Positions 1-49,315 of a DNA stretch of 49,315 bases are shown piece by piece. The notes below the pieces were generated by a model that saw nothing but the letters and a program-made list of their open reading frames with translations, did not search any database and had not been told where the DNA came from. Numbering within the stretch: position 1 is the stretch's first letter; each line of letters begins with the position of its first letter. The position numbers and the translations under genes were made by a program. Origin of the DNA: a virus; IMG/VR virus record IMGVR_UViG_3300047157_000051, positions 1-49,315 of that record; one strand, 5' to 3'.

Positions 1-45
1 TTTGTCAAGCCTTTGTAAAGTTTTTTACTTTATTTCGCAAATGAC

Positions 46-76
46 TTGACAAAACTCGTAAATAAATGTGTACAAT
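46..76 (+). promoter_or_regulatory. Weak candidate promoter
   Basis: TTGACA at 46-51 and TACAAT at 71-76 resemble sigma70 -35 and -10 boxes, but the 19-base spacer is long and no gene follows within 700 bases. It could drive a leader RNA or be chance in AT-rich DNA. Confidence 0.25.
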
Positions 77-243
77 AGAATTGTAAGGTTCTCCCCGGTT
101 ATATATATAACATAACCCAACCTAACCCATCCTAGTCGTTCCAAGACTTATTCAAAACATCATAACTCATAGGCGAAATTATTGCATACCGGGCAATCTG
201 GTTAATGTTGTAAAACCTTTCGAAATGTATAACATTTAGATAT

Positions 244-282
244 CCCTACCCCCTACTACCCCTGTACCTCCTGTGTACCCCC
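244..282 (-). other. C-rich/G-rich island, possible G-quadruplex
   Basis: The plus strand carries runs CCC, CCCCC, CCCC, CCTCC and CCCCC within 39 bases, so the minus strand has four G-runs of at least three. This is sharply unlike the surrounding AT-rich sequence. The folded form (G4 on the minus strand, i-motif on the plus) is inference. Confidence 0.4.
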
Positions 283-342
283 TTTTGCTATTGCCTTCAC
301 TTCGTTCAGCTCTTTACTTGCGAAAAAAAATGACGCAATTTC

Positions 343-401
343 AAAAGCTTGTAAAGCGTGGCAAAAAAACTATCACAATTTTAAAAGTTTTACAAGCTTT
401 T
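343..401 (+). terminator. Large inverted repeat followed by T-rich tract
   Basis: AAAAGCTTGTAAA (343-355) is perfectly complementary to TTTACAAGCTTTT (389-401), enclosing 33 bases. T-rich sequence follows (TTTATTTTATTTATTTTATTT region, 398-420). The long loop and low GC make it a poor intrinsic terminator. It may instead be a cruciform or protein-binding site. Confidence 0.35.
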
Positions 402-523
402 TATTTTATTTATTTTATTTGAAAAGCTTGACAAATTTGAAAAAGTCTGAACCAAATTTTACAAGTTTTTAAAGCCTTTTGAAATTTTAGAATCTGGTTA
501 TCGCCTTTAAAAATTTACATATC

Positions 524-565
524 CCTTTATAAATTATAATATATTATTCATAAACTTTATAAAGG
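524..565. repeat. 10-bp AT-rich inverted repeat
   Basis: CCTTTATAAA (524-533) and TTTATAAAGG (556-565) form a perfect inverted repeat around a 22-base pure-AT-like loop. The right arm lies in a 14-base word, AAACTTTATAAAGG (552-565), that recurs exactly at 5113-5126 next to another AT tract. A role in replication or regulation is inference. Confidence 0.45.
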
Positions 566-665
566 TTGTATCAGCTTCATTCTAAGACTTCGAACATCTC
601 ACCAATGCTACAGCATTAAAAAATATTCTTAAGCTCATACAAGCCATTCTGAACACCCTATTTTT

Positions 666-685
666 TACTGTATATTTGTACAGTA
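666..685. promoter_or_regulatory. Consensus-like LexA (SOS) box
   Basis: TACTGTATATTTGTACAGTA is a near-perfect palindrome with the CTGT-N8-ACAG core of gamma- and betaproteobacterial LexA sites, differing from the ideal Escherichia coli box only in the inner positions. It lies about 37 bases upstream of the -35 box of the first early promoter, so direct promoter blocking is not obvious. LexA binding is inference from the motif alone. Confidence 0.5.
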
Positions 686-721
686 GTCTCAAAATAAAGG
701 TGGTTTTTTTTCATTTACCCC

Positions 722-750
722 TTGCATTTCTCAATTTCATATGTTTTAAT
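722..750 (+). promoter_or_regulatory. Early promoter P1 (sigma70-like)
   Basis: TTGCAT (722-727) and TTTAAT (745-750) are separated by exactly 17 bases. The predicted start falls inside a 15-base leader word shared with promoter P2. It should drive the gene at 798. Confidence 0.6.
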
Positions 751-752
751 TC

Positions 753-780
753 TCTTAAGTAGTTAGGTAATTAAGCCTAA
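753..780 (+). promoter_or_regulatory. 5' leader stem-loop, copy 1
   Basis: The word TCTTAAGTAGTTAGG (753-767) lies just after the P1 -10 box. TTAGG (763-767) can pair with CCTAA (776-780) over an 8-base loop, giving a hairpin at the very 5' end of the transcript. The same word and stem recur after P2 (1231-1254), which argues for function. Confidence 0.5.
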
Positions 781-797
781 TCGAAACGAGGGAAATT

Positions 798-1121
798 ATG
801 AATATAGATAATATTTCTAGTCTTTCAAATTTACCGGCTAATCTAAGAAAAGATATTTTAGCTGGAATTATTTTAAAGGCTAATCAAAAAGGCAGAGCTT
901 TTGAAAAACAATCTCAAAAGAATCAACAAAAGATTATTAAGAGAGTTGTTAAAGAAAAGCTTTTATCTAATGAGATGCATGGTAAATTTTACCAACGTAA
1001 GCCAAATAATCCTAACGGGTTATTACCTAGTCAATATGGATATGTTAGGAAGTCAATATATAAATTGAATCCTGAAACATTAGCCCATATGATAAGGGAA
1101 CAAGAAAAGAGATTTAGTTAA
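798..1121 (+). CDS. Early protein of unknown function, 107 aa
   Basis: First gene of the early operon, behind promoter P1 and a GAGGG ribosome site. The product is basic and hydrophilic, rich in Lys, Asn and Gln, with a Lys/Gln-rich middle (residues 33-60) that suits nucleic-acid contact, and a C-terminal part with several Tyr. No signal peptide or membrane segment is seen and I do not recognise the family. Its position as the first transcribed gene suggests a role in host takeover, but this is inference. The frame is intact. Confidence 0.7.
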   Translation: MNIDNISSLSNLPANLRKDILAGIILKANQKGRAFEKQSQKNQQKIIKRVVKEKLLSNEMHGKFYQRKPNNPNGLLPSQYGYVRKSIYKLNPETLAHMIREQEKRFS

Positions 1122-1199
1122 TCCCCTAAACCTAGTCAAGTTTTAAAACTGACTACATTTATTTAAATGTAATTAGTTGAAATTATTTTTAAATAAGTG

Positions 1200-1227
1200 T
1201 TGACATACTTAAATGAGTATGTAATAC
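1200..1227 (+). promoter_or_regulatory. Early promoter P2 with operator-like dyad
   Basis: A perfect TTGACA (1200-1205) and TAATAC (1222-1227) are 16 bases apart. The spacer holds the dyad TACTTAAATGAGTA (1206-1219), whose TACT and AGTA arms could bind a repressor between the two boxes. It drives the gene at 1321. Confidence 0.6.
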
Positions 1228-1230
1228 TGA

Positions 1231-1254
1231 TCTTAAGTAGTTAGGGAAACCTAA
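1231..1254 (+). promoter_or_regulatory. 5' leader stem-loop, copy 2
   Basis: TCTTAAGTAGTTAGG (1231-1245) is identical to the element after P1 (753-767). Here TTAGG (1241-1245) and CCTAA (1250-1254) close a GAAA tetraloop, a very stable GNRA hairpin. The loop differs between the copies while the stem is kept, which supports selection on the structure. Confidence 0.55.
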
Positions 1255-1320
1255 ACGAAAAAGGAAACAGAGCAACGCCACGATTTGAAAAGGTTGCCAT
1301 TTTATAGGGAGTGTTTTTAT

Positions 1321-1662
1321 ATGAAACATTTACTACTAGAATTAGTAGAAAAAGCTGTAAAAAAGAATGATTGGGAGTATTCAATAGATTTTGATTTCTA
1401 TGATACATACCAAGATTTCTCACAAGATTTGACAAAAGTGTGCAACACTAAAAAATCAGATCAATATGTAGGGGTTAATAACCTTGATGAAGCGGTGGTA
1501 ATATTTAGAGAACGAGAATCTAAACAGCGTAAAGGTTATATCCTTTGGAGTAATTGGAATAGTGGCACAGAACGAGTAGCCGATTATTCAGTTAATCTTG
1601 ATAACGAGTTAAAGTTATCACAAGTCTTAGAAGCTTGGGATACTGAGAAAAGTTTGATATGA
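1321..1662 (+). CDS. Early acidic protein of unknown function, 113 aa
   Basis: The ATG at 1321 follows an AGGGAG ribosome site. An in-frame TTG at 1285 is a less likely start. The product is acidic, rich in Asp, Glu, Tyr and Trp, with no membrane segment or Cys cluster. Small acidic early phage proteins often bind or mimic nucleic-acid surfaces of host enzymes, but nothing here names a target. Its stop overlaps the next start in ATGA, so translation of the two is probably coupled. Confidence 0.65.
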   Translation: MKHLLLELVEKAVKKNDWEYSIDFDFYDTYQDFSQDLTKVCNTKKSDQYVGVNNLDEAVVIFRERESKQRKGYILWSNWNSGTERVADYSVNLDNELKLSQVLEAWDTEKSLI

Positions 1663-1739
1663 TTATCAATCTAGCAATAGAGATATACCTAGTCATAACG
1701 ATTGGGTATATCATTGTTAACTTAGCGAGGGAGTTATGA
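1659..1739 (+). CDS. 26-aa membrane peptide
   Basis: A tiny reading frame fits exactly between its neighbours with an ATGA overlap at both ends (1659-1662 and 1736-1739). The product is almost entirely hydrophobic (Ile, Leu, Val, Tyr), begins MIINLAIEIYLVITIGYIIV and has a short basic end, so it is a single transmembrane helix. Tight coupling on both sides supports real translation. Function is unknown. Confidence 0.5.
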   Translation: MIINLAIEIYLVITIGYIIVNLAREL

Positions 1740-1954
1740 ATAAATATGAAAAGATCGAGGATGCAATTTGCAAACTTGAAAAAATAATCTGTGATGAGTT
1801 AGACATTGATCTAGGGCATGACATCTTAAAACCATTAGACGATTGGAATGGATTAAGAGGAAAAATACAAGACCATGAGGTTGATGATGTGTTTGGCTTG
1901 GGTTTTGATAACAAAGACATCAAACAAATCAGACAAAGAATTAGAAATTTATAA
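1736..1954 (+). CDS. Small acidic protein, 72 aa
   Basis: Follows a GAGGGAG ribosome site and overlaps the stop of the membrane peptide upstream. The protein is acidic in its first 60 residues with two Cys (about residues 13 and 20), and basic at the end (KQIRQRIRNL). It is predicted largely helical. I do not recognise the family. The frame is intact. Confidence 0.65.
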   Translation: MNKYEKIEDAICKLEKIICDELDIDLGHDILKPLDDWNGLRGKIQDHEVDDVFGLGFDNKDIKQIRQRIRNL

Positions 1955-1966
1955 ACGAGGTAAACT

Positions 1967-2074
1967 ATGAAACTAAATAAATTTGATGAGTGGGTTTTAG
2001 ATAATCCTATAAAATTTTATGGATTCCAGATAGTGTATATTGCACTATGTTGGATTGGTTATTATGGGATATAA
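1967..2074 (+). CDS. 35-aa single-pass membrane protein
   Basis: Starts after a GAGGTAA ribosome site 12 bases past the previous stop. A charged N-terminus (MKLNKFDEWV) is followed by a hydrophobic helix (about residues 17-35) rich in Tyr, Ile and Trp. Its 3' end overlaps the next gene by 11 bases. Function is unknown. Confidence 0.5.
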   Translation: MKLNKFDEWVLDNPIKFYGFQIVYIALCWIGYYGI

Positions 2075-2774
2075 ATTATTAAGCGTAAACTCTAATCCAA
2101 AGATTGATAAGAGTAATAAAGTATCGGAAAAGTATTGGTCATGCATTATGCATTTGCGACCAGTAAGCACAAAGATATGTCCATATCAAGACATAGCCAA
2201 GTGCAAGGATGCTTGTTTAAATACTGCTGGACTTGGTGGAGTGTATCCAAGTATCCAAAAGGCTAGGCAAAAGAAGACCGATCTATTCTTAAACGATAGA
2301 GACGAATTTATGCAACAGCTAGTCAAGGATATCAATACATTCATCCGAGCCTGTCAGCGTAAGGACAAGCGACCTGCGATAAGATTAAATGGTACTAGTG
2401 ATATTCAATGGGAATACATAGAGATTGATGGATACGATAACATCTTTGCCATGTTTCCAGATGTACAATTCTATGACTATACCAAGATACCAACAAGGAA
2501 GATAGAACACATACCAAACTATCACTTGACATGGAGTTATAGCGAAGCAAATGACAAGTATGCCAAGATGTTTGACAAAGTACCGAACAACAAAGCAGTA
2601 GTGTTCAAGAATAAAATACTACCGAGTATGTTCAAGGGCTTAAAAGTTATTGATGGGGATACCCATGATATGAGATTTCTAGACGAACCAAATAGCGTGG
2701 TTGGTCTGAAAGCAAAGGGCAAAGCTAGACAAGATACGTCTGGGTTTGTAATTAATGTAATACAATTAGCGTAA
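2064..2774 (+). CDS. Conserved phage protein with CP-x-C-C motif, DUF7227-like
   Basis: About 236 residues from the ATG at 2064 (an upstream in-frame start at 2040 is less likely). The N-terminal third has the motif ICPYQDIAKCKDACLNTAGLGG (Cys near residues 37, 44 and 48), which I associate with a widespread phage family of unknown function (DUF7227-type); that assignment is from memory. The rest has a repeated W-x-Y pattern and a C-terminal GDTHDMRF segment suggestive of an enzyme-like fold. Clustered Cys could bind a metal or FeS cluster. The gene is intact and the longest in the early block. Confidence 0.65.
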   Translation: MGYKLLSVNSNPKIDKSNKVSEKYWSCIMHLRPVSTKICPYQDIAKCKDACLNTAGLGGVYPSIQKARQKKTDLFLNDRDEFMQQLVKDINTFIRACQRKDKRPAIRLNGTSDIQWEYIEIDGYDNIFAMFPDVQFYDYTKIPTRKIEHIPNYHLTWSYSEANDKYAKMFDKVPNNKAVVFKNKILPSMFKGLKVIDGDTHDMRFLDEPNSVVGLKAKGKARQDTSGFVINVIQLA

Positions 2775-2791
2775 AGCTAGGAGTTAGTAAT

Positions 2792-3007
2792 ATGGTAAAG
2801 AAATTTACAGATAGGTATGATAACAGAAAAATCTTTTATCATTTTAATGTGTTGGGAGTTAAGTTTAGATTAGCTGTCAAAACTGATAGATCATTTAAAC
2901 GAGGTAGTGATAAGAGAAAATATTTCTCATACCTACCCAAAAGTATTTACTATACTGACATGGGTTATTCCTATGATGGTAAAAACTTATACACTTTGAC
3001 TAAGTAA
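2792..3007 (+). CDS. Small basic protein, 71 aa
   Basis: Preceded by a TAGGAG ribosome site. The product is rich in Lys, Arg, Tyr and Phe, contains FKRGSDKRKYFSY in the middle and ends in a Tyr-rich segment. It is not a membrane protein. It is probably nucleic-acid binding by charge alone; the family is not recognised. Confidence 0.6.
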   Translation: MVKKFTDRYDNRKIFYHFNVLGVKFRLAVKTDRSFKRGSDKRKYFSYLPKSIYYTDMGYSYDGKNLYTLTK

Positions 3008-3008
3008 A

Positions 3009-3263
3009 ATGAATAAACCAAGATATATTGAAGCACACTATACACAAGTCATACAATATGATTTGGAAGATTTAGACATAAATTGGGAAGATGTCGCAGA
3101 CTATGATGTTAGGTGGACAACACTTTCTATTGAATTAAAAAATGGAGAAGTTATTGAGGTAAATAACTACCATGAATGTGATACCGATTGGAAGTGGGCA
3201 AATAAAGTACAGGCTTTTGATGAAAACTTTTATGAGGTTGAACTAGTAGAGGAGAAACTATGA
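3009..3263 (+). CDS. Small acidic protein, 84 aa
   Basis: Starts one base after the previous stop. Strongly acidic and Trp-rich, with alternating hydrophobic and polar residues (TTLSIELKNGEVIEVNNY) that suggest a beta-sheet sandwich. Its end overlaps the next start by ATGA. Function is unknown. Confidence 0.6.
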   Translation: MNKPRYIEAHYTQVIQYDLEDLDINWEDVADYDVRWTTLSIELKNGEVIEVNNYHECDTDWKWANKVQAFDENFYEVELVEEKL

Positions 3264-3466
3264 ATAGAAATAAAGTAGATCAAATAGTAGATGATTACTA
3301 TGAAGATGCTGAGATCATAGATACAAATCCAGAGAGTAAATACTTTGGAGACGATCACAATGCACAACAGTTAGAGAGAATCTTTGATGAGTGTGTTGAG
3401 AATGGTATGTCTTATGATGAAGCAGAAGAGGAAGCAACAAGAATATTCCAAGAGAAAGGCATATGA
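3260..3466 (+). CDS. Small acidic helical protein, 68 aa
   Basis: Has a GGAG ribosome site inside the previous gene and an ATGA overlap at its start. Very acidic, with DDYYEDAEIID near the start and a C-terminal helix (SYDEAEEEATRIFQEKGI). No family is recognised. It could be a DNA mimic or an adaptor to a host enzyme; that is speculation. Confidence 0.6.
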   Translation: MNRNKVDQIVDDYYEDAEIIDTNPESKYFGDDHNAQQLERIFDECVENGMSYDEAEEEATRIFQEKGI

Positions 3467-3633
3467 AAAAAGAATTATTGTATAGATGGGAAGATTTAAA
3501 AGAAATTAAAAGGATAGAAAGTGAACTAGATTTTCTTAAAAAACTAAATCTTTTAATTAAAGACAGGTTGGTTATTTGTAAGGAAGATGTAGCCAGATTA
3601 GAAACAAAAGGAATAACAGGAGAAGATGAATGA
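3463..3633 (+). CDS. 56-aa coiled-coil protein
   Basis: Starts at 3463 overlapping the previous stop and ends overlapping the next start at 3630, both by ATGA. The Leu and Lys/Glu pattern from about residue 8 to 45 is typical of a single amphipathic helix or short coiled coil. One Cys is near residue 39. Function is unknown. Confidence 0.55.
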   Translation: MKKELLYRWEDLKEIKRIESELDFLKKLNLLIKDRLVICKEDVARLETKGITGEDE

Positions 3634-3884
3634 CAATACAAGATATAATAAGTAAAGCATTCTTTGATGGGTATGGTTTGATGTTTAAGTATCACAAAAC
3701 TGATACAGGTGAACACCAACAACGAATGTTAGTGACTGTATCCGATTTAAAATACAACGCTGATGATGAGATATTAGTTGGTGGTTGTATTAGTACTGAT
3801 GGGGAATACAGACAATTCTTCATGGAAAACATGATGTCTGTTAAACCTTTTAAGTATATAGATATTGCAGAACTGTCACAATAA
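3630..3884 (+). CDS. 84-aa protein with small beta-fold appearance
   Basis: Last gene of the tightly coupled chain that starts at 3009. It has GYGLMFKYHKTDTGE and a VTVSDLKYNADDEILVGGCI segment, suggestive of a small SH3/WYL-like beta barrel that many viral and CRISPR-linked proteins share. This resemblance is only by eye. The frame is intact. Confidence 0.6.
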   Translation: MTIQDIISKAFFDGYGLMFKYHKTDTGEHQQRMLVTVSDLKYNADDEILVGGCISTDGEYRQFFMENMMSVKPFKYIDIAELSQ

Positions 3885-4269
3885 TGTCACACAAATGACA
3901 CATTGATATGATAGGATATGTTTTGTAGTTAGGAGTGAGCCTTTGTAAAATCCCACTGGTCTTATATGTCTGAAGTGCGAGTTAAGGATAAAAGTAAATG
4001 AGAACTAAACCACCATGCACTAACTACAAACTTGTCCGAGTAAGGGAGTAGTTGACAAGACTGCACCAGCTATCCAGCGTGAGCTACTATAAACTAGGAT
4101 AGAGGAGTGGTTTGCTAGTAGTCCATGGTTTTACCTTGTCCGAGTAAAGAAGGACAAGAAGTAGTGTTGACAGGCACTATAAAAACCGATAGTTATGTTG
4201 CTGTTGGAGGAGTTGGTAGTTATCTTCGGAACTAAAAAACTACCACCTAATTTTAAAAAGGAGGATGAT
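3885..4269 (+). ncRNA. Hairpin-rich stretch, candidate structured RNA
   Basis: No long frame exists here, yet complementary segments are dense. 3922-3932 pairs with 4020-4030 over 11 bp. CTTGTC 4031-4036 pairs with 4054-4059. CTATCC 4070-4075 pairs with 4097-4102. CTACTA 4084-4089 pairs with 4116-4121, which crosses the former as a pseudoknot would. CTTGTCC 4135-4141 pairs with GGACAAG 4152-4158. 4214-4221 pairs with 4238-4245. AACTAC 4022-4027 also matches 4048-4053, giving an alternative fold. The 13-mer CTTGTCCGAGTAA occurs twice, 104 bases apart. Against an RNA: tiny frames exist at 3966-4001, 3998-4051 and 4125-4235, and indels in this region could hide small genes. Confidence 0.4.
4125..4235 (+). 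CDS. Possible 36-aa peptide inside the hairpin-rich stretch
   Basis: A frame starting MVLPCPSKEGQEVVLTGTIK and ending SYLRN reads like a small beta protein and spans the second CTTGTCC hairpin. An upstream frame in the same style (LQTCPSKGVVDK at about 4024) shares the CPSK word because the DNA repeat is shared. There is no clear ribosome site close to the ATG. Low confidence. Confidence 0.25.
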   Translation: MVLPCPSKEGQEVVLTGTIKTDSYVAVGGVGSYLRN

Positions 4270-4517
4270 ATGAGTAATAAATAAAAGTAAATTGGCAAGA
4301 CCATAGGAATTAGATGATCTATTACAGAAAGAATGGCTGGATCCTAAGTTTGAAGTGCGAGTGACTAATGAGGTTGGATAACCTTTTGGTAAATTTATGG
4401 GTTAGTCAAGAAGATCTGGACAATGTAGCTTATGATGTTGATGATGTTGCATAGGCTTTGGAGAACTACGTCAAAGAACAAGAACGAGATGGCTTAACGA
4501 TACTTAAAGGAGAGTAA
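4270..4517 (+). CDS. Small acidic protein, about 80 aa, frameshifted
   Basis: A strong GGAGG site (4260-4264) precedes the ATG at 4270. Joining frames gives MSNK-SKLARP, then ELDDLLQKEWLDPKFEVRV, NLLVNLWVSQEDLDNVAYD and finally LENYVKEQERDGLTILKGE before TAA at 4515-4517. At least three disruptions (near 4282, 4372 and 4452) must be corrected, one being an in-frame TAG. The pieces are colinear and contiguous, so one damaged gene is the simplest reading. Function is unknown; acidic and helical. Confidence 0.45.
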
Positions 4518-4520
4518 AGT

Positions 4521-4646
4521 ATGAGTAAAGTATTTAGAGAATGGTTTGATACTGTTGACAAGAACAGTCAAGAGTGGTTAGACTTTGTTAAACAACAAGA
4601 GCAAGATGATGAAATGTCTGCTCAAATATTGGAGGATGCTGAGTGA
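4521..4646 (+). CDS. 41-aa acidic peptide
   Basis: Starts three bases after the previous stop, with GGAGAG as ribosome site. Begins MSKVFREWFDTVDKNSQEWL; acidic and helical. Its stop TGA overlaps a GTG start at 4643, indicating coupling to the next gene. Function is unknown. Confidence 0.5.
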   Translation: MSKVFREWFDTVDKNSQEWLDFVKQQEQDDEMSAQILEDAE

Positions 4647-4875
4647 AAAGAATAGAAAAAGGTACATGGCATTCCAGAGTTGAGGAAATTTTATGCCGAG
4701 ACTTTGGAAATTTGTACAGTAGATTGACAGAGTATAACGCAACAAATGTTGCTAGATAGATACCCATGCTTATGTCATAAATAGGAGAGACTTAGATTCT
4801 CTATCAGAGGTGGACATAAACATGCTTGTAGAAGAGCATGTGGCTTCGTGTATTGCACGTTCTTTTAGGTACTAA
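4643..4875 (+). CDS. Small protein, about 77 aa, one frameshift
   Basis: Begins with GTG in a GTGA overlap behind GGAGG. The first frame runs VKRIEKGTWHSRVEEIL to NATNVAR and meets TAG at 4757. A one-base change there continues as DTHAYVINRRDLDSLSEVDI and ends SFRY at 4875. The join is in mid-helix and the two halves share composition, so this is one gene with an indel. The unit could be DNA-binding (basic helices, Arg-Arg), but no family is recognised. Confidence 0.45.
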
Positions 4876-5013
4876 GGGTATGCCCTACCTTTTAATTAAC
4901 CCTATGCTTAGAGACGAGTACAGTAAGTCAATAATTTTTTGATAGAATTGTACAGTATTGTGTAAAATTTTATTAATATCTAGGTTTCAAGGTAACACTA
5001 ATTGTCACATAAT
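4876..5013. other. Intergenic spacer with GTACAGTA direct repeats
   Basis: No gene is seen. GTACAGTA occurs at 4918-4925 and again at 4950-4957, 32 bases (about three helical turns) apart. These match one half of the LexA-type site at 666-685. A weak second promoter (TTGATA 4939-4944, TAAAAT 4963-4968, spacer 18) overlaps the second repeat. Confidence 0.35.
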
Positions 5014-5042
5014 TTGACTTTTGTTTAAAAATATGTTATAAT
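5014..5042 (+). promoter_or_regulatory. Strong promoter P3 (sigma70-like)
   Basis: TTGACT (5014-5019) and a perfect TATAAT (5037-5042) are 17 bases apart. This is among the best promoters in the window. It drives the block starting at 5136 and stands immediately before an AT-only tract. Confidence 0.7.
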
Positions 5043-5135
5043 CTTTTATACAATTTAAAACATTAATGAAAATAATAATTAATTATATTAATAATTTATA
5101 TTAATATTTATAAAACTTTATAAAGGAGTATAGTA
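5043..5135. other. AT-only tract, candidate replication origin
   Basis: Bases 5069-5115 contain 47 consecutive A or T, directly downstream of promoter P3. The primary origin of phage T7 has the same plan, a promoter followed by an AT-rich stretch in the early region. Alternatively this is only an unstructured leader for the gene at 5136. The word AAACTTTATAAAGG (5113-5126) is shared with the left control region and supplies the ribosome site. Confidence 0.35.
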
Positions 5136-5381
5136 ATGATAGAATATAATAATAAAAAAGTAACACCAAAGGTGTATGCTAAACACCAAGTGTCTGATTA
5201 CTTGATGGGTTTGTTTGATAGTCCAGAGGTTCATATGGATAAGGGATTTGCAAACGCTACACCACGTGAACAAGCTGAGATAATGAATCAAGTTAGTTTG
5301 TTTGAGGACAGGATTCATAAGTTATTGGGTGTTAAGTTTAAAAGTATTACAAGTAGTAGTAACTTTGAAAAATCTATATAG
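5136..5381 (+). CDS. Early protein of unknown function, 81 aa
   Basis: Preceded by AAAGGAGTA. A mixed-charge helical protein containing VSDYLMGLFDSPEVH and a central ATPREQAEIMNQVSLFEDRI helix. No membrane segment or Cys. First gene behind P3, so expected to be well expressed early. The family is not recognised; the frame is intact. Confidence 0.65.
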   Translation: MIEYNNKKVTPKVYAKHQVSDYLMGLFDSPEVHMDKGFANATPREQAEIMNQVSLFEDRIHKLLGVKFKSITSSSNFEKSI

Positions 5382-5392
5382 GAGATAGAGTT

Positions 5393-5805
5393 ATGGAATT
5401 TATGTTAGCAGTAGTGGGTGTTGTTTTGTTGTTATCAATGACAACTTTGTATATGTACTTGGTTGATGATGATAAGGTAGAACCACATGTACCGACACCA
5501 ATGAAACACGTGGAAACTTTTGGGATGCAGAGACTAAGAAGTTTTACAAGTGGGATGAGTTAATGGAACTTAAAAAAGAAAGAGAGGAACAAAATGACAC
5601 AATTTATGAAGCTGTTGAACAGCAAAGAGAGATACTTGAATTAGAAAAACAAGCTAAACAAATTGTAGCTATTGACACAAGATACAAAGATGGTTTATGG
5701 TATAAACAAACAGTTGACTATGCAGATGGTCGAAGAGTCACAGAGTACAGAGACAAACGTAAAAAAACTATAGAGGAGAATAGGTATGGCGAAGACGTGG
5801 AATAA
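5393..5805 (+). CDS. Single-pass membrane protein with coiled coil, frameshifted
   Basis: Starts after GGAGATAG. Residues 1-26 form one transmembrane helix (MEFMLAVVGVVLLLSMTTLY), then an acidic linker. The first frame drifts after PMKHVE near 5515; a one-base correction continues as NFWDAETKKFYKWDEL into the intact frame that starts MELKKEREEQ at 5563. The soluble part is a Glu/Gln-rich coiled coil followed by RYKDGLWYKQTVDYADGRR and a basic tail. About 137 aa in total. A membrane-anchored coiled coil could serve in superinfection exclusion or host-envelope interaction; that is inference. Confidence 0.5.
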
Positions 5806-5937
5806 ATCTGTACATATACATCTGCTACACAAGGCAGAGGTAAGAAGACAAGTCAAGGTAGAGGTAATGTTGGCACCTCTACCATGAACAAGAATAAAAA
5901 AGCCAACTTAAAAAAATATCGAGGGCAAGGTAAATGA
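5786..5937 (+). CDS. Small basic conserved phage protein, frameshifted
   Basis: Begins MAKTWNKSVHIH in GAGGAGAATAGGTATG context, overlapping the previous 3' end. After an indel near 5820 it reads SATQGRGKKTSQGRGNVG and ends KKYRGQGK at 5937. The Gly/Arg/Lys-rich end with a final RGQG is familiar from small marine phage proteins of unknown function. Very basic, probably nucleic-acid bound. Confidence 0.45.
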
Positions 5938-6104
5938 AAGATATAGATAAAATTATTAAATTTGCAGAAAAATTAGTCAGTACAAGGTAATAACAAGGCT
6001 TTAAATGTTCGTGTGTTAGAATAACTCATCAATTTAGAAAATTATTTGAAGTTGATGTAGAGACGATACGAATACATGATGAAGTTGTTTTAGGAGAAAC
6101 TTAA
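5934..6104 (+). CDS. Small protein, about 56 aa, damaged by indels
   Basis: Starts in an ATGA overlap (MKDIDKIIKFAEKLVS), then the frame is lost near 5985 and again near 6025. A third piece, HQFRKLFEVDVETIRIHDEV, leads to the stop at 6102-6104, which overlaps the next start. Helical and acidic at the end. Function is unknown. Confidence 0.4.
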
Positions 6105-6601
6105 TGAACATATTTTATTTTAACGAATGTCCGGTTGAATCAGCACTAGCACAGCCAGATAAGATGCTAGTCAAGATGCCACTTGAAACAGCACAGATGT
6201 TATGCACAGCACACAGAGAACTGGATGGTGATGAGTGGGCAGACAAGCAAGGACTTTACAAAACTGCATACAAGAATCATCCTTGTACTATCTGGGCAAG
6301 AGAATCTAGTTCTAACTATCAATGGTTGTATCGGCACTTCATAGCACTAGCCATTGAGTACAGTCATAGATATGGTAGATCGCATTTAAGTTTTGATAAA
6401 CTATCAACACCTCTTATGCAACTACCACTTAATATAAACATTGGTGATATGACACCATTAGCACAGGCTATGCCGGAGGAATACAAACACAATGACCCAA
6501 TCGTTGCGTATCGTAGATATGTAATCAATGAAAAACACTATGCCAAGTGGGAACAGAACAGAACTAAACCTACATGGTGGACTACACAGGAGGTAGCGTA
6601 A
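6104..6601 (+). CDS. Conserved phage protein with 'DK-VVKM...AHR' pattern, 165 aa
   Basis: Intact. The pattern MNIFYFNECPVESA, DKMLVKMPLETAQML and AHRELDGDEW near the start, then NHPCTIWARESSSNYQWLY and a QAMPEEY segment near residue 125, matches a family common in cyanophages and other marine phages. It sometimes carries a DNA glycosylase-like label, which I cannot confirm. Conserved His, Arg, Trp and Tyr suggest an enzyme. It lies in the early block just before small membrane peptides. Confidence 0.65.
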   Translation: MNIFYFNECPVESALAQPDKMLVKMPLETAQMLCTAHRELDGDEWADKQGLYKTAYKNHPCTIWARESSSNYQWLYRHFIALAIEYSHRYGRSHLSFDKLSTPLMQLPLNINIGDMTPLAQAMPEEYKHNDPIVAYRRYVINEKHYAKWEQNRTKPTWWTTQEVA

Positions 6602-6602
6602 A

Positions 6603-6701
6603 ATGAAATTTAAAATAATATTTGGGCAAGTACTAGTGGCAATGATTGTTGCTATCTGTTATAGCTCAGTAACAACAACAGCAACAGATAAGATAACATG
6701 A
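6603..6701 (+). CDS. 32-aa membrane or exported peptide
   Basis: ATG at 6603, one base after the previous stop. MKFKIIFGQVLVAMIVAICY is a positively charged start followed by a hydrophobic helix, then a Ser/Thr-rich tail. Could be a membrane peptide or a signal-like peptide. Its TGA overlaps the ATG at 6698. Confidence 0.45.
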   Translation: MKFKIIFGQVLVAMIVAICYSSVTTTATDKIT

Positions 6702-6939
6702 AAACAAAGCAGGACTTACAAGGTTGAATAAATCTTTCCTGTCTCTAAGCGAAGAGTTCGAAAGTGTAGGTAGGACAGCAGACTTAATAGAATCTACCAG
6801 AGAAAGCTATCGTAATTCTTTAGTTGAGTTATCAGATAGATTAGATGCAATGGAAGAAACTAACTCAGAAATTTATAGTATCTTAAATGATTTAGATGAA
6901 CGACTTAAACAAACCACCGGTTGCAACTGTGGTTATTGA
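6698..6939 (+). CDS. Coiled-coil protein with C-terminal CNC, about 79 aa, one indel
   Basis: The ATG at 6698 (MKTK...) needs one-base correction near 6715 to enter the long frame KAGLTRLNKSFLSLSEEFE; a TTG at 6724 is the alternative start. A Glu/Ser-rich coiled coil runs to residue 70 and ends QTTGCNCGY. Two terminal Cys may form a disulfide or bind metal. Function is unknown. Confidence 0.45.
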
Positions 6940-7299
6940 AAAGTATATAGAGCCAGAACCATTACCAGAAGACTTAGGTGTTAATGCTGGACTAGGTGTG
7001 CTTACAGGTACACATGTAACAGGACAACCAGAGATACTACCAGAGCCAGAGCCAGAGTTAATGACGTGTCCAAAGGTTAGATCACCTAGACCTTATCTGA
7101 TTATATTGAAAACATTACAATCAAAAGAACATTAAAGTTTACAGTGATCTATGATTTGTTTGAAGGTAATGTTGTTGATGTTCAATACGATGGTAAGATA
7201 CCTAACAAAGTTAAACAAGCTACACTTAATTATGTAATGGATTTAGAGTTTGATAATCCTATTACAATTACAGGGTGTACATTACCTATTCACAATTAA
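6896..7299 (+). CDS. Pro/Glu-rich protein with C-terminal beta domain, one frameshift
   Basis: The ATG at 6896 overlaps the previous gene by 44 bases. Residues 10-60 are rich in Pro and Glu (EPEPLPEDLG, LPEPEPEL). An indel near 7090 shifts into LSDYIENITIKRTLKFTVIY and then a small beta domain ending TGCTLPIHN at 7299. The 3' half could be a separate gene lacking a start, but the contiguity favours one gene of about 134 aa. Unknown function. Confidence 0.4.
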
Positions 7300-7309
7300 T
7301 ATTTAGGGG

Positions 7310-7338
7310 TTGCTTTTTATAGTAACTTGTGTTATAAT
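7310..7338 (+). promoter_or_regulatory. Promoter P4 (sigma70-like)
   Basis: TTGCTT (7310-7315) and perfect TATAAT (7333-7338) with a 17-base spacer, directly upstream of the gene at 7353. The start site would be only about 8-10 bases from the ATG, so the mRNA may be nearly leaderless. Confidence 0.65.
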
Positions 7339-7352
7339 ACAAGCTTATTAAG

Positions 7353-7553
7353 ATGAACTACTTAGCAGAAAGAGATCAATACAATACAGAGATACTTACT
7401 CGTGATGAGTATAGGAAGTTTGGATTGTATATGACGGAACACTATCCAAATGTAGGGCATGTGGTGGACAAACTAGACGATACTTTTATAGTACATCTGG
7501 ATGATACTCCACTAACATTTTGGGAAGAGATACTCACTGCTATTAGGGATTAA
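7353..7553 (+). CDS. Small acidic protein, 66 aa
   Basis: The only gene between promoters P4 and P5, so it forms its own transcription unit. Acidic, with aromatic and His residues (LYMTEHYPNVGHVVDKLDD), probably a compact alpha/beta fold. No clear ribosome site upstream, consistent with a very short leader. The family is not recognised. Confidence 0.6.
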   Translation: MNYLAERDQYNTEILTRDEYRKFGLYMTEHYPNVGHVVDKLDDTFIVHLDDTPLTFWEEILTAIRD

Positions 7554-7562
7554 TACGAAGGT

Positions 7563-7605
7563 ATATTATAAGAAGTTTTGCCCTCCTTTATTTAACTTAT
7601 AATAT
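7563..7605 (+). terminator. 10-bp hairpin with anti-Shine-Dalgarno loop
   Basis: ATATTATAAG (7563-7572) pairs perfectly with CTTATAATAT (7596-7605). The 23-base loop displays CCTCCTT (7582-7588), the same word as the 3' end of bacterial 16S rRNA. No T-tract follows, so simple intrinsic termination is doubtful. It may protect the 3' end or act as a small RNA that binds ribosome sites; that is inference. Confidence 0.4.
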
Positions 7606-7652
7606 CTACAAGTTTCCGGTCTTGTGCCCACTTAACTTTTTTAACCAAACAC

Positions 7653-7681
7653 TTTACTTTATCATCAAAGTATGATATAAT
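7653..7681 (+). promoter_or_regulatory. Replication-module promoter P5
   Basis: TTTACT (7653-7658) and perfect TATAAT (7676-7681), 17 bases apart, about 35 bases before the ssDNA-binding protein gene. It likely starts the replication transcript. Confidence 0.6.
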
Positions 7682-7716
7682 GTGTGCACTTAATACAAAC
7701 CGATGGAGGAAATAAT

Positions 7717-8131
7717 ATGTATGAGTATGTAAAAGGAAAGGCAATGTGGGCTAATATCACATCGCCAAACACGAGGTTTCAACCTCACAAGTATGGGCTA
7801 ACTGTTCTTACAGACCCTGATACTGCATCTAAACTTGAAGGCATTGGTCTTAATCAAGTTAAGAGACAGAGCAGGACAGCCTAAGTATGATGAACCTGCA
7901 TTTACTTTTAGCAAGAGAGCTACAAGAAATGATGGTACTGCAAATGCTGCACCTAAACTTGTTGATACAGATGGTGAATGATATGGATGTCAGTGTAGGT
8001 AATGGTTCAGAAGTTGTTGTAAGATTAAACCTTACAAGAATGACTTCGGACAGTTCGCTGAACTCATGGCTGTAAAGGTAGAGAACTTAATAGAATATGT
8101 TGAAGGTGACACAGATAACGAGGAGTTTTAA
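7717..8131 (+). CDS. ssDNA-binding protein (gp2.5/DUF2815-like), frameshifted
   Basis: Follows a GGAGG site at 7705-7709. The start MYEYVKGKAMWANITSPNTR and the later YGLTVLTDP, PAFTFSKRATRNDGT, LVDTDG and IGNGS-like MDVSVGNGSEVVV segments match phage single-stranded DNA-binding proteins of the DUF2815/gp2.5-like OB-fold type. The acidic end (YVEGDTDNEEF) is typical and recruits polymerase and primase in T7. Indels near 7862, 7975 and 8020 split it into three frames. About 137 aa when rejoined. It heads the replisome genes, as expected. Confidence 0.65.
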
Positions 8132-8133
8132 TT

Positions 8134-8432
8134 ATGATTATTACTATTAATAATGATGATGGCAACACATCTTTGATGTCAACAACATTAGTGACGATGG
8201 TGTAAAGCAAGAAGCTACTGTTATAGTACAGAAAGTAGGTAACTTACAAGTTATCATAGAAGCTTTAGACTTTGCAAGTCGTACACATCGAGCTAACTTA
8301 GAAGAGTTGCTTAAAGATAGAGACGAAGCAATCGTTGAAACAGAACCTGCTCGTAATGAGAAAGGTCAGTTTGTTGGAGACGACCCAGAAACTATAGAGG
8401 ATGAATCTAAAGTAGAAAAAGATAACACATAG
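8134..8432 (+). CDS. Replication-module protein, about 99 aa, one frameshift
   Basis: Starts 2 bases after the ssDNA-binding protein (MIITINNDDG). An indel near 8170 moves into DVNNISDDGVKQEATVIVQK and a helical VIIEALDFASRTHRANLEEL segment. It ends in a very acidic tail (about residues 75-98) containing ARNEKGQFVGDD. Resembles a small accessory protein; the family is not recognised. Confidence 0.5.
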
Positions 8433-8450
8433 TCTGTGAGGAGGGCTAAC

Positions 8451-10104
8451 ATGAATGATAAAACTTGGGATAAGTTACAACAACCCTGTCCACTTTGCAA
8501 CAGCAGTGATGCTGTAGGAATCAACGAAGATGGCTCGGCAAAGTGTTTCAGTTGTGGAGAATTTATGCCTAACTATGAACAAGCATGTAAGGAAAGGATA
8601 TGACACAACAACAACAACACAGACTAAACAACCTGATAATGTAGATGAAGGTAACTTCATTGCACTAACAGATAGAAAAATATCTCAAGCAACTGCTACA
8701 GAAGTATGGAGTAAAGCTGTACAAGACCTTAAAAGGTAAGGTCATTAAACATTTCTATCCATATTATAATGGACATGAGCTATCAGCTACCAAATGTAGT
8801 AACGTCTTTAACAAAGATTTCTTTGTATCTGGTAGTTATAATGATACAGGATTGTTTGGTCAACAGTTGTTTAAGGGTGGCAAGTATGTCACCATAACCG
8901 AAGGGGAGTGTGATGCTATGGCAGCTTACGAACTACTTGGTAGTAAGTGGGCAGTAGTATCCATCAAGCGTGGTGCACAAGGTGCAGTAAGAGATATCAA
9001 GGAAAGCTTAGAGTTCTTTGATGACTTTGAAAATGTTATCGTTGCTTTTGATAATGACAAGGCAGGAAAGGAAGCATCTAGTAAAGTTGCTAGACTTTTC
9101 AAGCCGGGTAAAGCTAAGATACTCACACTTCCCTAATGGTTTCAAAGACCCTAACGATATGCTTACGTCTAACAGACATAAAGAGTTTGTTGAATCTTGG
9201 TGGGCTGCTAAAGTTTATACACCATCTGGTGTTATAAATGTTACAGAGCAACGTGAGAAGTTTCATAATCGTGAGAAGAAACAAAGTGTCCCTTATCCTT
9301 ATGAAGGACTAAACAAAAAGCTGTATGGCTTGAGACAAGGTGAGCTTGTAACTCTTACAGGTGGTACAGGACTTGGTAAGTCTAGTGTAACCAGAGAGAT
9401 AGAGCATTGGCTTGTAAACAAACACAGGACAACGTAGGTATCATAGCATTAGAAGAAGACTGGAGACGTACCATTGATGGTATACTTTCTATTGAAGCTA
9501 ACGCTAGGTTATACATTGACCAAGAACGTGAGAAGTTTTCTAAAGAAGAACTTGATAAGATGTTTGATATCTTGTATGATGGTGAGAATAAAAACAGAGT
9601 ATGGGTTCATTCACACTTTGGCACTAACGACATTGATGATATCTTTACTAAGCTTCGCTTTATGATTATTGGATGTGACTGTAAGTGGGTGGTCGTAGAT
9701 CATTTACATATGTTAGTCAGTGCTGTACATGAAGGTGATGAGAGACGAGCCATTGATTCTATTATGACTAGACTTAGAAGTTTAGTTGAAGAGACAGGTG
9801 CAGGGATTATACTTGTATCACATCTCAGACGTGTCGATGGTAACAAAGGACACGAGAATGGTATTGAAGTAAGTCTATCTCATCTACGTGGCTCTAATAG
9901 TATTGGTCAACTTATGATTGTGTTATTGCATTAGAACGTAACCAACAATCAGATGACCCAGATGAAGCTAGGACTACAAGACTACGTGTACTTAAATCAA
10001 GATACACAGGTGATGTAGGTATGGCAGCTAGAGTTATCTATGATGCAGAAACAGGTAGACTATCTGAATTAACTGACGAAGACATAGAGTTTGATAACTC
10101 TTAG
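8451..10104 (+). CDS. T7 gp4-like primase-helicase, multiply frameshifted
   Basis: Makes RNA primers and unwinds DNA at the fork. A zinc-binding domain at the start has Cys 13, 16, 32 and 35 (CPLC...CFSC). A TOPRIM domain follows, with EGECDAMAAYELLG near residue 149 and AFDNDKAGKEA near 199. The DnaB-type helicase domain has Walker A GGTGLGKSS near 303-311, VVVDHLHML near 415, and the LSHLRGS motif ahead of the C-terminus. About 551 aa rejoined, against 566 for T7 gp4. Indels near 8585, 8735, 9130, 9430 and 9920 break it into five or six pieces that abut exactly, pointing to sequencing errors rather than decay. Confidence 0.85.
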
Positions 10105-10118
10105 ATGAAGGCATTTTA

Positions 10119-11847
10119 ATGGATTTAGTATTTGATATAGAAACAGATGATCTTACAAGCAACAAAGTACATTGTATTGTTGCTCAAGATCCTAGACTCA
10201 GGTGAGATATTTAAGTTCCCACCTAGATAAATTAGAAGAAGGGTATAAGTTTTTACAACAGCCGATAGACTTGATTGGTCATAACATTATTGGATTTGAT
10301 ATACCATGGTAGAAAAGTTTGGAGGAGTTGATCTTAGTGATAAAGAAGTTATTAGATACTCTTAGTTTTATCCAGACTATTCAATCCAACACGAGATGGT
10401 GGTCACAGTCTAGAAACTTGGGGATACAAGTTAGGCTATCCTAAGATTGAGTTTGAAGATTATCTTAATTACTCTACTGAAATGTTAAACTATTGTGTAC
10501 GAGATGTACAGTTAAATACTAGAGTACTACAAGAACTTCGCAAAGAATCTAAAGGATTTTCTCACCTCAGTCAATTGATATTGAACAAGGCATTGCTAAG
10601 ATTATGAAACAACAAGAAGCAAATGGTTTTAAGTTTGATATGCAATCAGCCTAAGTTTATTAGCAGAGCTTAGAGAAAAGAAACAACAGATAGAAGAGAA
10701 GTACACGAAACATTTAAACCTAAATGGGTAGACACTAAATTAGTTACACCTTACATTAAGAAAGATGGTCAATCTATCTAAACGTGGTATGACTGATGAA
10801 GAATATCAACGTTGTTTAGATACAATAACTATCAATCCTTTTATGAGACAAAGTTACAAGAGTTTAATCTTGGTTCTCGTAAACAGATTGGAGAATATCT
10901 TATAGACTTTGGTTGGAAGCCAGAAAGGTTTACACCTACTGGTCAGCCTATTGTAGATGAGAAAACTTTATCAAAGATAACACATATACATGAAGCTAAA
11001 CTTATAGCAGAGTTTTTACTGTTACAAAACGTATAGCTCAGATTGATTCGTGGGTAGAAGCTGTTAAGATGATGGTAGGGTACATGGTTTTGTTATACCT
11101 AATGGTGCTATCACAGGCAGAATGACACATAGAAGTCCTAACATGGCACAAGTTCCTCTGTTCACAGTCCTTATGGTAAAGAATGTAGAGCTTGTTGGAC
11201 TGTACCAGAAGGATATAAACTTGTAGGTGTAGATGCAAGTGGATTAGAGCTAAGAATGTTAGCACACTATATGGATGATAAGGAGTACATAAATGAAATT
11301 ATTAATGGAGACATTCACACAGCTAACCAAAACTTTGCTGGACTTAAATCAAGAGATCAGGCAAAAACTTTCATCTATGCACTCATTTACGGAGCAGGAG
11401 ATGAAAAGATTGGAAGCATCATTAAAGGAAGCAGAGCAGATGGTAAGCTCTTGCGAGAACGCTTTCTTAGTAGTCTCCCAGCATTTACAAGTCTCTTAAG
11501 AACAGAGTTGACAGAGCAGCTTCAAAAAATTCCTCAAAGGATTAGATGGTAGAAAGCTTTACATAAGAAATAAACATGCAGCTTTAAATACTTTATTCAA
11601 GGTGCAGGTGCTATCTTATGAAGAAAGCATTAGTAATTAGATAATTTGTTAAAACTAAATACAATTGATTATAAGTTTGTTGCTAACATACATGATGAGT
11701 GGCAGATAGAAGTCAAAGAATCTCAAGCAGATTTACAGGTGGAGAGTTAGCTGTTAAAAGTATTATAGAAGCAGGTGAACATTTTAATCTTCGCTGTCCA
11801 ATGGATGGCGAATATAAATAGGAGGTAATTGGAGTGAAACACACTAA
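10119..11847 (+). CDS. polA: Family A DNA polymerase with 3'-5' exonuclease, multiply frameshifted
   Basis: Replicates the genome. Exonuclease motifs: FDIETD at the start, HNIIGFDIP, and YCVRDVQLN (the Yx3D motif). Polymerase motifs: GVDASGLELRMLAHYMDD (motif A, about residue 371), RDQAKTFIYALIYGAGDEKIG (motif B, about 415) and NIHDEWQIEV (motif C). In motif B the residue equivalent to Escherichia coli position 762 is Tyr, as in T7. The ending GGNWSETH is recovered by one-base correction at 11819. About 576 aa, shorter than T7 gp5 (704). At least ten indels break the frame (for example near 10190, 10310, 10650, 11090 and 11550). Confidence 0.85.
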
Positions 11848-12148
11848 AGAAAAAGGAGACAATGAATTTTGTACTCTTGTGTTTAAAACAGATGTTCTTA
11901 GAACTATCGTAGATAAACTTGATACATTTAAAACTGTTAGTGGTGGTGACCACAAAGCAAGTAGAATGTTTCTTGTAAATTTACAGAAACTATTTTCATC
12001 AGATGTAATTAAAGCTTTTAAGGAAGCAGACAATGAAAAAAAACTTGACACATTAGTAGAAGATATATATAATAAGATAGGTGTACTTGCTGATGGTGAG
12101 CACATTGATCTTAGAATAAGACTATTGAACAGTTTGGTGAATCTATGA
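11834..12148 (+). CDS. 104-aa protein between polymerase and exonuclease
   Basis: GTG start at 11834, behind GGAGG and overlapping the polymerase end. Basic start (MKHTKEKGDNEF) with a helical DVLRTIVDKLDTFKTVSGGD region. The stop overlaps the exonuclease ATG at 12145 in ATGA, so it is coupled to it and needs no frame correction. The family is unknown; the position suggests a replication or recombination accessory factor. Confidence 0.55.
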   Translation: MKHTKEKGDNEFCTLVFKTDVLRTIVDKLDTFKTVSGGDHKASRMFLVNLQKLFSSDVIKAFKEADNEKKLDTLVEDIYNKIGVLADGEHIDLRIRLLNSLVNL

Positions 12149-12897
12149 AAGAGATACTTTACAATTGGTCTACACCCTGAACCAAGAAGGTAAACCTGCA
12201 ACTCTTACGTATGTCTAACATAGGTAGAAAGAACGACAGCTATGGTTTGATATGACCCACAGAAGGTACTCCAGAAAGGATGCCACCCTCTTTATTCATT
12301 AAGTTTTTATATGGGCATTTACTTGAAGAGATAGTTTATTTCTTATAAATTATCTGGACATAAAGTTACTGATGAACAAAAAGAAATAAAGTATCTGGTA
12401 TTAAAGGACACATGGATTGTGTTATTGATGGTGAGGTTGTAGATATTAAGACAGCTTCAGGCTATGCCTTTAAGAAGTTTAAAGATGGAACACTAGCAGA
12501 GAATGATATGTTTGGATACATGGCTCAACTTGCAGGGTATGAAGCAAGCAGAGGGTACTAGACAAGGTGGCTTTCTTGCTTTAATAAAGAGTCAGGTGAG
12601 TTAGCTTTGTTTAGACCTGATAACTTTGATAAGCCTAACATCAAGAAAAAATAAGGGATATTAAAAAGCTGTTAAGTTCGGACAACACCACCAGATTTAT
12701 GTTATAGTCCTATTCCTGATGGTAAGTCTGGTAACATGCAGCTACCTAGAGAGTGTGTATATTGCAGACATAAGTTTGAATGTCATAAAGATTCTAATGA
12801 TGGGTAAAGGTTTGCGTGTGTTTAAATATTCAAATGGACCTATAGATACTTAACAAAGTACCTAAAGTGAACCTAACGTTATAGAGGGAACAGATGA
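12145..12897 (+). CDS. Cas4/RecB-like exonuclease, multiply frameshifted
   Basis: A PD-(D/E)xK nuclease that degrades DNA ends, probably host DNA or recombination substrates. Recovered in order: FIKFLYGHLLEE (helix with conserved His/Glu), GIKGHMDCVIDGE-VVDIKTAS (catalytic Asp and DxK), FGYMAQLAGYEA, and a C-terminal LPRECVYCRHKFEC with Cys spaced as in FeS- or Zn-binding Cas4/AddB-type tails. Frame changes occur near 12175, 12215, 12345, 12390, 12590, 12650 and 12810. About 250 aa. The stop is inferred to overlap the next start at 12894. It stands alone without cas1 or a repeat array, so it is not a CRISPR adaptation gene. Confidence 0.65.
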
Positions 12898-13142
12898 GTG
12901 GAAAAAATCAAACAAGTTAAGACGAAGAGCAGAAGACTTACTCATTGAGTGGTTAAGAACTATGGTTCCAGATGGAGAAGATACATCAAAAAGATTAATA
13001 GAAAAACTTAATGAGTTCTTACCAGAACAAACTCATATCTTTGCTAACAATAAATTTAGTTAAGTGCTTATAGTTTAAGATGGTTTTATAAACAAGTAAA
13101 ACGTAATCCCAACAAAATTACACTTGGAGACTTAATGCCTAG
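12894..13142 (+). CDS. Small helical protein between the two nucleases, frameshifted
   Basis: After a one-base correction at the start it reads KKSNKLRRRAEDLLIEWLR, then LNEFLPEQTHIFANNKF, an indel near 13062, and AYSLRWFYKQVKRNPNKITL. Its end is unclear: either it stops at 13140-13142 after a further shift, or it is joined to the following endonuclease. Basic and helical. I recognise the family as recurring in marine phages beside the nucleases, function unknown. Confidence 0.45.
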
Positions 13143-13576
13143 AAGAGTACCAAGAAAACCTAGACCAAAAAAGATTAACGTACCTAAAGGATATGATAGT
13201 GCATGGGAATATGATATACACCAAACTATTTTACAAGATTGGAAACATCATTGGGAAAAATTAACTATGTTGTTAAGCATAATTACGAACCAGACTTTGT
13301 AAAAAGATAGATGGTAAAACAATATTACTAGAAGCAAAGGTAGGTTCTGGGATTATGCAGAGTACAGTAAGTATACATGGATAGAGAAGCTTTAAAGAAA
13401 AGTAGAAGATTATGAGTTAGTGTTTCTTATTTCAAAAACCTTTCTCTCCTATGCCGGGAGCTAAGAAAAGAAAAGACGGAACAAAAAGAACCCATGCTGA
13501 ATGGGCTGAAACAAATAACTTTAGATGGTATAGTGAAGATACTTTACCTGATGATTGGAGAAACGATGAACTATAA
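13135..13576 (+). CDS. T7 endonuclease I-like Holliday junction resolvase, frameshifted
   Basis: ATG at 13135 after a GGAG site. The catalytic set Glu in SAWEYDIHQ, PD in HNYEPDFV and ExK in ILLEAKGRF is that of the phage endonuclease I (gp3) family, which resolves branched DNA before packaging and helps break down host DNA. The C-terminal half (KTFSPMPGAKKRKDGTKRTH) is basic, then Trp-rich. Indels near 13262, 13300, 13345, 13395 and 13435 break the frame. About 147 aa, matching T7 gp3 (149). Confidence 0.7.
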
Positions 13577-13843
13577 ATTTAATGAAGGAAATATATACAA
13601 GAACTAAAAGAATATATTGATGGTACATATGGTGAGCACTATGCTTCTGATAAGTATCAAGCAACAGATATTATCATTGATTCTGGACATGGAGAAGGTT
13701 TTTGTATGGGTAACATTATGAAGTATGCTAAACGTTATGGAAATAAAGAAGGAAAGAACAGAAAAGACTTGCTAAAAATATTACATTATGGTATAATAAT
13801 GCTTAACGTACACATGATACAGAGAAGAAATAATGGTAGATGA
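13567..13843 (+). CDS. DUF3310 protein (gp1.7-like nucleotide kinase family), one indel
   Basis: Overlaps the previous stop. After an indel near 13603 it reads ELKEYIDGTYGEHYASDKYQ, then the family pattern DIIIDSGHGEGFCMGNIMKY-AKR, then DLLKILHYGIIML. This His/Cys/Gly-Asn arrangement is that of DUF3310, represented by T7 gp1.7, a thymidylate kinase-like protein. It overlaps nrdA by 11 bases, consistent with a nucleotide-supply role. Confidence 0.65.
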
Positions 13844-15728
13844 TAAAGTAGGTATCAAGGAATATCTTGGTATAAAAATTAATTACAGTAATGAAAAACT
13901 ATTAGATAAGTTTAGCCTTGACACACTCAAGGATAGATACTTATGGGAGAATGAAACACATGCACAAGAAGCATTCGCAAGAGCATCCGTCTTCGGAGCA
14001 ACCTACAAAGGTCACACAGATTTTGAATTGGCTCAAAGACTTTATCACTACAGTTCCTCTTGTTGGTTCATGTTTAGCACTCCTATACTTAGTAACGGGG
14101 GAACAAGTCGTGGGCTTCCTATTAGCTGTTTCCTCAATTATGTACCTGACAGCAGGGATGGTTTATCTGCTCACTATGACGAGAATATATGGTTGGCAAG
14201 TTCAGGTGGAGGTATTGGTGGATATTGGGGAGATATTAGGAGTAACGGTATTTCTACTACTCACGGTAGTAAGTCTACTGGTTCAATTCCTTTCATGCAT
14301 GTTGTAGATTCTCAGATGTTAGCCTTTAATCAAGGCACTACAAGACGTGGTTCTTATGCTGCTTACATGGACATATCTCATCCGGAGATTGAAGAGTTCA
14401 TTAACATGCGTAAAGAATCTGGTGGAGATATCAATCAGTAAGAATCTTAATCTTCATAATGGTATCAACATTACCAATGAGTTCTTGAAAGCTGTACAAG
14501 AAGATGCAGACTTTAGATTGATTGACCCTAAGACTAACGAACCTGTTAAGATTGTAAATGCTAGAGACTTATGGTGGCAGATCATTAATGCTAGAGCAGA
14601 GACAGGTGAGCCATACATGGTTAATATAGATACATGTAACGAAGCATTACCTAAAGAACAAAAAGATTTAGGATTAGAAATCAAACAGAGCAATCTATGT
14701 TCTGAGATTACTTTACCTACTAACGAAGAACGAACAGCAGTATGTTGTTTATCTTCTGTAAACTTAGAATACTTTGATGAGTGGAGTGAGAACCCTCTAT
14801 TCATTGATGATTTAATTACCATGCTTGACAATGTATTACAACATTACATTGATAACGCTGTAGATACAAATAACTTAGGAGAATACAATGCAAATTTTAA
14901 AAGATTTCAAAAACATATTAAGCCGGGCAAAGAAGGGTTTCTAAATCTGCCTACTCTGCTTATAGAGAAAGGTCGTTGGGTCTTGGTGCGATGGGATTCC
15001 ATTCGTATCTCCAATCACGCAACATTCCTTTTGAAGGTATCTTCGCTACGGGCTTTAATTACAAAGCATTTAAACACATTAAGAGACATTCGCTTAGAGC
15101 AACTGAACGACTTGCTGATGAACGTGGTGAGTCACCTGATGTCAGTGGTAGTGGTAGGCGTAATGCTCATCTACTCGCTGTTGCTCCTAATGCTTCTTCT
15201 AGTATCATATGTGGTGGTACGTCTCCTTCGATTGAGCCATACAGGGCTAACGTTTATACGCACAAAACTCTCTCAGGTTCTTTCCAAGTTAAAAACAAAT
15301 ACCTAGAAGATATACTTAAAGATAAAGGATTAAAGAAAGATGAGTTGACTGCATTGTGGAAAGACATTGCAGGTAACGAAGGTTCAGTACAACATCTTGA
15401 TATTCTTACAGATGATGAGAAAAGAAATATTTAAGACTGCTAATGAGATAGATCAAATATGGATTATAGAACATGCTGCTAAACGTCAAGAGTTTATATG
15501 TCAAGCACAGTCAGTTAATCTTTTCTTTACTATTCCTAAAGCTACAGAGCCACAGGAAGTACATGATGAATACATGCAGTATGTCAATGATGTACATTGG
15601 TATGGTATGAATAAACTAAAGTCTTTGTATTACTTTAGAACTAATGCTGCTCGTAATGCAGAGAACGTAAACACTAAAGTTCAACGTATAAATTAGACGA
15701 TGCTGAATGTATAGCTTGTGAGGGATAG
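13833..15728 (+). CDS. nrdA: Ribonucleotide reductase class I alpha subunit, frameshifted
   Basis: Reduces ribonucleoside diphosphates to make dNTPs. Conserved pieces: SRGLPISCFLN (redox Cys near residue 99), ASSGGGIGGYWGDIRS, QSNLCSEITLPT with the catalytic Cys (about 287), VCCLSSVNLE with the second redox Cys, and APNASSSIICGGTSPSIEPY. A C-terminal CIACEG (thioredoxin-reactive pair) reaches TAG at 15728. There is no N-terminal ATP-cone, so ATP/dATP activity control is probably absent, as in many marine phages. Indels near 14430, 14910, 15425 and 15690 split it into several frames. About 632 aa. Confidence 0.85.
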
Positions 15729-15729
15729 T

Positions 15730-15873
15730 ATGGGTTGTTGGCACTGTGGAACAGAATTAATATGGGGTGGAGATCACGACATAGAAGATGAGAACGATGA
15801 ATACATTATGGAAACTAATTTAAGTTGTCCTAAATGTAACTCTGCTGTAATAATTTATTTACCAAAGGATTAA
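15730..15873 (+). CDS. 47-aa zinc-ribbon protein between nrdA and nrdB
   Basis: ATG at 15730, two bases after the nrdA stop. CWHCG near the start and CPKC at residues 33-36 make a classic two-knuckle zinc ribbon, with an acidic loop (HDIEDENDEYI) between. The position inside the nrd operon suggests a redox or regulatory partner of the reductase, but that is inference. Next start follows after one base. Confidence 0.6.
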   Translation: MGCWHCGTELIWGGDHDIEDENDEYIMETNLSCPKCNSAVIIYLPKD

Positions 15874-15874
15874 T

Positions 15875-16054
15875 ATGAAACAATCAGAATTTGACAATGT
15901 GTTTAGTCAGAAGTTTTCTGGCTTTACAAGTAGGATGTGGTTAGATTATTGTGATGAAAATAATAATCCATTCGCAAAAACAAAAGATTACGCAGGATAC
16001 GTAATTGAAAATTTAAAATATTTAGTTAAGAGATTTAACGAGGAGAACAGATGA
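15875..16054 (+). CDS. 59-aa protein in the nrd operon
   Basis: ATG at 15875 one base after the previous stop, TGA overlapping the nrdB start in ATGA. MKQSEFDNVFSQKFSGFTSR begins a mixed-charge helical protein with a single Cys. I do not recognise it. Strict coupling with nrdB suggests coordinated dosage. Confidence 0.55.
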   Translation: MKQSEFDNVFSQKFSGFTSRMWLDYCDENNNPFAKTKDYAGYVIENLKYLVKRFNEENR

Positions 16055-17035
16055 GCTTATTAGATACCAGAGATTACTACAAACCTTTTGATAACCCGTG
16101 GATGTTTGACTACTATGTCTTACAAAACCAAATGCATTGGATGCCGGAGTCAGTACCATTACACACTGATGTAAAAGATTGGCAAGAGTTAGACCCAAAA
16201 GAAAAGAATTTACTTACACAAATCTTTAGATTGTTTACTCAATCAGATGTTGATGTTGGTGCAGGATATGTTGATAGATACATGCGTATCTTTAGAAAGC
16301 CAGAAGCTAGAATGATGATGGGTTCGTTTGCAAACATGGAATCAATACATCAACATGCTTATAGCTTATTACTTGATACAGTTGGTATGCCTGAGATAGA
16401 GTACAAAGCTTTTGCCGAGTACGAAGAGATGGCAGATAAACATGAGTACGTACATAAGATTAAAACAACTAAGTCAGATAAGAAAAGTATTGCAAAAACT
16501 TTAGCAGTCTATTCAGCCTTTACAGAAGGACTACAGTTGTTTAGTAGCTTTGCAATCTTGTTAAACTTTCCACGCTTTGGTCGTATGAAAGGTATGGGAC
16601 AGATAGTTACTTACTCTATACGTGATGAGTCTATGCACGTTGAAGCTATGACTAAATTGTTTAGAGAGTTTATTCAAGAGAACCTAGATATATGGACAGA
16701 TGATTTTAAAGCAGAACTATATGAAATCTGTAGACAGATGGTAGAACTAGAAGATAAGTTCTTAGACTTAGTGTTTGATATGGGAGACCTTGAAGGACTT
16801 ACCAAGAAAGATATGTATGCTTACAATAGATACATAGCTGATAGAAGATTACTACAGCTAGGATCTAAAAACAAACTATGACCAACGTGAGAATCCTCTT
16901 GGTTGGTTGGATGAAGTGATGGGTGTTGAACATCAGAACTTCTTTGAAGGTCGTGCTACTTCTTATATGAAAGCAGGACTACGTGGTAGACAAGATAAGA
17001 TAACCTTTGCAAACTTGGAGAGTGATAATGGTTAA
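16051..17035 (+). CDS. nrdB: Ribonucleotide reductase class I beta subunit, one frameshift
   Basis: Carries the metal site and radical for NrdA. Visible ligands are Asp66, Glu97, His100, Glu159, Glu193 and His196, with the radical Tyr104 in NMESIHQHAY, so this is an ordinary tyrosyl-radical class Ia-type subunit. The first frame ends at 16881. A one-base correction there continues as YDQRENPLGWLDEVMGVEHQ to a basic end at 17035. About 327 aa; the last part normally contacts NrdA, so it should be included. GAGGAGAAC provides the ribosome site. Confidence 0.85.
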
Positions 17036-17202
17036 TAAAACGAAGCAAACTTAGTAAGTTTTAAAGTGCTTCTTACACGTAACAATGATATAGTTACAGA
17101 GTTTAGTATGTTACCGGAGGATATGGTTGATGAGATATTCCCTCTTGATGAGAGAGACAGGTAATAAAAGAACTTAAAAAGTTTTTTACACCTGAAGAAT
17201 AA
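17028..17202 (+). CDS. Small acidic protein at the end of the plus-strand block, frameshifted
   Basis: Overlaps the nrdB stop (MVNKTK...). After an indel near 17050 it reads NLVSFKVLLTRNNDIVTEFS and EDMVDEIFPLDERDR, then a second shift near 17162 gives VIKELKKFFTPEE before TAA at 17200. About 58 aa. Function is unknown; last gene before the convergent terminator. Confidence 0.45.
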
Positions 17203-17271
17203 ATACCCTAGCTAAATCAGGGAGACTTACATAACTTAATTTTCAAAGAGTTGAGTTAAACGCTAGGTATT
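17202..17271. terminator. Convergent terminator region
   Basis: AATACCCTAGC (17202-17212) pairs with GCTAGGTATT (17262-17271) with one bulged C. Inside, TAACTTAA (17232-17239) pairs with TTGAGTTA (17251-17258) with one GU. It lies exactly between the ends of the plus- and minus-strand gene blocks and could stop transcription from both sides. No long T-tract, so strength is uncertain. Confidence 0.5.
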
Positions 17272-17278
17272 AAAGTAA

Positions 17279-17635
17279 TTATCCAGCTAAAGGATTCTTA
17301 TTCTCTTCTTTAAATATTTTTATATCAGTCTTAACACTTTCGATATCAGCTTTCATACCTGACATATCAGACCTGATAGATTCGAGGTTATTAATCTTAA
17401 GTAAGATAGTTTCATCAATAGTTTTATTAATATATTCTACTGATGTTTCTAACGCTTCAATTCTATTGATAACCTCATCAACTCCTTGCTCAGTTTCTTT
17501 AGCTTGTCTAGCTTTAGTTTCTAAGTTTTCAATTCTATTGACATAGGTTGCCCCAGTATATCCAAATCCGGCTAGTGTTCCTATGATACCAGCCAATGCA
17601 ATAAACTGTGTTGTTTTATTTTGTAACCAATCCAT
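17279..17635 (-). CDS. Membrane-anchored coiled-coil protein, 118 aa
   Basis: Last gene of the late operon. One transmembrane helix (about residues 10-30, QFIALAGIIGTLAGFGYTGA) is followed by a long coiled coil with regular Leu/Ile/Val spacing to about residue 110. The architecture resembles inner-membrane spanins or phage coiled-coil membrane proteins, but no lipoprotein partner is seen beside it. Intact frame; AGGAGAATA ribosome site. Confidence 0.55.
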   Translation of the reverse strand: MDWLQNKTTQFIALAGIIGTLAGFGYTGATYVNRIENLETKARQAKETEQGVDEVINRIEALETSVEYINKTIDETILLKINNLESIRSDMSGMKADIESVKTDIKIFKEENKNPLAG

Positions 17636-17644
17636 AATATTCTC

Positions 17645-19687
17645 CTATAATTTTGGTTGTAGTTCTCTCATTTCAATCAGTGTTTCTAAACTCTGACCTG
17701 CCATTTGATAAAAGCCTTCGATGTTATCTGACAACATATTGTTGGCATAGATATCTGTTGACTCGTACCATGTTTCTTGATCGGGTAATGTCACTAACCT
17801 ATAGTTATTAAAGTTAGGAACAAACCCCATGTAAGCTATGATAGTATTCTCTGACCCATACTCACCGGTCTCTTCTTGTTTAGCTTCAACATCATCTTGA
17901 GCAGCTTGTAAGTTTTGGGCTATGACATTGGCTACAGTTTGTTCAGCTTCTGTGGCTGATGCATCTGTAGAAACTGACACATCTATTTGACTTTGTAAAG
18001 TTTGAGTAGGTGTTGTATTAACTGCGACACTCGTTGTCTCAACTGTCTCAGCTTCAACACTTGTAGAGCTTGTAGAATTACTGACACTAAAGCTTGTACT
18101 CATGTCTAAGACTTGATTGTTTTGTGCAGTAGAAGATGTAAACTGTTCAGATATACTAGGTGAATTACTAGTACTAACACCACCACCAGAATTAGATGAT
18201 GATACGCTAGAAGCTCCTGTCGTGCCACCTGTAGCGTGTATAGAGTTTCCTGCTGTAGTACCACTAACACTAGCTTGAGCTGTCCTTAAAGTAGATGAGA
18301 CAACATTCAGTGCCATTTCTCTACTTATTGAACTTCCACCTTCTGAAACTTCAGCAATTAGTTCTTCTTCTATTTCTTCTTCTATAACCTCATCTTCTTC
18401 TTCAACCAGCTCTTCAATAAGTTCTTCCTCCGGCTCTTCTGCATACGCAAGTTCTTCTTCCATTGCTGTCTCTTCCTCAAACCACTCCTCCAGTTCTTCG
18501 ATAGTTTCCAATTCAATAAATGTTTCAGGCTCTGTGTAATCTTCTACAAGAAAAGTTTCTTGAAAGATAAACTCTTCTACCATTAAATCTTCTATAGGTA
18601 AAAATATTTCTTCCTCTTGCATAACTTCAAAAGGTTCTACAAATTCTTCACGTGGTTGAAACTGTTCAAAGATTATTTCTTCTTCATAGACAAACTCAAT
18701 CTCTTCAAAAGTGTCATACTCAGGTTCAAAGATATACTCTTCAAATATTTCTGGCTCTTCAAAAGTGTCATACATGTCATACTCTTCTTCGTAACCATAG
18801 TCAAACACTTCTTCTTCGTATCCGTAATCAAAGTATTCTTCTTCTTGATAGTACCCTATATCTGCTTCTTGTCTATAGCCTTGACAGAATGGTCCATACT
18901 GTGGGTCAAGGTCACACTGGAGGTCGTCATAAGCTTCCCAATATCCTGCACAGCTTACATCGTTTAATGGATTACTACAGTCAAGGGTCTCACTTGTACC
19001 ATACAAAGAACCACCATCTTCTAATAAAGTATTTGATGTAGTAGTGTTCCAGTCTTTATTTACACAAGAGCTAGTGTTGGTTGTACCTGAATTACATTCA
19101 TCGTGAAATAAATATTGATAGTAAGTATCTGAATCTTTTTGTTGTCCAATAAGAACATCGTGTTGTATGATATCTAAATCACCATACCTAAAATCAAAGG
19201 TAGAGTTAGTCCAAAGGATTACTTCAAAACTGTTATCAGATGCACGATTGTATTCCTTCATATCATACCAACCAAAAACTGTCTTATCACTAAAGTTCTT
19301 GGCTAACATTTTAGAGTTGTTATCTCTTATGAGGTCAGTCCAGAATGGAAAGAGTGTATAGTTGTATTGTGGTAGTGGGTCAGGTGTATAATCACCACAG
19401 TAATTATTATAGTTTACATTACCTGTACCTAATCCAAAGTGCAGACATCCATTCGTAGCCATACGAGCAGATGTAAACTGTTTATCGTAAAAGTTAAATG
19501 TAAAATCTAAATTAAAAGCAGACGAAAGCTGGTCGTCTCCTGAGTTTAGGTTGGTTGTATTTGATTCGTTTGTGAGGTCTACTAAAGACTGATTGCCTTC
19601 AGGTATGTATTGTGCACAAGTAGAGTTAGATAAACCTAACAGTCCTATTAAAGCTAATCCAAGTAAAACTCTAAAGTACTCACCCAT
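17645..19687 (-). CDS. Exported NIDO-like, Glu-rich protein, 680 aa
   Basis: A signal peptide is clear: MGEYFRVLLGLALIGLLGL, then a polar stretch with TCA before Gln as a signal peptidase I site. Residues 45-190 resemble a NIDO/beta-sandwich domain (MATNGCLHFG, LFPFWTDLI, NSFEVILW, FRYGDLD). A Cys-containing segment follows (Cys near 206, 215, 244, 252 and 264). Residues 280-455 are extremely acidic with Phe and Tyr (EEEYFDYGYEEEVFDYGYEE). Then comes a Ser/Thr/Val-rich stretch and a conserved-looking C-terminal domain with IIAYMGFVPNFNNYRLVTLP. The cell location should be periplasm or surface. Function is unknown; the frame is fully intact. Confidence 0.6.
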   Translation of the reverse strand: MGEYFRVLLGLALIGLLGLSNSTCAQYIPEGNQSLVDLTNESNTTNLNSGDDQLSSAFNLDFTFNFYDKQFTSARMATNGCLHFGLGTGNVNYNNYCGDYTPDPLPQYNYTLFPFWTDLIRDNNSKMLAKNFSDKTVFGWYDMKEYNRASDNSFEVILWTNSTFDFRYGDLDIIQHDVLIGQQKDSDTYYQYLFHDECNSGTTNTSSCVNKDWNTTTSNTLLEDGGSLYGTSETLDCSNPLNDVSCAGYWEAYDDLQCDLDPQYGPFCQGYRQEADIGYYQEEEYFDYGYEEEVFDYGYEEEYDMYDTFEEPEIFEEYIFEPEYDTFEEIEFVYEEEIIFEQFQPREEFVEPFEVMQEEEIFLPIEDLMVEEFIFQETFLVEDYTEPETFIELETIEELEEWFEEETAMEEELAYAEEPEEELIEELVEEEDEVIEEEIEEELIAEVSEGGSSISREMALNVVSSTLRTAQASVSGTTAGNSIHATGGTTGASSVSSSNSGGGVSTSNSPSISEQFTSSTAQNNQVLDMSTSFSVSNSTSSTSVEAETVETTSVAVNTTPTQTLQSQIDVSVSTDASATEAEQTVANVIAQNLQAAQDDVEAKQEETGEYGSENTIIAYMGFVPNFNNYRLVTLPDQETWYESTDIYANNMLSDNIEGFYQMAGQSLETLIEMRELQPKL

Positions 19688-19692
19688 GAGTC

Positions 19693-20796
19693 TTATTGAG
19701 TTCTATAAAATTCTTTCTTACACTGTCTCTTTGTTTTAGTTTTTCTTGTATAAATAACTTTAACTGCACCAACTACATCTTTATTTATTTTATCTCTGTT
19801 AGGATTTTTATCGTGTGTACATTGTTGGATGTAAAGTTTTTCTTGGTCTTTAACATCAGGTCTTTTAGCTTTGTTTTCAGCCCAAGCCATTGATGCTTCT
19901 TTACCTATCTTACCTTGGTAAGGGCAAGGAGTACCAGCCATTTCCATAGCCTTAAATACTCTCGGGTCTTGACAAAGTATAGATACTGAAGCCACTTTCA
20001 TACCAGTATCATATAGATACTTGGAAAGTTTTAAGCGTTCACAGTTCTCGTCAGTTACAGTAGCTCCTGTAGAGAACCCAAATACTTGCCCTTGAAAAGC
20101 ACCAGAACGACCTACAGTACAGAGGTCTTGTGAGTAAGACATAATACTAGGTGCTATAGCAGAAGCAGGAGGTGCTTTGCTTTTTACATTCTGGTTGATT
20201 GTTTGAGTAGAGTTAGACTCGTTAATATTTCTGTTAGTGTTGTCGGACTTAGTATTGTTGTTATTAGTATTTGTGTTGTCCGTAGTCACATTAGAGTCTG
20301 AAGTCGATGTATTAACGTTAGTATTGTTATTAGTATTTGTATTATTACTAGTAGAATTACTGTTGTTATTTACGTTCTGATTTACTGTAGAGTTTACAGT
20401 AGAGTTAGATGTCGAAGTAGATGTGTTGACGTTGTTATTATTATTGGTATTACTGCTTGTAGATGTGGAATTATTAACGTTGTTATTGGTGTTAGTTGAT
20501 GTATTAACATTAGTATTATTATTAGTTGACGTATTAGTATTCGTATTTACATTAGTATTATTATTAGTATTACTATTGGTATTCGTATTAGTATTGGTAT
20601 TATTATTAGTGTTGTTATTGGTGTTGGTATTTGTAGTCACCGTATTATTAATAGTTGTTAAACCATTGTTTTCACAATACTGAGTACCTGCAACACAGTC
20701 TCCTGTTTGGTCAGCACTTAGCCCAAATGAAACTGCTAACATTCCCAACACAATCAAAGGTCCAAAAAAATTTTGATTTAATGTACGCCTTGTCAC
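19693..20796 (-). CDS. Exported Asn/Thr-repeat protein with Cys-rich C-terminal domain, 367 aa
   Basis: Signal peptide (MTRRTLNQNFFGPLIVLGML through LSA before Asp). Residues 50-205 are an almost pure Asn/Thr/Ser/Val repeat (NTNTNNNTNVNTSTN style), encoded by degenerate codons. The C-terminal domain (about 215-367) has SYSQDLCTVGRSGAFQ, FGFSTGATVTDENCERLKL, ILCQDPRVFKAMEMAGTPCP and a basic tail; this domain recurs in marine podoviruses, function unknown. Four or more Cys suit a disulfide-bonded periplasmic fold. It overlaps the next gene upstream at 20796 by one base. Confidence 0.6.
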   Translation of the reverse strand: MTRRTLNQNFFGPLIVLGMLAVSFGLSADQTGDCVAGTQYCENNGLTTINNTVTTNTNTNNNTNNNTNTNTNTNSNTNNNTNVNTNTNTSTNNNTNVNTSTNTNNNVNNSTSTSSNTNNNNNVNTSTSTSNSTVNSTVNQNVNNNSNSTSNNTNTNNNTNVNTSTSDSNVTTDNTNTNNNNTKSDNTNRNINESNSTQTINQNVKSKAPPASAIAPSIMSYSQDLCTVGRSGAFQGQVFGFSTGATVTDENCERLKLSKYLYDTGMKVASVSILCQDPRVFKAMEMAGTPCPYQGKIGKEASMAWAENKAKRPDVKDQEKLYIQQCTHDKNPNRDKINKDVVGAVKVIYTRKTKTKRQCKKEFYRTQ

Positions 20797-21188
20797 TACT
20801 TATCTCCTTTTGTAAAGTCTCCTTTAGACTTTGATGAATTTGTATAGAGACCAAACCAAGCTGCTCCTGCCCCTACGACTACTGATATTAACCCTGATTG
20901 TTGCATGGTAGGGTCTTCTAATCCCATGAACCAAAATGTGGTATAGTATAATAAATACATGTACACACTTAAGAAAGCACGAGGTATAATCCTCCAGCTA
21001 TCTACAGCCTGTGCCACAAATATTAATTTTTGATAAGGGTTATCGTTCTTGATATCCTCTAACTCTCTTATCCTATCTTTTAGTTCTGACTTCTCTTGTA
21101 GCAAAGCCATGAATTTATTAAGGTCAATCTCTACCTCATTCCTATCCATGTCGCCACTAAAGCCACTCATGCCCATGTTGTTATTCAT
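20796..21188 (-). CDS. Membrane protein with N-terminal coiled coil, 130 aa
   Basis: An N-terminal Met/Gly/Asp-rich segment, a coiled coil (residues 18-48), then two hydrophobic stretches: LSVYMYLLYYTTFWFMGL and SGLISVVVGAGAAWFGLY, ending in a Lys-rich tail. Two-helix hairpin membrane proteins in late phage operons can be holins. That is a possibility only. Intact frame; overlaps the next gene downstream in the operon. Confidence 0.5.
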   Translation of the reverse strand: MNNNMGMSGFSGDMDRNEVEIDLNKFMALLQEKSELKDRIRELEDIKNDNPYQKLIFVAQAVDSWRIIPRAFLSVYMYLLYYTTFWFMGLEDPTMQQSGLISVVVGAGAAWFGLYTNSSKSKGDFTKGDK

Positions 21189-21197
21189 ATCTTATCT

Positions 21198-21632
21198 TTA
21201 TTTTTTAACTAGGCTGCCACCAAAGTACATACCTATAATTGCTGATACAAGGTTTGTATCTAGTTGCGTAATTACCAAGCCTTGGAAAGTTACCCATTCA
21301 AATACTTCTCTACCATCTGTAAAGAATAAAAAGCCCGGATGAAATAGTGTATATCCTACTGTTACATCAACATCTGGATAATATACTGCTACCAGTTTAG
21401 GTAGTATAACGATTGCAAAGATAGACGATAGAGCAATGATACGTCTTGTCCATTGAAACCCTGCGTTATCTACGTTACGTGCAGCATCTACAGCTTTAAG
21501 TTGAAACTCGCCACGAGTAATCAACATCTTCTGCTCATCTTGTTTAGCCTTTAATCTCTGTGACCACAGACTTAATAAACTACTAATTAAAGTAGAGCCT
21601 AGCATAGTTATAATTTCAAATGGGAACATCAT
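21198..21632 (-). CDS. Multi-pass membrane protein, holin-like candidate, 144 aa
   Basis: N-terminal hydrophobic helix (MMFPFEIITMLGSTLISSLL), a basic amphipathic helix (LWSQRLKAKQDEQKMLITRG), then hydrophobic stretches near 65-85 (RRIIALSSIFAIVILPKLV) and at the C-terminus with GMYFGGSLVKK. Similar proteins follow the internal virion genes in other marine podoviruses. Could be a holin or a virion membrane factor. It overlaps the 3' end of the big internal protein by 17 bases. Confidence 0.5.
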   Translation of the reverse strand: MMFPFEIITMLGSTLISSLLSLWSQRLKAKQDEQKMLITRGEFQLKAVDAARNVDNAGFQWTRRIIALSSIFAIVILPKLVAVYYPDVDVTVGYTLFHPGFLFFTDGREVFEWVTFQGLVITQLDTNLVSAIIGMYFGGSLVKK

Positions 21633-24600
21633 ACACCTCTTCTAATAATTCTTCGTAAAGCCTTCTAAAGTTTTCTAACTCCATAAAGCCTAGCCCTTGT
21701 CCAATCTGGTGCATTCTATAAATGTTATAGGCTATGCCTAATTGTTTCTCTGTGTAAAGTAGCATTAGTCTAACGCTATCTTGTAAAAATTGATAGTGTC
21801 CAGTGGCAGAACTTCCAGCTAAATTTTCTCCTCGTTTAACATTTCTGTTTGAACTTTCTATATATCTTACATTCTTATCTAAATGTAAAAGATTTTTTTT
21901 AAAACTATCATAAGGAAGATCGCTAAATTCTGGGTAGTCTCTTTGATATCTATTATAGTGTTCACGTATAAAATTGTCTAGTACTTCATCGTGGTCTGGA
22001 TTATTTTTAATTTGTCTTGACATCATTTGTTTAACAAACTTAGAGCTATACTCTAATGCATCTTTTATACTAGACTGCACTGTTCCTTCAGTAGTTCCGT
22101 TTTTAAAACCAAGTCTGTCCATTTGATTTTTATAATTTGCACCACTTAAATACTCACTTTCTCTATCTTTTGGGTCTTTATTTACAAACTGTACCGGGTA
22201 TTTGTCTTGAACTTCTCCACCTTCAAATAGTGAATCTCTAAGGTCTTTTCCTAGTTCTAGTTTTTCTAGTTCATTTAATGCTCTTTGTTCTACAGCAGTG
22301 TAATTATTTTTTCTTATTAAAGGCAAATGTGAAAGTTTTTCATAAGATGAAATATACATTGAGTTAAAATCTAAGTAAGATACATTTGGTCTGTTATCTA
22401 ATTCAAATACTTTTTTTAATAAATACTCAGGTATTCGTAGTGGTAAAAATTTACCCTCTCCCAAACTAATAGACATTTTTTCTAAAGCATTTAAATCTTT
22501 TAAATTATTATAAATTAAAGTATTAACCGTAGAAGATTCTAAGTTTAAAGTTTTTGCACCTTGTAAAGCTTTATATAAATCTACTTGATACTCATAATAT
22601 TTTTTATTTTGAGCAATATATTTTTCATACATTTGTTCTGTAGTATCTGTTTTGTTAAAAGATAATCCTCTATCAACCTCATCTTTAATATTATTAAACT
22701 CTCTAAGTTTAAAATATAAACTTCTTTCTATAGACTCAGCATCAACTGTTGTAAAACGTTGACCAGTAATTTTAGACATTAATTCTTCATTAAATTTTAA
22801 ATTTCCTTCTTTAAATTTTTCTGCTTTAGCTCCTGCTGTCATGCTATAACCTTCTCGTATAACTCTAGGCACAAGAACTTCACCTACATGATACACAATA
22901 GCCATAGTATTTTCTAAAGATGAATTTGTTGTATTAAAACCTTTAATAGGTCTACCGGTATCTTTATCTATACCTGTGTATGCTTCTAATAATCTTTCGG
23001 TAAATAAAGCTTCTGTCATAAAAGGTTTTGCAAAAGTGATTATACCTTCTTTAATAGAAGAAGCTAGTATTTCATCAATAGTTGATGCAGGTGTTTTTGG
23101 GTCTAGTAATACATCAAGACTTGCTCTAATAACATCCAACACGGGTGCATCTGGATTAGTAAAAGATAAATCAACATATTGAAGGCGTCCTTTTGAATCT
23201 CGTTGATATCCAAGGGTACTTGTTTTTGACCAATAAGGAACTAATGCATCTTTAATTGCTTCTTCTTCTTGGTCTGTAACACCAAAAGCATACTTGCTAA
23301 AGTTATTAATACCTTCTGACCCAGCATACCCGACTGCAATTTTAGATGCTAATCTTTGGTATCCTCGTTCTACTAATTCTGCATTACCAGATTTAATTTC
23401 TGTTAGCCCTTGACTAATACTATGATAATTATTTCTCCATCGTTCTGCAAAAAAAGAATAAAAATTACCAAATGGAGCAGCTCGTAGTTGTTGAAATCCT
23501 TCTGGAACTAAATCATAAGTAGGCATTGTATTACGAATAATAGTAGCTGCTTCTTTCTCTAATTCAGGTATACTTTTTTTACCATCAGATAAATTGTTTG
23601 CTCTTTTTAAAACAGCCAATTCTTTTTCAAACGCAGCAATTCTCCATAAATCATCTTCTGCAACATATAGCTTACTTATTTTAGTGGTAAGATTTTTTAA
23701 CGCTTGACTTGTAGTTGTATAAGCTAACTTTGAAAATGTTTCATTTTGTTGTTGCACAAAATCATCTAAATACTTTGCACTATTTATATTTCTTTTAAAC
23801 TCAGAAACTTGTACATTTTGATTAACTAACCCTAGCCTTTGATACTTAACATAAACTTTTTCTAGTTCTTTTACACTTTTTCCTCTGGATGCAAAGAGTT
23901 CATTTTGTAATATTTTAAAAGATTCTCTTGTTTCTTTATCAAAAGGATTTAAACCATTACCAAGCATAATTAAACCACCACCAATAGTGTTTCTAGCGTG
24001 TGTAATTCCACTATACACTGTTGCAGCAGCCTGACCCCAACCTTTTGCTGCTAGTAAAGTTTGACCAACTCTTGCCCAAGGACTACTACTTTGAACTTGA
24101 TTCATTTTATCAAACAACTTAGCAATCTGTGGTGTTGTCCTAGCTCCGTTTAAAGGTCCAAAACCTTCACCAGTAATAATACCAGCAGTTCGTTGATTAG
24201 CTAAATTATTTACTGTTGTAGGGTCTAACACATCGTCATAAAACCATTTGCCTTTTCCTTTTTCAGCTAAATCGTCATACAATTTTAACTCTGTTAAGTA
24301 ATGCCCTAATGTTTCTATAGTGTTAAAAACTGATTTACTTGTCTGTTCTACTGACCGTTCGCCCATTAATTTTTTTAAAGGCTCTCCTATTTCTTCTCTT
24401 GTTGCAAATAGTATGTCTGAATTTTGAGCACCAAACACATCATTAAAATATGTTTTAATATTTGTATCAATACCTTTATATTGAACACCTTTGTTTAATA
24501 TTCCATCTACAATATCTACAGCTTGTGTTTGAAAGTTTGGTTGTTTAGCCCCTGTTTCGAATAATTCTTTTTGAGAGGGAGCTGTCTCTAACATGTTTTT

Positions 24601-26285
24601 TACATATTTAATTGCTTGATTGCGGACATCTTCACTTGGTCTGTAGTTTGGATTTTCAAATAACTCGTAGCTCTTACGTAAATATTGCCCAAAATTTAAA
24701 CGTATAATATTTTTTAATTCTTGAGGAATGTTTTTATTTTTTGTTAATTGATCGCCTAACTTATCTATTTTTGTTCTGGCTTCTTTTGCAAAAGTTTTTA
24801 ATTCTTTTCCCATACCATTTAACGCCTTGGTGTTTCCTGCTAAATAATCTCCTAGTGCTGCTTCAATTTGTGGTTTTGAATATTTTTTAGTTTGAGCAAT
24901 AGTTTTAATTTGGTATTGTAAATTTTCAAATAAAGTTTCTGCTTCTTTTGACCATGCAATTTTGTCATACCCAGAAGATTTTAAAATATTAAAAAGTTCT
25001 TCACTATACACACCTCTAGAAGTTCCAAACTTTCTACGCATCTGTCTAATAAAATTAATAGGAGTTTTTAATATTCCTTTGTCTTCCGTTGCAACAAAGA
25101 CATCATCAACAACTCCTGATCTAAAACTTGGAATAACTTTTTGAATTGGTTCTATTAAATATTCTCTTAAAGCTGCAACTTTCTTAGGGTCTTTTTTAAT
25201 TGTTTCTAATGTTTTATTTATTCCGGCTTTACTTACAAATTTTCCCCCTTTATATGTGCTACCTAGTAATTTTAAACTCCCAAGAAAAGCTGCTTCATCA
25301 AATAATAAACTTAATCTTCGTTGTGCTGCAGTACTATTTTCATCAGTATCTAAATATTCTAATAAGTCACCTACAAAATTATCATCTAAATTATTATTTT
25401 TTAATCTAGTGTGAAAAAATTCTGCAGCTATTTGCATATCAGGATTATCTTCAAAAACAATTTGACTGGCAAAAGCAATTTCACCCAATCTTTTAACATT
25501 TTTTTTTGCTATGTTTTTAGCAATAAGTATATTTCTTGCATCTCTACTTTTTTTACTTGCATTTTTTCGCAAAGGTTTTAATATTGTTTCTGGTTGTTTA
25601 CCTAATAATTTACTAGGTTGTCTCATTGCAATTAATAAAGACCCTAAATCTTTTGTTAAATTACCAACCAAACTTTCTGGTTCTTGAATTGTATCTCCAT
25701 CATAAATATCATCAGTACCTAACGTTACAATAGGTTTAAGAATAGTGTTGACTGCTCGTTTAGAAGTTTCTCTTCCTTTTTGTTCTACTAATCTTTCAAC
25801 CTCTTTTAATTCTAATCCTTTTTTATCGGCTAAATCTTGTAAAACTTTTCTTTGTCCAAAAGTATTAAACATAGAAGAAGCATCTTGTACTAAATCTAAA
25901 TTTCCAGTGCCTAACATTTCTATAACGCCACCAATAACTTTCCTTGGTTCTTTAAAAGGTAAGACTTTAGCAAAGTTTTCTTTAGTTAATTTTGATTCTA
26001 CGCCAGATACAACCTCATCTAAACTTCTATCTCCCATTAAACTAAGAGCAGGACTTTGCATCCGTGCCCATGTAGGAAGTTTTGTAGAGATGGAGTTTTT
26101 ACAATTGATTCAAGACTTTTATCAATTGGATTATCAGAATTTTGAATTGCATAATTTGCAAATTCTGAAAAAGTATATTTTTCTTGGTAATCTTTACTAG
26201 CTTTATAAAGTTCTTGAACAGATTCTAAATCTGTTTGATATTTTAAATTATTAGAAGATTTATAAGTTTCAATTAATGATGCCAT
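21616..26285 (-). CDS. Giant internal virion protein with C-terminal transglycosylase, about 1556 aa
   Basis: Probably ejected with DNA to cross the envelope, like T7 gp16. It begins MASLIETYKSSNNLKYQTDL at 26285. A one-base shift near 26075 joins it to the 1481-residue frame via KLPTWARMQSPALSL. The long middle is helical and Lys/Glu/Asn-rich. The last 85 residues hold a lytic transglycosylase (SLT)-type set: YIESSNRN with the catalytic Glu (about residue 1477 of the joined protein), SSATGHYQFLQDS and MHQIGQGLG, so the muralytic domain is C-terminal whereas in T7 gp16 it is N-terminal. No other endolysin is seen in the window. Confidence 0.7.
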
Positions 26286-26287
26286 AT

Positions 26288-27949
26288 TTAAATTTCATTA
26301 GGTTTATCAAATAATAACTTCATTTCATTTACAATACTATTCGCACCTATTGTTGATATTGTAGATTGTCTATCTAACCAAATTTTTTCTTGAAGTGATC
26401 GTATTGTTGCTAAAGCTCCAGAGTTTATTATGTCTTTGTTAGCACTGTAAATATCATTCCATTTACTCATATCAAAACCGTTTTCTTTTAAAGTTTTGTA
26501 TGCAGTACTATCAATACCTAATTCTTTTTGTAAAAATTCTCTATCTGCAATTTCAATAATTGGTGTTCCTTTAATCTGTGCTGCAGCAGCCATACCACTT
26601 GAAGTTTGAGGAAGACCAGATGTTGCATCAGAATAGTCAACCATAATTTTTTGATATCTTGCAGTTACCATATCAGCTTTCCATTGATTTAAGTTTGGTA
26701 CGCCCCGAGCCGAGTCAACATCCAGTTGAATAATTTCTTTAATCATATCTTTGCGTTGGTCTACAGTATACAAATCTTGACTTAAACCTAACTCAAATAA
26801 TTCTTCTGCTCGAACCAACCTGTCTTCTGACAAATTAGGCATTTCAAATTTTGCTCTTACAGCCGCTTGAAATCCTCTATCCCACTTACTTACATCAGGT
26901 GTATCAAACGGAACATTTCCACCTCCCATACCTGAAAGGTTCATAGTAGGACGTGGACCGTTTACAGCTATATAGTCTCGTTTTGTAGTATCTAAAATAA
27001 ATTTTGTTCTATCAGTATCAAAACTTAATATGCTTGAAGCAATAGCATCTTGTGCTGCTTGATAAGTTTTATTTCCTGCTAACCATTTAGCTTCAATGCT
27101 ACGTTTAGCACGTAACACATCACTGCTATTACCACTTAATCCTGTCGATTGATCTATTAATGTTGCTAAATCAGAATTAGTAATCTTAACAGTATTATCA
27201 TTTTCAGAAGCTGCTAAATTAATTTCAGCAATTTCTAGGTCGGTAATTTTTTGAATACGTTCTTTGTTTTCATTTCTTTTTTCATTTAAATTATAAACAA
27301 CATCTTTAAAGTTTCCTTCTTTATCTTTAATTTTATAGTTTCCAGTATCAGAACTTCTTTGATCTCCAAAACCTATCATACCTAAACCTTTATGTACTAA
27401 GCTTGTATTTTGAGGATTTAAAATGTCAGCTTTTTTAGCTGCAAAATAATCGTTTGTAGGTTTAGAAAACTCTTCTATTGTTTTTATATCTGGACTTAAC
27501 GTTTTATATCTTATGTCTAAATCTTTTTCTTTTGCTGCAGCCCAATCTTGCATCCACTTTATTTTTTCAGGTTGAAATCCAGCTAAACTCCATTTAGAGT
27601 CACCACCATGTTCTACCTCAAATGCACTTTCTGCATCTGATTTATAAAAAGCATAAGCCCCTTTATCTTTTACCGCATCATATTCATTTTGTATCTTTTG
27701 GCGTTTATCCCAATCGTGTGTAAGTCTTGCTTTTTCTAATGTTTGCTCTGCTTCTAATGCTTCTAAATTTTTAAAAACTTTTGATTGCATTTTGTTTTCA
27801 GTAGCATTAAAAAACAACGAAGCTACTAACGCTTTTAAATTTCGTTTAGAATCTTTAGTTTTTTGTGAAAAATACTGTTGAGCCAAAGCCCCCCAATTTT
27901 GACCAGGGCTAGATTTTTTTCCTAGTAAGTTGTTAAAATCAAAATTCAT
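26288..27949 (-). CDS. Internal virion protein, 553 aa
   Basis: Long, hydrophilic and helical, without membrane segments. Starts MNFDFNNLLGKKSSPGQNWG. Aromatic and charged stretches alternate with Ala/Asn-rich helices, and a Gly/Met segment (NLSGMGGGNVPFDTP) lies near residue 330. Its place between the SLT protein and other late proteins matches the internal core protein cluster of podoviruses. No enzyme motif seen. Intact frame. Confidence 0.55.
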   Translation of the reverse strand: MNFDFNNLLGKKSSPGQNWGALAQQYFSQKTKDSKRNLKALVASLFFNATENKMQSKVFKNLEALEAEQTLEKARLTHDWDKRQKIQNEYDAVKDKGAYAFYKSDAESAFEVEHGGDSKWSLAGFQPEKIKWMQDWAAAKEKDLDIRYKTLSPDIKTIEEFSKPTNDYFAAKKADILNPQNTSLVHKGLGMIGFGDQRSSDTGNYKIKDKEGNFKDVVYNLNEKRNENKERIQKITDLEIAEINLAASENDNTVKITNSDLATLIDQSTGLSGNSSDVLRAKRSIEAKWLAGNKTYQAAQDAIASSILSFDTDRTKFILDTTKRDYIAVNGPRPTMNLSGMGGGNVPFDTPDVSKWDRGFQAAVRAKFEMPNLSEDRLVRAEELFELGLSQDLYTVDQRKDMIKEIIQLDVDSARGVPNLNQWKADMVTARYQKIMVDYSDATSGLPQTSSGMAAAAQIKGTPIIEIADREFLQKELGIDSTAYKTLKENGFDMSKWNDIYSANKDIINSGALATIRSLQEKIWLDRQSTISTIGANSIVNEMKLLFDKPNEI

Positions 27950-27950
27950 A

Positions 27951-28547
27951 TTATACCTCTTTACTTAGCAAACTGGTGTTTGTATTCTTTTTTATTTTCT
28001 CTAACAAACTTGGTTTTATTTCTGTTTCTTCTACAACTTTTTTAATTTCTTTTGGGATAACCTGTGGATTAATTTTGTTTAATGTTTGTTGTTTTAATTT
28101 ATCTAGCTCATTTACACCTTGTGATAATTTTTGAACTTGTTTATCAGGGTCCATTTCTTTTGCTTTTTCATTATCGCCAGATTCTAATATATAACTAATC
28201 TGTGCTTTTTCTGCCAGAGCCATTATCATAAACATTGTTGGTTCCATTAATAAAGTCATAACATCTGGGTTCCATTTGCCCTCAAGAAAACCTGAATATA
28301 AAACAATCGAAGCTAAGTCTACTATTCCTACATTATTACTAACGGACATTAACATATTTTCTACAGTTTCTGGAACTGTTAAAATTTCAAAAACATATAA
28401 CGTGGCTTCTTTGACATTTGTAAATTCAGAAGGTTTTTCCCAGTTATATTTTTCTTCAGGACTATTTGTTAAAGATTGCCCCGGTATAGGTCTACCTTTT
28501 TCTAAACTGTTACCTAAAAATTGAATTGCTTTTTCTGATATTGCCAT
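27951..28547 (-). CDS. Conserved virion-associated protein, 198 aa
   Basis: Has GRPIPGQSLTNSPEEKYNWE, then EFTNVKEATLYVFEILT and a hydrophobic helix LLMEPTMFMIMALAEKAQIS, ending in a Lys-rich coiled tail. I know this pattern from marine phage virion clusters, always next to internal proteins. It could be a core or vertex component. The frame is intact and overlaps nothing. Confidence 0.6.
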   Translation of the reverse strand: MAISEKAIQFLGNSLEKGRPIPGQSLTNSPEEKYNWEKPSEFTNVKEATLYVFEILTVPETVENMLMSVSNNVGIVDLASIVLYSGFLEGKWNPDVMTLLMEPTMFMIMALAEKAQISYILESGDNEKAKEMDPDKQVQKLSQGVNELDKLKQQTLNKINPQVIPKEIKKVVEETEIKPSLLEKIKKNTNTSLLSKEV

Positions 28548-28550
28548 TGT

Positions 28551-30973
28551 TTAACTCATAAGACCCGGTACTTTTGGAGTATCGAGTGGTTGATAAAATG
28601 TTGATAAGCCAGAAGCAGAGCCAGTACCGTATAAAGTTTGATTTGCTAAATCCATAAAGCTTGGTCTTGAACTATTTCCTGCCAGTCTTAGAGAATTTGT
28701 ATCTATATCTCTCATATGAGCTGCTTGTGCAGATTCCATAATGGGTTGACTAGCAATACCACCACTTATAAAATAAATTTGTTAGGTAATCGTCATACTT
28801 TTCTCCAGACTTACCTTCGTTAGCCATAGCTGTTGATATTATCTGTGCTTTTCTATTTTCTTCATTTTCAAAAGCTCTAAAATCAAAGTCAGCTTGATCT
28901 CTTAAGTTCTTGCCATAAAAATGATTGAGCTTGATGACATTAAACCAAAAGCATTCTGTGCGTTCTGCATATTGATTTGATTTTGTGCAGCAGTGTTAGC
29001 TGTGTTAGCTTGTCTTCTCCACTGAACATTAGAAGCTTCAACAGCAGCAGCGTTTTGTGCGTTCCATTGATTCCTTGCAAAGTCTTGTTGAGAATTAAAC
29101 TGATCTACTTGTGTAACTAACTGAGCATTAAATTTATTTACATCAGCTTCTCTTTGTGCATCTCTAGCTGCAGCAGCATTTGTCTTGTGTAGCATTAAAT
29201 TGTTCCATTGCATTTTTTGAGAAGCATTATATTGATTCATCTGTGCATTTAAATTAGCCATAAACTGATTAGTTTGATTTTCACTTGCAGCATTAAACTG
29301 AGATGCAGCATTTTGAGCAGCTTGATTACTTAACAAACGTTGTTGAGTTTGTTGAGCTTTTAATACATTTGCTTGTTGTTATTACTTAGATTAGTTAAAT
29401 CCATTTGTAAGAATGCTTGAGCATTTTGTATTTGTGTACGCTGATTAAAGTCTGCTTCAGCTAAATTAGCTTGAGACATTAATACTGCATCTTGTATAAT
29501 AGCTTGTTGTCCATACTAGCATCTGTAATACCTACAGTTTGTAAAAACTTACTGTTAGCTAATGCTGTTTGTTGGTCAGCACTAAACTGAGCCATGTCCA
29601 TTTGGAAAACATACTGAGCATTTGTTAATGCTGTCTGTTGTCCTCTTGCTGCATTAGCTTCAGCTTCTTGAGCTTCTATAGTTTTTTGTTGTCCTACACT
29701 TGCTTGTATCGCTTGTGCATTAGACTGAGCAATAGGCATTGCTGATTGTATAATAGCATTGAAGCAAGGCATCTCTACCTACTGTTGATGCTGACATACC
29801 ACGTTGAGCTAACATAGCTTCTACACTGCTACAGCAGGTCTAGCCCATGTAGGAATCTCACCTTCTTCAATACCTTTTAATAAACTATCTAACTGATTAG
29901 ATACTAAAGCTTCTTCTGGTAATCCTTCAATAATACCTCTTTCAGCTTCACTAAAGTCTGCTAAGTCTAGCTTCTAAAGCTTCTGGGTCGTTACCAACTC
30001 TGTAATATCTGCATCACTTAGTCCAGCATTTGCTAATTGTTTCTTAGCTCTTGTAACTACGTGCTAAAGAACTACCAACGTTTTTACAGCAGTTGATTTA
30101 GCTTCAGGACTTAACGTACCAACAACTCTTTCAGTTAAAGCACCTTCTGGAATTTCAATGGTTGCAGCTTCAATAGGTCTATACGTTCAACACCTGCAGC
30201 TTGTGCAATAGCATCGTCTGATATTTCTCCTGTGCAGCTTCTACTTGTGCATCTGTGCCAACAGTAGTTGCTCCATTTGTGCAGCTTGTATTGTTCTGGT
30301 GTTTGAGCTTGTGCAGTTTGGTCTACTGTAGTTACTTGTTCTGGTGCACACCCGGTGCAGCTTGTGCAGCAGTAACTGTAGTAGGTGCTGCCATTGTAGT
30401 AACTTTTTGTTCTGGTAAAGGTTGTCCTGTTACAGGGTCAATTCCTGCTTGAACAGGAGTTCCTGGAATAACTGCAGCTTCAGGTACAACTTGTACCAGC
30501 AGCAGCATCGTCAATAGATCTCTTCTATAGTGCAGTTCTTTTCTTCTGCAGAAGGTGTAGGTGCAGGTGTAGGTGCTGGGGTGATGGCTGTGTAGCATCG
30601 GTTTGTTTCTGAATACTCAAGTCCGGGTGCACCAAATCCGGGACCTATCGGGAGCATTAGGTACTTGAGTAGGCAGGTCAGGTTATTCCGGGAGTACCGG
30701 GAATAGCTTCATCCAAATTGTTGATTTGAACTTGAGTTCTCTTAAAATGTTGTGTTGTAGTATTATCAGGTGCTGAAAAAGCATCTACTGGATCAGAAGT
30801 AATACCTTGAGTTCTTCTTAGTTGACCTCTATATAGCTACTCTTTCTGCTCTTAAAGCATTACGCTTAAGTTCTTCTACTTCATCACCTTCACGCATATC
30901 CAACTCTACCACCTTGAGTATAGTCTTCTCTAGCTTTTCCACCACTTCTTTTTCTATTTCTTCTTTTTGCCAT
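28551..30973 (-). CDS. Ala/Gln-rich virion protein, about 800 aa, heavily frameshifted
   Basis: Begins MAKRRNRKRSGGKAREDYTQ and continues GGRVGY, ELKRNALRAERVA, RRTQGITSDPVDAFSAPDNT, a Pro/Thr-rich linker (APTPAPTPSAEEK), AGIDPVTGQPLPEQKVTTM, PTWARPAV-like sequence near 29860, then a long Gln/Asn/Ala coiled coil (FNAIIQSAMPIAQSNAQA to QNQINMQNAQNAF). The end LRLAGNSSRPSFMDLANQTL lies in an intact frame to 28551. More than a dozen indels fall in 28740-30900. This is a well-known marine phage virion family by sequence feel; function may be internal core or head-tail. It is one gene, not several. Confidence 0.6.
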
Positions 30974-30995
30974 TATTAAATCCTATATACCTATT

Positions 30996-31241
30996 TTACT
31001 TAACTTCGAAGAGTTTGTCAACCTTTTCATGTAACTTTTCCATTCTTTCCATTAAGAGATTAAAATCATCTTTTAGTTCTAATTTTGTAACATACTCTTT
31101 CGCAATCTCTTCACGTGTTTTATTAATGAGTATGTCTTGTCTTTTAAGCTCTGAAGAGTTTTGTCTAATCTGAAACCAGATTGGAGCAAGTATCAAAGTT
31201 ATGAGAACATTCCAAACAATGTAAGGTGATATCATTTCCAT
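30996..31241 (-). CDS. Membrane-anchored coiled-coil protein, 81 aa
   Basis: One N-terminal transmembrane helix (about residues 6-25, YIVWNVLITLILAPIWF), then a coiled coil rich in Glu, Lys and Leu to the end. This layout fits an inner-membrane spanin or a small virion membrane protein. No outer-membrane partner gene is nested in it. Intact frame. Confidence 0.5.
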   Translation of the reverse strand: MEMISPYIVWNVLITLILAPIWFQIRQNSSELKRQDILINKTREEIAKEYVTKLELKDDFNLLMERMEKLHEKVDKLFEVK

Positions 31242-31247
31242 GTTATT

Positions 31248-31517
31248 TTAGTTTGCTTCGATGTAAGCTTTACCAGTTGTGATAGCTGTTGTATAGCTAG
31301 ACTTATCTGATGAGTCTCCTTTTACATCTGGTGTATCATCATCTGAATCTACAGGTTCGTAAGCCAAGATAAGCTCTATGTGGTCAACGTTACGTTGTAC
31401 CATTTCATTTATTTCTTCTTGAGACATACCTTCTACATCATGTGAATCATCATCTATAGCGTTGATAAGCGTTACGCTATCTGTTGCTGCTGTTAATACT
31501 TCTGTTACTGTTGCCAT
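31248..31517 (-). CDS. Small acidic protein downstream of the tail fibre, 89 aa
   Basis: Starts MATVTEVLTAATDSVTLINA with a clear AGGAGA ribosome site. Acidic throughout, with DDDSHDVEG and a DSDDDTPDVKGD stretch. It could be a fibre chaperone or a decoration; no evidence fixes it. Intact frame. Confidence 0.55.
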   Translation of the reverse strand: MATVTEVLTAATDSVTLINAIDDDSHDVEGMSQEEINEMVQRNVDHIELILAYEPVDSDDDTPDVKGDSSDKSSYTTAITTGKAYIEAN

Positions 31518-31535
31518 TTTTTTCTCCTATTGTTG

Positions 31536-34500
31536 TTAGTATCCACAATCAGTGTTGTTAGCTATTTCTTCTTTATATCTTAAATCAGATACTCTAGTCC
31601 AAGATGCATTAGTATCAAATTGATTATAAATTCTATCTGAACCTGCTCCTGAACCTAAAGTTGCATAAAAGTTACCGACTCCGACAACTTCATAACCAAT
31701 CGCAATAGAAGCGTTTGTGTCTACAGCACTACCACGAGCATTTTGTCCAACAAAAACATTTTGACCACCTGTTGTTTGGTTGTTACCTGCTCCATAACCT
31801 ATACAAACAGTATTACTTGCTGTGGTCAGACCTAATCCTGCTTGCATTCCCAGAACAGAATTATTAGCACCTGTGCTGTTTCCTTTTAAAGCTGCTTGAC
31901 CAACTGCGACATTATTAGAACCTGTGGAAGTATCTTCCATAACATCGTTACCAATTGCGGTGTTGTTTGCAGAGGTGGTAGCAGTATCTAAAGAATTATG
32001 ACCGACTGCAACGTTATTAGAGCCTGTTGTGTTTGCTTCTAAAGCACTTTTACCAAGAGCTGTATTTTCTGCACCTGTGGTGTTTGCGGTCACCTGCACC
32101 TTTAGCCAACTGCATAAAAGTATTGTCTGTACCTGTGGTATGTAAGTTCTACCTGCCCCTTGCAAAACCGACTGCTACATTGAATGTATGAGAGCCGCCT
32201 GTAACATTCATAGTTGCTAATGCTTTAAATCTCAACAGCAACATGCTCGTGTCACCTGTTCCAGTATGTTGTAAGCAGTTAAAGATTCATACCCAATAGC
32301 TAGTATTAAATTCACCTGTGGTGTTTGCATGTTAGTGCACTAAGCTCCTACTGCGGTGTTGTCTTGTACCTGTGGTATTAGCGGATTTAGTGCATTAAAT
32401 TCCGAAAGCTGCCACGTTAGTCGTCAGCCTGTAGTGTTTGCATCTAGTGTAGCATTAGCACCTACTAGCTGTATTTCCTGGCACCTGTTGTCGTGTTTCC
32501 TGCTAAAGCATTTAGTCCTATACCAACTGCTGTGTTGGAACTTGCGGTGGTGTTTGCAGTCTAATGCCCCTGCTCCTACTGCAGTACGTTATTAGCACCT
32601 GTGGTGTTTAGTTCTAAAGCACTGATAGCCTATATGCAGTGTTGTGGTCGGCTGTAGTGTTTGTGCTTAGTGCACCTCTACCAACAGCTACGTTAAAATC
32701 TCCTGTCGTATTAGCATCAAATGCGTAAGTACCTACCGCAACATTGGCATTTGCACCTGTCGTATTTAGAACCCATAGCATCATAACCGACAGCAGTATT
32801 ATCGTTTGCTGTTGTGTTTGCATCTAAGGCAAAAGCTCCACCTTGTGCAGTGTTTCTAGTTCCTGTGGTGTTTGCTGTTAAAGCAATTGTTACCAACTGC
32901 TGTGTTGCTGTTGATGCTGTCGTATTAGCATCTAAAGCTCCCTTGACCTACTGCCACATTGTAAGCACCTGTAGTGTTTACCATCAAGGCATTAGTACCT
33001 ATAGCAGTATTAGCTTCAGCAGTAGTATTAGCACTTAAAGCGTTTGTTCCTAAACCTACATTATTAACACCTGTAGTATTTGCATCTAAAGAACTAACTC
33101 CCATAGCAACGTTATTAACACCTGTAGTGTTTGCATTTAAAGCATAATAACCAACACCTGTATTTGAGTTTGCTGTTGTTGCATTTTGTAAAACATTTGT
33201 ACCTAGTGCAGTATTTTGACTTCCTGTTGTATTTGTCTGTAGTGTACCTTTACCAAATGCAGCATTGTAATTACCTGTTGTATTAGCTGCGGCAGAACTC
33301 ATCCCCATTGATGTGTTTTCAGTTCCTGTAGTGTTTGCACCCAGAGAACTTTTACCAACTGCGGTGTTAAAATTACCTGTAGTGTTTGCATCTAAAACAT
33401 CTTGACCAATACCTGTATTTCCTACAGCTGTAGTATTTGAACCTAAAACATTGTAACCTACTGCTACGTTTCCATCAGCAGTTGTGTTTGCACTTAAACA
33501 ATTGTATCCAACTGCTACATTATAAGAACCTGAAGTATTAGCGTCTAAAGTGTTAGAACCAATTGCTACGTTTCTTCCTCCATTAACATTTGATGTTAAA
33601 GCAGAATGACCTATTGCAGTATTATTACTTGCGGTAGTATTTGAACCTAAAGCACCAACACCAAGAGCAGCATTAAAACTACCTGTTGTATTAGCACCTA
33701 AACTACTTAAACCTATAGCAGTGTTTTGAGTACCTGTTGAGTTTGCATCTAAAGAATTAAGACCAATTGCAATATTATAACTACCTGTAGTGTTTGCTGC
33801 TAAAGCACTTTTACCTATAGCTATTCCACCTGTTCCTGTGGTGTTTAATCTTAAAGCTAAATAACCAAGTGCTGTATTATCTGAAGCTGTGGTGTTGTCA
33901 GCTAATGCATTATAACCTACTGCAGTATTATTAGTACCTGTTGTGTTATCAAACATAGCACCATATCCAACTGCTACGTTATTAGAAGCTGTAGTGTTAT
34001 TTCCTAAAGCTGATTTACCTACAGCAGTATTACCAACACCTGTGGTGTTATCATACATAGCATCTTTACCTACTACTGTATTCTCTCCACCTGTGGTGTT
34101 TGCAAATAAAGCGTTAGAGCCAACTGCTGTGTTACTTGAAGCTGTGGTGTTGGTGCGTAAAGCATTTTTACCAAGAGCTGCGTTTTCTGTACCTGTGGTG
34201 TTGCTGTACATTGAATAAGTACCAACTGAGGTATTGTTAGAAGCTGTTGTGTTAGCAGCTAAAGCTCCTGTACCAAAAGCAGCGTTACTAGAACCTGTTG
34301 TATTTGCAGATAATGCTGCCGAAGTATTACTTGTATGCTCACCACCAAACGCACTGTTAGCACTACCTGTTGTATTTGCATCTAAAGCTAAATATCCAAA
34401 AGCTGAGTTTGCTGTACCTGTGGTGTTTACATAAAGAGCTTTATAGCCAACTGCTGTGTTATTGTCTGCAGTAGTGTTAGCACTTAAAGCAAGATTACCA

Positions 34501-37372
34501 ACTGCTGTATTTCCATCACCTGTCGTACTAGCATCTAAAGTAGCATAACCTAATGCAGTATTATGAGTACCAGTTGTGTTTACTCCTAAAGCATTTCTAC
34601 CAAAAGCACTATTATTATTTGCAGTTGTATTAGCATCTAATGCACCTGAACCAACTGCTGTATTATCTATACCTGTGGTGTTTGATGTCATAGTATCATA
34701 ACCAACTGCGGTGTTATGAGTACCAGTTGTATTTTCTTCTAAAGCATGGTAGCCAATTGCTATGTTTTGACCACCTGTAGTATTTTCTTCCAGAGCTTCG
34801 TTACCAACTGCTATATTGTAATCTCCAGTTGTATTTTCTTCTAATGCCAAATAACCTAAAGCAACATTACCAGTACCTGATGTATTGTCTCTTAAAGCAC
34901 CATAGCCGACAGCTGTATTTGCAGATTGTGTGGTACTAGAACCAAGGGCATCTCTACCTACTGCAACATTTACAGTACCTGTAGTGTTTGCATCTAAAGC
35001 TCCATCTCCTATAGCAACATTACTACCACCTGTAGTAGTATTTAGCATAGCATTTTTTCCTACTGCTACGTTTTTATCAGCTGTAGTGTTTTGTACTAGG
35101 GCATCATTACCCACTGCTACGTTGTCAGAACCTGTGGTATTTAATTGTAAAGAACCTGCACCGACTGCTACGTTAGTAGCACCTGTAGTATTTGAAAGCA
35201 AAGACAGCCTACCTAGTCCAGTGTTAAAACTAGCTGTGGTGTTAGCACTTAAAGCAAAGTTTCCTATGGCTGTATTGCCAGAACCTGTTGTATTAGCATC
35301 TAGTGTTGATTTACCCACTGCTACATTGTTATCACCACTAGTCAAAGCTGCAAAAACATCTACACCTAAACCTGTATTATAGTTAGGTGCATCTAAAGTG
35401 CCAGTAGTTGAGTCTCCAATCATTATGGAGTCTGTGCCAAAAGCTCTACTAGGTATACCATTAACTGTAGTTGCAGACACATCGCCTGATAGGTAGAGGT
35501 CTTTGAATCTTCCACCTGAATAACCTAAGTCAATAGCGTTGTCTCTTCCTGCTCCAGTAGATGTTGCTGGTAGTACAGCATCTAAACTGTCATTAAATCT
35601 TAAGAAAGTATCACCTAGTACCTAAAAAGATATCACCAGTGTTAGTACCAATACTTCCAACTGTTGTTCCGTCTTTTCTGAATACGGCAATGTCGCCATC
35701 CGTGAACTTAAGTTTTTCTGTTTAAAGTAAAGCACTAACACCATCTGCTAACAGCAGATACCTGCTTAGACCTAATTAAACACCTTCGTCAGTACTTATT
35801 GTTTGCAACATTATGCAGTCTTACCCACCAACAAGTTTCCAGAGCTATCAAACCTTGCAGACTCTGATGTTCCATGTGCAAAAGCAAGGGGTTCACCACT
35901 AAATGTTCTAAGTGTCCATGTTGGATTAGCTGCTGCTAAATTAGAGCATTTAATAGCAAAAGCTCCTGTATTTGATTTAAATGCAGCTACATCTACATCT
36001 GTACCTGAAGAACCACCAAATACATGAAGTTTAGAAGTTGGTGAAGTCGTTCCGATACCTACGTTTCCAGAGCTGTCTATTCGGAGGCGTTCAGTTCCAC
36101 TTGCTGTACCTATAGTTGTGCCTGTAAAAAATCCAAACCCACCACTTCTACCAACTAATGCTGATGTTGCTGAACCGCTTCCAAAAAACAACCTTGCACT
36201 ATATTCTGAAGAATTAGTTTGTTGTTCTAGAGATAAACCATCTACACCATCAATACCACCAACCACTAACTTAGTAGATGGCGAAGTTGTTCCGATACCT
36301 ACGTTTCCAGTACCATCTAGCACTAATTGATTTGCATTACGATCACCATCTACGGCTATTTTTAGTAGTGCATCATCATTTGTGTAAGTTGGATTAGCAA
36401 GTATCGTGGCTGTAGTATTACCTGCTTGTGTATAACTCATCTCTAAACCTAGAGATGCAGCATTACCACCAATTTTTATTGTTCCAGCAGTAGTTGATCC
36501 GCTGTCGTAAACAAATACTGACCCTGCTGGTTTTAATACTATATTTTCACTTGTAGATGATGTGATTTCTAAATTATCAAAGCCGTCATTGCCTATAGTG
36601 TGTGAATCTCCAACACTTATAGAAGTGGCACTTACAACACCTGTTACGTCTATGCCTGTTGAGGTTGTGGTTAGTTTAGCTGAGTTGTCATATCTTAACT
36701 GTGCAGCTCCTGTAGATGAAGCACCATAGAAATATGTTTTACTACCTGCTGCATTTGTTAGATATAAGCTATCTCCTTGAAGCATCAAAGAGCCATGTTA
36801 GCAGTACCATCAACATAAAGATTTCTCCATTGTTGTGTAGAGCTTCCTAAGTCATAAGTATCATCATCGTCAGGTATAATATGAGAATCAATGTCAGCAC
36901 CAAAGACTACGTTATCAGTAGCTGCATCACCCATAGTGATTGTACCACCGTTAAAAGTAGTTGTACCTGTAACTGTAAGATTACCACCAACACTTACGTT
37001 TCCGGTTGTGGTAACTGTATCTGTATACGTATCTTTAAATCTTAAACTTGTTGTACCTAAATCAATATCACTGTCTGTAACAGGTATAATAGCACCATCG
37101 GATATGTATAACTGTTGTACAGGAGCTGAAGATACTTCTACATAAAACTCAATAAAGTTATTTGTTGTATCAATTAATACTTTATTATTTGGAGATGTTT
37201 CTCCTGCATCACCAATCAATCCTATAACTGGACCTTCAGCAGTAGTACCATCATGTGCATGACCTGTAGTATTGCTAAACGCATTTAAAAGTTGATTGTA
37301 TTCATTATTGAATAGTGCAGCAGTTATTGTGTCTCCATCTGAAAACGAACTCTGTCTTATGTAACCTGCCAT
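31536..37372 (-). CDS. Giant tail fibre with beta-roll repeats and stub of S74 chaperone
   Basis: Reads MAGYIRQSSFSDGDTITAAL at 37372, the attachment domain common to marine phage fibres. The frame slips at 36785 (TGATG), again in 35640-35811, and repeatedly in 32165-32925. The middle has fibre-type segments (NVGIGTTSPSTKLVVGG, AVFRKDGTTVGSIGTNTGD, DLGYSGGRFKDLYLSGDV). From about 35340 to 31690 roughly seventy 17-residue repeats occur. The last residues VSDLRYKEEI look like the start of a Peptidase_S74 chaperone but stop at once. About 1940 aa if one protein; two genes (start at 36785) are possible. Confidence 0.65.
31690..35340 (-). repeat. About 70 tandem 51-bp units in the fibre gene
   Basis: Each unit encodes 17 residues of the form GNTAIGxxALxANTTGS, resembling the YadA-like/Hep_Hag left-handed beta-roll. 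Copies are degenerate at DNA level and in frame. The count is estimated from length (about 3650 bases over 51), and the damaged part at 32165-32925 makes it approximate. Repetition probably also caused assembly or sequencing trouble here. Confidence 0.75.
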
Positions 37373-37376
37373 TTGT

Positions 37377-38979
37377 TTATCTCCTACCTGAAGGTATAAA
37401 ATCTATATATAAACCATTTATCTTGTATGGTGCTTTTGTATCCTCTGTAACAACTGTAAAGTTATTACTTGTTCCACTTCCTTGTACTGGTATTCTTATC
37501 ATTGGTGCTGAAGTACCACCAAATACTGTTGCAGTTAAACACTGCATCTCCAAAGATTGCAGGTGGATTAACTGTGCCAAAAGAAAATCTGTTGTTGGCT
37601 GTGGAATATCTTGACTGTTAAAGTCGTATTTAATTTGAAGTGCTGGAGTTACAACTCCTTCGGCTGAACAAGAAACTCTAACGTAATGTAAAGTTTTTAA
37701 AGTTCCTAAGTCTCCGTAATCATAGTCTGGTGTGGCATATCTAGCAAGTATGTTAGACCCATTAAAGTCGTTACCTGAATCGTGTACAAGCACATAGCCA
37801 TCAGTATCACCGTGATAATATTTTTCAACACCATTTTATTAAATCCAGCTCCTATACTGGTTACTTCTATTCCTTTTGTTTCTGACCACTCAAACCCGTT
37901 TGGTCTAAGTGTTCCTATAATTCCTTTTTGTTGTGCATTGACAACACTTGTATTGTATAAAATAATCTATACTGAGACTTTTCTCTAATAACAACACTTG
38001 ATATTACATACTTGTCAATGTTTTCTGCTAACTGTGTAATAATAGGTTGTATAGCTTTACTAACTGTACCTAACTCAACGTCTCCAATTCTTGCAGTACC
38101 AGCAACTGTTCTTAGTCCGTCTGGTGCTAAGAAGATAAGGTCACCACCTATCTCTTGAATACTGTAGCCTGATAGACAACCAATGTTCTTTGCCACTGGA
38201 ACTACCACTGGTGTACCGTTTATATCTTGTAGCTTGAATATACTGTTTCTACAAAATATAAAAAGTTCATTACGGAAACTTTTAATTCCTACTATCTGGT
38301 CTGATAAAGTTATAGAACCTGACCCAGTACCACTAAAAGTTGTAGGGTCTAATAGTGTACTATAAAATACTGTACTAAGATTATCTTCAACACCTGCAAC
38401 AACTAAATGTTTATCGTGTATTTCAGAGTGTGTTGCAAACTTAGTACCTGTTACAGTTAACTTCACCACTAAAAATGTTCTAGTATTAATGTTAGCACCT
38501 GTACCTTCCATTCTAAAATAGTAAGGTTTGTTAGCTCCATCACAAATAACTAGCAGTCCATAATCAAACGTAGCACCTTCAAACAATGAAAAGCTAATCT
38601 TGCCTTGTCCTGTTCTAGTTAGTGTACTACGACCTGTAAAGGCTGTATGATTATCTCCACTAGCATCTACAGAACTTCTACTTATGTTTAACCAACTTGT
38701 ACCATCTTGACTAAAAAATATTCCTGTCGATGCACAAGCTATAACACCATCTCCATAAGGTATTACCCCATGAATTGTATCAGCACTACCACTTACTTGT
38801 GCAGCACTACCAGCTCCTAATCTACTATAACCATTAATACGTCTATAGCCACCTTCAATAGAGACTTCAAAGTTTCTAAGTTCTGTAGCTACACCGGGTG
38901 TTTTAAGTAAGTCAATCTGATTAGAAGCTTTGACTAAACCACCGGCACATGCAACTGTATAGGGTTGTGATGTTGCCAT
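37377..38979 (-). CDS. Tail tubular protein B, one frameshift
   Basis: The gp12-type nozzle protein that closes the short tail. Begins MATSQPYTVACAGGLVKASN; typical features are EVSIEGGYRRINGYSR, GVIPYGDGVIACAS, IVGIKSFRNELFIFC and DLIFLAPDGLRTVAGTARIG. The first frame ends at 37915 in YTIQVLSMHNKKEL. A shift there continues as GTLRPNGFEWSETKG to FIPSGRR at 37377. About 534 aa. It sits right after TTPA, the normal order. Confidence 0.75.
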
Positions 38980-38982
38980 AAA

Positions 38983-39750
38983 TTAAAAGTACTTTCTATC
39001 GTCTGTCATAGTACGAGGAGTAGGATTAATCAAATTAGATTTCATGCTCCTCAATGCTTTTTTGTAATCATCCATAGCAAACGCTGCTTGTTGTGGAGAT
39101 TCTTTAAACTGCCATACATAGTATCTGCTTTTAGCAGTTATGACATTCGTGTATTGTTCTGGGAATACAACTGTATCTCCATGAGCTGAAAGCTTTGTAG
39201 GCTTTTCAAACGCATAGAAATGTACGTTATAAACTTTATCAGGGATTGGACTTAAGCCAAACTTCCTGCCATCTGGTGATTTAATAACTCTACAAGGTTC
39301 ACCATAAGCCTGTGAATCTGCATCGTCTATGTTTTCACTGTCTCTGTAATATCTTTTCCAATCAGCTAAGTTTAAAAACTGTAATCCTCTTGAGACAAAA
39401 GGAGCTGATTCACCACTCACGTTAATGGTGGTTAAATAAAAATCATCCCAGTCTATCGAAGCGTAATCGTCTTGAACGCTTGAGCTACTAGCTTTTAACT
39501 CGTACCATCTAGTACCAGCTACTGTAGCCACTGTCACGTTTCCATAGAAGGGGTCAGTTCCACCACTTTCACCTACTGCAAAAAATGGTAACTGTGGTTC
39601 TTCATTTGCTATATCGAATATAGACTTGTTGATGGCATCCTTAGTAAACTGCTGAAGTCCTACAGCACTTGCAAAGTTTGCAGAAGTAAGAGGTATCTCA
39701 TTGAGTTCTCTTAGTACTTCGTTAGTTAAATCTAAATATGTTGTTGCCAT
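38983..39750 (-). CDS. Tail tubular protein A (head-tail adaptor), 255 aa
   Basis: The gp11-type adaptor that joins portal to tail nozzle. Begins MATTYLDLTNEVLRELNEIP, then AVGLQQFTKDAINKSIFDIA, LQFLNLADWKRYYR and VVFPEQYTNVITAKSRYYVW, all typical of the family. Intact frame. Two-gene order with TTPB confirms a podovirus tail. Confidence 0.75.
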   Translation of the reverse strand: MATTYLDLTNEVLRELNEIPLTSANFASAVGLQQFTKDAINKSIFDIANEEPQLPFFAVGESGGTDPFYGNVTVATVAGTRWYELKASSSSVQDDYASIDWDDFYLTTINVSGESAPFVSRGLQFLNLADWKRYYRDSENIDDADSQAYGEPCRVIKSPDGRKFGLSPIPDKVYNVHFYAFEKPTKLSAHGDTVVFPEQYTNVITAKSRYYVWQFKESPQQAAFAMDDYKKALRSMKSNLINPTPRTMTDDRKYF

Positions 39751-39756
39751 TATTTT

Positions 39757-40008
39757 TTATGAAGTTTTTTGAATTGGAAAGTTTGCTTCTAAACTAGCAC
39801 CTTTATGCTTGACAAACTTGCCAGTGTGTTTCATTAGTTTATAACCACCTTTGGGTTGTTTCATCCAATGGTGTCCTTTTGGTGCTTTAACTTTCATTTT
39901 AAAGTTCTTTTGCTTTTGGCATTCACCATTGCTATAATGAGGTTGTCCACCTTTGTTATACTTTATAGCTTTTACTCGTTCAGGTTTTTTAGACCTTTTA
40001 GGCATCAT
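39757..40008 (-). CDS. Basic 'APKGHHWM' protein, about 83 aa
   Basis: Starts MMPKRSKKPERVKAIKYNKG (second Met also possible). Contains KVKAPKGHHWMKQPKGGYKL and ends KHKGASLEANFPIQKTS, a pattern I know from small marine phage proteins between capsid and tail genes. Very Lys-rich, so it may contact packaged DNA or the head surface. Function is unknown. Confidence 0.55.
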   Translation of the reverse strand: MMPKRSKKPERVKAIKYNKGGQPHYSNGECQKQKNFKMKVKAPKGHHWMKQPKGGYKLMKHTGKFVKHKGASLEANFPIQKTS

Positions 40009-40048
40009 TTTATTTTGTACATTATTTCTTTTCCCAATTGTTTTGATT

Positions 40049-40183
40049 TTATCTTGTTGATAATTTACTGTTAAACTTTCGCATACCTGCCATGTCTTTA
40101 CACATCTCTTCTTTCTCTTCGATAGAGTTATAATCAGATATGTTTCCACTTGGTTTTGGATTTCCTGTTAATCTTTCTTCCAT
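40049..40183 (-). CDS. 44-aa small protein
   Basis: ATG at 40183, reading MEERLTGNPKPSGNISDYNS and a Met/Lys-rich end. It could be the N-terminal part of the following 'APKGHHWM' gene with a frameshift, since that frame stays open upstream. Low certainty over whether this is separate. Confidence 0.4.
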   Translation of the reverse strand: MEERLTGNPKPSGNISDYNSIEEKEEMCKDMAGMRKFNSKLSTR

Positions 40184-40200
40184 TTTTTTCCTTTAAAAGT

Positions 40201-40222
40201 GGAGGAGTCCGGAAACTCCCCC
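40201..40222 (-). terminator. Terminator-like hairpin after the decoration gene
   Basis: On the minus strand GGGGGAGT-TTCCGG-ACTCCTCC forms a stem of at least 5 bp, extended by GU pairs. It is followed by a short T-tract (ACTTTT). Nearly the same stem occurs at 40774-40794. Probably a partial terminator that tunes tail gene levels. Confidence 0.55.
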
Positions 40223-40256
40223 GTTAGACTGTTTCGTCAATACCGTGACTGTATTA

Positions 40257-40733
40257 TTAACCCGCTTGAGTTGTAGTAATACCGTCTTGAACTTTACACT
40301 GACCATTTAGATACCAGTTTGTACCATCAGACCATACATGAACAAAATCTCCATGTACTGCCTTGTTAGCTACAAACGAAATAGTATCTGCATCAGTAAC
40401 TGTAGCGACTGAACCTGCTGCATCTTCCGGAGAAGATACGTTACCCACAATAATATTAGCACTTGATGCTGTTACTACTGTATGAGTACCTGTTGGTTCT
40501 GTTGCTCCAACGTAAAACCAATACTCTAAACCTGCTGCTGGAGTAGGAAGAGTTTGAATTTTCGCTGCTGCTACGTTTAAAACGTAACGTGTGCCTGATT
40601 CGGCTGCTGTTATTGTATTCGCTGCGGTGATTGCTTCTGTGTCAGAAGGTTTCTGGACCTTAGTCGCTAACTCACGAACATCATTTGTTCTTGCTGAGTT
40701 ACGTCCAGTATCTCTTATATTTACAATTGCCAT
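40257..40733 (-). CDS. Probable head decoration protein, 158 aa
   Basis: Starts MAIVNIRDTGRNSARTNDVR, then a Ala/Thr/Val-rich beta pattern with GTRYVLNVAAAKIQTLPTPA, TGTHTVVTASSANIIVGNV and FVHVWSDGTNWYLNGQC. It is placed directly after the major capsid gene and flanked by two terminators, as decoration or fibre-head proteins are. Family not named. Intact. Confidence 0.55.
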   Translation of the reverse strand: MAIVNIRDTGRNSARTNDVRELATKVQKPSDTEAITAANTITAAESGTRYVLNVAAAKIQTLPTPAAGLEYWFYVGATEPTGTHTVVTASSANIIVGNVSSPEDAAGSVATVTDADTISFVANKAVHGDFVHVWSDGTNWYLNGQCKVQDGITTTQAG

Positions 40734-40761
40734 GTTATTTACCTCTTAGTAAAATTATGCG

Positions 40762-40796
40762 TTAAAAAAAGAGGAGGAGTCCGAAGACTCCCCCAA
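40762..40796 (-). terminator. Intrinsic terminator after the major capsid gene
   Basis: On the minus strand, GGAGTC-TTCG-GACTCC (40791 to 40776) has a UUCG tetraloop. The stem extends with GGGG opposite TCC (GU and GC pairs) and is followed by seven Ts (40770 to 40764). It is a textbook rho-independent terminator and suits high capsid output. Confidence 0.8.
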
Positions 40797-40804
40797 GTTT
40801 GGTA

Positions 40805-41779
40805 TTAGTCAATACCGTAGAAAGCACCTACAATTGCTTCGTCTCTTAGTACTTTCGCACCATAGACATGCAATCCTCTAACAATATCACCGAAAGAACT
40901 AGGGTCTCTAAGGACCTCAGTTGATGTTATAGATTGAGCAGTAGCTGTAGATGAAATATGTCCAGCCAAACATTTACCAGCAGCATTAGATGTTGCAGCA
41001 ATATTGTTTGATTTGTACATGTAAATCCACGTAGTTTTCCACTTGATACTAAACCATTTCTGATTGAGCCTTGTCCACCATTGTAGTCTACAGACAACAA
41101 TTTAGAACTAGATTGTCCTAGAACTTCATAGAAATCAGGACTTGCAACAAACCAACGACCTTCTTCAGGTACGTTCTGTTCGTCTAATAGTCTTGACATT
41201 CTACCCATAAGGTCTAGAGGGTCATGTTCGTTAGAATCAAAACCGATGTCTAGCAGTTACCTGTACCGTCAAAAGTTCCAGCAGCTAAATCAGTAGCGTT
41301 GTCAGAACCTAACACGTGGTTAGGTGATGAAGCAGACAATCCAGCAAACATAACAGCTAAACAGCAGCATCATATGAATCTTTCAATGCATATGCAGCAG
41401 AGCTTGAAGCTACTTCTTTGAAGTTGACGTGTGACATTTTGCTCTCAATATCATCTACGATGAATTTAAAAGCTTTAGCACTGTCAACAACCAAAGATGT
41501 TTCTTGGTCTGTTAGTTTAGTTGCAGTAGTATCGCTACCTCTTGTGTAATCTGACACAGAGATAACAGGTTCTTTGATAATCTTTACAGAGTCTCCATAA
41601 GCAGTAATCTCACCGGCATAGTCGGTGTTAGTAATAGCTTCGATAACAGACGATTTTCTGAAAAAGTTTAAAACCTTTTTAGAGTAAACCGAAGGTAAAA
41701 AGAAACTATTAGTTTGTCCACTTACAGAGTTTGCAAAGTTAGCATCGGTATCAGTTGAGGGTTCAAAATATTGAGCCAT
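40805..41779 (-). CDS. Major capsid protein, frameshifted
   Basis: Starts MAQYFEPSTDTDANFANSVS at 41779. NSFFLPSVYSKKVLNFFRKS, AITNTDYAGEITAYGDSVKI, TDQETSLVVDSAKAFKFIVD and GRWFVASPDFYEVLGQSSSK fit a HK97-fold capsid of marine podoviruses, and the gene follows a scaffold gene. Ends GAFYGID. About 325 aa. Indels near 41357, 41245 and 41035 break the frame into four. AGGAGAATATC gives the ribosome site. Best-supported structural gene after TerL and portal. Confidence 0.7.
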
Positions 41780-41813
41780 TTGATATTCTCCTAAGTTTTT
41801 AGTTAATAGTTAA

Positions 41814-42672
41814 TTATTTTGCAATTCTGCCTTCTTGCATGGCTTCACTTATCTCAGCTTCGTGCCGGTCAAATTCAGCCATAGACATTTTTGCAATTTC
41901 CCTTTCAGTCCAAACTTTCTCTTGCTTGGTTCTACACTAGTTGTTTTAGTGGAAACCATGTCAGCAGCAGATTTCTTGGACTGTTTAGAATTTGACTTCT
42001 TCGGTGCAACATCCATACCAATATCTTTCTTGAATAAATCTAAAGCTCTTGAAGCTAGATCAGCATCGTCAGCATTGTTGTATACCCAATCTTGGATAGA
42101 CTTAGGCTGCTCTTTAGCCCAACCATGAAAATCATCGCTGTTGCGAATATCTTCAAAATCAGGATGCTTATCCATCAATCGCTTTTCAGCATCTTTACGA
42201 ACTAACTCTTTTCACGTTCTTGTAGTCTTTCAAGCTTCTCTCTTAAGTCTTTAGATTTCTCTTCGGACTGTAAATGAGAAACAGTTTCTACAACTTCGTA
42301 GACATCAGGATACTCTTCTCTAAACTTTTCAAGTTCTTCTGGAGATTTAGGAGCTACATAGTTAGGTCTGTTTTCAGCAGCCTGTTCTAATAACTCTTGT
42401 TCTCTAGACTTAAATTCATTTAACTTAGAGTCATAATGCTTTTTCAAGTCGTCATAGCGTTTCTTGTAGTCTGGTCGCTTGTAAGGTTCATCCTTTGGAC
42501 TTCTGTTCAGCTACCTGTTCTACAGGTTCACTAGGTCATTGCTTCTTTGTTTTGCTTTGGGCTTTTCGAAAAAAACTCCGTCTGCATCTTGGAAACCTAT
42601 TTCTTCTTCTTTATGCCATGATTTGTTCATGTTGTAAGGATTGGCATTTTCCTCTTGTACTTCAGTAGTCAT
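41814..42672 (-). CDS. Scaffolding protein, frameshifted
   Basis: Directs procapsid assembly and then leaves. Starts MTTEVQEENANPYNMNKSWH at 42672. A highly charged Glu/Lys helical body (HYDSKLNEFKSREQELLEQA, VVETVSHLQSEEKSKDLREK) is followed by PKSIQDWVYNNADDADLASR. A basic end (EREIAKMSMAEFDRHEAEI) stops at 41814, the part that normally binds capsid. Indels near 42535, 42500, 42195 and 41930. About 286 aa. Confidence 0.65.
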
Positions 42673-42684
42673 ATTCTTCTCCTA

Positions 42685-42792
42685 CGGGGGCTTCGTTCAC
42701 AAGGTAGCTCTATGTCGACTAGAGGGCTTGTATGTAAAGGTAGCCTTTCGGTTTATAAAATGATAGGGTGCTTATGACATAAGGTAGCCCTA
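42685..42792 (-). repeat. Three-copy hairpin element before the scaffold gene
   Basis: On the plus strand, GCTT-N7-AAGGTAGC occurs at about 42690-42708, 42726-42744 and 42769-42788 with constant internal spacing. Read on the transcribed strand each copy is GCTACCTT-N7-AAGC, and the third forms TAGGG-CTAC-CTTAT-GTC-ATAAG-CA-CCCTA. It fills the only notable gap in the packaging-capsid block, so it is probably a leader control or processing element. Confidence 0.6.
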
Positions 42793-42805
42793 CCGTTAAG
42801 TTTGT

Positions 42806-43214
42806 TTAGCTTTGGACGTGTCTTCCAGTTCGGTTGTCAAGCATCATTTTAGATTTAATACTTTTAGATATCTCATCTTCATCTGCAATCATTTCCACAG
42901 TAGTTATCTACAGTAGTTTTCACTACTCTAATGTCCTGTTTAGTTGCAGGTTTTTCAACCGCCATTTCAACAGTTTCTTCTTCAGGTTCACCACCATTAG
43001 CTAAACCTTGTCTATCATCTGCTTTCATTTCTGCATCTTTCATCATTGCCATTAAGTTGTCGGCTCCGATTTCTTCTACAGCTTTAGCAGTGAAGACAAA
43101 TTCTCCGTCAGATAACCTTGCAGGTATACTGTCAGAGACTCCTGAACCCGGACCTTCAACAGGACCAGACCCAGCAAATTCTTGTGCAACGTCTATAACT
43201 TTATCAAATATCAT
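42806..43214 (-). CDS. Conserved 'SDxIPARLSDGEFVF' protein, about 136 aa, one indel
   Basis: MIFDKVIDVAQEFAGSGPVE, then the widespread phage motif SDSIPARLSDGEFVFTAKAV. After a shift near 42890 the end reads TTVEMIADEDEISKSIKSKM. Ends at 42806. Found near portal genes in many marine phages; function unknown, perhaps head or assembly. Overlaps the previous stop. Confidence 0.65.
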
Positions 43215-43552
43215 TGACTAAGTTGATCGTTGTCTTGTAACTGTGACATTAGATACTCTTCTTCTTCGTTATCTAATGCTTCATCTAAAATAAAATCTAA
43301 GTATTCATCTTCCATCTCGTTGTCTGGAAGCATATCCTCTTCAGGCTCATCCATCATAGGTTTATCCATCATAGGTTCATCCATCATAGGCTCTTCACCA
43401 TGGGTTCATTGGACCACCTTCTGCTTTTAACATTCGTTCAACAACTTCTGGAGCTTCTTTTGCTAAAGCTTTTAATCCTTCATTAGGCATTTCTACTTCC
43501 ATACCATCTTTATACTTGAAATTACTTTGTTGTCGTCTTGTAATAAACTCAT
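43211..43552 (-). CDS. Acidic MMDEP-repeat protein, about 114 aa, frameshifted
   Basis: Starts MSLLQDDNK at 43552. After shifts near 43528 and 43405, YKDGMEVEMPNEGLKALAKE leads to three MMDEP/MMDKP repeats, encoded by a 15-base tandem repeat (43352-43395). A very acidic end (DEYLDFILDEALDNEEEEYL) stops at 43211. The acidic repeats suggest a chaperone or scaffold-like partner of the portal. Function is unknown. Confidence 0.55.
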
Positions 43553-43782
43553 ATTTCCTCTTTTCTATTTGCTGCTTCTTTAACCTGCTCCGGCAACTGC
43601 TCTAGGCGTACCAGAGAATTGATCTTCCCCTGCAACCGGAACATTTCCGATTCCGATGTTGCCACCGCCAGTGCCTGTAGGTCCAAGGTCTTGAGGTTGT
43701 GCAGGTGTTCCTGCAAGGCTTCCCATACCTCCGGGTTGTTGACTATCGGGTTGAGCTTCCTCGCCAGTTGTTTGTCCAACAT
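43549..43782 (-). CDS. 77-aa helical protein overprinted on the portal 3' end
   Basis: ATG at 43782. MLDKQLARKLNPIVNNPEVW, EALQEHLHNLKTLDLQAL and FRLQGKINSLVRLEQLPEQV give a regular helical protein, a kind I know beside portal genes in marine phages. It shares 203 bases with the portal 3' end in another frame, and both frames are open. Its stop overlaps the next start. Likely a real gene; function unknown. Confidence 0.6.
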   Translation of the reverse strand: MLDKQLARKLNPIVNNPEVWEALQEHLHNLKTLDLQALAVATSESEMFRLQGKINSLVRLEQLPEQVKEAANRKEEI

Positions 43783-45785
43783 TTTGCATTCCTATGATTT
43801 GTGCCATGATAGCTGCTTCTTCAGGGTCGTTTAAAACTTCATCTGGGTCTAAGTCTAAGCTATAGGCAAGTTCACTAATCAGTTTAGAAATCTTAACAAA
43901 TGGAGCAACAGCAGGATTTTGTACAGTTTGTAAGAAGGTAGTAAGTCTTTGACTTCTTACTTCTTTCTGCATCAAGCTGTTTGTTCCAGTAGCTTTAACT
44001 TCTAAATCACCTTTGACATCTAGTGAGCCTTCAAAGAACTGCATGTTCCATTGGAAGAAAGCTTCTCCTAGAGGTCTTAATAAAAAGTCGTCAAGGTTTT
44101 TAACAACTGTTTTAATATTTAAACTTGATGCACCTAATAACATGGACATACCCGAAGCAGTCCTTGTCATACTTTGTACACCTGTTTGTCCGTGTGAATA
44201 ACTAGGTATGCCAGTTTGTTCGTCTGCAAGTTGTCTAAACTTGTCAAACATCATCATGTTTTCTGGTGCTGTGTTAGGAAACTTCAAACCATGTATAGCT
44301 TGTCCGGGCATACCAGCTTGTCTTCTGAATATTTTACCCGGATATATTTCCATAGACTGTCCACCAACTAAGGCAGACTCATCTACATCAAACACCAAAG
44401 ACCCAGCCATTGCTAGGTTATCTACAGCCATACGTGCATGACCGTTCATAATCTGTTGAGAATCATCCATGTTCTCAGCTACACCAATACCAAAGAAGTT
44501 ATAAGGGTTTCTTTCGTATGGGAAAGCGTGGTAAGGTATTCTATAAGGAGTAAATGGATTGACCACTGCTCTTAATAAACTGTTACCACATATCCAAGCA
44601 TTAACTTGGACTTCATCTAAATCATCAATATCATCTGAAAGTTCTATACCGACTTCACGTGCATACTCTGCATCCATGATTCCCCAGTATTCAAGAACTT
44701 CAAAGTTAGATTGATAGTCTTCATCAGCTCTTGCATCATCTTTTAAATGTGACTCAAAGCTTTTCTCTTCGTAGTTAGCACCCATCTGTAAACAATTACG
44801 TATAGCATCCTCATCAAAGTAAGGCATGTTACGAAGTTGTCTAAGTTGAGATTTGTTTAGTTTGTGTCTGTGAATAACATACTCACACTCTTCAATGCTA
44901 GTAGCTCCGGGGTCTGGATAAAAATCCCAACAACTAACAAACTCAATTCTAGGTACTCTAACTTCTAATGGGTTATAACTTCTTTCACCATCTTCACCGG
45001 TATCCCACTTGTGAAGTTTCTTGTTAAAGTTAAATGGTCCTTTTACAATCCCTGTACCAAGTAGAGAAGATTCTAAAAGAGCATTTCTAATTTCTGATGA
45101 ACCCTTTGATTCATCTATTTGATCGTGGATAAGTTTTTCCATTCTCCTTGCAGCTTTCTGTGCTGGAGAAATTTCTAAGACTTGTAGGTATAGGACTAAA
45201 GCCTTCAACCAATTGATCTTCTACTTTATCTTCAAGAGTTTCTTCAAAGATTCCTTTTTGGAAAGTAGCTCCGGGTTTAAGAACTTTACCATCACCTTCG
45301 TATCCAACATCGTAAGGATTATCCATTCTGTTACCAATATCATCTGGTAACTCACCACCACCCATAGTACTTTCTAATCCGGGTGCACCTGTTTGAGTAT
45401 CTAAGTGTGCATTAGCTAATTCACCTTCTGGTATTTTAGTTTCTGCAATACCAATTGGAAACTTACCTGTACCAAAGATTACATCAACAAGTTGACCAAA
45501 AGCAGCCAGTACTTTTGTTTTAGTAATCTTTACAAAGATACGAGACTTTTCTGAGTCTCTAAACTTAATGGACTTGTTGTAAAGTCCTCTGTAGTTTTCG
45601 TAAGCTTTTAACCAACGTGATTCATCTGAACGTCTTGAGTCTTCAGCAACTTGAAATCTTGATTTAACAATACCAACAAGATTACTTTTTTGTTCTATTT
45701 CAAGATCAAGATTTTTACCAGCTTCACCTTCTACATCTTGGTAGAGGTTGTCAGCGTTTAAAAATGTATTATCGTTGTCTGCCAT
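43580..45785 (-). CDS. Portal protein, one frameshift
   Basis: Forms the vertex through which DNA enters and leaves. Starts MADNDNTFLNADNLYQDVEG; ENYRGLYNKSIKFRDSEKSR, FVKITKTKVLAAFGQLVDVI, GTGIVKGPFNFNKKLHKWDT, YPDPGATSIEECEYVIHRH and MARTASGMSMLLG-like MTRTASGMSMLLGASSLNIK are typical. An indel near 45195 joins the two frames. The Gly/Gln/Pro-rich end (GGGNIGIGNVPVAGEDQFSG) overlaps a second gene. About 735 aa. It lies between TerL and scaffold, the usual order. Confidence 0.75.
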
Positions 45786-45790
45786 AAACT

Positions 45791-47453
45791 TTAATATCCA
45801 AATGTTGAATCAGCCGGTTGATGGATATCTCTTTTTAATCCTCTCAACCTATCGAATGTACTTACCATTCGTGGTCTACTCATTATCATATAACGCAATG
45901 CATCATATGCGTGATCTGAAGCATGTGTATCCACATCCTCCGGATTGTTCTTTGATAACGGTATAGACTGTAATTCTCTTATTAAGTTAGGACATGTATT
46001 AAATATCTGTAACTTAGGTCTACCATTATCTTGAACCTTTAGAAACTCATGTATCTGGATTTTACCCTGTACCCTATTCTTATCTGCTGGTCTAAGCTTA
46101 TGTCCTGCTCGTACAAGTGCTTCTCCAACAGTAGGTCCTGTAGTACCTGTTCTAGCCCACGCTGCTGTATCCAAGACACCAGAGACCGAGTAAGGGTCTT
46201 CTAGTTCCATACTTGTTATTATACTACCTAATTCTTCTCCTGTCAAGCCTTTTCTGTATAATTCTCTATAAATTATTAAAGTTCCGTCATTTTGGTCCAT
46301 TATTCCCCATAAACAACAGCTTTCTGCAGCGTATCCATAGTCAACTGCTTTAACTCTTTCCCAGTGTAAAGGTAATTCAAACGGAGTAATCACATGATGT
46401 AGTGGGTCAAACTCTACAAAAGCTGCACCTTCTGCTACATCCCAGTTACCTTCAAGCAATTGTCTGCGTTGAATCGGTGGTAAAGATTTAAGCATTTGCT
46501 CATAGACACCATCATCTGCAAGGTATGGGTTATCAGCTAACTTAGCCGGAATAAACTTACGTGTTAAGTCCATCACCACCTTGAAAACTTGTATTGTGTT
46601 CTGAAGGTTCTATGTATCTTTTCTTAACCCAATGAGAACCAACACCACCGGGGTTAGCAGTACAGCGAAGGTATGTTTGTATTTCTGGGTCAGTTGTTCT
46701 TAGTCGTGAAGCAAGATAGTTCCAACTAAACTCTGTGGGTAAGTGAGTAATCTCATCAAAGCCTATCCAACTATATGCTTGTCCTTGATATCTGTATACG
46801 TCTGCATCTCTCTCAAGGAAACCAAACTCAACCTTTGCACCGCTTGGAAAGTTCCAAAGCTTTTCAACTTCTCTAAACTTAGCACCGGGAAAAGCTTGTG
46901 GATATAACTCACGTGACTTGTCAATCATCTCACGAAGTTCTGGCATAGAACGTCTGAGGATTAAAGCACGATGAGCTTTCTTGTGACAATATCTTAGTGG
47001 GTCTACAATCATGGCAAAAGATTTACCACCACCGGCAGCTCCACCATACAATACATCTTTTTCACCGGCAGCAAGAAAGTCTGTCTGAGGACCTTCGTTA
47101 GCGTGGAATAATACTTTGTGGTTGTCTAGATTTTCTTGTACAGCCTTGGGAAGATTGTCAAGTTCATCTGTCAGTGACAGGACCTTCTACAGTCTTGTCA
47201 AGTTTTTGAATTGTTTCTTTTTGTTTTTTAAAAGATTGTCTAGCGTTGTTAAGCTTGGCTTCAAGCTTTTTAATGTTACGCTGCTTACGACCTACAGTTG
47301 CACTCGCAGCTTTGATAGCTTTTTCTGGTGCTGGTCTTAGGTCGACCTGCTTTCTTTTTAGGAGTTCCGTCTTTCTTTAAGATGAAAGTTACCATCATCA
47401 TCTTGCAAGTAGAGATGAGGATTCCTCTCCCAGTCTTTCGTTTCGTTTACCAT
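45791..47453 (-). CDS. terL: Terminase large subunit, frameshifted
   Basis: The packaging motor. Walker A GGAAGGGKS, Walker B WIGFDEITHLP, coupling-type RLRTTDPEIQTYLRCTANPG, and a nuclease domain with AVDYGYA, LDTAAWA and HASDHAYDALRY acidic residues. The N-terminal extension (from MVNETKDWERN at 47453) has a coiled coil (NIKKLEAKLNNARQSFKKQK), with shifts near 47375, 47340 and 47177 before reaching LPKAVQENLDNHKVLFHANE. One more shift near 46570 joins the nuclease half. About 554 aa. No small terminase is obvious, unless the upstream gene serves as it. Confidence 0.85.
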
Positions 47454-47693
47454 ATTTTTTATCTATGTGTTTCTTTAAACCGGGAGTAGAAATTCTTTCT
47501 GTCTGTTTTGTATTCTAACCAATCACATGCAGCTTGTAGTGATATCTCTTCGTTGACTATCATGTTCTCAGCAATTTGTAAAGCTTCTAGTTGATCTTCA
47601 ATTGGGTTTAAGAAATCCTGTAACCTCATCTAACTCATACCCAAACGGAATGGTTGAGGTTTTTCTTTTAATATATCCGTCAGGTAATAACAT
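47398..47693 (-). CDS. HTH-like protein upstream of terL, frameshifted, possible small terminase
   Basis: MLLPDGYIKRKTSTIPFGYE, then after an indel near 47603 EDQLEALQIAENMIVNEEIS and CDWLEYKTDR. After another near 47500 it reads ISTPGLKKHIDKKYGKR and overlaps the terL start. The GLKK...KKYG end resembles helix-turn-helix or resolvase-like DNA-binding ends seen in this position in marine phages. Its position argues for a small terminase role; that is inference. About 98 aa. Confidence 0.55.
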
Positions 47694-47711
47694 CTTAGAT
47701 AATTTAGTCTG

Positions 47712-47843
47712 TTAGACTATCCACATAATAATAAAAGCTGATATAAAACCTATACCACACATAACACCCCAGACTTGCATGTCTGTAAGGTCATTGGTAT
47801 TAATCATACTATTTACTTTTTTTTCTAGTAGTTCTTTTAACAT
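47712..47843 (-). CDS. 43-aa single-pass membrane protein
   Basis: MLKELLEKKVNSMINTNDLT is a basic amphipathic start, followed by a hydrophobic helix (VWGVMCGIGFISAFIIMWIV). It overlaps the next gene in another frame. Short membrane proteins here may be holin or membrane-binding factors. Unknown function. Confidence 0.5.
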   Translation of the reverse strand: MLKELLEKKVNSMINTNDLTDMQVWGVMCGIGFISAFIIMWIV

Positions 47844-47925
47844 TTGTTTTCCTCTTTGTTTGTTTCTTTGGAGCTAGAGCTTTCTTAAATAACTTACTAT
47901 AAGCTTTCTTTACTTTTCTAACCAT
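47809..47925 (-). CDS. 38-aa very basic protein
   Basis: MVRKVKKAYSKLFKKALAPK and a Lys/Arg/Thr-rich end. Nucleic-acid binding by charge. It overlaps the membrane gene (47809-47843) in a different frame, and sits just downstream of the 60-aa conserved gene. Confidence 0.45.
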   Translation of the reverse strand: MVRKVKKAYSKLFKKALAPKKQTKRKTNVKRTTRKKSK

Positions 47926-47928
47926 TCT

Positions 47929-48111
47929 TTAATCATTGTCATTGTTGTTCTCCTCGGTTTTCTTTTTACCGAATATTCTATCCCAGTTATCTCTATAGTC
48001 TTGTGTATAGAATCCGGGTCTAGGATTAGCACCCTTACTTCCGTGTGTATTTTTATATATGGGTGATTTAAATGTAAAAGGTTTTTCGTCACTGCCTATT
48101 TGTTTACCCAT
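47929..48111 (-). CDS. Conserved marine phage protein, 60 aa
   Basis: MGKQIGSDEKPFTFKSPIYK, HGSKGANPRPGFYTQDYRDN and WDRIFGKKK, followed by an Asn/Asp tail. The pattern is one I have seen in marine podoviruses upstream of terL. Function is unknown. Intact; an overlapping frame (47910-48092) is a shadow. Confidence 0.6.
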   Translation of the reverse strand: MGKQIGSDEKPFTFKSPIYKNTHGSKGANPRPGFYTQDYRDNWDRIFGKKKTEENNNDND

Positions 48112-48246
48112 GATCTTCTCCTTGCATACATTTATGCCATTCTTCTAAGACTATTTCTTCAGATAAGCAGCATAATAAATGTCTTTACACTTGTCAAACT
48201 CATTGTTGTTTGATGTTGTTACACACTCATCAACAAAACTAAACTA
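48104..48246 (-). CDS. Cys-containing small protein, start unresolved, one frameshift
   Basis: Pieces FVDECVTTSNNNEFDKCKDI and CLSEEIVLEEWHKCMQGEDH join around 48172 and end at 48104. Cys residues spaced as C-x11-C and C-x14-C, reminiscent of a CHCH-like helical hairpin, which is only a resemblance. No good start codon is visible, probably lost to an indel near 48240. Confidence 0.45.
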
Positions 48247-48785
48247 ATAGTTCTTATTACCACTTAACTTGTTAGCCCAGTATGCTGCAGACAACACACC
48301 TTTGGCAATGTTCTTAGCGTGACGAGCTTTAAATGATTTCTTTTGGCTTTATCTTTTGACTCACCTGCTTTAGGATTTTTACCTGCACCACTTAGCACCC
48401 TGTTGTCCAAATCTAATAGTTTTAATTGTACTACCTGATTTAGCTACAACAATATGTGATTTAGTAGGATGATTGGGAGTACGCTTGGGTTTGTTGTAAC
48501 CACTTACTCCTGCTCGTTTTAACCTACCATCTGCTTTACCACCTTTAGCCATTCTAAATTTCCTTGTTTTATCTGCAATCTTATCTGGTTGTTTAGAGTG
48601 TTGTTTACCTGCAGCTTTATCTTTTCTTTTCTTTGCTGTCGTAGCTGCATACTCTGAATCACTTAAAGCTTCTCTAGCTTTCTTAGGTAAATATCTTTCA
48701 CCTGTTTCACTAGACTTCTTACCAGACTTAGTTCCCCAGTCTTGTTTGCTCCAATCTTTTAATGATTTTGTGACTTCTTTAACAT
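48244..48785 (-). CDS. DUF6321-type conserved phage protein, frameshifted
   Basis: ATG at 48785 in a TAATG overlap. After a shift near 48772, SLKDWSKQDWGTKSGKKSS, GERYLPKKAREALSDSEYAA, KRAGVSGYNKPKRTPNHPTK and TIRFGQQG appear. After shifts near 48397 and 48343 it ends KSFKARHAKNIAKGVLSAAY-WANKLSGNKNY at 48244. Basic throughout. I associate this with DUF6321, widespread in marine phages, function unknown. About 180 aa. Confidence 0.7.
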
Positions 48786-49006
48786 TACTTATACCCTCCA
48801 CCAGCTTTCTTGTAAGCTTTGGCTAGGGCTTGTGCTTTACGTGCAGACCATTTACCGGCTGCAGTACCGTGTGAAGCTTGTGAGCTTTATTCGTTGAAAT
48901 ATTCTTTTACGTAGTCCGGGCTTGGTATAGTTACCTGCTTTGTTGACAGTGGACTTCTTTTTTTAGCTTTACCACCTTTTCTAAGTTGTAATCTTTCTAA
49001 TAACAT
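48785..49006 (-). CDS. Conserved basic phage protein, about 74 aa, frameshifted
   Basis: MLLERLQLRKGGKAKK, a shift near 48965, then KSTVNKAGNYTKPGLRKRIF. Another shift near 48888 gives SHGTAAGKWSARKAQALAKA-YKKAGGGYK. The pattern recurs in marine phages next to DUF6321 genes. Very basic; function unknown. TAATG overlaps on both sides suggest coupling. Confidence 0.6.
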
Positions 49007-49214
49007 TAGTGTAGTGTCCTATCTTCTTCTTTAGGTATAGTGTTTAAGTATTCTTTTTCTAGATCATCATCACATAGATGCTGTCTAACTCACCCACAAC
49101 AACTAAATGGTTCTGGGCTGCAGCTAGTTCTGCTTTCTCATAAGATGAAGCTACAATGTTAGGACCTGCAAAGGTTGTACCGTAAGCTTCTATCTCAGTC
49201 AGAAATATCTTCAT
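49006..49214 (-). CDS. Small conserved protein, about 69 aa, one frameshift
   Basis: MKIFLTEIEAYGTTFAGPNI, VASSYEKAELAAAQNHLVVV, then a shift near 49078 to LCDDDLEKEYLNTIPKEEDR. It looks like a small regulator-type alpha/beta protein. I know the N-terminal pattern from other phages, function unknown. ATGA overlap with the gene before it. Confidence 0.55.
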
Positions 49215-49315
49215 TGTATGATTAATCCAATACACCATCCAGCTATAAAGACTAATAAAGCATCTACAGGATTGTGTTTGATAAAGTCAAACAAATTATT
49301 GAGATACTTCTTCAT
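49211..49315 (-). CDS. 34-aa membrane protein at the window edge
   Basis: The ATG is the last three bases of the window (49313-49315), and MKKYLNNLFDFIKHNPVDAL leads to a hydrophobic helix (LVFIAGWCIGLIIQ). Its upstream region is not in the window unless position 1 continues it. Joining would place AAAGG about 10 bases before this ATG. Function is unknown. Confidence 0.5.
   Translation of the reverse strand: MKKYLNNLFDFIKHNPVDALLVFIAGWCIGLIIQ

Follow-up and report, generated by a model that had tools for sequence, protein, structure and literature searches.

A shuffled string of structured RNA domains in HMO-2011-type and related uncultured marine phages

Comparative genomics of phages and metagenomes has yielded a number of structured RNA motifs, among them manA, wcaG, IMES and the skipping-rope RNAs. 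GOLLD and ROOL are large, phage-encoded structured RNAs containing several pseudoknots, and their function is unknown (PMC12286853). The put RNA of phage HK022 is ~70 nt long, is made up of two stem-loops and is found near PL and PR; putL sits immediately after its early promoter and needs no dedicated protein (PMC9378689). Further traits of put RNA are binding to the beta-prime zinc-binding domain and suppression of termination.

The locus described here lies in a 49,315-base virus record, taken over its full length and hereafter called the window. The portal protein shares 66% identity with its counterpart in Pelagibacter phage HTVC115P and 53% with the one in Puniceispirillum phage HMO-2011, and the window is therefore assigned to the HMO-2011-type podoviruses; SAR11 is a plausible host. 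Phages of this type have been described as dominant and widely distributed in the ocean (PMC9038755), and no report of noncoding RNA in them was found in full-text searches of an open-access library. Elsewhere in the window, two - strand proteins are highly repetitive, one tail-spike-like with dozens of NTTGxxNxAxGxxAL repeats (32925-35480) and the other with long N/T runs (19693-20796).

The RNA region sits among small + strand ORFs, the preceding one (84 aa) stopping at 3884, and the list of + strand open reading frames contains no intact gene across 3885-4269, as an initial annotation from the bare sequence had stated. That annotation suggested a structured RNA, and all the stems it named are present in this interval. 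Stems alone prove little, because single-sequence folding is only modestly unusual: the + strand has z = -2.23 and is matched by 1 of 100 shuffles, and the - strand (z = -0.59) folds no better than shuffles. It is covariation in relatives, where stems are kept by compensatory changes, that strongly supports the suggestion. The window carries, at 3922-4245 of the + strand, a string of RNA domains, each folding on its own, in the order A-B-C-B-D (Table 1).

Table 1. Positions of the RNA domains, their pairings and the flanking signals in the window.
Feature	Positions	Strand	Description
Promoter-like site	3895-3922	+	ATGACA-N16-TATGTT; 9/12 match, weak
Module A	3922-4030	+	~109-nt pseudoknotted three-way junction
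Module A, P1	3922-3932/4020-4030	+	TTTGTAGTTAG/CTAACTACAAA; closes the three-way junction
Module A, pseudoknot	3935-3937/4011-4013	+	GTG/CAC
Module A, P2	3940-3943/3984-3987	+	
Module A, P3	3994-3996/4016-4018	+	
Module A, unpaired conserved cores	3944-3950; 3998-4010	+	TGTAAAA; ATGAGAACTAAAC
Module B, copy 1	4031-4059	+	CTTGTC/GACAAG hairpin, GAGTA in loop
Module C-like	4060-4129	+	H-type pseudoknot, then hairpin-like stretch
Module C-like, S1	4064-4066/4079-4081	+	CAC/GTG; sole S1 pairing in the window
Module C-like, S2	4070-4075/4097-4102	+	CTATCC/GGATAG; clear in the window
Module B, copy 2	4135-4158	+	CTTGTCC/GGACAAG hairpin, loop GAGTAAAGAA
Module D	4163-4245	+	83-nt 3' domain
Module D, stem	4163-4166/4175-4178	+	AGTG/CACT
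Module D, proposed long-range pairs	4168-4173/4201-4206; 4191-4194/4230-4233	+	TGACAG/CTGTTG; AGTT/AACT
Module D, terminal hairpin	4215-4221/4238-4244	+	GGTAGTT/AACTACC
RBS and start codon	4260-4272	+	GGAGGA; next gene, usual 3' neighbour of the RNA string

P1 of module A is the longest stem and the most clearly kept; its two strands occur as GUGGCUAG/CUAGCCAC, GUAGUUAG/CUAACUAC, GUAGCUAG/CUAGCUAC, UUGGGUAG/CUACCCAA and UUUAGGUAG/CUACCUAAA, and P3 occurs as CACG/CGUG, CAUG/CAUG, CGCA/UGCG, AACG/CGUU and GUA/UGC. P2 combines a near-invariant UGUAAAA internal loop with a variable apical part, and the core of the P3 loop is AUGAGNACUANAC. The module is pseudoknotted: the short strand that follows P1, mostly GUG, reaches into the third-helix loop to pair with CAC. 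This pairing takes the forms GUG/CAC and AAG/CUU in A, and GAUG/CAUC, GACG/CGUC and AACG/CGUU in a sister family, A'. A pseudoknot had been anticipated by the initial annotation, but with mostly different partners, namely S2 of the C-like module crossed by CTACTA 4084-4089/TAGTAG 4116-4121. Both stems are perfect in the window; S2 is kept in form among relatives and the other is not.

In a 32-sequence alignment of A, 97.0% of cells are paired and 12 of 22 pairs have changed on both sides, whereas slid controls pair 23-46% of cells and show double changes in 1-3 pairs; shuffle and tree controls were applied as well. The corresponding values for A' are 96.8% and 9 of 23 pairs, and RNAalifold recovers P1, P2 and P3 of module A unaided. 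By a tree-aware simulation of our own design (1000 simulations), A has 14 compensatory events where 0.67 are expected on average (maximum 4; 0/1000) and A' has 5 (0.65 expected); A and A' jointly have 15 (0.49 expected), 4 of which fall in the pseudoknot. A stricter but underpowered G-test with a tree null was significant for 2 of 22 pairs in A and for none outside the structure, for no pair in A' and for 1 of 22 in the joint set. One-sided changes in A, P2a excepted, give G-U on the + strand, with A-C in one cell only, which identifies + as the RNA strand. A coding reading of A, with a core ATG opening a short frame, was rejected as the ATG is absent from A' members L152, L183 and L290.

Some A loops contain an insert, AGAAGUCUGA-hairpin-GGGUGACGAAG, which is K-turn-like and is offered as a lead only. 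An insertable sub-module, GAAGUCUGA-stem-loop-GGGUGACGAAG, has the look of a box C/D-like K-turn (CUGA...GUGAYGA) and is seen inside different modules: in the variable loops of A and A', for example in L119 (469-587, -) and L191 (7750-7892, -), and in the A-D linker of L135 (-).

Both B hairpins are opened, as originally noticed, by the 13-mer CTTGTCCGAGTAA, which starts at 4031 and 4135 and is closed by GACAAG at 4054-4059 and GGACAAG at 4152-4158; the L019 counterpart of the first has the stem TTGACA/TGTCAA and retains GAGTA. Among relatives, 91.7% of module C cells are paired; each of its two stems shows compensatory changes, and 5 of 12 pairs have changed on both sides. Its crossing stem there is ACUCAC/GUGAGU, of which the window retains ~3 pairs, and the window copy is divergent and is missed by the C profile at E 1e-3. 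Module D (22-sequence alignment) has 97.0% of cells paired and 4 pairs with double changes, varies less than A, and shows 2 compensatory events against 0.24 expected (18/1000 in the tree-aware simulation). Its last hairpin is changed to GATAAG/CTTATC in L049 and L259; its inner pairs are uncertain, RNAalifold favoring a nested alternative. Modules F, G, H, I, J, L and M, whose structures were judged by eye only, are also present in relatives.

Used as a query, the nearby 244-aa protein (2040-2774) retrieved 62 contigs, and profile searches located the region at the matching place in 21 others of that set, with a conserved pattern of two blocks, a variable middle, then RBS and ATG. Degenerate patterns built from the conserved blocks retrieved 35 contigs, all 35 with true module A, together with 32 contigs carrying A' and more copies of D; a loose D pattern, whose listed matches were mostly chance, was replaced by a stricter one. 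A is present in 62 viral contigs and A' in at least 30 more; D is present in 44. The 98 contigs matching the A' profile are not additional, because this profile recognises A too.

Modules A, A', C, D, F, G, H, I and J occur shuffled in more than 30 orders (e.g., G-H-A'-I-D, G-I-A, C-I-A, A-C-D, A-F-D, A'-D-F, D-M-F and A-A'), in strings of ~90-450 nt with up to six different domains. A and D occur without each other, and module ends are sharp at the closing stems, with differing flanks. HMO-2011-type phages and uncultured marine phages related to them keep at least nine domain types as distinct units whose order is reshuffled. RNA domain shuffling at this scale is the surprising part, and these orders and types provide a natural example of it that is open to comparison; each module is short and lends itself to probing or to tests in common laboratory bacteria, with no need for the uncultured phage. 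Seven near-complete records have one A/A'/D locus each, a second A' copy in G002 possibly reflecting terminal redundancy, and all context-checked copies are in sense with the following gene. There is, then, one locus per genome examined, in sense with the neighboring early genes.

Searches for known counterparts were negative. Rfam 15 (4227 families) at gathering score matched neither the window nor 13 loci, and the region and two strings had no match at E<=10; a comparison proposed by the initial annotation, with families including GOLLD, ROOL and IMES, gave nothing. Known self-cleaving ribozymes and group I/II introns were likewise without an Rfam match in the window, the 13 loci and the two strings, and the window has no tRNA or tmRNA. 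Isolate phage DNA shows no similarity to the region, A or D, and the first 16 kb of HTVC115P, HTVC103P, HTVC033P, HMO-2011 and CRP-235 contain no convincing A (best E 0.079). Other hairpin-rich early intergenic stretches, distinct from A and D, are present in HTVC115P (L327, 7515-7930) and HTVC033P (L329, 4217-4400) and may hold unrelated structured RNAs. Patterns scanned against 84,980 species genomes of bacteria and archaea gave 4 matches, none of which passes the profile. Judged from sequence, the modules appear to be new RNA families within a known kind, structured phage RNA.

How do they compare with the systems already described? Like the manA, wcaG, IMES and skipping-rope type, they were found through covariation in uncultured marine sequences, but 0 of the 4227 Rfam families match. 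With GOLLD and ROOL they share phage encoding, structure and several pseudoknots. They are, however, shorter, and consist of shuffled beads-on-a-string domains instead of a single conserved fold; the covariance models of GOLLD, ROOL and OLE do not match, and GOLLD and ROOL typically lie near tRNA genes, whereas the window has none. The nearest working analogue, by place and orientation and not by fold, is HK022 put RNA. Both would be structured RNAs made by the host polymerase that open early transcripts, in sense and tied to no one gene, and no dedicated phage protein is evident. Both lie downstream of an early promoter in early-operon sense, the early class being assigned here from position and the sigma-70 consensus. 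Whereas put has two stem-loops, A folds as a pseudoknotted three-way junction and D adopts another fold, and many unrelated, pseudoknotted domain types make up 90-450 nt in total at one locus per genome.

In the window, a transcription start ~5-8 nt past the promoter-like site would lie at the first helix of A. Better matches with the same layout occur in L006 (TTGACA-16-TACAAT) and L113 (TTGACA-18-TATATT) (11/12), where the promoter ends 3-5 nt ahead of P1. Strings led by G have a near-consensus sigma-70 promoter, mostly TTGACA-N17-TATAAT, directly upstream in ~30 loci. A consensus promoter adjoining A was dismissed as a general rule, in-string A copies mostly scoring like shuffled sequence; in several phages module A begins 7-17 nt past a stop codon without an adjacent promoter. 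Each phage has ~5-12 near-consensus promoters yet a single RNA locus, which argues that the string is not a general leader. Separately, G001 (L309-L311 joined, 34347-35144) and G003 (14420-15283) have a gene-free region of 600-1000 bases that opens with two consensus sigma-70 promoters arranged back to back, with similar gaps in G002, G005, G006 and G007; in G001 and G003 it also contains repeats of the DnaA-box-like type TTATCCACA/TGTGGATAA and resembles an origin of replication that carries divergent early promoters.

We tentatively favor, at somewhat short of even confidence, a cis-acting structured leader of the early transcript, possibly antiterminating like put RNA. Host RNA polymerase would transcribe the string early, in many cases from a consensus sigma-70 promoter immediately before it, and each folded domain would engage the transcription or RNA-decay machinery, mainly in cis. 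The likeliest single mechanism would be that of put, in which the nascent RNA modifies RNA polymerase and so allows read-through of pauses and terminators; transcript protection would be the second. Action in cis on something general, such as polymerase or RNA decay, is suggested because the downstream gene is immaterial and unlike modules substitute for one another. Downstream genes range from a small protein to a primase-sized 549-aa ORF, phrog_1617 relatives and a 310-aa ORF, and A and D interchange ahead of the same gene (a small protein with a TWIPKKSD-like core; phrog_1617 relatives). Modules would be interchangeable because each would do the same job for any gene that follows. A small protein family with a YWxTWIPKKSDIKII-like core is often first after the RNA string (L131, L249, L013, L122 and L191). 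With rather less confidence, the strings may together amount to a combinatorial RNA-domain system, an early leader built from at least nine recombining domains, each binding host transcription or RNA machinery. If so, the pseudoknotted or junction-containing leader domains of an abundant marine phage lineage recombine like protein domains. In relatives of HMO-2011-type phages, an RNA locus that is conserved, modular and strongly promoted would offer a fresh way to study the early programme of these phages in streamlined hosts.

The main rival, which we rate as possible, is a gene for a noncoding RNA that acts in trans: the string would be freed by a terminator or by processing and would, in the GOLLD/ROOL manner, partner a protein, the ribosome or further copies of the RNA. 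This reading is nearly as likely as the cis-acting leader because of the single locus per genome and of L152, where a promoter (835-864), A', D and an intrinsic terminator (1094-1111) follow one another; bounded in this way, L152 fits a free-standing RNA gene. The unfixed downstream gene and the dedicated strong promoters point the same way, as does a multi-domain pseudoknotted architecture like that of ornate phage RNAs (PMC12286853). However, L152 is an exception: 65 of 68 distinct 3' flanks have no terminator-like site within 130 nt, and most strings lead straight to an RBS-ATG, 16-34 nt downstream in 39 of 68 distinct strings. The strings are also far shorter than GOLLD and ROOL, neither of which they match in Rfam.

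The proximity of the RBS, and conserved unpaired nucleotides that resemble an aptamer within varying helices, would suit a riboswitch or gene-specific leader governing translation of the next gene. This is unlikely, as the same module precedes unrelated genes across phages with no consistent gene or pathway, A and D swap before the same gene, and there is no conserved alternative pairing. A switch was proposed at AACTAC 4022-4027, which can indeed pair with GTAGTT at either 3925-3930 or 4216-4221. Its two partners sit in separate modules, each of which occurs alone, and the switch is rejected because the A and D stems vary independently: L135 combines a P1 of TTTAGGTAG with the D stem GGTAGTT.

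Slightly more doubtful still are self-cleaving ribozyme or processing domains that cut the early polycistronic RNA. Pistol and hammerhead ribozymes occur in phages too, and the compact pseudoknot of A, with its invariant unpaired core and intergenic position, would suit such a reading, but no Rfam ribozyme matches, and a string with as many as six different domains would have more cleavage sites than it needs. Short mobile DNA cassettes, hitch-hiking between genes with hairpins functional as DNA, would account for the sharp module ends, differing flanks and many orders; they are very improbable, since DNA hairpins explain neither the covarying pseudoknots nor G-U tolerance on one strand, and the locus is single and in sense in each genome.

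Indel-damaged tiny genes with chance stems, the competing explanation of the initial annotation, are scarcely credible for 3922-4245, where relatives without a frame keep the stems via compensatory change, despite the many broken genes of this contig, in which frameshifts interrupt the helicase among others and ribonucleotide reductase is split at 13833-15306. Directly downstream of the string, such damage is real: the 82-aa gene (MSNKYKWLDHSYFDCLHFEWAGTEFEVRVTNEVDD...) at 4270-4516 is frame-broken in the window and intact in L002 and L092.
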